Assembly: GCA_012840535.1 (NCBI GenBank)
Contig: DULF01000011.1
Location: 1-34,636, forward strand
Source: Clostridiaceae bacterium
Lineage (GTDB): Bacteria > Bacillota > Clostridia > Acetivibrionales > DUMB01
Length of the DNA stretch: 34,636 bases
Reading direction: 5' to 3'
The notes beneath the pieces were generated by a model, which saw only the letters and a list, made by a program, of their open reading frames with translations, did not search any database and was not told where the DNA came from. Of this stretch, positions 1 through 34,636 are shown one piece after another. The first letter of the stretch is position 1; each line of letters begins with the position of its first letter. Both the position numbers and the translations under genes were made by a program.

Positions 1-635
1 GAGCTTGCGTAGAAATTTTTTGCTGCCTGCTTGACAAAATCATCGCTAAATACAATTGGTTTACCATCCATATCGTTGTCCATCCAAATTGAGTTTGCGA
101 TTTTAAGCTTTCCAATTTTATTATCCCTGTAAAGTATCCGGTATAAATTTCCGCACTGCTCAGAAAGGGTTTTTGCATCGTGAATACCCAATAATTCAAG
201 CAATTGTTCCTCTGTCTCATTTTTTGCCCCAATAGCTGCAATGGACAGAGCATAATATAATGAGAGGGGTGAGTAGTTTATGTTCTTACCGGCGTTAGTA
301 AGTATAATGGAACCTGTTTTGTACGAAAAATCACTAAGCGCTTCAATCAGGCTGTCATCAACCGGATTTAGTTCCATGATTTCTCGCCATGTGTCATGGT
401 CATCAAAAGCATAAGCCTTTGGATAGCTAACTTTCAAAACAGGTTTTAAGCTCTGGTTTCCATATACCTCTTTGAAAACCAGTAATGCCGTACCAAGTAT
501 CAGCACAATACATACGGTGATAGATACCCGTTTTTGCCATACATTGGCTTTCTTTTTGATCATCTTTACTTTTGCCGTTTTTGTAAGCTTGCCGCCAGTA
601 TCCATAACATCACCATATATCTTATTTTGTTTCAT
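1..635 (-). CDS. Membrane-anchored serpin (serine/cysteine protease inhibitor), N-terminal part
   Basis: This is a partial gene: the frame is open to the window edge, giving 211 residues. Residues 23-36 are basic and 37-54 hydrophobic (VSITVCIVLILGTALLVF), which fits a signal anchor with the rest outside the cell. From about residue 95 the sequence matches the serpin N-terminal fold: NINYSPLSLYYALSIAAIGA at 118-137, then KNETEEQLLELLG, and later LKIANSIW and a FVKQAAKNFYAS strand. Serpins trap proteases by a large conformational change; the reactive-centre loop that sets specificity lies beyond the window. The ATG at 635 is the first start after an in-frame TGA. It has no clear Shine-Dalgarno, but overlaps the end of an upstream mini-ORF by 14 nt, so translational coupling is possible. 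Family is confident; target protease unknown. Confidence 0.88.
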   Translation of the reverse strand, partial: MKQNKIYGDVMDTGGKLTKTAKVKMIKKKANVWQKRVSITVCIVLILGTALLVFKEVYGNQSLKPVLKVSYPKAYAFDDHDTWREIMELNPVDDSLIEALSDFSYKTGSIILTNAGKNINYSPLSLYYALSIAAIGAKNETEEQLLELLGIHDAKTLSEQCGNLYRILYRDNKIGKLKIANSIWMDNDMDGKPIVFSDDFVKQAAKNFYAS

Positions 636-702
636 AACGAAACGTCACTTTATTCCCGTCCTTTAAGAATAATAGACCCTTTTCTGTCCAATCTTGTTCC
701 AT
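622..702 (-). CDS. 26-codon leader ORF upstream of and overlapping the serpin gene
   Basis: An ATG at 702 is preceded by an AAGGA-like ribosome binding site and encodes MEQDWTEKGLLFLKDGNKVT followed by FRYETK and a TAA stop. It is the first ORF after a strong promoter and its end overlaps the serpin start by 14 nt in another frame. I do not recognise the peptide. It could serve translational coupling, or be the relic of a longer N-terminus; a +1 shift would join it to the serpin frame. Its status as a real product is uncertain. Confidence 0.4.
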   Translation of the reverse strand: MEQDWTEKGLLFLKDGNKVTFRYETK

Positions 703-739
703 GCTTTTTAATCCTTCTTTTTTAATCCTCTTGATATTT

Positions 740-768
740 ATTATAACTTATATATATGAATGTGTAAA
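740..768 (-). promoter_or_regulatory. Sigma-A promoter for the leader ORF/serpin
   Basis: On the minus strand TTTACA (763-768) is separated by 17 bp from a perfect TATAAT (740-745). Transcription would begin near 733, just ahead of the leader ORF ribosome binding site. Confidence 0.8.
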
Positions 769-1001
769 GAAAGATATTTTCATGTGATTTCCTTTCTCAG
801 GCACACATGTCGTTATTTCATTAAATCTCTTTCCCGGCTCAACACGACTCAAAATATTACAGTTTGGTTAATATTGCTTTATTAATCCCCATTTTTGATG
901 TAGAATAATATTTATGCAAGGTCAGTTTTACTTATTATTTTGTAAAAATGTTGCTGATTATCAATTATTATTTGAGTATTGGTGAATGGATTGATTAACA
1001 T
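769..1001. other. Intergenic gap between divergent serpin and beta-propeller genes
   Basis: This AT-rich stretch should hold the plus-strand promoter of the beta-propeller gene. I see no convincing -35/-10 pair on that strand, only weak matches such as TTGTAA followed 17 bp later by AATTAT around 940-970. No RNA gene or ORF is apparent. Confidence 0.5.
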
Positions 1002-2840
1002 ATGCCAAGAGTAAAAAGATCAGACAAGTATAAAAAAGGAAGGTTAAGGTATCTCCTGTTCCTGGCAGTGCTCATATTCACAGCTTCTGCGTCAGGAATT
1101 ATTTTAGGAATGTATAAAAGTAACAGGGAGGCTTTTATCAGCATAGGAAGCAGATTAAATGATGCCATCGCCGAAAACGCATCAGGCGGCGCTAATGGCA
1201 ATAGTAAGATTATTTCCGGGGAAACGAACAACATTGACAATAAAAATGACAACAACGGCAACAATAATGAAAATGCCGGAAACATTGAAAGCAACGAACC
1301 TCAAAAGAAAAAAGCAATTATGCCTCAAAGGAATCCTGAAGCCATACCGGAAACACTACCTGAAAAACTTGAAATTAAATGGGATGTAATCAAGGGAGAT
1401 AAAATTATCAGTGATTATAGCAGAGATTATAATATTTCTTTCCCGGATTCGGGAGAATACTCTGTTCTGCCTGGAATTACCTGCTTTAGGGGAAACAACT
1501 ATAGGAACTCGGCAAGCTATGGCTATGCTGACATTAAGGAGGAAAAGCTTGAAGAAATATGGTCTTTCAGCAATGGCAGCATTGATGTCTGGACAGGTGT
1601 AGGCTGGACCGGGCAGCCTGCTATAATTATGTGGGACGAGCAGACAAAAAATATAATGAATATCTTTCCCTCCAAAAAGCAGAAGGAAGGTCTTAAAGAG
1701 GTAATATACGCCACCCTTGACGGAAAGATTTACTTTTTTGACCTCGAAGATGGCAAGCCCACACGTGAGCCAATAAACATCGGGTACCCCATAAAAGGAA
1801 CCGTGACAGTAGACCCGCGTGGATACCCGTTACTGTACACCGGTCAGGGGATTCCGGAAAAAAACGGTGAGCCGGGTCCTATTGGTTTCAGAATTTTCAG
1901 TTTAATTAATCATAAGATGCTTTATTATATTGATGGTTACGACAAGCATGCATTCAGGCGGTGGGGGGCCTTTGACAGCAGCGGGGTGATTGATACGAAA
2001 ACAGATACCCTTATTGAAGCAGGTGAGAATGGCATTATTTATACAGTAAAACTTAATACAAAATATGATCCTGATAAGGGAACAATATCAGTAAATCCTG
2101 ACTTGGAAAAGTATAGGTATAAATCTGCAATAAGCAAAAGGCTTGGAGTTGAAAATTCACCTGTTATATTTAAAAATTACGTATATTTTATTGATAACAG
2201 CGGTTTATTGCAATGTGTTGATTTAAACACCCTAAAGCCGGTCTGGGCAAGAAATGTTACAGATGATACTGACAGCACCATCGTGCTTGAAGTTGAAAGC
2301 GAAACGGAAGTATCTCTTTATACCGCTTGTGAAGTGGATCTGCAGGGTTCAGAAGGGTATTCCTATATAAGAAAAATCGATGCTTTCACCGGCAGGCTAA
2401 TATGGGAAAAAGCTGTCAAGTGCGAATATAATCCCAACAATAATGGTGGCGCCCTTGCTTCCCCTGTTATTGGAAAAAATGATATTGACAATTTTGTAAT
2501 TTATAATATAGCAAAAACAGGTAAAATAAAAAAACAAGGCATGACTGTATACAGCGGCAAACTGTTTGCGCTGGACAAAAATTCCGGCAAAGAGGTTTGG
2601 ACGGTAGAGCTGGAGAATGATAGCTGGAGCTCACCTGTTGATGTTTATACAAAGGACGGCAAATCCTACTTAATTCAGTGCGACTCGGTTGGAAACGTTT
2701 ATTTGATTGAAGGAAAAAGCGGCAAAATTCTTGATACAATAAATCTTGGAGCTAATATTGAAGCATCCCCCGCTGTATATGACAATATTTTAGTTATAGG
2801 TACCAGGGGCCAAAAAATTTGTGGGATAAGAATAAAATAG
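1002..2840 (+). CDS. Membrane-anchored PQQ-like beta-propeller protein
   Basis: The protein has 612 residues. A basic N-terminus is followed by a hydrophobic anchor (about 16-38), an Asn/Gly/Glu-rich low-complexity linker (about 60-100), then a large extracellular region. There, short repeats such as GKIYFFDLEDGKP, GLLQCVDLNTLKPVWARN, GKLFALDKNSGKEVWTVELE and GNVYLIEGKSGKIL mark blades of a PQQ/YVTN-type beta-propeller. Such proteins often act as scaffolds or bind ligands without being enzymes; no quinoprotein dehydrogenase catalytic set can be assigned. The ATG at 1002 lacks a strong ribosome binding site (only GGTGA 16 nt upstream). It is monocistronic and convergent with the regulator that follows. 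Function unknown. Confidence 0.8.
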   Translation: MPRVKRSDKYKKGRLRYLLFLAVLIFTASASGIILGMYKSNREAFISIGSRLNDAIAENASGGANGNSKIISGETNNIDNKNDNNGNNNENAGNIESNEPQKKKAIMPQRNPEAIPETLPEKLEIKWDVIKGDKIISDYSRDYNISFPDSGEYSVLPGITCFRGNNYRNSASYGYADIKEEKLEEIWSFSNGSIDVWTGVGWTGQPAIIMWDEQTKNIMNIFPSKKQKEGLKEVIYATLDGKIYFFDLEDGKPTREPINIGYPIKGTVTVDPRGYPLLYTGQGIPEKNGEPGPIGFRIFSLINHKMLYYIDGYDKHAFRRWGAFDSSGVIDTKTDTLIEAGENGIIYTVKLNTKYDPDKGTISVNPDLEKYRYKSAISKRLGVENSPVIFKNYVYFIDNSGLLQCVDLNTLKPVWARNVTDDTDSTIVLEVESETEVSLYTACEVDLQGSEGYSYIRKIDAFTGRLIWEKAVKCEYNPNNNGGALASPVIGKNDIDNFVIYNIAKTGKIKKQGMTVYSGKLFALDKNSGKEVWTVELENDSWSSPVDVYTKDGKSYLIQCDSVGNVYLIEGKSGKILDTINLGANIEASPAVYDNILVIGTRGQKICGIRIK

Positions 2841-2861
2841 GTGCTTAAGCCAAGCATCTAT
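2837..2861. terminator. Hairpin between convergent genes
   Basis: A 10-bp stem (2837-2846 with 2852-2861, one G-U pair) with an AAGCC loop includes the stop codon of the beta-propeller gene and is followed by T-rich sequence. It lies between two converging genes and may stop transcription from the plus strand. The T-tract is not uniform. Confidence 0.5.
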
Positions 2862-2895
2862 CTTATTCATATATTATTTTTATTTTCTTGTTTAT

Positions 2896-3639
2896 TTACT
2901 TGGAATTCTCGAATAAAAGCTGACATTTATCAGCTCTGTATTTTGATACAACAAATTCTACAATCTGGCCGTTTTTCGAAAAAAGTACGTTTTCAATTTT
3001 GATTAGGGGTAATCCTGTTTGCACTTGAAGGTACTGTGCATCGCTCTGGTCAGTAAAAACTATCTCAAGCTTGCTTTTTGTCCTTACCGGCACAAGCGGA
3101 TACTTGCCCTTTAAAATTTCATGTGACGGCTTACCGGCCTTGATATCTTCAATAATGTTAGGAAACAACCCTAATGGTATATAAGAAACATTCAATGACA
3201 GGACTTGGTTGTCTTGAGTTAACACGTACTTAATTTCAGCAATTTCCACATTATTGCCATACCCAGGAGAAGATTTGAACACCTCATTCAACCGCCTGCA
3301 AGAATCTGGGATAATTGCGTTGATAGATACTATATTGCGTTTGCCCGGTTCAGCGCTGTCTAATATTGAATCTGTAAATCCGGAATAGTTCCTTATGTCA
3401 ATGCTGGTCTTCTGGGCCGCCACAAAGGTACCTTTGCCTTTCACTTTATACAGGTAACCATTGTTTGTTAATTCGCTTATGGCTTGACGTACAGTAGGCC
3501 TGCTGATGTCATATAATTCACAGAACTCTTGTTCCGACGGGATCTTGGAATCTCTTGGGTATTCTCCGCTTTCAATCTTTTCAATAATGAGATTTTTCAG
3601 CTGGCAGTATAAAGGTACATTACTGTATTTGTTAATCAA
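2896..3639 (-). CDS. GntR-family regulator, HutC subfamily (UTRA domain)
   Basis: This 247-residue repressor-type protein has an N-terminal GntR winged helix (about 4-74: PLYCQLKNLIIEKIESGEYP, then PSEQEFCELYDISRPTVRQA, ending in the wing KVKGKGTFV). A UTRA effector-binding domain follows (about 95-240). Proteins of this class usually sense a small metabolite such as a sugar phosphate. The start is TTG at 3639, chosen because GGGAGGG lies 8 nt upstream. No metabolic partner sits in the same operon: purB is upstream on the same strand across a 170-bp gap, so the target cannot be named. Autoregulation is likely for the family but not shown. Confidence 0.88.
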   Translation of the reverse strand: MINKYSNVPLYCQLKNLIIEKIESGEYPRDSKIPSEQEFCELYDISRPTVRQAISELTNNGYLYKVKGKGTFVAAQKTSIDIRNYSGFTDSILDSAEPGKRNIVSINAIIPDSCRRLNEVFKSSPGYGNNVEIAEIKYVLTQDNQVLSLNVSYIPLGLFPNIIEDIKAGKPSHEILKGKYPLVPVRTKSKLEIVFTDQSDAQYLQVQTGLPLIKIENVLFSKNGQIVEFVVSKYRADKCQLLFENSK

Positions 3640-3714
3640 ACAACAAACCCTCCCATATGGGGATATTCCTTAATACAAGAGAGAATGACTCATATTTTGA
3701 AAAGGATTGCCCCT

Positions 3715-3743
3715 ATACTATTATTAGAATGTTATTACATCAA
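3715..3743 (-). promoter_or_regulatory. Candidate promoter and operator of the GntR-family gene
   Basis: TTGATG (3738-3743) and TAGTAT (3715-3720) are 17 bp apart on the minus strand. An inverted repeat ATGT-TATT-ACAT (3729-3740) lies between and across these elements and is a possible autoregulatory operator. Both elements are imperfect. Confidence 0.4.
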
Positions 3744-3809
3744 GACTAATTTTATAACATTTAAATGCTTATTTCAATAAAAATTGTTATGTTTCTGCAT
3801 AATTTGCAC

Positions 3810-5237
3810 CTAGACTTTTAACTCGACATCAACATCTTCATCGCTATATTGCCGTAGTACAGGCCTTATGTATTCTTCGATAAACTCTTCAACCTGCTCA
3901 GGAGCCCTGCCAATATAGTTTTTAGGATCAAGCACTGAGTTTATTTCTTCAAGTTTCAAACCAAATGCGCTGTCAGAAGCAATCCTTTCAATAAGGTCAT
4001 TTTTTTCTCCTTCAACTTTTACTTTTTTAGCTGCTTCCATTGAGTGTATTCTGATACGCTCATGGAGTTCCTGCCTGTCCCCTCCCCTTTTTACAGCTTC
4101 CATTAAAATGTTTTCTGTAGCTATGAAGGGAAGTTCGTCCATCAGGTGCTTTTCAATAACTTTGGGGTAAACTACAAGGCCTCCTGCCACATTTATATAT
4201 ATGTTTAATATTGAATCAACAGCAAGAAATGCCTCAGGCACGCTTATGCGTTTATTTGCGGAATCATCGAGAGTCCTTTCAAACCATTGGGTTGAAGCGG
4301 TTATTGCCGGATTCAACGTGTTTACTATAACATACCTTGCAAGGGCTGCAATTCTTTCACACCTCATCGGGTTCCTCTTGTATGCCATTGCAGATGAACC
4401 TATTTGCTTTTTCTCAAAAGGTTCCTCAATTTCTTTCAGGCTTTGCAATAATCTGATATCATTGCTGAATTTATGAGCGCTCTGGGCAATTCCGCTTAAA
4501 ACATTCAACACCCTGCTGTCAAGCTTTCTGGTATAAGTCTGCCCTGATACGGGATATACGCTTGAAAAGCCCATTTTTTCAGCAATTAGTAAGTCCAGTT
4601 TTTTCACTTTTTCATGATCACCGTCAAAAAGCTCAATGAAACTTGCCTGGGTTCCTGTAGTTCCCTTGGAACCTAAAAGCTTCATGTTTGAAATAATATA
4701 CTGAAGGTCCTCAAGATCAATAAGCAAATCCTGAATCCACAGGCACGCCCTCTTACCGACAGTTACAGGCTGGGCAGGCTGAAAATGTGTAAAGCCTAAT
4801 GTAGGCATATCTTTATACTTGACAGCAAAATCTGTTAATTTTCTGATTACGGTGATAACCTTTTTTCTAATCAGTTTCAAAGCTTGTGTCATTAATATAA
4901 TATCAGTATTATCACCAACATAGCATGACGTCGCACCCCAGTGTATTATCCCCCTGGCTTTTGGGCATTGTTCTCCATATGCATGTACATGCGCCATGAC
5001 GTCATGACGTACTTCCCTCTCTTTTTCCTCTGCAACATCATAGTTGATTATGTCTTTATATTGTTTAAGTTCATTTATTTGCTCATCCGTTATATTAAGG
5101 CCAAGTTCTTTTTGCGCCTCAGCAAGCGCTATCCAAAGCTTTCTCCACGTTTTAAACTTCATATCAGGAGAAAAAATTTCCTGCATTTCTTTACTGGCAT
5201 ACCGTGAACTAAATGGGCTTTCATAAGTATTCCTCAA
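3810..5237 (-). CDS. purB: Adenylosuccinate lyase
   Basis: The enzyme removes fumarate from SAICAR and from adenylosuccinate in purine synthesis. The 475-residue protein carries the fumarase/ASL signature [20 protein letters not shown], with Ala where many members have Pro. It resembles the longer eukaryotic-type lyase rather than the roughly 430-residue Bacillus type: [54 protein letters not shown] and [10 protein letters not shown] recall the human enzyme closely. The start is TTG at 5237, with GGAGG 10 nt upstream; the ATG just upstream runs straight into TAA. No other purine gene is nearby, so it appears to be a single-gene unit. Confidence 0.95.
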
Positions 5238-5289
5238 ATTACATCTACCTCCGTTTTAAATTAAGCCGCTCTTTTAGCTGTCAAAAATT

Positions 5290-5295
5290 ATTATA
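5290..5295 (-). promoter_or_regulatory. Candidate -10 element for purB
   Basis: A perfect TATAAT preceded by TG lies about 50 nt upstream of the purB start on the minus strand. No good -35 sequence is seen at the right distance, so this is only a partial match. Confidence 0.35.
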
Positions 5296-5350
5296 CATTT
5301 TTTTGTTTCATTTTACTACATTAAAGAATCAATACAATAATCCTGCCGTA

Positions 5351-5393
5351 ATAAAAAACAAAATTTGCGAAGGTATATTGCAACCCCGCAAAT
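5351..5393 (-). terminator. Rho-independent terminator of the aminotransferase gene
   Basis: On the minus strand the perfect 7-bp stem ATTTGCG/CGCAAAT (5387-5393 and 5363-5369) is followed by TTTGTTTTTTAT (5351-5362). It lies about 60 nt past the aminotransferase stop codon and ahead of the purB promoter, insulating the two. Confidence 0.75.
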
Positions 5394-5454
5394 CATTATC
5401 CAAAACTAAATAAATATTAAACTAAAAACAATCAACATATTTTAAGTCAACCGC

Positions 5455-6738
5455 TTATCCTTGCAGCAGCTTCTCAATACTTGCAATCTGCACACATATG
5501 CATAGCAGTTCAATAGCCAGCTTTAGCTCATCCAAGGAAGGATATGAAGGCGCAATACGTATGTTCCTGTCTCTCGGGTCTTTTCCGTATGGGAATGTCG
5601 CACCTGCATTAGTCAGGGTAACCCCCGCTTCCTTTGCCATTTTTACTACGGTGGATGCGCATCCATCCATGGTATTAAGGCTTATAAAATAGCCTCCATT
5701 AGGTTTGTGCCACCATGCAATATCCTTTCCTGAAAGTTCCTTTTCAAGTATATCCAGTACAGCATCGAATTTAGGCCTTAGAATTGCTGCGTGCTTTTTC
5801 ATATGTTCTTCAATATTATTCATATTCTTAAGGAATCTCACATGTCTTAGCTGGTTGATCTTGTCGGGCCCTATCGTCTGTTTGGACATCTGCTTCTTTA
5901 TTGTGTTGATATTGTTCTCGCTGGATGCAAGCATTGCGACTCCTGCGCCGGGGAAAGTTATTTTTGAGGTGGAACTGAATATAAATACTCTGTCGGGGTT
6001 TCCGGCTTCCTTGCATGCAGTAAGAATATTTTTCAATTCATCATGTCTATCCGTGAGATGATGTACTATATACGCATTATCCCAGAAAATACGGAAATCC
6101 TTTGCTTTGGTTTTCATCTTTGCAAATCTGTCAACAACGCTGTCCGAATATGTAATTCCATCAGGATTGCTATATTTTGGCACGCACCATATGCCTTTTA
6201 TAAGTTCATCCTCAGCCACAAGCTTCTCAACTGCATCCATGTCAGGTCCGTCATCTTTCATATCTATAACAATCATTTCAATGCCAAATTGTTCGCAAAT
6301 TCCAAAATGACGGTCATAACCTGGACTTGGACACAAAAATTTTACTTTCGGAAGCTTGCACCATGGCGTATCGCTTCCATATACACCAAGAAGCATAGCT
6401 CTTGCAATGGTGTCGTACATAAGATTAAGACTTGAATTACCGCCTATAATTATTTCGTTTGTATTTACTTCAAGCATCTCCGCGAAGAGCTCTTTTGCCT
6501 CCCTGATTCCGTCAGGAACGCCATAGTTCCTGGTGTCGATTCCATCAGCAGTAATATAGTCTTCTTCAGTCTTCAGGCATTCAAACATGCCCATGGAAAG
6601 GGCAACCTGCTCAGGGCAAGGCTTACCGCGTGACATGTCAAGTTTCAGATTTTTGCTTTTAAATTCATCGTATCTCTTCCTAAGGCTGTTGATATGTTCT
6701 CTAAGCTCATCTTTGCTCATGCTGCCAAAACTTCTCAT
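5455..6738 (-). CDS. Type-Ic aspartate aminotransferase (MocR-like aminotransferase family, no DNA-binding domain)
   Basis: This is a 427-residue PLP enzyme of fold type I. PLP-site features are Asn191 in KYSNPDG, Asp220 and Tyr223 in WDNAYIVHH, the Schiff-base Lys259 in SSTSKITFPGAGVA, and Arg in RNIRIAPSYP near the C-terminus. The N-terminal LKLDMSRGKPCPEQ block and overall layout match the subgroup described as aspartate aminotransferase type Ic. It probably interconverts aspartate and 2-oxoglutarate with oxaloacetate and glutamate, but substrate cannot be proven from sequence. The ATG at 6738 has AGGGGG 9 nt upstream. It is followed by a strong terminator and preceded by its own candidate promoter. 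Confidence 0.88.
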   Translation of the reverse strand: MRSFGSMSKDELREHINSLRKRYDEFKSKNLKLDMSRGKPCPEQVALSMGMFECLKTEEDYITADGIDTRNYGVPDGIREAKELFAEMLEVNTNEIIIGGNSSLNLMYDTIARAMLLGVYGSDTPWCKLPKVKFLCPSPGYDRHFGICEQFGIEMIVIDMKDDGPDMDAVEKLVAEDELIKGIWCVPKYSNPDGITYSDSVVDRFAKMKTKAKDFRIFWDNAYIVHHLTDRHDELKNILTACKEAGNPDRVFIFSSTSKITFPGAGVAMLASSENNINTIKKQMSKQTIGPDKINQLRHVRFLKNMNNIEEHMKKHAAILRPKFDAVLDILEKELSGKDIAWWHKPNGGYFISLNTMDGCASTVVKMAKEAGVTLTNAGATFPYGKDPRDRNIRIAPSYPSLDELKLAIELLCICVQIASIEKLLQG

Positions 6739-6806
6739 TTCCTACATCCCCCTGAAAATTTACGATTTGTTAATATATTGCGTTTATTATTTTTTACATA
6801 TAATTG

Positions 6807-6835
6807 ATTTTAATATAAGTAGCAAATTCTTGCAA
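6807..6835 (-). promoter_or_regulatory. Candidate sigma-A promoter of the aminotransferase gene
   Basis: On the minus strand TTGCAA (6830-6835) and TAAAAT (6807-6812) are exactly 17 bp apart. The -35 lies inside the short palindrome TTCTTGCAAGAA just past the end of the VanX-like gene. Confidence 0.55.
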
Positions 6836-6858
6836 GAAATATTTCAATAATTCATACA

Positions 6859-7866
6859 TTAGTCCGGAAAACTTTCAAATGGAATATCAAGTATAGGATA
6901 TTTTTTTGCATCAGTGTCATCAAAGTGCCACCATTCGGTGCTTATCCGCTTAAATCCATGCTTCACCATGATACTTCCAAGTAACTCCCTGTTTTTTATT
7001 AATTGCTCATCGCAATCTTTGTAATTCAGATGTGAACGTTTCGTCATTTCATCGTAATTTGAAGGCATTGGAAGTTCATTTCCATGCTCGTCAACAAGAG
7101 TAATATCGACAGCAGCTCCTTTATTGTGTACAGATCCTTTCTTGGGGTTTGCAATATATGATTTATCAGGTGCAGCATCCCAAAGTATCTGTTGGGCTGA
7201 ATACGGCCTGTATGCATCAAAAACCTTGATTCTGTAGCCCAGGCTTTTGAATTCGTTATTTGCCGCTATAAGCTTTTTGGCTGTATTTTTGTGTATAAAG
7301 CATCTTGCGCTTGAATATATCTTTTTGCCTGTGAAATTATCAGTAGTGGCGTACTTTATATCAATGACGAAAGAATCATCGAGTTTTATTAATTCGACAA
7401 GACCTTCAATTTCAACTATTTCATCATTTTTTTCACCAGTACTTTTGTCAGCGCTATTGTCAACATTATTGTTGGTATTATTTTCAGCGCTATTTTCAGT
7501 ATCATTATCAGTATTATCGTTTGCAATACCATCTTTTGTACTGTCTTCGCCAACTTCAGTGTTTTCGTCTTCTGCGGCTTTCTCACCTGAATTGCCGGCG
7601 CTTGCTTCGTTCAAACCATCATTCCCTGTTGTCTCTCCCGTACTTTCGTCATCTTCTTCGGAAATACCAACTCCCTCACCGCTGGCATTATCAGTTTGTC
7701 CTTCAGTGATATCACCTGTGCTTTCACGTACAATTCCAAATATATCTGCAAGCCGTCTATTGTTGCCGGTCAAAGCTTCATTTCCGATCTTTAACTCAAT
7801 TATGACTATTGACAAAGCAGCGAAAACTACAGCAAAGAATAAAACTACAACACGATTTCTATTCAT
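6859..7866 (-). CDS. Membrane-anchored VanX-type D-Ala-D-Ala dipeptidase (M15D)
   Basis: The 335-residue protein has a hydrophobic anchor (about 6-24), a long acidic Asn/Glu/Thr/Ser-rich linker (about 45-150), then an M15D zinc peptidase domain (about 155-330). Expected active-site residues are present: Arg220 in DAYRP, the SVHNKGAAVD motif with zinc ligands His247 and Asp254, and TEWWHFDD with catalytic Glu311 and ligand His314. The family splits D-Ala-D-Ala, either for nutrient recycling or in glycopeptide resistance. The tethered outer-face position favours hydrolysis of wall-derived or external peptides over VanX-like cytoplasmic action. The ATG at 7866 has AAGGA 9 nt upstream. It follows the M19 dipeptidase gene by 58 nt. 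No vanA/H or two-component genes are nearby. Confidence 0.85.
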   Translation of the reverse strand: MNRNRVVVLFFAVVFAALSIVIIELKIGNEALTGNNRRLADIFGIVRESTGDITEGQTDNASGEGVGISEEDDESTGETTGNDGLNEASAGNSGEKAAEDENTEVGEDSTKDGIANDNTDNDTENSAENNTNNNVDNSADKSTGEKNDEIVEIEGLVELIKLDDSFVIDIKYATTDNFTGKKIYSSARCFIHKNTAKKLIAANNEFKSLGYRIKVFDAYRPYSAQQILWDAAPDKSYIANPKKGSVHNKGAAVDITLVDEHGNELPMPSNYDEMTKRSHLNYKDCDEQLIKNRELLGSIMVKHGFKRISTEWWHFDDTDAKKYPILDIPFESFPD

Positions 7867-7924
7867 GAGTGCTTTTCCTTTCTATGTTCTCTTTTGTATT
7901 ATTTTTGTCTTTTACTCGGTCTAT

Positions 7925-8860
7925 TTACATTATTAATTTTAGCATTCTTAAGAAATTTCCGGATGCAAATTTTTCAATAAATCTTCGAGAATAATTCAAC
8001 TTTTGGAGTTCATCGAAAATTTTATGTATATCTTCCACCCCGCCTATACCTTCAGGAGTATATTCAATCCCGTCAAAATCAGCTCCTAATCCTATATGGT
8101 CCTCCCCTGTTAAACTTGCTATATGTTCTATATGCATTATTATGTCTTTTACAGAAGCAATCCCTGAATTATTTAGAAAATAGGGATAAAGGTTTATTCC
8201 AATAACTCCTCCCTTGCTCTTGATTGCCAAAATCTGCTCATCGGTCAGATTGCGCTTGTGCGGGCATATTTTTTTCGCATTGGAATGGGAAGCTATCACC
8301 GGTTTGTCTGTAAACTCCATTACATCCCAGAAGCTTTTCTCGGATATATGTGACAAATCAACCAGCATGCCTAATGAATTCATTACTTTTATTACTTCTC
8401 GCCCAAATGCCGTCAATCCTCTGTCAGAGTCATTGTCTCCAACACCGTCAGCAATCTCGTTGCTATGATTCCATGTAAGGCAGAGGCTTCTGACACCCAT
8501 CCCATAAAATTTCCTAAGGTTTGAAATATCCCCTTCCAATGCTTCACCGCCCTCAATCGAAATTATGGCAGCAACTTTTTTAAGGGATAGCGCTCTTTCA
8601 ATATCATTATAATTATAGCATAACATTATTTCATTTTTATGCATACCGGCTTGAAAATAAAGTTTGTTGATTATCCTGACAGCTCGTTCCAATGGCGATT
8701 TGCGGTAATATTCCGGACTTATGAAAGCAGCAAAGAACTGTACAAAACTGCCTGCTCTTTGCATCCTTTCTATATCTACATGGCATTTGTTTTTATCAAG
8801 ATTTTCACCGGATTCCATAATTCTTGTGATTGTATCGCAATGCGCGTCTGCAATAATCAT
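7925..8860 (-). CDS. Membrane dipeptidase family (M19, renal-dipeptidase-like)
   Basis: This 311-residue amidohydrolase-fold zinc enzyme has the binuclear site HxD (His7, Asp9 in DAHCDT), bridging Glu103 (SIEGGEAL), His171 (DLSH) and His192 (IASHSNA), and a late GLGADFDGIE. M19 enzymes hydrolyse dipeptides, including those with a D-residue at the C-terminal side. No signal peptide is visible, so it is probably cytoplasmic. The ATG at 8860 has AAGGAGG 5 nt upstream. It lies 43 nt after yraN and 58 nt before the VanX-like gene, suggesting co-transcription and joint action on short cell-wall peptides. That role is inferred. Confidence 0.9.
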   Translation of the reverse strand: MIIADAHCDTITRIMESGENLDKNKCHVDIERMQRAGSFVQFFAAFISPEYYRKSPLERAVRIINKLYFQAGMHKNEIMLCYNYNDIERALSLKKVAAIISIEGGEALEGDISNLRKFYGMGVRSLCLTWNHSNEIADGVGDNDSDRGLTAFGREVIKVMNSLGMLVDLSHISEKSFWDVMEFTDKPVIASHSNAKKICPHKRNLTDEQILAIKSKGGVIGINLYPYFLNNSGIASVKDIIMHIEHIASLTGEDHIGLGADFDGIEYTPEGIGGVEDIHKIFDELQKLNYSRRFIEKFASGNFLRMLKLIM

Positions 8861-8903
8861 GCCATCCTCCTTCAGGACGTGTTATAATACAGCCATCCAA
8901 TAG

Positions 8904-9335
8904 TCAGAAAGCGTTTTTTATCAAATTTATATCCCTGATGGCGATATTGTTCCGTTCCTTCCTGAAAATCACTTCGACAACATCGAACCTGACATTTGTG
9001 TCCGGTTTATTGTACCTTTTTAAATATATACCTGCAAGTTTTCTGATATATGACTGCTTTTTTTGTGAGACGGATTCAGCGGGAGTTCCATAAAAGACAC
9101 TGCTTCTGGATTTTACTTCAATAAAGCAAAGATATCCGCCTTCTCTTGCAATTATGTCAACTTCACCAAGTCTTCCAAATCTAAAATTGCATTTCAGTAT
9201 TTCATATCCGTTCTTTGAAAGAAAGTCAATGGCATGCTTTTCGCATATTGAACCAATTGTCCTTTTATTAGACAAGCTTTTTTCAGGAGTATTTCCATCA
9301 GATATATTTTTATTCATATTACTTTTTAAGCTCAT
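8904..9335 (-). CDS. YraN-family protein (UPF0102, endonuclease-like fold)
   Basis: The 143-residue protein has the restriction-endonuclease-like core: GSICEKHAIDFLSKNGYEIL, then RFGRLGEVDIIAREGGYLCF and IEVKSRSS. The E-x-D-x(n)-E-x-K pattern resembles Holliday-junction resolvase and nuclease folds, but the function of UPF0102 proteins is not established. The frame is open further upstream; I chose the ATG at 9335 because GGAGAG lies just before it. That start overlaps the FlhB-like gene by 17 nt, a typical operon arrangement. The family usually sits beside rnhB in bacteria, as here. Confidence 0.88.
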   Translation of the reverse strand: MSLKSNMNKNISDGNTPEKSLSNKRTIGSICEKHAIDFLSKNGYEILKCNFRFGRLGEVDIIAREGGYLCFIEVKSRSSVFYGTPAESVSQKKQSYIRKLAGIYLKRYNKPDTNVRFDVVEVIFRKERNNIAIRDINLIKNAF

Positions 9336-9627
9336 TTCTCTCTCCGAATTCCCTGTCAACATAACCGATAAAGACAAGTATCTGAGCCACAACTTCATAT
9401 AATTCTGAAGGTATTTCATCCCCTATGCTCAGTGAGTTAAGAGTTTGAGCCAGCTCAGCGTCCTGGTAAACCGGAACGTTGGCATTTTTGGCTGTTTCTA
9501 CTATTTTTTCCGCTATATAACCTGAGCCCTTGGCAATTATTCTAGGGGCGTAGTCTCTATCCGGAGAATAGCTTAGCGCCACGGCTTCCTTTATTTTTTC
9601 ATCTTTTTTCCTTGCAGTTTTATTCAT
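9319..9627 (-). CDS. FlhB C-terminal-domain-like protein (YlqH-like)
   Basis: The small protein (102 residues) resembles the cytoplasmic domain of the flagellar export switch FlhB: YSPDRDYAPRIIAKGSGYIA, then KNANVPVYQDAELAQTLNSL and EIPSELYEVVAQILVFIGYV. The membrane part and the self-cleaving NPTH motif are absent (RDYAPR occupies that region). Free-standing copies of this domain are conserved in Firmicutes next to rnhB, but their role is unknown to me. The ATG at 9627 fits AAGG about 10 nt upstream better than the GTG at 9636, which almost touches it. It is flanked by ylqG-like (21 nt before) and yraN (overlap). Confidence 0.85.
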   Translation of the reverse strand: MNKTARKKDEKIKEAVALSYSPDRDYAPRIIAKGSGYIAEKIVETAKNANVPVYQDAELAQTLNSLSIGDEIPSELYEVVAQILVFIGYVDREFGERNELKK

Positions 9628-9648
9628 TACAGACACACCTTCATTTGC

Positions 9649-11193
9649 TCAAATTTTGATATCAAGTGTACACTTGTCCTTATCGTCAAATATCTCCCTG
9701 ATTTTCTTTTGAATATTGATAATGTTAATATCATCTTTCATTTGCCTGTAAGTAACATTTACAAGCTTATATCCTTTTTCCAGCAACCTGTTGTATAAGG
9801 AAATGTAATTATCCTTAAAAAAGCTGATAACTTCTTCCTTTTCAATTGTAAAATTAAGGCTGATGTTTTTCTTTTTCAGGCTTATTAAGGTATCAACACG
9901 CCCTAAATTATTTGTATCAAGTGATAGATAAACAACTGAATCTTCAGGATTTATTTGTTTCTTTCCTGGTTTCTTTTTAAACACGTATAATTCAGTTGTA
10001 GTGTTTTCATCCCACATTTTTACCGGAATATGGATGTAAGTGTAATAGTTGTTCAGTTCATTGAGAAATTTTATGCTGCTTTCTATATTATCAATCAAAC
10101 TATTTATTCTGTCGCTATATTGGTTGGACTCCTTAAGATTAAGATTATTCCGGATGACTTTAAGTAACCTGTAAATCTCCTTGTAGTTCTTTGCTATTAA
10201 TAAATCATCATTTAATGTTTCTGATTCAATATTTACAAATTGTTTTTCGAACAGCTTTCTCAGAACGCTCAATTTCTTACTGTCATCTATTTTTGCGTTA
10301 TAACTGCCGTCTTCACCAGTAAAATCAATGTCCACGAAACGGTTGTCAATTTTTCTTTCCGTCTCCAATACAACAGTCTTGCCATTGCCTACATAATCCT
10401 TAATTTCTGCTGATAATAATGCATTGCTTCCTTCATTGACACTGGCCTGTTTATCATCAGATTGCCTGCTGGCTTGTATGTTAACTGGTTCAATTATAAT
10501 ATTTTCATTCCTGGTACCGGGAAAAGCCTCATAATCTCCGCTACTGGAGTTCTGCTCGTTGCTTAAGGCTTTCATGTCATTTGCAATCCTTTCAAAAAAA
10601 GCGCTGTCTGCTCCTTCTTCCAAGAGTTCCGCCAATTCCATCAAGGCATTCCCTATTTTAAATTTTTCATTTGCAAATTTATTCAGCATGGAAATATTGT
10701 TTCCTTCAATTTCCATGTTGCTCGACAGCATAAAAACAACTTTTTCTATATCAAGTTCACTATTATTCTTTACGGCACTTAATACTTGCTTTATTGTTTC
10801 CTTTTGGACCGGCAACTCATATGACTTTAAGCTTTTGACCGTTTCGATGCCGTCTTTATCAGGTTTTATCCCCATAGACTCAAGCAATCTGCTTAAATCC
10901 GTATCTGTACCGGGTGTACTGTCTTTCTTTACATTAACCGTCTCAACAAACAATTGGCTGTCTGTTTTGCCGGTTACTATAAATTCCACAAAATCGCCCT
11001 TTGTTATATTGTTATCGCCGGAAATATTAACTGCTGTAAAGGTTGTGCCATCGAACAGCTTCATAAGAATCTCGTTTGAGATAATATCAATAACCCTTGC
11101 CCTGACAATATCGCCAATATTTAACCTTTCGAAGATGCTTGTAATACCGGTAGGCAAGGCAGCTTCCCTTAGACTGAATCCATCTATCCTCAT
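9649..11193 (-). CDS. YlqG-like protein with FliK-like C-terminal domain
   Basis: The 514-residue protein has no signal peptide or membrane segment. The N-terminal part (about 25-90: LNIGDIVRARVIDIISNEIL, then FVEFIVTGKTDSQLFVETV) looks like a small beta-barrel. The middle is helical and low in conservation. The C-terminal part (about 390-480: PEDSVVYLSLDTNNLGRVDT, then NISLNFTIEKEEVISFFKD) recalls the conserved domain of the flagellar hook-length protein FliK. Position between rnhB and the FlhB-C-like gene matches B. subtilis ylqG. In flagella FliK acts on FlhB, so a FliK-like/FlhB-like pair outside a flagellar locus is suggestive, but no function is known. The ATG at 11193 has GAGGT about 8 nt upstream. 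Confidence 0.72.
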   Translation of the reverse strand: MRIDGFSLREAALPTGITSIFERLNIGDIVRARVIDIISNEILMKLFDGTTFTAVNISGDNNITKGDFVEFIVTGKTDSQLFVETVNVKKDSTPGTDTDLSRLLESMGIKPDKDGIETVKSLKSYELPVQKETIKQVLSAVKNNSELDIEKVVFMLSSNMEIEGNNISMLNKFANEKFKIGNALMELAELLEEGADSAFFERIANDMKALSNEQNSSSGDYEAFPGTRNENIIIEPVNIQASRQSDDKQASVNEGSNALLSAEIKDYVGNGKTVVLETERKIDNRFVDIDFTGEDGSYNAKIDDSKKLSVLRKLFEKQFVNIESETLNDDLLIAKNYKEIYRLLKVIRNNLNLKESNQYSDRINSLIDNIESSIKFLNELNNYYTYIHIPVKMWDENTTTELYVFKKKPGKKQINPEDSVVYLSLDTNNLGRVDTLISLKKKNISLNFTIEKEEVISFFKDNYISLYNRLLEKGYKLVNVTYRQMKDDINIINIQKKIREIFDDKDKCTLDIKI

Positions 11194-11212
11194 ATTAACT
11201 ACCTCAACGCTC

Positions 11213-11986
11213 TCAAAGGGTGAATTTTTTCGTAAAGCTTACTCTATGTATCGGACAAATTCCATATTTTTTTATAGCTTTGATATGTTCCTTTGTACCA
11301 TAACCTTTGTGTTTTTTAAACCCATACTGGGGATAAAACTGGTCCAGTTCATCAATCAGCCTGTCCCTTGTGACTTTGGCAACTATTGACGCTGCAGCTA
11401 TCGATATGCTTTTGCTGTCGCCTTTGACTATGGGAACCTGCTCTATTTTTATATTTTCAAGTTCTACAGCGTCAATAAAAATAATATCAGGTTGAGGTTT
11501 CAGTGAAGAAATAGCCTTTTCCATGGCGGTTTTTGTTGCGTTAAGTATATTGATACTGTCTATCTGTTTTTCATCAACAATGCCAATGCTGAATGATACT
11601 GCTTTTTCAGTAATCTCGTCATAAAGGGAATCCCTTTGCTTTGGAGTAAGCTTCTTGGAATCGTTAAGTCCGTATATGCAAACATTGTCAGGCAATATTA
11701 CGGCTGCTGCAACAACAGGGCCTGCCAGCGGTCCCCTTCCTGCCTCGTCTACCCCGGCTATATACCTGTATCCTTTTTCATAGGCTTTCCTTTCATATGC
11801 ATACATGGCATCAATTCTTGCAATTTCTTTTGCCATGCTTTCTTTTTTCTTCTCATACTTACTGATCAAGCGCTTTATTGAATTTCCAAACCCCGGTTCT
11901 ACCGAATGTAAATAATTCAACGCATCATCTATATCGAGACCTTTAATTTTCTCTTCTATCTCCCTTAATGTTAATTTCCTACTCAT
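11213..11986 (-). CDS. rnhB: Ribonuclease HII
   Basis: RNase HII cuts the RNA strand of RNA-DNA hybrids and starts removal of misincorporated ribonucleotides. The 257-residue protein has an N-terminal helical extension (about 1-72) as in Bacillus, then YIAGVDEAGRGPLAGPVVAA with catalytic Asp80 and Glu81, Asp172 in IIFIDAVEL, and the SIAAASIVAKVTRDRL block. I chose the ATG at 11986 because AGAGG lies 9 nt upstream; the ATG three codons earlier abuts that site. The start overlaps the rbgA stop by 8 nt, so coupled translation is likely. Confidence 0.95.
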   Translation of the reverse strand: MSRKLTLREIEEKIKGLDIDDALNYLHSVEPGFGNSIKRLISKYEKKKESMAKEIARIDAMYAYERKAYEKGYRYIAGVDEAGRGPLAGPVVAAAVILPDNVCIYGLNDSKKLTPKQRDSLYDEITEKAVSFSIGIVDEKQIDSINILNATKTAMEKAISSLKPQPDIIFIDAVELENIKIEQVPIVKGDSKSISIAAASIVAKVTRDRLIDELDQFYPQYGFKKHKGYGTKEHIKAIKKYGICPIHRVSFTKKFTL

Positions 11987-12848
11987 TGTTTCCATCCTCT
12001 AAATTCGGTCTTTCCAAAGAAATGCGGCCGATTTTTCCCCCTCTGAATTCATCAAGTACAGTTGCAGCAATCCTACTGTAATCAATTCTTCCTCCGGAGA
12101 TAATGCATCCCCTGTTTTTTGCGGCTTCCTCAAGAAGAATTACTCCTGTTTTATCCTCCAGGGAATCCAGCTTGAATCTATTTTTAAGATAATCAGGATA
12201 AGATACACTCAGCCTTTCAAGCAATAAAGCTGCAACCTCCACAATGTCATATACTTCATCTTTTATGGCGCCGGTAAATGCCAGATTTAAACCAACTTCC
12301 CGGTCATCGAACTTAGGCCAGAGAATGCCGGGAGTATCGAGTAGCTCAATATTCTTATTAAGCTTTATCCACTGCTTTCCACGCGTTACTCCGGGCTTGT
12401 CCCCGGTTGCCGCGCTGGCTCTGCCTGCTATCCTGTTTATAAAAGAAGACTTCCCTACATTGGGTATTCCTACAACCATGGTACGGATTGGCCTGAAAAT
12501 CCTGCCTTTTCTTTTATCCCTTTCAATCTTTTCCCTCATCAAATCAGTCAGTATGCTTTTTACCTTGTTAATTCCTGTGCCTTTCAGCGAGTCAACAAAA
12601 ATGCCGGTATAACCGTTGATACTATACCATTTGCTCCATTCTGCCGATACTTTCTCATCAGCCAGATCTGACTTGTTAAGTACCACAACTTTTGGCTTGT
12701 TTAATACTATCCTGTCAATATCCGGATTTTTACTGCTGTACGGTATTCGTGCGTCTAAAAGCTCAATAACCACATCCACCAGCTTAAGGTTTTCGGACAA
12801 CAACCTCCTTGTTTTGGCCATGTGTCCCGGAAACCACTGAATGTCCAT
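11979..12848 (-). CDS. rbgA: Ribosome biogenesis GTPase A (RbgA/YlqF)
   Basis: This circularly permuted GTPase matures the large ribosomal subunit in Firmicutes. In the 289-residue protein the G4 motif NKSD (58-61) precedes G1 GIPNVGKSS (127-135) and G3 DTPG (171-174), the permuted order expected. The N-terminal MDIQWFPGHMAKT block is typical of the family, and a C-terminal helical RNA-binding region follows. The ATG at 12848 has AGGGG about 7 nt upstream. It lies 36 nt after the signal peptidase gene and overlaps rnhB. Confidence 0.95.
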   Translation of the reverse strand: MDIQWFPGHMAKTRRLLSENLKLVDVVIELLDARIPYSSKNPDIDRIVLNKPKVVVLNKSDLADEKVSAEWSKWYSINGYTGIFVDSLKGTGINKVKSILTDLMREKIERDKRKGRIFRPIRTMVVGIPNVGKSSFINRIAGRASAATGDKPGVTRGKQWIKLNKNIELLDTPGILWPKFDDREVGLNLAFTGAIKDEVYDIVEVAALLLERLSVSYPDYLKNRFKLDSLEDKTGVILLEEAAKNRGCIISGGRIDYSRIAATVLDEFRGGKIGRISLERPNLEDGNNE

Positions 12849-12884
12849 ATATTTCCCCTTTCTTGCAGCAGTACCATTCCTACC

Positions 12885-13508
12885 TTACTTTTGATTGTTT
12901 TTGTAAATGCTGCCGAACCTGTCTAAAGGCCATACCCTATATATTGCCTTACCTTTTATTTTATCATATTCAATCAATCCCAGCTCTCTGCTGTCTCTGC
13001 TGTTTAGCCTGTTGTCACCGAGAACAAAAACCGTGCCTTCCTCTACTTTTACAGGCAATTCAATATTCCCTTCATATGTTGCTTCTCCGTACACATATGG
13101 TTCTTCAAGCTTTTCATTATTAATATATACATATCCATCCTTTATATCCACTTCATCACCAGGGATCCCAATAACTCTTTTTATATAATCAGTTTCATCT
13201 ATCCCGTGAAGCGCCCGCTTAACAATAGGCAATTTATTTATAAAAGGAAAATACCTGAAGGTTCCTTCATTAACTTGCAATACAACAATATCACCTCTTT
13301 TAGGAGGAGAAAAAAAATAGCCAAGCTTATACAATATCAGTCTGTCTCCGTTTGAGAGTGTATGTTCCATTGAAGAGCCGTCAACATACACAGTTTCAAA
13401 TACAAATGCTCGAATCAACAAGGAAATTAATACTGCCAATAATATTGCTTCCAACCAGCCTAAAAATTCTTTGAATATGTATTTCTGTGTTTTTTCCTTT
13501 GTTCCCAT
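12885..13508 (-). CDS. lepB: Signal peptidase I
   Basis: The enzyme cleaves signal peptides of exported proteins on the outer face of the membrane. The 207-residue protein has one N-terminal membrane helix (about 18-37), catalytic Ser46 in YVDGSSMEHTL, catalytic Lys110 in DYIKRVIGIPGDEV, and the late GDNRLNSRDSRELG box. The frame is open far upstream into rplS, but those codons cross the rplS terminator. I chose the ATG at 13508, which has AGGA 9 nt upstream and gives a normal family length. Glu replaces the common Pro after Ser-Met. Confidence 0.93.
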   Translation of the reverse strand: MGTKEKTQKYIFKEFLGWLEAILLAVLISLLIRAFVFETVYVDGSSMEHTLSNGDRLILYKLGYFFSPPKRGDIVVLQVNEGTFRYFPFINKLPIVKRALHGIDETDYIKRVIGIPGDEVDIKDGYVYINNEKLEEPYVYGEATYEGNIELPVKVEEGTVFVLGDNRLNSRDSRELGLIEYDKIKGKAIYRVWPLDRFGSIYKNNQK

Positions 13509-13534
13509 ACCCACTATTCCTAAAAAATTTTTTT

Positions 13535-13564
13535 GAGAAAACAAAAGGGACATTCCGTCCCTTT
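13535..13564 (-). terminator. Rho-independent terminator after rplS
   Basis: The perfect 8-bp stem AAAGGGAC/GTCCCTTT (13557-13564 and 13544-13551) has a 5-nt loop and is followed on the minus strand by TTTTGTTTTC. It begins 2 nt past the rplS stop codon. Since lepB follows within 30 nt and shows no promoter of its own, partial read-through is likely. Confidence 0.85.
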
Positions 13565-13566
13565 CT

Positions 13567-13938
13567 TCATTCTGTTTCAACCGCTTTGTTCTTGGAAACA
13601 AGCTTTTCTTTAACTTTTGCCGATTTACCGACTCTTTTACGCAGATAATAGAGCTTCGCTCTTCTGACTTTTCCTTTTCTTACAACTTCAATACGGTCAA
13701 TTCTTGGTGAGTTAACAGGAATAACTCTTTCCACGCCAACTCCATAAGAGATTCTACGTACTGTAAAGGTTTCCTTTAAACCTTCACCCTTTTTGGCGAT
13801 AACAGTTCCTTCAAAAACCTGGAGCCTTTCCCTGTTTCCTTCTTTAACTTTCAAATAAACTTTAACATAATCACCTATTTCAAGATGAGGTAGATCATTT
13901 CTAATTTGTTCCTGTTCAATAGCTTTTATTATATCCAT
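13567..13938 (-). CDS. rplS: 50S ribosomal protein L19
   Basis: L19 lies at the interface of the two ribosomal subunits. The 123-residue protein shows family blocks [60 protein letters not shown] and a basic [19 protein letters not shown] tail. The ATG at 13938 has AAGGAGG 6 nt upstream; an upstream in-frame ATG at 13968 lacks such a site. It has its own strong promoter and a structured leader, and is followed at once by a terminator, so it can be expressed separately from trmD. Confidence 0.97.
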
Positions 13939-13958
13939 TGCTATCCTCCTTCCTTCCA

Positions 13959-14040
13959 AGACGTTCATGCACTTTAAGATGATGCTTTTATTAAAGCACC
14001 ATGCCTTTGTTTCCTGTAATATATATGCAGCGGAACGCCC
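13959..14040 (-). promoter_or_regulatory. Structured 5' leader of rplS (candidate L19 autoregulatory leader)
   Basis: The leader between the promoter and the start codon can fold into an outer stem GGGCGTTC/GAACGTCT (14033-14040 with 13959-13966, G-U pairs included). Inside it is a 10-bp hairpin ATGGTGCTTT/AAAGCATCAT with an AATA loop (13979-14002). Leaders bound by their own ribosomal protein are known for L19 in Firmicutes; membership in that class is inferred from position and fold. Confidence 0.5.
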
Positions 14041-14058
14041 GTAATTAACACGAAATGT

Positions 14059-14087
14059 ATTATATCATATGCTGCCATCCTTGTAAA
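14059..14087 (-). promoter_or_regulatory. Sigma-A promoter of rplS
   Basis: TTTACA (14082-14087) and a perfect TATAAT (14059-14064) are exactly 17 bp apart on the minus strand, in the gap between trmD and rplS. Transcription would start near 14052. Confidence 0.85.
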
Positions 14088-14118
14088 CCATTTCTGGAAA
14101 ATTGGTCTTGCCAAGCAA

Positions 14119-14865
14119 TTACACATTTCCTTCATTATTTAGTGCTTCATGGAGCAATTTTCTGTCCTCTTCACTCAATTCAAGCTTATTAAATAGGTCA
14201 GGCCGCTTTTTATAAGTCCTTAACAGGGACTGCTGCCTTCTCCATCTTTTTATATTTGCATGATGTCCTGACAACAAAATGTCCGGAACTTTCCTTCCGT
14301 TAAACTCATAAGGCCTCGTATACTGTGGATACTCAAGAAGGCCGTTATTGTGCGACTCCTCCAAGTATGAATCCTTACTTGCCAAAACCCCTGGTATGGT
14401 TCTTGTCAACGCATCAATCAAAACCATTGCAGGAAGTTCCCCGCCAGTCAGTACATAATCCCCGATTGATATCTCCTCATCTACAATCTCCTCTATAATT
14501 CTCTCGTCAACACCTTCATAATGGCCGCATAATAATATGAAATGGTCACATGTGCTTAACTCGTTAACCAGCTCTTGATTAAGCAACTTGCCCTGAGGGC
14601 TTAAATAAATAACCTTGGGCTTATAAGACAAACCTTCTGTTACAGACAAATATGCATCATAAATTGGCTGCGCCATCATTACCATTCCATTGCCGCCGCC
14701 ATAGGGGTAGTCGTCAGTTTTCCGGTGCTTGTCCCGGGAAAAGTCGCGTATGTTTACCGTATTTATCTTGATAAATCCGTCCTGCTTAGCCCTGCCAATA
14801 ATGCTTTCATTTAGTACTGGCGGAAACATATCAGGAAAAAGCGTTAGGATGTCAAACCTCATCAT
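14119..14865 (-). CDS. trmD: tRNA (guanine-N1-)-methyltransferase
   Basis: TrmD methylates G37 of tRNAs and so prevents frameshifting. The 248-residue protein has the SPOUT-class features of the family: MRFDILTLFPDMFPPVLNES, PYGGGNGMVM, the knot region VIYLSPQGK and LLCGHYEGVDERI, and SIGDYVLTGGELPAMVLIDA. The ATG at 14865 has AAGGA 7 nt upstream and overlaps the rimM end by 14 nt, which favours coupled translation. An rplS promoter follows. Confidence 0.97.
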   Translation of the reverse strand: MMRFDILTLFPDMFPPVLNESIIGRAKQDGFIKINTVNIRDFSRDKHRKTDDYPYGGGNGMVMMAQPIYDAYLSVTEGLSYKPKVIYLSPQGKLLNQELVNELSTCDHFILLCGHYEGVDERIIEEIVDEEISIGDYVLTGGELPAMVLIDALTRTIPGVLASKDSYLEESHNNGLLEYPQYTRPYEFNGRKVPDILLSGHHANIKRWRRQQSLLRTYKKRPDLFNKLELSEEDRKLLHEALNNEGNV

Positions 14866-15370
14866 CGACCAATCCTTTCGGCAAAGATACAGTTATTCTC
14901 TTCTCATTTATCAAAACGCTCTTAACAACGCTTTTTAACGCCGGTACCAGTATCTCCCTGCTGTTCTCATTTTTTACCACGTAAACATCATTGCTCCCTG
15001 TAGACAAAACATCCGTTACAACACCGAGTTTGTTTCCGTTCTCTTCCACGACCTCGCATCCAACTATATCTGATATAAAAAACCTGCCTTCAGGAAGCTT
15101 TACCGCATTTTCCCTGTCTACCAAAATATATTGTTCCTTATACGCTTCGGCAGCATTCAGGTCATTTATTTCTTTAAATTTTACCAGGACCATGTTTTTA
15201 AAATACTTCACATGGGATATATTAAGTGATTCAAAAATACCGCCTTTATCAATAAAAACTTTTTTCAGATAATCAAACCTCTTAGGGTCATCTGTTAAAG
15301 GTAAAATTTTCAATTCTCCTTTTATTCCATGGGTGTTTATAATTTTGCCCACCCTGAGGTACTTTTCCAA
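14852..15370 (-). CDS. rimM: 16S rRNA processing protein RimM
   Basis: RimM helps assemble the 30S head and binds S19. The 172-residue product has the N-terminal RimM domain (YLRVGKIINTHGIKGELKI) and a C-terminal PRC-barrel (FFISDIVGCEV, ending in ILVPALKSVVK). The start is ambiguous. TTG at 15370 has GGTGG 8 nt upstream and matches the usual distance to VGKI. TTG at 15391 has AAGGA 11 nt upstream and would add seven residues. I prefer 15370. The gene overlaps trmD and follows an internal hairpin terminator. Confidence 0.92.
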   Translation of the reverse strand: MEKYLRVGKIINTHGIKGELKILPLTDDPKRFDYLKKVFIDKGGIFESLNISHVKYFKNMVLVKFKEINDLNAAEAYKEQYILVDRENAVKLPEGRFFISDIVGCEVVEENGNKLGVVTDVLSTGSNDVYVVKNENSREILVPALKSVVKSVLINEKRITVSLPKGLVDDEV

Positions 15371-15415
15371 TATTCTCACCACCGAAAACAACAGGTTTAC
15401 TTTCCTTTATAATAC

Positions 15416-15441
15416 AAAAAGGGACTTTTATGTCCCCTTTT
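15416..15441 (-). terminator. Internal terminator between khpA and rimM
   Basis: On the minus strand a 10-bp stem AAAAGGGGAC/GTCCCTTTTT with one G-U pair and loop ATAAAA lies 40 nt past khpA. The T-run is inside the 3' arm and continues briefly. It shares the GGGAC/GTCCC core with the rplS terminator and would reduce transcription into rimM-trmD. Confidence 0.65.
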
Positions 15442-15480
15442 GAGATTTAATTACTTGCAGCTGCGTGTCCTTTAAGCAAC

Positions 15481-15711
15481 TTAAAGAATTTCTACTACTA
15501 CTCTCTTATTTTCCTTTACTGCCGCAGCTTTAATCACAGTCCTGATTGCCTTTGCTATCCTACCCTGTTTTCCGATAACTTTACCCATATCTTCCTTTGC
15601 TACCTTTAACTCGAGGATAAGGGACTGTTCACCTTCAACTTCATTTACGCTTACGCTTTCTGGATTGTCTACCAATGCCTTTGCAATCGTTTCAAGAAGT
15701 TCTTTCATCAT
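15481..15711 (-). CDS. khpA: KH-domain RNA-binding protein (KhpA/YlqC)
   Basis: The small RNA-binding protein (76 residues) has a single KH domain with the GKQG loop in [20 protein letters not shown]. In Firmicutes KhpA pairs with KhpB and influences cell-wall and division functions. The ATG at 15711 has AGGAGG 8 nt upstream. It lies between rpsP (94 nt upstream) and rimM, its usual place, and is followed by a hairpin terminator, so rpsP-khpA probably forms a transcript of its own. Confidence 0.93.
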
Positions 15712-15805
15712 CGTTACTACCTCCTGGAAGATATTAGATCACTAACTGTACAAAATAACCTATATGCTTTTTGTATTTATAAAGCTTATATAAAGCTTTG
15801 AAAGC

Positions 15806-16051
15806 TTACTGAATTATCCCGGTTTTCTTTAATAATGCTTTTACGGTGTCAGTTGGCTGTGCACCGTTTTTCAGCCATTTTTGCGCTTTTTCGCTGTTGA
15901 TGTTCACCTGTGCGGGATTTGCAACAGGATTGTAAGTACCAATTTCCTCTATAAACCTGCCGTCACGAGGGCTTCGCGAATCAGCAACAACTACACGGTA
16001 ATAGGGGTTCTTTTTAGCTCCTATTCTTTTCAGCCTTATTTTTACAGCCAT
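15806..16051 (-). CDS. rpsP: 30S ribosomal protein S16
   Basis: The 81-residue protein starts [20 protein letters not shown] followed by [22 protein letters not shown], diagnostic of S16. The ATG at 16051 has GGAGG 8 nt upstream; an in-frame GTG nine bases earlier touches that site and is rejected. A candidate promoter lies in the gap to ffh. Confidence 0.97.
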
Positions 16052-16090
16052 TTTTGTCACCTCCCTCTAAAAATTCTGAAAATATATAAA

Positions 16091-16119
16091 AATATATAGC
16101 TGACAAATTTACTTTACAA
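16091..16119 (-). promoter_or_regulatory. Candidate promoter of rpsP-khpA
   Basis: On the minus strand TTGTAA (16114-16119) and TATATT (16091-16096) are 17 bp apart in the ffh-rpsP gap, about 40 nt before the rpsP start. Confidence 0.5.
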
Positions 16120-16145
16120 TCTTTAAGCTGTTGACACTTTCATCC

Positions 16146-17495
16146 TTAAAATGGGAAGCGGAACTTTCCCATGCCCTTTTTGCCATGCCTGCCCATATCC
16201 GTCATCATTTTCATCATTTTTTTCATCTCTTCAAATTCCTTCAGAAGCCTGTTAACTTCCTGTATGGTAGTACCGCTGCCTGCTGCAATCCTTTTTTTCC
16301 TGCTTGCGTTTATAATTGAAGGCTCGTTTCTTTCCTGCTTCGTCATCGATTTTATAATTGCTTCGGTACGGGAAAGCTTTTTCTCGTTTGCTTCAATATC
16401 CAAATCTTTGAGGACCTTGGCATTAACCCCCGGAATCATGCTGAAAACCTGGCTTAATGGCCCCATCTTTTTCAACTGCTGCATCTGATCAAGGAAGTCA
16501 TCGAAAGTAAACTGCTGGGTTCGCATTTTCCTTTCAAGCTCAAGAGCTTTCTTTTCATCAAGCGCTTCCTGGGCTTTTTCAATCAGGCTTAATACATCAC
16601 CCATTCCAAGTATCCTGGAAGCCATTCTGTCAGGATAAAATACCTCAAGGTCGCTTAGTTTTTCACCCATTCCTACAAATTTAATGGGCTTCCCTGTTAC
16701 TGCCTTTACTGAAAGCGCCGCACCGCCCCTTGCGTCTCCGTCAAGCTTGGTAAGGACAACGCCGTCAATACCGAGCTTTTCATTAAAACTCTGGGACACG
16801 TTTACAGCATCCTGTCCTGTCATGGAATCTACAACCAAAAGTATCTCATGGGGTTGCACGGATGCTTTAATATTTCTTAACTCATCCATCAATTCCTCAT
16901 CTATATGAAGGCGTCCGGCTGTATCAATGATTATAAGGTCGTATTGCTTTGTCTTGGCGTGTTCGATTGCAGCTTTCGCTATATCAACCGGATCCATTTT
17001 ATCTCCTGCTGAAAAAACCGGTATATTAAGCTGGGAACCTATAACCTGGAGCTGCTTTATTGCGGCAGGCCTGTAAACGTCACATGCTACAAGCAGGGGA
17101 CTTCTTCCCTGCTTTCTCATCATATTGGCAATTTTGCCGGATGTAGTCGTCTTTCCTGAACCCTGCAGGCCAACCATCATGTATATTGTCGGAGGTTTCG
17201 GCGAAAGTGTAGGCTTGCTTGGAACCTGTCCCATTAGATTAATTAATTCTTCGTGTACAATTTTTACTACCTGCTGTCCGGGAGTCAAGCTTTCCAGCAC
17301 TTCCTGCCCGACAGCCCTCTCAGAAACTTTATTTATAAAGTCTTTTACAACTTTGAAGTTGACATCAGCTTCAAGAAGGGCAAGTTTGACCTCTCTCATC
17401 ATGTCCTTTACATCTTTTTCAGTTACTCTGCCCTTGCCGCGTATTTTTCTTATGGCTTCCTGAAGTTTTCCTGATAAGCCTTCAAATATCTGCAT
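16146..17495 (-). CDS. ffh: Signal recognition particle protein Ffh (SRP54)
   Basis: Ffh binds signal sequences and the SRP RNA and docks with FtsY. The 449-residue protein has an N-domain (1-90), a GTPase domain with P-loop GLQGSGKTT (109-117), DTAGRLH and TKLDGDARGGAAL, and a C-terminal methionine-rich M-domain (about 325-445) ending in MKKMMKMMTDMGRHGKKGMG. The ATG at 17495 has AAGGAG 9 nt upstream. It follows ylxM by 42 nt; ftsY lies just upstream, so all protein parts of the pathway are adjacent. No SRP RNA gene is seen in the window. Confidence 0.98.
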   Translation of the reverse strand: MQIFEGLSGKLQEAIRKIRGKGRVTEKDVKDMMREVKLALLEADVNFKVVKDFINKVSERAVGQEVLESLTPGQQVVKIVHEELINLMGQVPSKPTLSPKPPTIYMMVGLQGSGKTTTSGKIANMMRKQGRSPLLVACDVYRPAAIKQLQVIGSQLNIPVFSAGDKMDPVDIAKAAIEHAKTKQYDLIIIDTAGRLHIDEELMDELRNIKASVQPHEILLVVDSMTGQDAVNVSQSFNEKLGIDGVVLTKLDGDARGGAALSVKAVTGKPIKFVGMGEKLSDLEVFYPDRMASRILGMGDVLSLIEKAQEALDEKKALELERKMRTQQFTFDDFLDQMQQLKKMGPLSQVFSMIPGVNAKVLKDLDIEANEKKLSRTEAIIKSMTKQERNEPSIINASRKKRIAAGSGTTIQEVNRLLKEFEEMKKMMKMMTDMGRHGKKGMGKFRFPF

Positions 17496-17537
17496 TCTTT
17501 TCTTTCTCCTTCACAAAGAGTTCATTTTTCACTAGCC

Positions 17538-17894
17538 TCATAAGTTATCAATCAAACTCTTTACCTCATTTTCAACATGCTTTACTTTCTCCCTGTCAGC
17601 AGCATCCATTTTTTCAACGTTCAGGCTGTTAAGTATTTCCAATATGTTCTCCAACTTTTGCTTTTGCTCTAAATATTTTTTCGCAAGTCCCAGTTTTTCT
17701 TCCAATGTATTTAAAAGAGCTTTTCCTTTCTTAATATTATCATATACGCCCTGTCTGCTGATATTCAAATACTCAGCAATTTCTCCCAGGGAATAGTCGT
17801 TGTTATAATGCATATCCAATATACTGTACTGTCTCTCAGTCATAAACTGACTGTAAAAATCAAGCAACAAACTAATTTTAAGCACATTCTCCAT
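17538..17894 (-). CDS. ylxM: YlxM-family DNA-binding protein (UPF0122)
   Basis: The 118-residue protein has a sigma-70 region-4-like helix-turn-helix (about 18-60: RQYSILDMHYNNDYSLGEIA, then EYLNISRQGVYDNIKKG) and a helical C-terminal tail. YlxM proteins are found beside ffh and have been linked to the SRP system, but the molecular role is poorly defined. The ATG at 17894 has AAGGT about 10 nt upstream. It is the first gene after a strong promoter and a leader with two inverted repeats, which it might itself regulate (inference). Confidence 0.92.
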   Translation of the reverse strand: MENVLKISLLLDFYSQFMTERQYSILDMHYNNDYSLGEIAEYLNISRQGVYDNIKKGKALLNTLEEKLGLAKKYLEQKQKLENILEILNSLNVEKMDAADREKVKHVENEVKSLIDNL

Positions 17895-17917
17895 ATACTA
17901 TCATACCTTAAACATAT

Positions 17918-17941
17918 TGGACGTGTTAAACTATACGTCCA
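17918..17941. repeat. Inverted repeat in the ylxM leader
   Basis: The 7-bp perfect arms TGGACGT/ACGTCCA flank a 10-nt centre (GTTAAACTAT), starting 24 nt upstream of the ylxM ATG. It could be an RNA hairpin near the ribosome binding site or an operator. Confidence 0.5.
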
Positions 17942-17947
17942 CAATAT

Positions 17948-17985
17948 AAATAAGGTGTAAAGCAAAAATACTTTACGCCTTATTT
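17948..17985. repeat. Hairpin at the ylxM transcription start
   Basis: The 15-nt arms AAATAAGGTGTAAAG and CTTTACGCCTTATTT (one mismatch or wobble) flank an 8-nt loop. The outer arm overlaps the -10 element of the ylxM promoter. It might end ftsY transcripts or act on ylxM initiation; no long T-run follows on the minus strand. Confidence 0.55.
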
Positions 17986-18011
17986 TAATTTAGATACACA
18001 TATATTGTCAA
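17982..18011 (-). promoter_or_regulatory. Sigma-A promoter of ylxM-ffh
   Basis: A perfect TTGACA (18006-18011) is followed 18 bp later by TAAAAT (17982-17987) on the minus strand, between ftsY and ylxM. Confidence 0.75.
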
Positions 18012-18067
18012 GTATTAATTTAACTTCGCGCTTATTTTCTCATTTATTGCCGGCATGGTGCATTGAA

Positions 18068-18979
18068 TTAATCAAAAAGCGCATCTACAAACTCCCTGGG
18101 ATTAAAGAACTGCAAATCGTCCAGTTTCTCTCCGACTCCAATGAGTTTTACAGGTATATTCAGCTCCGATTTTATAGCAATTACAATACCGCCTTTTGCC
18201 GTGCCATCGAGTTTCGTCAGGACAATTCCGGTAACATCAGCAACTTCGCAAAATGTCCTGGCCTGGGAAATAGCATTCTGTCCTGTAGTGGCATCCAGCA
18301 CAAGCAGGGTCTCCTTCTTTGCATCCGGCATTTCACGTTCAATTACCCTGAATATTTTTCTGAGTTCCTCCATCAGGTTCTTTTTTGTATGCAATCTGCC
18401 TGCAGTGTCACAAATCAGGACATCGGCTTTCCGGGCTTTTGCTGCTTGAAGGGCATCATAGATTACTGCCGCCGGATCTGAGCCTTCAGCATGTTTGATT
18501 ATGTCTACACCAACCCTGTTAGCCCATATTTCAAGCTGGTCAATTGCGGCTGCCCTGAAGGTGTCTCCCGCCGCAAGCAGAACTTTCTTTCCGTTGCTTT
18601 TCAGAAGATATGCAATCTTGCCTATTGAAGTTGTTTTGCCCACCCCATTTACTCCAACTACAACGATAACTAAAGGCGATCCAAATATTGCCGTCTTTTC
18701 TGAATCGTTGTCTGAAAGTATTTGCAGCAACTCCTCTTTAAGGAGCCTTTTTACATCCTTTGGGTTTGTTACCTTGTTTTCCTTTACCTTTGCCTTCAAC
18801 CTTTCAATAATTATTTCAGTTGTCTTCAAACCCATATCCGATGTTATGAGTATTTCCTCAAGCTCATCAAACAAATCATTGTCAATTTTCCCAAGTGAAA
18901 CCAACACCTGTTCAATTTTTTCAGTAATGCCTTTTCTGGTTTTCTGCAAGCCGTCTTTTAGTCTGTCAAAAAGTCCCAT
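18068..18979 (-). CDS. ftsY: Signal recognition particle receptor FtsY
   Basis: FtsY is the membrane-associated GTPase that receives SRP-ribosome complexes. The 303-residue protein is a short form without the long acidic A-domain. It has an N-domain (about 1-95), P-loop GVNGVGKTT (109-117), DTAGRLH, and TKLDGTAKGG, and ends NPREFVDALF. The ATG at 18979 has GGAGG 7 nt upstream. It follows smc by 57 nt, the usual smc-ftsY order of Firmicutes. Confidence 0.98.
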   Translation of the reverse strand: MGLFDRLKDGLQKTRKGITEKIEQVLVSLGKIDNDLFDELEEILITSDMGLKTTEIIIERLKAKVKENKVTNPKDVKRLLKEELLQILSDNDSEKTAIFGSPLVIVVVGVNGVGKTTSIGKIAYLLKSNGKKVLLAAGDTFRAAAIDQLEIWANRVGVDIIKHAEGSDPAAVIYDALQAAKARKADVLICDTAGRLHTKKNLMEELRKIFRVIEREMPDAKKETLLVLDATTGQNAISQARTFCEVADVTGIVLTKLDGTAKGGIVIAIKSELNIPVKLIGVGEKLDDLQFFNPREFVDALFD

Positions 18980-19036
18980 ACATCTTCCTCCGTATTTTTT
19001 GATATCTATATTATAGTTCCAATATTATAAAATATA

Positions 19037-22000
19037 TCACATAGCCTTGTTTTCAACCAATTTCATCGAAACTATCTTCGAAACTCCCCTCTCTTGCATA
19101 GTCACACCATATAGTGTATCAGAACATTCCATGGTGCCCTTCCTGTGGGTGACAAGTATAAACTGTGTCTGTTCGGAGTACTTCTTTAAATATTCCGCAA
19201 ACCTGTATACATTGGCATCATCAAGGGCTGCCTCTATTTCATCCAGCACGCAGAACGGCACAGGTTTGAGCCTCAATATTGCAAAAAGCAGGGCAATTGC
19301 GGTAAACGCTCTTTCACCACCGGACAAAAGCATCATGTTCTGCAATTTTTTGCCTGGCGGCTGTGCCTCGATTTCTATACCGCTTTCCAGCACATTCTCT
19401 TCGTCCACAAGAATTAGCTGTGCCCGGCCCCCGTCAAATAATTCCCTGAACACAATATTGAAATTTTCATTAATCAGCCTGAACTGTTCAAGAAATTGTT
19501 TTTTCATTTTGGACGTCATCTCATAAATTATTCTCTGAAGTTTTTCCGCGGCCTGTTCCATATCATTTTTCTGCCTGGTCATAAACTCATACCTTTCCTT
19601 GGTTTTGACATATTCATCAATGGCGGCTACATTTACAGGACCTAACTCTTTTATCTCATTTCTGTATTCGATTATTTTTTTCTGTGCCTGTGAAATGCTT
19701 CCAATATCTTTCTTAAATTCAAGAGCGTTTGTGTAGGTAAGCTCATATTCATCCCACATGCGATTCTGTACTGCTTCCATTTCCGATTCAAACTTTGCTT
19801 TTCTGAGTTCAATCCTGTTAAATTCCTCCTGAAGCAGCATAATCCGTTTATTGATTTCATTGATTTTGTCGATGGTTTCAGACAACTCCTCGTCCAACAC
19901 CCTGCGTTCTTCTATTATTCTGTCAATTTCGAGGGTTTTGCCTGTTTTCTCCTCTTCCTGGCTTTTGATTATATTTCTTATGCTTTCGTTTTTCTTTTTT
20001 AATTTTTCTATTTCTTCATAGTTCCTTTTCTTTTCGGCGCCTTTTCTGGCCAGGCTTTTCTCCAGGCCTTGTTTCTCGTTATCCAGTTTCTGAAAGGCCT
20101 CATTTATGCCTGAAATGCTCTCTAATATGGAATTGACCGATATTTTGTAATTCGTAATATCCTTATGTAAATTATCACGGACAGCCTGTTCCTCTTTGTG
20201 CTTCTCCTGGTGTTCAGCAACAATTTTTTTGGTTTCAGCTATCTCATTTTCCAAAGCCTGCATTTCAACTATATACTTTTCAGCCTCACGGTTAAGGTCA
20301 TCTCTTTGACGGGCAAGCTGCATCGATTCCTCATTAAGCATTTCGATCCTTGCCGCTAGTTTCTCAATATTCTCCTCAACCTGCGCGCAGTGATTCTCAT
20401 CACGTGCTTTGATCAGTTGATTGTCTTTTAATTCGGCTTCTACCGATGAAATTCTTTCATTTATTGCATTAATATACGATATAGTCTCATTTATCTGTTT
20501 TTCAAGCATTAACTCGTCGTCTTTGATTTTACTTATTTCGGTTTTTAAACTTTCTATTTCCCTGTTTCTTCCCAACAGGCTTATTCCCCTGTTTTCAACA
20601 CTTCCCCCTGTAATAGAACCACTGGTATTTAAAATATCTCCTTCAAGCGTAACTATCCTGAATCCGTAACTATGAACCCTTGCTATATTAATTGCCGAAT
20701 CCAGGTCTTCCACAACCACAACCCTGCCTAAAAGGCTTAGTATTATACCCCTGTACTGTTTGTCGCAGGAAACCAAATCTGAAGCAATTCCGCAAAAACC
20801 ATCCTTCTTCTTTAACTCTTCAATAATGTGTTTATCAATATATTTGCCTTTAACAGAACTGATTGGCAAAAAAGTCGCTCTGCCACCCTTGTTTTTTTTC
20901 AGATAATCAATGGCTCTTTTAGCATCCTCTTCCGATGTCACCACAATATTTTGCAGAGAGCTTCCAAGAGCCATTTCCACTGCCGTTTCATATTTTTTGT
21001 CCACCTTGATCAGTTGAGCCAATGCGCCGTGGATTCCTTTCCCAAATTCAGGAAACCTGGCGCATGCATTAAGGATATCTCTGACGCTTTTATTATATCC
21101 TTCGAAACTCCTTTCCATGTCTAAAAGCATCTTTTGCCTTGAAGTTTTAACCTGGATTTCAGTTTTTAACTGATTCTGTTTTTTCCTGAGCTCCGCAAGC
21201 TTCAAATCCCCGTCATTTTTTTGCAAAACTAACGAGTCAAGCTCGTTTGTCAATTTTTTAATGTTTTCTCCTGCATTATGAATGCTTTCAAGAAGTTCTT
21301 CTTTTTTTATGTTATTCCTGTCTTTTTCCAGTAAAAGCTGATTTACTTCACGCGCAATATTTGTTCTTCTTTTCTCCAGGCTTTCCATATTTGCCTTCAA
21401 TGAGTTTATCTGCGTCTTTTTATCTGAAAGCAAATCCAGCTTATCCATTATGCTGGACTTAAGCCCTTCGATATATCTTTCGCTTTCATCGAGGGAAGCA
21501 AGTATTGAATTCATTTTTTCTTCACATTCAGCCAGTTTCGCAGAGTATTCATTATACCTGTCATTCAGATATTTTAACCTTTCCTGCTTTGAGAGATATT
21601 CACCTGACAGGTTGTCTATCTTCTTAAGAATCTCACTTATTTCTCCGTCAAGTCTATGCGTATTTTGTGTAAAATGGTTTATTTTCTCCTCATTAAGCCT
21701 TATCTCTGCCTGATACTTTTCCAGACTGCTTTCCAGGCTGTAGTACTTCTGCCTTGAGCTCTCAAGTTTTTCATCGAGGAGCTTCAAAGCTTCTGACTTT
21801 TGCCTGTTTAACGTATTAATATTTTCCAGACGCCTGCTTTCGTCATCTATCTCTTCTTTTACAGAGGAAAGCTGTGCTTCAAGCTCACTTATTTTTTCTT
21901 TATACTTGCTAATATTTTCAATATATACATTGACTTCGAGTTCTTTAAGGTTATCTCTCAGGCTGAGGTATTTTTTAGCAGTATCAGACTGCTGTTTTAA

Positions 22001-22612
22001 GGGCTCGAGTTGAATTTCAAGCTCATTAAGTATGTCATTGATTCTCAAGAGATTCTGTTTTGTAAGTTCAAGCTTCTTTTCAGCCTCCTGCTTTCTCACT
22101 TTATACTTCATTATTCCCGAAGCTTCTTCGAAAATGCTTCTCCTGTCCTCTGACTTTGTACTTAAAATCTCATCTATTCTCCCCTGTCCGATAATTGAAT
22201 ACCCATCTTTCCCAATGCCTGTATCTAAAAACAACTCATGTATGTCTTTAAGACGACATGACGTCCTATTGATATAATATTCGCTTTCTCCGGACCTGAA
22301 AACTCTCCTCGTTATCGTGACTTCGCTGAATTCAACAGGAAGTGAACCGTCCGAATTGTCAATCGTCAGGGAAACCTCAGCAAATCCCAGAGATTTTCTG
22401 TGCTCTGTCCCTGCAAATATCACATCTTCCATGCGGCTGCCTCTAAGGGATTTTACGCTTTGCTCTCCAAGGACCCATCTTATGGCATCGGAAATATTAC
22501 TCTTTCCACTGCCATTAGGTCCTACAATGGCAGTAATGCCGCTGTTAAATTCCAGGGAAATTTTATCTGCAAAAGACTTAAAACCCTGTATATCAAGCCT
22601 CTTTAAATACAA
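19037..22612 (-). CDS. smc: Chromosome partition protein SMC
   Basis: SMC is the ATPase that, with ScpA/ScpB, organises and separates chromosomes. The 1191-residue protein has an N-terminal Walker A GPNGSGKSN (31-39), a long coiled coil, a globular hinge (about 500-660, including GALAQLIKVDKKYETAVEMA), a second coiled coil, and a C-terminal ABC signature LLSGGERAFTAIAL with Walker B FCVLDEIEAALDDANV. The start is TTG at 22612, with GAGGT 7 nt upstream, giving the usual MxLKRLDIQGFKSF beginning. An upstream ATG at 22681 would add 23 atypical residues. It is followed by ftsY. Confidence 0.97.
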   Translation of the reverse strand: MYLKRLDIQGFKSFADKISLEFNSGITAIVGPNGSGKSNISDAIRWVLGEQSVKSLRGSRMEDVIFAGTEHRKSLGFAEVSLTIDNSDGSLPVEFSEVTITRRVFRSGESEYYINRTSCRLKDIHELFLDTGIGKDGYSIIGQGRIDEILSTKSEDRRSIFEEASGIMKYKVRKQEAEKKLELTKQNLLRINDILNELEIQLEPLKQQSDTAKKYLSLRDNLKELEVNVYIENISKYKEKISELEAQLSSVKEEIDDESRRLENINTLNRQKSEALKLLDEKLESSRQKYYSLESSLEKYQAEIRLNEEKINHFTQNTHRLDGEISEILKKIDNLSGEYLSKQERLKYLNDRYNEYSAKLAECEEKMNSILASLDESERYIEGLKSSIMDKLDLLSDKKTQINSLKANMESLEKRRTNIAREVNQLLLEKDRNNIKKEELLESIHNAGENIKKLTNELDSLVLQKNDGDLKLAELRKKQNQLKTEIQVKTSRQKMLLDMERSFEGYNKSVRDILNACARFPEFGKGIHGALAQLIKVDKKYETAVEMALGSSLQNIVVTSEEDAKRAIDYLKKNKGGRATFLPISSVKGKYIDKHIIEELKKKDGFCGIASDLVSCDKQYRGIILSLLGRVVVVEDLDSAINIARVHSYGFRIVTLEGDILNTSGSITGGSVENRGISLLGRNREIESLKTEISKIKDDELMLEKQINETISYINAINERISSVEAELKDNQLIKARDENHCAQVEENIEKLAARIEMLNEESMQLARQRDDLNREAEKYIVEMQALENEIAETKKIVAEHQEKHKEEQAVRDNLHKDITNYKISVNSILESISGINEAFQKLDNEKQGLEKSLARKGAEKKRNYEEIEKLKKKNESIRNIIKSQEEEKTGKTLEIDRIIEERRVLDEELSETIDKINEINKRIMLLQEEFNRIELRKAKFESEMEAVQNRMWDEYELTYTNALEFKKDIGSISQAQKKIIEYRNEIKELGPVNVAAIDEYVKTKERYEFMTRQKNDMEQAAEKLQRIIYEMTSKMKKQFLEQFRLINENFNIVFRELFDGGRAQLILVDEENVLESGIEIEAQPPGKKLQNMMLLSGGERAFTAIALLFAILRLKPVPFCVLDEIEAALDDANVYRFAEYLKKYSEQTQFILVTHRKGTMECSDTLYGVTMQERGVSKIVSMKLVENKAM

Positions 22613-22698
22613 GCCCAACACCTCAGTCAATAAAATTAAAACTGCATTTTTTAATTTTAACATATTCAGGAATTTATTCAACTGCAGATTTGTTCAAA

Positions 22699-23742
22699 TT
22701 AAACTTCAACCCAACAGTTGCCGTCGCTTTTATAGATAAATATTTCATCGTCCAAATCCTTGTCTACATTCAACATAACTTTTTTAAACCCTAAACTGTT
22801 TCTTAGATGGTTAATATTCCCTCTTTTTTGGCCTACAACATAAGATACGTTTTTTGCTCCTGTTCTGATTATCAGTTCATTCTTTCCTTCAAACTTTTCA
22901 CGAACAATTACATTCTCAATTTTTTTTAAAATGGCTCTGGATTCTACAAGTTGCCTGAACGCAGGATGAAAAGGTCCTGCAATTACATCTCCGTCCATAC
23001 TTATATTTTCAGTAGGCTGAAGACCTATCCTTATTACGTTAATTCCATTGGATTTGTACATTTCAAGGAGTTCTGAACAAATTTCGACGGCTTCTTCGAG
23101 GTTTAACGGCACATATTCGCTCTTTTTATATAGTTCTTCAAGGTATGTTCCCCTTATAACAAGAGTTGGATATATTCTCACAATTTCAGGTTTTAACGCT
23201 ATGGTTTTTTCAGCCGTATAAATGTCCTTTTCCCTGCTGTCCCCCGGAAGTCCGATCATTGTCTGAATTCCAAGATTAAAACCATATTGTTTTATCAGTA
23301 AGGAAGAAGTGATTATATCGTCTGCACTATGTCCCCTGCAGCTTAAATATAGCACATCTTCATCAAAACTCTGGGCACCAAGCTCAATTGTACCGACATT
23401 ATATTCTTTAAGGTATTCAAGTATTTCCTCATTTATATAATCAGGTCTTGTTGAGAGCCTTATAGAATTTACCTTTCCATCCTTTAAATAATTGTATGCT
23501 ACTTCTAGTAAACTAAACTGTTCTTCCTTTTTTATGCCTGTGAAACTGCCGCCGTAAAAGGCAATTTCAATAAAAGCTCCACGAGGTGCCTTTAATAAAT
23601 AGGATTCAACAGTCGAACTTATTTTTTCTGCAGTAACTTCTTCAATTTGACCGCTTATCCTTTTCTGGTTGCAAAATATACATTCATGAGGACAACCTTT
23701 GTGAGGAACAAATACCGGTATTATGACATGTTTTTTCTTCAT
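22699..23742 (-). CDS. ELP3-like radical SAM protein
   Basis: The 347-residue protein has the [4Fe-4S] motif CPHECIFC (Cys17, Cys21, Cys24), a GGSFTGI block, STRPDYI, and TIELGAQSFDEDVL, all shared with the radical SAM part of the Elongator subunit Elp3. It lacks the acetyltransferase domain. Similar short proteins are common in Clostridia beside rnc and smc; Elp3 acts on wobble uridine of tRNA, but the role of this short form is unknown. The ATG at 23742 begins 4 nt after the rnc stop and is preceded by AAAGGG; an in-frame upstream ATG lies inside rnc and is rejected. Confidence 0.85.
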   Translation of the reverse strand: MKKKHVIIPVFVPHKGCPHECIFCNQKRISGQIEEVTAEKISSTVESYLLKAPRGAFIEIAFYGGSFTGIKKEEQFSLLEVAYNYLKDGKVNSIRLSTRPDYINEEILEYLKEYNVGTIELGAQSFDEDVLYLSCRGHSADDIITSSLLIKQYGFNLGIQTMIGLPGDSREKDIYTAEKTIALKPEIVRIYPTLVIRGTYLEELYKKSEYVPLNLEEAVEICSELLEMYKSNGINVIRIGLQPTENISMDGDVIAGPFHPAFRQLVESRAILKKIENVIVREKFEGKNELIIRTGAKNVSYVVGQKRGNINHLRNSLGFKKVMLNVDKDLDDEIFIYKSDGNCWVEV

Positions 23743-23746
23743 ACTG

Positions 23747-24454
23747 TTAAAAACCCTTTTCAAGCGCCTGTTTTGCTGCATTCTGTTCAGCTTCTTTTTT
23801 GCTTCTTCCTCTGCCTATACCCATTACTCTGTCCGATGTTTTCACCTGGGATACAAAAAGCTTGTTGTGATCAGGTCCCTTTTCCTCAACTATCTCATAA
23901 GTTATTTTTTGATCACTGCTCTTCTGTACGAGTTCCTGCAGTTGGGTCTTATAATCCATAAATATGGAACCGTTTATTGAATCTTGTATAAGTGTTTTCA
24001 TTTTATCGAGCACAAACTCCTTTACCTTGGCAAATCCCCCATCAATGTAGACAGCGCCGATAAGCGCTTCAAATGCATCGGAAAGTATCGATGACCGTGT
24101 TCTTCCTCCGGAAATTTCCTCGCCTTTGCCAAGAAGAAGGTATTCGCCGAGGCCTATTTCGTTGGCGCATTTCATCAATGAAGTTTCACAAACGACATTA
24201 GCCCTTGCCTTAGTCATTTCACCCTCAGAAAGATGTGAATATTTCATATATATGTTATCGCTTATAACTAAGCTTAGTACCGAATCTCCAAGAAATTCAA
24301 GCCTCTCATTGCTCACAAAGCCCTTTCCCTTGTGTTCGTTTGCAAATGAACTGTGAGTTAAGGCAAGAAGCAGATTGTTTTTATCTTTAAAAACATACCC
24401 CATTCTTTCTTCAAACTCTGAAAGCCTGCTAAGCAATTCTTCCCTGCTATTCAT
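23747..24454 (-). CDS. rnc: Ribonuclease III
   Basis: RNase III cleaves double-stranded RNA in rRNA precursors and mRNAs. The 235-residue protein has the catalytic domain with NERLEFLGDSVLSL (Glu53, Asp57) and SDAFEALIGAVYID (Asp126, Glu129), followed by a double-stranded RNA-binding domain (about 160-235) ending KKEAEQNAAKQALEKGF. The ATG at 24454 follows AGGAGG by only 4 nt. Directly upstream is a long imperfect inverted repeat, a possible self-cleavage target. The ELP3-like gene and smc follow. Confidence 0.97.
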   Translation of the reverse strand: MNSREELLSRLSEFEERMGYVFKDKNNLLLALTHSSFANEHKGKGFVSNERLEFLGDSVLSLVISDNIYMKYSHLSEGEMTKARANVVCETSLMKCANEIGLGEYLLLGKGEEISGGRTRSSILSDAFEALIGAVYIDGGFAKVKEFVLDKMKTLIQDSINGSIFMDYKTQLQELVQKSSDQKITYEIVEEKGPDHNKLFVSQVKTSDRVMGIGRGRSKKEAEQNAAKQALEKGF

Positions 24455-24472
24455 ATTTCCTCCTTAGCTACC

Positions 24473-24589
24473 GGACAGTCATGGGCAATAGGATATATGC
24501 TAAGTGAGGCAATAACTTTCTTGAAGCTCCGATTTTAGCCCATGGCGGCTTATCCGTCACATAGCACATAGCCTATTGTCTATTCGTCC
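24473..24589. repeat. Long imperfect inverted repeat in the rnc leader
   Basis: Arms of about 36 nt (24473-24509 and 24554-24589) are imperfect inverted copies sharing terminal GGAC and the core CAATAGGnTATnTGCTAnGTGA. In rnc mRNA they would form a stem of roughly 22 pairs in a 26-27-nt core, with few mismatches, ending just upstream of the ribosome binding site. Its position in front of the gene for a double-strand RNase suggests autoregulation; a small non-autonomous mobile element is an alternative, though no target duplication is evident. Confidence 0.7.
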
Positions 24590-24593
24590 TGCA

Positions 24594-24644
24594 TTTTTTA
24601 AAAACCAGGTGCATAATATTCGAATATTAACTATTATGCACCTG
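24594..24644 (-). terminator. Rho-independent terminator of fabF
   Basis: A perfect 13-bp stem CAGGTGCATAATA/TATTATGCACCTG (24632-24644 and 24606-24618) with a 13-nt loop is followed by GTTTTT on the minus strand. It closes the fatty-acid gene cluster 12 nt past fabF. Confidence 0.88.
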
Positions 24645-24656
24645 ATTTAAATTGTA

Positions 24657-25892
24657 CTATTCATATTTCTTCAGCGCAAGAACAGCGTTATGCCCGCCGA
24701 AACCAAACGAATTTGACAATGCATATTTTATATCTGATTTTCTTCCTACATTAACAACGTAATCCAAGTCACAATCAGGATCCGGTGTTTTATAATTAAT
24801 CGTTGGGGGCAGGAAGCCTTCCTTCAACGCAAGAGCTGTAATAATAGCCTCTATACCTCCTGCTGCACCAAGCAAATGGCCTGTCATTGACTTGGTTGAA
24901 CTTACTGCAAGCTTATATGCGTGCTCTCCGAAGACAGTTTTGATAGCCATTGTTTCGTTCTTGTCATTCAGCTCCGTTGAAGTTCCATGTGCATTTATAT
25001 AGCCTATTTCTTCAGGTTTTATTCCCGCATCATCAATAGCCAGCTGCATGCATTTTGCCGCACCTTCACCGCCTTCAGCAGGCGCTGTAATATGGAAAGC
25101 ATCGTCATTGCTGCCAAAGCCCACTATCTCAGCAATAATATCCGCACCTCTTCTTAATGCATGCTCAAGTTCTTCAAGTACAACAATGCCTGCTCCTTCT
25201 CCCATGACGAAACCGTTTCTTTCTTGGTCAAAAGGCTTGCATGCATTTGAAGGGTCTTCTGAAGTAGACATAGTCTTCATGGCACAAAAACCAGCAAAGG
25301 ACAATGGAGTAATAGGTGCTTCAGAACCTCCTGCAATCATTATGTCTGCCTCGCCGAGCTGTATAATTCTGAATGCACGTCCTATAGAGCTGGTTCCTGT
25401 AGCGCAGGCGGTAACAACACACTCATTTGGACCTTTAGCACCATATTCAATGGCAATTCTGCCGGCAGCCATATTTGGAATCATCATCGGTACAAAAAAC
25501 GCGCTTACTCTTCCCGGACCTTTTGTTAAGAATACCTGGTGCTGTTCCTCAAGAGTCTCAATACCTCCAATACCAGAACCAACAATTACTCCCATACGGT
25601 TCTTGTCAATATTATCGAGGTCAAGCTTTGATTGCTCTATAGCCATTCTTGATGCAGCAATAGCGTAGTGTGTGTATCTGTCCATTCTCCTTGCTTCTTT
25701 TTTGTCAATAAAATCAGTTGGTTCGAAGTTCTTTATTTCAGCTGCGACCTTTGTGGGCATATTTGTTACATCAATTCTTGTAACATTACTGATTCCGGAC
25801 TTTCCAGCTTTAATGGAATTCCAGAATTCTTCCACGCCTATTCCCAAAGAAGACACTACGCCCATCCCTGTAATAACAACCCGTTTCCTCAT
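24657..25892 (-). CDS. fabF: 3-oxoacyl-ACP synthase II (KAS II)
   Basis: FabF condenses malonyl-ACP with acyl-ACP during chain elongation. The 411-residue protein has the Cys-His-His triad: Cys163 in [11 protein letters not shown], His302 in [12 protein letters not shown], and His339 in [12 protein letters not shown]. The ATG at 25892 has AAGGGG 7 nt upstream. It is the last fatty-acid gene of the cluster, separated from acpP by a hairpin and closed by a strong terminator. Confidence 0.97.
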
Positions 25893-26003
25893 CCTTATCC
25901 CCCTTGCTAAGTAGTATCCGGAAGATACCTCCTAAATATACAATTCGATGATAAGTAAATGAATATATAAAATTAATTCAGGAAATTGCATTTGACTCGT
26001 AAA

Positions 26004-26040
26004 TACTTAAAAAAGTCCCTAATTGGGACTTTTTTAAGTA
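26004..26040. terminator. Hairpin terminator at the end of acpP
   Basis: A perfect 16-bp stem TACTTAAAAAAGTCCC/GGGACTTTTTTAAGTA with a 5-nt loop includes the acpP stop codon. The T-run is part of the stem, so it is nearly symmetric and could act on either strand; here it would favour acpP over fabF transcripts. Confidence 0.75.
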
Positions 26041-26261
26041 TTCTTTTTAATGTACTCAACTGCATCACCGACAGTTGAAATTTTTTCCGCATCGCTGTCA
26101 GGAATTTCTAAGTCGAATTCCTCCTCAAAAGCCATAATCAACTCAACTATATCCAGTGAGTCTGCACCCAGATCATCTATAAAAGAAGCTTCCAGGGTTA
26201 CATCGTCTTCATCAACACCTAATTGATCAACAATAATCTTTTTCACCTTTTCAAATACCAT
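26034..26261 (-). CDS. acpP: Acyl carrier protein
   Basis: This 75-residue acidic protein carries growing acyl chains on a phosphopantetheine attached to Ser35 in the [14 protein letters not shown] motif. The ATG at 26261 has GGAGG 7 nt upstream; the frame is open six codons further but without a ribosome binding site. It lies between fabG and fabF, with a 90-nt upstream gap that may hold an additional promoter and a hairpin. Confidence 0.97.
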
Positions 26262-26314
26262 TTGTTCACCTCCTCTCAAGAGGACTAAATTAATTAATTA
26301 TTAATAAATTCAAA

Positions 26315-26340
26315 TGTGCAAGTATGTAAATACTTGTACA
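26315..26340. repeat. Inverted repeat between fabG and acpP
   Basis: The 11-nt arms TGTGCAAGTAT and ATACTTGTACA (one mismatch) flank GTAA. It may be a processing or attenuation hairpin giving acpP a separate expression level. TTTACA on the minus strand overlaps it and could be a -35, but the -10 is unclear. Confidence 0.45.
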
Positions 26341-26351
26341 TTAAGATATTA

Positions 26352-27095
26352 TTACATAACAAGCCCACCGTCAATATGTATTACCTGTCCAGTCACATAA
26401 TTTGAATCATCCGAAGCAAGAAAGCCTACAACATTTGCCACATCTTCAGGTGTCCCAAACCTTTTGAGCGGAATGCTGTTTAAGTAAGCCTCCTTTACCT
26501 TATCAGGCAAAACATCCGTCATTTTGCTCTTGATTAACCCCGGAGCGACTGCATTGCACGTAATATTCCGGGCAGCCAGTTCCTTCGCAGTTGTTTTGGT
26601 AAGTCCTATCAAGCCTGCTTTTGAGGCTGAGTAGTTTGCCTGCCCTGGATTCCCCATAACCCCTGCAACAGAAGCTATGTTTATAATTTTGCCGCTTTTT
26701 TGCTTAATCATTACCTTTGCGACAGCTTTTGTGCAAATAAACGCGCCTTTCAGGTTAATATCAAGCACGTCATCCCAGTCTTCAAGTGACATCATGGCTA
26801 ACGGCTTATCTTTTGTTATACCGGCATTATTTACAAGAATATCAATGCTGCCAAAAGCTTCAACCGCCTTATCGACCATTTCCTTGACATCGTCGGGATT
26901 CCTCACATCACCCTTTGTAACAATAACATTGTAACCTGCAGCTCTGAATTCCTCGGCCGTTTCATCAATAGAATCCGAATTGACAATATCATTGAGGACA
27001 ATGTTAGCACCCATTTGGGCAAGCTTTAAAGCAATAGCCTTGCCAAGTCCTCTTCCCGAGCCGGTTACAATTGCAGTTTTTCCTTTAAGCTGCAT
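26352..27095 (-). CDS. fabG: 3-oxoacyl-ACP reductase
   Basis: FabG is the NADPH-dependent reductase of the elongation cycle, in the SDR family. The 247-residue protein has the cofactor motif TGSGRGLG (11-18), NNAG (89-92), and catalytic Asn113, Ser142, Tyr155 and Lys159 (YSASK). The ATG at 27095 has GGAGG 10 nt upstream; upstream in-frame codons overlap fabD and are rejected. It follows fabD by 22 nt. Confidence 0.96.
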   Translation of the reverse strand: MQLKGKTAIVTGSGRGLGKAIALKLAQMGANIVLNDIVNSDSIDETAEEFRAAGYNVIVTKGDVRNPDDVKEMVDKAVEAFGSIDILVNNAGITKDKPLAMMSLEDWDDVLDINLKGAFICTKAVAKVMIKQKSGKIINIASVAGVMGNPGQANYSASKAGLIGLTKTTAKELAARNITCNAVAPGLIKSKMTDVLPDKVKEAYLNSIPLKRFGTPEDVANVVGFLASDDSNYVTGQVIHIDGGLVM

Positions 27096-27117
27096 AGTGT
27101 ATATTCCTCCCTCTAAA

Positions 27118-28050
27118 TCATCCCAATTCTTCAATAGTCTTATTCAGTGAATCAATATCTTCCACGTTGAGTGTTTTAACTTCTTTGTTAATCTTCTTAA
27201 CAAATCCGCTTAAAACCTTTCCAGGTCCAATTTCAATAAAAGTGTCAACGTCGTTTTCAATCATCTTCCTTATGGATCTCTCCCATAATACCGGGCTGCT
27301 TACCTGCCTGATCAACAAGTCAGGTACTAACGTTTTATCATAGATATATTCAGCAGTTACATTTGTAACCACAGGAATTTTCATATCGATAAAACTAACT
27401 TTTTTCAATTCTTCAGCCAGTTTTTCCCCTGCAGGCTTTAACAGCTTACAGTGGAATGGTGCGCTTACGGGCAGAAGTACGGCTCTTTTTGCTCCTTTTC
27501 CCTTGCATATCTCAATAGCCTTTTCAACTGCCTTAACTTCACCGGCTATTACAATTTGTCCCGGGCAATTTAAATTGACAGCTTCCACTATACCTATTTG
27601 TGAAGCTTCGCTGCAGCTATCCAAAACATCCTTTTCCTCGAGGCCGATAATGGCAGCCATTGCCCCTACACCTACCGGGACAGCTTCCTGCATGAATTTG
27701 CCTCTCTTTTTAACAAGGGAAACCGCATCCTTGAATGCAAGCGTTCCTGCAGCCACATGTGCCGAATATTCACCAAGGCTTAATCCTGCAGCTACATCCG
27801 CTTTTATGCCGTTTTCAATCAAGGGCTGAAGACATGCAATACTTGTCGTAAGTATGGCAGGTTGTGTATTCTCAGTGATTTTAAGAGTTTCCTCATCTCC
27901 TTCAAATACCATCTTTTTTACGTCAAAGCCAAGTGCTTCAGAAGCTTCGTCAAAAATATCATTGGCTGACTTGTATTGCCCGGCTATCTGCTTACCCATA
28001 CCTACATACTGGGCACCCTGCCCTGGGAAAATAAATGCAATTTTGGGCAT
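27118..28050 (-). CDS. fabD: Malonyl-CoA:ACP transacylase
   Basis: FabD transfers malonyl groups from CoA to ACP. The 310-residue protein has the oxyanion Gln in FPGQGAQYVGMG, the nucleophile Ser91 in GLSLGEYSA and His200 in SAPFHCKLL. The ATG at 28050 has GGAGG 6 nt upstream, and fabH ends 20 nt before it. It consumes malonyl-CoA, the ligand that releases FapR in the known system. Confidence 0.97.
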   Translation of the reverse strand: MPKIAFIFPGQGAQYVGMGKQIAGQYKSANDIFDEASEALGFDVKKMVFEGDEETLKITENTQPAILTTSIACLQPLIENGIKADVAAGLSLGEYSAHVAAGTLAFKDAVSLVKKRGKFMQEAVPVGVGAMAAIIGLEEKDVLDSCSEASQIGIVEAVNLNCPGQIVIAGEVKAVEKAIEICKGKGAKRAVLLPVSAPFHCKLLKPAGEKLAEELKKVSFIDMKIPVVTNVTAEYIYDKTLVPDLLIRQVSSPVLWERSIRKMIENDVDTFIEIGPGKVLSGFVKKINKEVKTLNVEDIDSLNKTIEELG

Positions 28051-28070
28051 AAGACACCTCCTAAACTCTT

Positions 28071-29069
28071 CTACCTATTCCATCTCATTACAGTAGAACC
28101 CCATGTAAGCCCTCCTCCAAAACCGACCAGAAGGACCAGTTCGCCTTTTTTTATCAGGTTTAAATCAACTGCTTCCTTTAGTGCGACAGGAATAGACGCA
28201 GAAGAAATATTTCCATATTTGTTCAGATTTATATACATTTTGTCTAAAGAAACACCAAGCCTCTTCGCAGCTCCATCAATAATTCTGACATTAGCCTGGT
28301 GCGGTATTATTAATTTTATGTCCTCAATAGAAAAATTTGATTCATCAAGTACTTTCGAAGCAGCTTCAGCCATTGCTTTAACAGCAAATTTAAAAACTTC
28401 GCTTCCGTCCATCCAAACTACGCGTTTATTTTCATGTACCCTCTTTTCAAGATCAACGTTGCTAAGATAACAACACGGTATGGTTAAGTTGTGTCCTATG
28501 CTTCCGTCGGCTCCAACGCAGGTTTTCACGATTCCCAATCCATTTTCTACAGCGCCAATAACAACAGCGCCTGCGCCATCGCCAAACAAAACACATGTAG
28601 CCCGGTCTTCCCAATCTACCACTTTTGATAAGCCTTCACATGCGACCAGCAATATATTTTTATAACAGCCGTTCGCAATTAACGCTTCAGCGATTTTCAG
28701 GGCATATATGAATCCTGTACATGCAGCATTTATATCTAATGCAGCAGCATTCACCGCTCCTATTTCACTCTGGATCATACATGACATTGAAGGGGTTAAA
28801 TAATCAGGAGAAGTTGTAGTTACTATAATAAAATCTATTTCTTCCGGTTTCAGGCCTGCATCTTCAATAGCTCTTTGAGCTGCTTTAACACCAAGTTTGT
28901 ATGCAGGCTCGTCTTTATCCAATATCCTTCTTTCTGAAATACCGGTTCTTTTAATTATCCATTCATCAGAAGTGTCAACCATTTTTTCAAGATCGTAATT
29001 TGTAAGTATGCTTTCCGGAAGACACATTCCTATCCCCAGTATACCAATTCCAAAATTTTGATTATCCAA
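28071..29069 (-). CDS. fabH: 3-oxoacyl-ACP synthase III (KAS III)
   Basis: FabH starts fatty acid synthesis by condensing an acyl-CoA primer with malonyl-ACP. The 332-residue protein has Cys117 (NAACTGF), His257 (IIPHQANVR) and Asn287 (YGNISSAS). The start is TTG at 29069, with GGAGG 9 nt upstream. It overlaps the plsX stop by 8 nt, so translation is probably coupled. An ATG at 29114 lies inside plsX without a ribosome binding site. Confidence 0.96.
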   Translation of the reverse strand: MDNQNFGIGILGIGMCLPESILTNYDLEKMVDTSDEWIIKRTGISERRILDKDEPAYKLGVKAAQRAIEDAGLKPEEIDFIIVTTTSPDYLTPSMSCMIQSEIGAVNAAALDINAACTGFIYALKIAEALIANGCYKNILLVACEGLSKVVDWEDRATCVLFGDGAGAVVIGAVENGLGIVKTCVGADGSIGHNLTIPCCYLSNVDLEKRVHENKRVVWMDGSEVFKFAVKAMAEAASKVLDESNFSIEDIKLIIPHQANVRIIDGAAKRLGVSLDKMYINLNKYGNISSASIPVALKEAVDLNLIKKGELVLLVGFGGGLTWGSTVMRWNR

Positions 29070-30072
29070 AACTTTCAGCCTCCAGATTTTCCAGACTGTT
29101 TTTAATTTTCTCAAAAACCTGGTTTTTTGCGAGATTGTAAGCCTTTATTATGACGTTTTTGATAGTTTTGGCATTTGAATTACCATGGCTTTTAACTACA
29201 AAGCCATTTACGCCAAGTATCGGGGCACCTCCGTCTTCCTCGGGATCCATTTTCTTTTTAAATTCCATCATATCTTTCATAACAAATAACAGAGACAGTT
29301 TTGAAAAAATTGTTTTCTTGAACATACCTTTTAAAAATGTATAAAAGAAAGAACCAGCGCCTTCAAAAAACTTCAGGAGCACGTTTCCGATATAGCCGTC
29401 ACATACTGCCACATCTACAACTCCTTCAGGGACATCTTTGCCCTCAATATTTCCCACAAAATTCAACTTGGATTTAGAAAGCAGTTCATATGCGCTCCTA
29501 AGCACCTCGCTGCCTTTCTTGGCTTCGGTTCCCATATTTATGAGTCCAACCTTTGGGTTTTCTATATTAAATAGTTCCCTCATATATATGGAACCAAAAA
29601 CTCCAAACTGAATATAGTTAATCGGCTTGCAAGTCGAATTCAGCCCTGCATCAATTAAAAGAGTCTTGCCTTTTTTAGTGGGAATAATTGCGGCAAGAGC
29701 CGGCCTGTCAACTCCCCTTAAACGTCCGAGTATAAATAGAGCCCCAGTAAGCAGCGCTCCTGTATTGCCCGCCGATATAAATACATCACCTTTTTTTTCT
29801 TTAAGAAGGTTAAAGCCTACTACCATGGAAGACTTCTTTTTTCTCCTGATAGCTCTTGTCGGCAGGTCCTCATTTGTTATTATTTCCTGCGCGTGAACTA
29901 CCTCCAGCCTCTGGCTGCTGAATTTTCTCTTATTTAGAATCTTGTTGATCTGGTCATAATCTCCTATTAGAAGTATATCAAAACCTTCCTGCGATTTTAT
30001 AGCATCAATACACCCGTCGACAATAGCCTCAGGTGCATTATCTCCACCCATTGCATCTACCAGTATACGCAA
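29062..30072 (-). CDS. plsX: Phosphate acyltransferase PlsX
   Basis: PlsX makes acyl-phosphate from acyl-ACP, the donor for PlsY in phospholipid synthesis. The 336-residue protein begins MRILVDAMGGDNAPEAIVDG and has the family blocks SAGNTGALLTGALFILGR, LIDAGLNSTCKP and DGYIGNVLLKFFEG. The start is TTG at 30072 with GGGAG 9 nt upstream; the nearby ATG is in another frame. It follows fapR by 77 nt and precedes fabH, the usual Firmicutes order. Confidence 0.97.
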   Translation of the reverse strand: MRILVDAMGGDNAPEAIVDGCIDAIKSQEGFDILLIGDYDQINKILNKRKFSSQRLEVVHAQEIITNEDLPTRAIRRKKKSSMVVGFNLLKEKKGDVFISAGNTGALLTGALFILGRLRGVDRPALAAIIPTKKGKTLLIDAGLNSTCKPINYIQFGVFGSIYMRELFNIENPKVGLINMGTEAKKGSEVLRSAYELLSKSKLNFVGNIEGKDVPEGVVDVAVCDGYIGNVLLKFFEGAGSFFYTFLKGMFKKTIFSKLSLLFVMKDMMEFKKKMDPEEDGGAPILGVNGFVVKSHGNSNAKTIKNVIIKAYNLAKNQVFEKIKNSLENLEAESFG

Positions 30073-30149
30073 ACATCTTCACTCCCGGAATAAATTTCTA
30101 AAGATACATTTCCCATAATAATTTTTTTAATATAAAAATACTATTATTT

Positions 30150-30716
30150 TTAGAATTTTTCAAGGGTAACCAGTATAAATTTCCCCCTAAAAACTTCTAC
30201 CTGCTTTTCGGTAATTTTTACCCATACTATGAAATTATTCCCTCTAATTCTGCGTACTTCAGCACGCGCTACCAACTTGCTGCCGGCATACACAGGAGTC
30301 TTGTATTTGATATTTGCGACACCTACTAATGCAACATTTGCATCAATAACTGCAATAGCCAGAGATTCTGCAAAAGAATAAATAAAGTGCCCTCTTACTA
30401 TTTTTGTCTTTTCAAAGACCATGTTTTCATTCGTTTCAAGTATGGAAAGGCCTCTTTTTCCAAGCTCAATATCTACCAATTCACCAACAATTTCTTTGCT
30501 TTGCAGGGATTTTACCTTGCTGTAGCTCTTTTCAGCGACATTCTTTATTCTCTCTCTTAGTTCGGGTATACCCATTTCAAGCCGGTCAAGGCGTATTGTA
30601 GGTATACTTACCCCTAATAAATCCGCAAGCTCTTCATCAGTTAAAAACGGATCCTCTTTTATTTTCTTTGAAAGAATTTCCTGTCTTTCCCTTTTCATAT
30701 AGGAAGACCTGGCCAT
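30150..30716 (-). CDS. fapR: FapR, malonyl-CoA-responsive repressor of lipid synthesis
   Basis: The 188-residue protein has an N-terminal DeoR-like helix-turn-helix ([20 protein letters not shown], about 26-45), a linker helix containing [14 protein letters not shown], and a C-terminal hot-dog domain (about 85-185) like the B. subtilis ligand-binding domain. In the known system FapR blocks fatty-acid and phospholipid genes until malonyl-CoA binds. I chose the ATG at 30716 (GGGGTG 6 nt upstream); 30749 and 30698 are possible. Its promoter region carries a FapR-box-like palindrome, implying autoregulation, and a second identical box precedes the acyl-CoA dehydrogenase gene. Confidence 0.95.
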
Positions 30717-30804
30717 ATTCCACACCCCGTAAATTTCTGTATTTCTCATCAGTAAAATTCAATCAAGCTTACAATCGCAAAAACAACAAGGTTTTTATAA
30801 ATAA

Positions 30805-30821
30805 TTATTACCAGATAATAA
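30805..30821. promoter_or_regulatory. FapR-box-like operator upstream of fapR
   Basis: TTATTACCAGATAATAA matches the Bacillus-type box TTAGTACCTGATACTAA (recalled) at 14 of 17 positions; two of the three changes (positions 4 and 14) are symmetric and keep the palindrome. It starts 14 nt downstream of the -10 element, where a bound repressor would block transcription. Confidence 0.75.
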
Positions 30822-30835
30822 TTTCTACTACTAAA

Positions 30836-30864
30836 AGTATATAATAAATTTCTTCAATGCGCAA
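30836..30864 (-). promoter_or_regulatory. Promoter of the fapR-plsX-fab operon
   Basis: TTGCGC (30859-30864) and TATACT (30836-30841) are 17 bp apart on the minus strand. The 14-mer AAGGAAATTATTGC overlapping the -35 and the run TATACTTTT recur in the promoter at 32985-33013. Confidence 0.65.
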
Positions 30865-30884
30865 TAATTTCCTTGAAATTTTTG

Positions 30885-30940
30885 CTCAATATTTATCATT
30901 GAGGGTAATGGAAAGCCGGTTTCCTATGTAATGGGCTTTC
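30885..30940. repeat. Two small inverted repeats after pgsA
   Basis: GAAAGCC/GGCTTTC (30911-30917 and 30934-30940) and CTCAAT/ATTGAG (30885-30890 and 30898-30903) follow the pgsA stop. Neither has a T-run on the minus strand, so termination of pgsA here is uncertain. Confidence 0.4.
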
Positions 30941-31557
30941 TATTCATCAGCCCTTATCACCTTTATATTTTTTGCTATATAGTCATATCCTGAATATATT
31001 GTAACTATTATCGCGATAAACATCATATATTTGTCAAATCTAATATCGGTTATCAGACTAAGCGGGAAGTTTCTCAAAAGTGTCAAGGATATAGCAATAA
31101 CCTGTGTAACTTGTTTTATTTTACCCAGTTTGCTGGCAGCAATAACTATTCCTTCCCCGGCAGCAACAAGCCTTAAGCCCGTAACAAGGAGTTCCCTTCC
31201 GATTATAAACATTGCAGCCCAGCCGCTTACATCGCCTCTCTGTACCAGTGCCAATAACGCGGCGGTTGTCAACAGTTTATCTGCAATAGGATCCAAAAAT
31301 TTCCCAAACCTCGTCACCTGCTTGTTTTTTCTTGCAAGGTACCCGTCAACCCCGTCAGTGCTTGACGCCAGGATGAAAATAATAGCAGCAATATAATTAC
31401 CGTTGTTGATAATAAAGTCATTCAGGAAAGTTATCTGCGGCCTGATTGCTGCTAAAAAATCACTTTTTAGCATCCAATCCGGAAATGGAATTATAAACAG
31501 CATGAAAATAGGTACAATAAATATTCTTGATAATGTGATTTTATTTGGCAGATTCAT
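30940..31557 (-). CDS. pgsA: CDP-diacylglycerol-glycerol-3-phosphate 3-phosphatidyltransferase
   Basis: PgsA makes phosphatidylglycerol phosphate, the committed step to anionic phospholipids. The 205-residue membrane protein has several hydrophobic helices and the CDP-alcohol phosphotransferase motif DG-x2-AR-x8-G-x3-D-x3-D, seen as STDGVDGYLARKNKQVTRFG followed by KFLDPIADKL. The ATG at 31557 has GGAGAGG 7 nt upstream and overlaps the rimO stop in ATGA, so the two are translationally coupled. It sits next to fapR and the fatty acid genes but on a separate transcript. Confidence 0.95.
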   Translation of the reverse strand: MNLPNKITLSRIFIVPIFMLFIIPFPDWMLKSDFLAAIRPQITFLNDFIINNGNYIAAIIFILASSTDGVDGYLARKNKQVTRFGKFLDPIADKLLTTAALLALVQRGDVSGWAAMFIIGRELLVTGLRLVAAGEGIVIAASKLGKIKQVTQVIAISLTLLRNFPLSLITDIRFDKYMMFIAIIVTIYSGYDYIAKNIKVIRADE

Positions 31558-32882
31558 CCTATAACCTCTCCTATCAAATCATACTCTTCTGAATTTAATA
31601 TTCTAACATTAGCAAACTCTCCGATGTTCAGCGGTCTTTGGGCTGTAAAATACACAACCCCGTCAATTTCCGGCGCTTCGGCATACGTCCTTCCGTAATA
31701 GAAAATGCCGTCGTCAGCAACACCCTGAACAATAGTCTTATATATTTTGCCAACTCTTTCAAGATTTTTCTCAAAAGATATTTTCTTTTGAAGTTCCATT
31801 ATTTTATTATATCTTTTAATCTTTTCCTTTTTTATTACCTGAGACTTCATTCTTGCAGCAGGAGTTCCCTCTTCTCTCGAATAAGTAAACACTCCAAGCC
31901 TGTCGAACCTGGTATCTTCAACAAATTTATATAAAGATTCAAAATCGTTTTCATCTTCTCCGGGGAAACCGACAATGAGCGAAGTTCGCAGGACAATTCC
32001 AGGCACTTTTTCTCTAAGTTTGCCTATGAGTTTTTTTATGCCTTCACCTGTACCCCTCCTCCCCATTGCCTTAAGTATTTTGTCGCTTATATGCTGCAAT
32101 GGCAAATCAATGTATTTGCAAACTTTATCATTGCTTGCTATCTCATTAATCAATTCATCGTCCATTTCCTCAGGATAGCAATATAAAAGTCTTATCCACT
32201 CAATATTTTCGATTGTGCTCAGTTCTCTTACTAGTTTAATAATTTCTCTGGATTTGTAGATGTCGATCCCATACAGAGTCGTATCCTGAGCTACCAGTAT
32301 TAGTTCCTTAACCCCCTTTTGGGATAGAATCTCTGCCTCTTTTTTAATAGATTCAATTTTTCTGCTCCTGAAAGGCCCCCTGATTGAAGGTATAACACAG
32401 TAGGTACAACAATTGCTGCATCCTTCAGCTATTTTTATATAAGCAAATCCTTTTTGCGTTGAAAGCAGCCGCTCGTTTTCAAGGTACTCCACACCCCTGT
32501 GCGTATCGCAAATAACAGGTTTTTCTCCTGAAAACGCTTTTTCAATTATCTCAATTATCTTATCGTAGCTTGCCGTACCTAAAACAGCATCAACCTCAGG
32601 TATTTCCTGTCTTATCATACCGCTGTATCTTTCTGCAAGGCACCCTGTAACGATAAGAAGTCTGCATTTTCCCTCCTTGTATTGGGCCATCTCCAGAATT
32701 GTATTTATTGATTCCTGCTTTGCAGAGTCAATAAATCCGCAAGTATTTACAATAAGAATATCAGCCTGGTCTTCACAATCGGTTATTTCATAACCTTCTT
32801 TTTTAAGCATTCCAAGCATGATTTCGCTGTCAACAAGATTTTTCGGGCATCCAAGTGAAACAAGACCAATTTTTTCCCCCAA
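31554..32882 (-). CDS. rimO: Ribosomal protein S12 methylthiotransferase RimO
   Basis: RimO adds a methylthio group to an aspartate of ribosomal protein S12. The 442-residue protein has an N-terminal UPF0004 domain with Cys12, Cys48 and Cys81 for one iron-sulphur cluster, the radical SAM motif C-x3-C-x2-C (Cys155, Cys159, Cys162 in EGCSNCCTYCVIP), and a C-terminal TRAM domain. The start SLGCPKNLVDSEIML separates it from MiaB. The start codon is TTG at 32882 with GGGAG 8 nt upstream. It forms an overlapping pair with pgsA and is divergent from the acyl-CoA dehydrogenase gene. Confidence 0.95.
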   Translation of the reverse strand: MGEKIGLVSLGCPKNLVDSEIMLGMLKKEGYEITDCEDQADILIVNTCGFIDSAKQESINTILEMAQYKEGKCRLLIVTGCLAERYSGMIRQEIPEVDAVLGTASYDKIIEIIEKAFSGEKPVICDTHRGVEYLENERLLSTQKGFAYIKIAEGCSNCCTYCVIPSIRGPFRSRKIESIKKEAEILSQKGVKELILVAQDTTLYGIDIYKSREIIKLVRELSTIENIEWIRLLYCYPEEMDDELINEIASNDKVCKYIDLPLQHISDKILKAMGRRGTGEGIKKLIGKLREKVPGIVLRTSLIVGFPGEDENDFESLYKFVEDTRFDRLGVFTYSREEGTPAARMKSQVIKKEKIKRYNKIMELQKKISFEKNLERVGKIYKTIVQGVADDGIFYYGRTYAEAPEIDGVVYFTAQRPLNIGEFANVRILNSEEYDLIGEVIG

Positions 32883-32927
32883 AATTTACACTCCCTAATC
32901 TTTTATCATAAGTGTGTATGTAAGAAT

Positions 32928-32956
32928 AATATACACCCTAATCTGATTATACACAA
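32928..32956 (-). promoter_or_regulatory. Candidate promoter of rimO-pgsA
   Basis: TTGTGT (32951-32956) and TATATT (32928-32933) are 17 bp apart on the minus strand, about 45 nt upstream of rimO. The -35 is weak. Confidence 0.45.
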
Positions 32957-32984
32957 GGTCAAAAACAAAATTTTAAGGAAATTA

Positions 32985-33013
32985 TTGCATTCGGCATGAT
33001 TTTATAATATACT
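32985..33013 (+). promoter_or_regulatory. Promoter of the acyl-CoA dehydrogenase-etf operon
   Basis: TTGCAT (32985-32990) and TATACT (33008-33013) are 17 bp apart. The element is nearly superimposable on the fapR promoter, sharing AAGGAAATTATTGC (32975-32988) and TATACTTTT. Confidence 0.7.
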
Positions 33014-33026
33014 TTTTAATATAAAA

Positions 33027-33043
33027 TTATTACCAGATAATAA
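33027..33043. promoter_or_regulatory. FapR-box-like operator upstream of the acyl-CoA dehydrogenase gene
   Basis: TTATTACCAGATAATAA is identical over all 17 bp to the sequence in the fapR promoter region and lies 13 nt downstream of the -10. It predicts FapR control of this operon. Confidence 0.75.
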
Positions 33044-33096
33044 TAGTAAATACTAAAATTTGGGGGCTTGATCCAAATTAAAGGAGAGTGTATTTT

Positions 33097-34254
33097 ATGG
33101 AGTATTTTTTAACTGAAGAGCAACAAATGATTAAGGAACTGGCTGCAAAAATAGCCGATGAAAAAATCGCACCTGTTGCTATCCAGTATGATGAAGAAGG
33201 CAAATTCCCTCATGACATAGTAAAAATTCTTGCAGATTCTGACTTATGCGGCGTTTATATCCCGGAAGAGTACGGCGGGCTGGGCGGAGGCGTTTTGGAA
33301 ATGGCCCTTGTGGTCGAAGAGCTCAGCAGAGGTTGCGCTGGTATTGCGCTTGCATTTGCCGGCACAGGTCTTGGCGCCTTTCCGATTATTTTGTTCGGCA
33401 ATGAAGAACAAAAAAAGAAATATCTCCCGGATATAGCAGCAGGAAAAAAACTTGCAGCATTCGGACTTACCGAAGCAAATGCCGGAAGCGACGCGGCAGG
33501 AATACAAACTACTGCAGTACTTGAGGGAGACGAATATGTGCTTAACGGAACAAAACAGTGGATAACCAACGGCGGCGAAGCAGATGTATATACAATTATA
33601 GCATGCACCGACAGAAACAAAGGTGCAAGAGGATTCTCAGCTTTTATAGTTGAAAAAGGTACTCCTGGATTCTCTTTCGGAAAAAAGGAGAATAAAATGG
33701 GGATTAGAGCCTCCTGCACAAGGGAACTTATATTTGAAAATTGCAGAATACCTAAGGAAAACCTTCTTGCAAGAGAAGGAATGGGATTCATAGTGGCAAT
33801 GAAAACCCTTGACAGGACAAGGCCTGGAGTTGCGGCACAGGCATTGGGAATTGCCCAGGGCGCATTTGATGCGGCTCTTAAATATTCAAGAGAAAGAGTA
33901 CAGTTTGGCCAGCCAATTTCCTCTTTCCAGGCAATCCAGCACATGCTTGCAGATATGGCAATCCAGATAGAAGCTGCCCGGAGCCTTGTTTACCAGACCT
34001 GCAGACATATTGACAGCGGCGCGAAAAATATATCGAAGGAATCTGCCATGGCCAAGGTTTTTGCATCAGATGTAGCAATGAGAGTTACAACTGACGCGGT
34101 TCAGATACTCGGCGGATATGGATATATGAAGGAATATCCTGTTGAAAAAATGATGAGGGACGCAAAAATCACCCAAATATATGAAGGGACAAATCAAATA
34201 CAGAGAAACATTATAGCACTTGAATTAATCAAGGAAGCATCAGGTAAAAAGTAA
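33097..34254 (+). CDS. Acyl-CoA dehydrogenase (butyryl-CoA dehydrogenase-like)
   Basis: The 385-residue flavoprotein of the acyl-CoA dehydrogenase family interconverts acyl-CoA and trans-2-enoyl-CoA. Visible features are AAFGLTEANAGSDAAGIQTT and WITNGG (FAD/substrate binding), RVQFGQPISSFQAIQHMLAD, and the C-terminal YEGTNQIQRNIIA with catalytic Glu363 in the short-chain position. The ATG at 33097 has AAGGAG about 10 nt upstream; the GTG at 33088 is too close to it. etfB begins 23 nt later, so electrons pass to or from ETF. In Clostridia such pairs run butyrate formation (with electron bifurcation) or related acyl reductions; no other butyrate genes are in view, so the substrate is unproven. 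Confidence 0.92.
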   Translation: MEYFLTEEQQMIKELAAKIADEKIAPVAIQYDEEGKFPHDIVKILADSDLCGVYIPEEYGGLGGGVLEMALVVEELSRGCAGIALAFAGTGLGAFPIILFGNEEQKKKYLPDIAAGKKLAAFGLTEANAGSDAAGIQTTAVLEGDEYVLNGTKQWITNGGEADVYTIIACTDRNKGARGFSAFIVEKGTPGFSFGKKENKMGIRASCTRELIFENCRIPKENLLAREGMGFIVAMKTLDRTRPGVAAQALGIAQGAFDAALKYSRERVQFGQPISSFQAIQHMLADMAIQIEAARSLVYQTCRHIDSGAKNISKESAMAKVFASDVAMRVTTDAVQILGGYGYMKEYPVEKMMRDAKITQIYEGTNQIQRNIIALELIKEASGKK

Positions 34255-34277
34255 TTATTTATCAGGAGTGAAGCCTT

Positions 34278-34636
34278 TTGAATATCATAGTATGTGTTAA
34301 ACAAGTTCCTGCTTCAAATGAAGTTAAAATCAATAAAGAGACCAATACAATAATACGTGAAGGTGTTGAAGCAATAATCAATCCATTCGATACATATGCA
34401 GTTGAGGAAGGACTTAGAATAAAAGACAATCTTGGAGGAAAAGTTACTGTAATAAGCATGGGTATTCCGTCTGTAGCCGATTTGCTAAAGGAAACCATAG
34501 CGCTGGGCGTGGACGATGCAATACTGCTAAGTGACAAGGCTTTTGCAGGAGCCGATACGCTTGCAACCTCTTACGCTCTATCCATGGGTATTAAAAAAAT
34601 CGGAAACTTTGACCTCATAATATGCGGAAAACAAGC
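34278..34636 (+). CDS. etfB: Electron transfer flavoprotein beta subunit, N-terminal part
   Basis: The gene is cut by the window edge after 119 codons. The sequence MNIIVCVKQVPASNEVKINK, then IINPFDTYAVEEGLRIKDNL, VTVISMGIP and LGVDDAILLSDKAFAGADTL is characteristic of EtfB. With EtfA it forms the FAD/AMP- or two-FAD-binding partner of acyl-CoA dehydrogenase; etfA is expected just outside. The start is TTG at 34278, with AGGAG 9 nt upstream. It is transcribed with the dehydrogenase. Confidence 0.95.
   Translation, partial: MNIIVCVKQVPASNEVKINKETNTIIREGVEAIINPFDTYAVEEGLRIKDNLGGKVTVISMGIPSVADLLKETIALGVDDAILLSDKAFAGADTLATSYALSMGIKKIGNFDLIICGKQ

Follow-up and report, generated by a model that had tools for sequence, protein, structure and literature searches.

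The long imperfect hairpin that precedes the ribonuclease III gene rnc in this clostridial genome raises the question of whether the RNase III mRNA carries a control element acted on by its own product. The window, that is the whole stretch of 34,636 nucleotides analysed here, encodes rnc at 23747..24454 on the minus strand (TIGR02191 equivalog; 264 bits, cut-off 166), with fabF upstream at 24657..25892 on the same strand (TIGR03150 equivalog). The 202-nt gap between the two genes consists, in the rnc sense, of an intrinsic terminator, about 8 nt, the imperfect hairpin (24589-24473), 7 nt, the Shine-Dalgarno sequence AAGGAGG (24459..24465, minus strand) and the ATG. The fabF terminator (24597..24648, minus strand) has a 17-bp stem with arms at 24648-24632 and 24618-24602 followed by U5; it is rated strong and ends ~8 nt before the foot of the hairpin. 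As no promoter is evident between this terminator and the stem, the rnc leader would be transcribed either by read-through or from an unrecognised start. The leaders of another clostridial family, termed f50 and described below, share the tight terminator-stem arrangement with the window, which suggests read-through from fabF in the window and from acpP in f50.

Analysis of the gap confirmed the hairpin on the rnc-sense (minus) strand at 24473-24589, where the preliminary description had placed an imperfect inverted repeat. Sequence and folds define a 5' arm (24554..24589, minus strand; GGACGAATAGACAATAGGCTATGTGCTATGTGACGG) and a 3' arm (24473..24509, minus strand; CCTCACTTAGCATATATCCTATTGCCCATGACTGTCC), which enclose a long apical loop (24510..24553, minus strand) of ~44 nt in the minimum free energy (MFE) fold. 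In the sense RNA, the core helix has 25 base pairs, or more if the GGACG/UGUCC foot is included, and the 3' arm ends 7 nt before the Shine-Dalgarno sequence; the earlier picture of a long stem close to the ribosome binding site thus stands, with its figures of roughly 22 base pairs and ~8 nt revised. The arms are imperfect, containing 1x1 mismatches and a 1x3 loop, and were therefore not listed by an exact-repeat finder. The central 1x1 mismatch has C24571 on the 5' side facing U24493 on the 3' side (both minus strand), at the position occupied by GxG in most relatives. The leader has an MFE of -41.3 kcal/mol (z -3.0, sense-strand fold), a value reached by 1.9% of 4000 dinucleotide shuffles, and the helix energy of the stem was reached by 0.5% of 4000 such shuffles. 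A stem passing the geometric scan described below appeared in 2 of 4000 leader shuffles (0.05%), and in 0 of 4000 once the base rule at positions -4, +1 and +2 was added. BLAST against the 3.19-Mb, 240-contig genome of the organism returned the hairpin itself and short chance matches, the next best being 15 nt; the hairpin is single-copy, so the arms do not belong to a generic dispersed repeat. It has no Rfam match at gathering thresholds. Elsewhere in the window, the minus strand has a further long, imperfect stem at 17895-18067, which contains a GxG mismatch and a TTGACA-like box and lies upstream of the gene at 17538-17894.

About 200 rnc leaders were compared by structure, since the leader DNA of G001, the one other genome that represents the window's family, could not be aligned with the window leader; in the comparison, the window's genus is represented by the window genome only. 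A crude comparison of stem lengths at the order level separated rnc poorly from other genes because AT-rich folds and terminators add noise, and was replaced by energy and geometric scans. Counts of GxG mismatches in MFE folds (9/16 versus 5/19 of nearby stems) are by themselves weak evidence, as the energy rules favour GxG mismatches. The fixed geometric scan calls for a central 1x1 mismatch with 7 pairs above and at least 9 of 11 below, and a stem end within ~30 nt of the rnc start codon. Its thresholds, like the -4/+1/+2 rule, were fixed after part of the data had been seen, and the nearest approach to independent tests is given by a set of 37 further leaders and 15 held-out f50 loci.

In the discovery set, GxG stems were found in 10 of 117 rnc leaders but in none of the 417 leaders taken from other genes at the same loci (Fisher 1.9e-7), where Fisher values, here and below, overstate the number of independent events because the species are related. 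Chance accounts for 0.12 such stems per shuffled set. The scan gave stems in two of the 37 further rnc leaders (L279 and L327), both with GxG, L279 belonging to the same family as earlier finds. In the sister genus g3, three species retain a stem at this location, with compensatory changes (one pair, for instance, is G-C, U-G or A-U). All three share two mismatches, C.A and GxG, which lie three pairs apart; their loops of 11, 104 and 117 nt, by contrast, are entirely different. GxG at a similar depth, in stems of largely unrelated sequence, was also observed in the family neighbour G001 (L013), in L012 and L151, and in other orders (L022, L201, L204, L233 and L244). Such a stem is absent from many rnc leaders of the same order. 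The clostridial pattern has no Rfam match, and no such rnc leader element was found in the literature searched, in which subscription journals are thinly covered. As a separate observation, the L022 leader (Petroclostridium sp. X23) has an additional hairpin, very long and GC-rich, located between fabF and the GxG stem, with the core GTAGGGGCGGACGACTC and the look of a dispersed repeat.

Covariation could be followed most closely in f50, the family of L327, of which 59 genomes were searched and in which the gene upstream of rnc is acpP, judged from its reading frame. The strict scan found GxG stems in 19 of 49 f50 rnc leaders. A covariance model (R1) built from 25 of the f50 stems located the element immediately ahead of rnc at 40 of 50 f50 loci, 15 of them outside the training set, and over 1 Mb of other loci its sole match was L327, itself a member of f50. 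The f50 alignment has two-sided changes at 13 of 21 pairs, a number matched by 0 of 500 shuffles. Of its cells, 93.4% are paired, against 84.8% after shuffling and about 40-50% after sliding, percentages that are inflated by the selection of stems for their pairing; safer evidence comes from the slid controls and the held-out loci. Folding and covariation of the relatives' leaders, as proposed in the preliminary description, thus revealed stems at the same place before rnc, and the covariation evidence is that of the relatives' stems (f50 and g3) rather than of the window's own stem. The relatives' stems tolerate G-U pairs on the sense strand, and the f50 model scores higher on that strand, as in L345 (71 bits versus 42 bits on the other strand). 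Together with the conserved non-pairing G on both arms, the higher sense-strand scores point to an element that acts as RNA rather than as a DNA dyad or site.

Comparison of 27 f50 stems and 14 others revealed a common signature. The centre is GxG, position +1 is A-U or U-A, and +2 pairs a 5' purine with a pyrimidine (R-Y). At -4, U or C on the 5' arm faces A on the 3' arm (Y.A) in 40 of the 41 stems, although adjacent positions vary as pairs. The rule at -4, +1 and +2 was read from the 31 strict GxG stems, among which the window stem is not counted, and all 31 obey it. The window stem passes the scan, with its end close to the start codon and sufficient pairs above and below the centre, and has U-A at -4, U-A at +1 and A-U at +2, all in agreement with the rule. 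Its centre is CxU (C24571 facing U24493) instead of GxG. Of the seven rnc stems in the discovery set with a centre other than GxG, none but the window stem agrees with the rule at -4, +1 and +2, and among 15 control stems one does. Neither covariance model, R1 (f50) nor R2 (mixed), matches the window stem, and R2 also misses long-loop members of its own training set. From these sequence features, we read the window stem as a divergent member of a leader pattern common to several families of Clostridia. The proposal that it would be an independent case in Clostridia is probably wrong, as it looks like a divergent copy of this shared pattern.

The GxG mismatch was also found in the long pre-16S stems (GAAAAgTAAACAGTGT / ACACTGTTTAgTTTTC) of three genomes of the same order: L260 (G035), L261 (G003) and L263 (G002). 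In the window genome, two contigs (L269 and L274) end in a pre-16S leader with an exact GAAAAGTAAACAGTGTA 5' arm, upstream of which both have a promoter-like TTGACA..TAATAT; neither a 16S gene nor the 3' arm of the genome's own pre-16S stem was found in the assembly. The pre-16S stem resembles the rnc leader in being a long stem with a GxG mismatch, but has A-U at -4 where the rnc leader pattern has Y.A, and in Petroclostridium the pre-16S stem shows a bulged G in place of the mismatch. GxG is a possible recognition feature common to both RNAs. As the neighbours of the mismatch differ at -4, mimicry of pre-16S by the rnc leader is only a hypothesis, and the similarity may be coincidental. The 23S processing stems gave no clear parallel. 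Close to an intact 16S gene, the L263 locus (G002) contains pieces of 16S and 23S rRNA genes around 3447-4352, perhaps owing to an assembly fault.

What such a stem does at this place may be viewed in several ways. RNase III or another protein might bind it and block the nearby ribosome binding site without cutting, the GxG making the site a binder instead of a substrate. The distance of 7 nt to the Shine-Dalgarno sequence is in line with such a block, as is the conservation of the mismatch and its neighbours amid pairs that are free to change, which would be expected for a specific contact; however, where autoregulation is known (E. coli, S. coelicolor and S. aureus) it acts by cleavage, and we consider binding alone unlikely. 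It is less plausible still that the stem is a generic 5' stabilising hairpin or a spacer structure of the mRNA, present by chance and unlinked to RNase III. Long stems near start codons do occur before other genes (14 of 417 leaders by the scan with any mismatch), but they are enriched before rnc (17 of 117, p 4e-5), and the GxG form is absent before the other genes.

Two further explanations concern the DNA itself. A dyad operator for a transcription factor, or a part of the rnc promoter with a start in the loop, would mean that the stem never forms in RNA. The weak promoter-like match GTGACG-17-TAAAAT in the loop (24560-24532, minus strand) would suit this arrangement, but agrees at 9 of 12 positions, no better than in shuffles (2 found, 1.5 expected), whereas the unpairable G kept by relatives on both arms and their tolerance of sense-strand G-U pairs fit RNA; we regard a DNA site as very unlikely. 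The GGAC/GTCC ends had also led to the suggestion of a small MITE-like mobile element inserted before rnc. Despite the terminal inverted repeats and the long internal loop, this origin is highly improbable, as the genome search gave no second copy beyond the 15-nt chance match, neither target-site evidence nor an Rfam match was found, and relatives carry unrelated stems at the same spot.

Altogether, the hairpin is probably a cis-acting operator of rnc, cleaved by RNase III itself and holding the enzyme at a set level. The earlier view of it as a candidate RNase III substrate is supported by where it lies, by its occurrence as a single copy in the genome and by the stems that other Clostridia carry in the corresponding position before rnc. 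We propose that RNA polymerase would pass the fabF terminator, or start just upstream of the stem, to produce an rnc mRNA with the entire hairpin in its leader. Directly ahead of the ribosome binding site, the 5' leader would form a long double helix with few interruptions. Once in excess over its main substrates, the pre-rRNAs, RNase III would bind and cut this helix, and the cut mRNA would be quickly degraded or poorly translated, thereby setting the level of the enzyme; rRNA might thus titrate RNase III away from its own leader. The simplest reading would be that Clostridia use a leader stem of their own for the self-control of rnc.

The larger result is a leader pattern of rnc that recurs in several clostridial families and is apparently uncatalogued; it could enter Rfam as a new family from the present alignments. 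More tentatively, and with the odds somewhat against it, these families may share a sequence-specific RNase III operator, in which the GxG stem and its fixed neighbours would be read directly, in a form related to the pre-16S substrate, so that the RNase III level would follow ribosome production. RNase III is commonly regarded as an enzyme that reads shape and exclusion rules, and the mismatch signature would represent a rare base-specific recognition by a bacterial RNase III. If such an operator exists, the CxU copy in the window would be a naturally occurring variant with which to test the bases that the enzyme reads.

Among known systems, E. coli RNase III binds and cuts a structure in the 5' UTR of its own mRNA, which is then rapidly degraded, and rRNA can titrate the enzyme away from this mRNA (PMC5371410). 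The same method as applied here recovered the E. coli rncO stem, with a 15-bp run and further pairs, 31 nt from the ATG. Like rncO, the window stem precedes the ribosome binding site within the 5' leader of rnc, and the proposed mechanism is the same. By contrast, the two stems have no sequence similarity, the main helix of E. coli lacks the GxG motif, and the gene order is lepB-rnc-era in E. coli but fabF-rnc-smc in the window; cleavage is known for rncO, whereas for the window stem we infer it. The best explanation by this analogy would be a working like that of rncO, with another sequence and architecture. RNase III also cuts its own transcript in S. coelicolor (absB) and S. aureus (rnc), according to the accessible parts of the sources, which describe no comparable leader motif in either species. 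The S. aureus transcript is reported to be cut inside the coding region (U+296), whereas in S. coelicolor the cuts fall within rnc as well as upstream of it. RNase III feedback has thus been worked out in three species, each with a different site, and a conserved clostridial leader stem would provide a family-wide, testable case.
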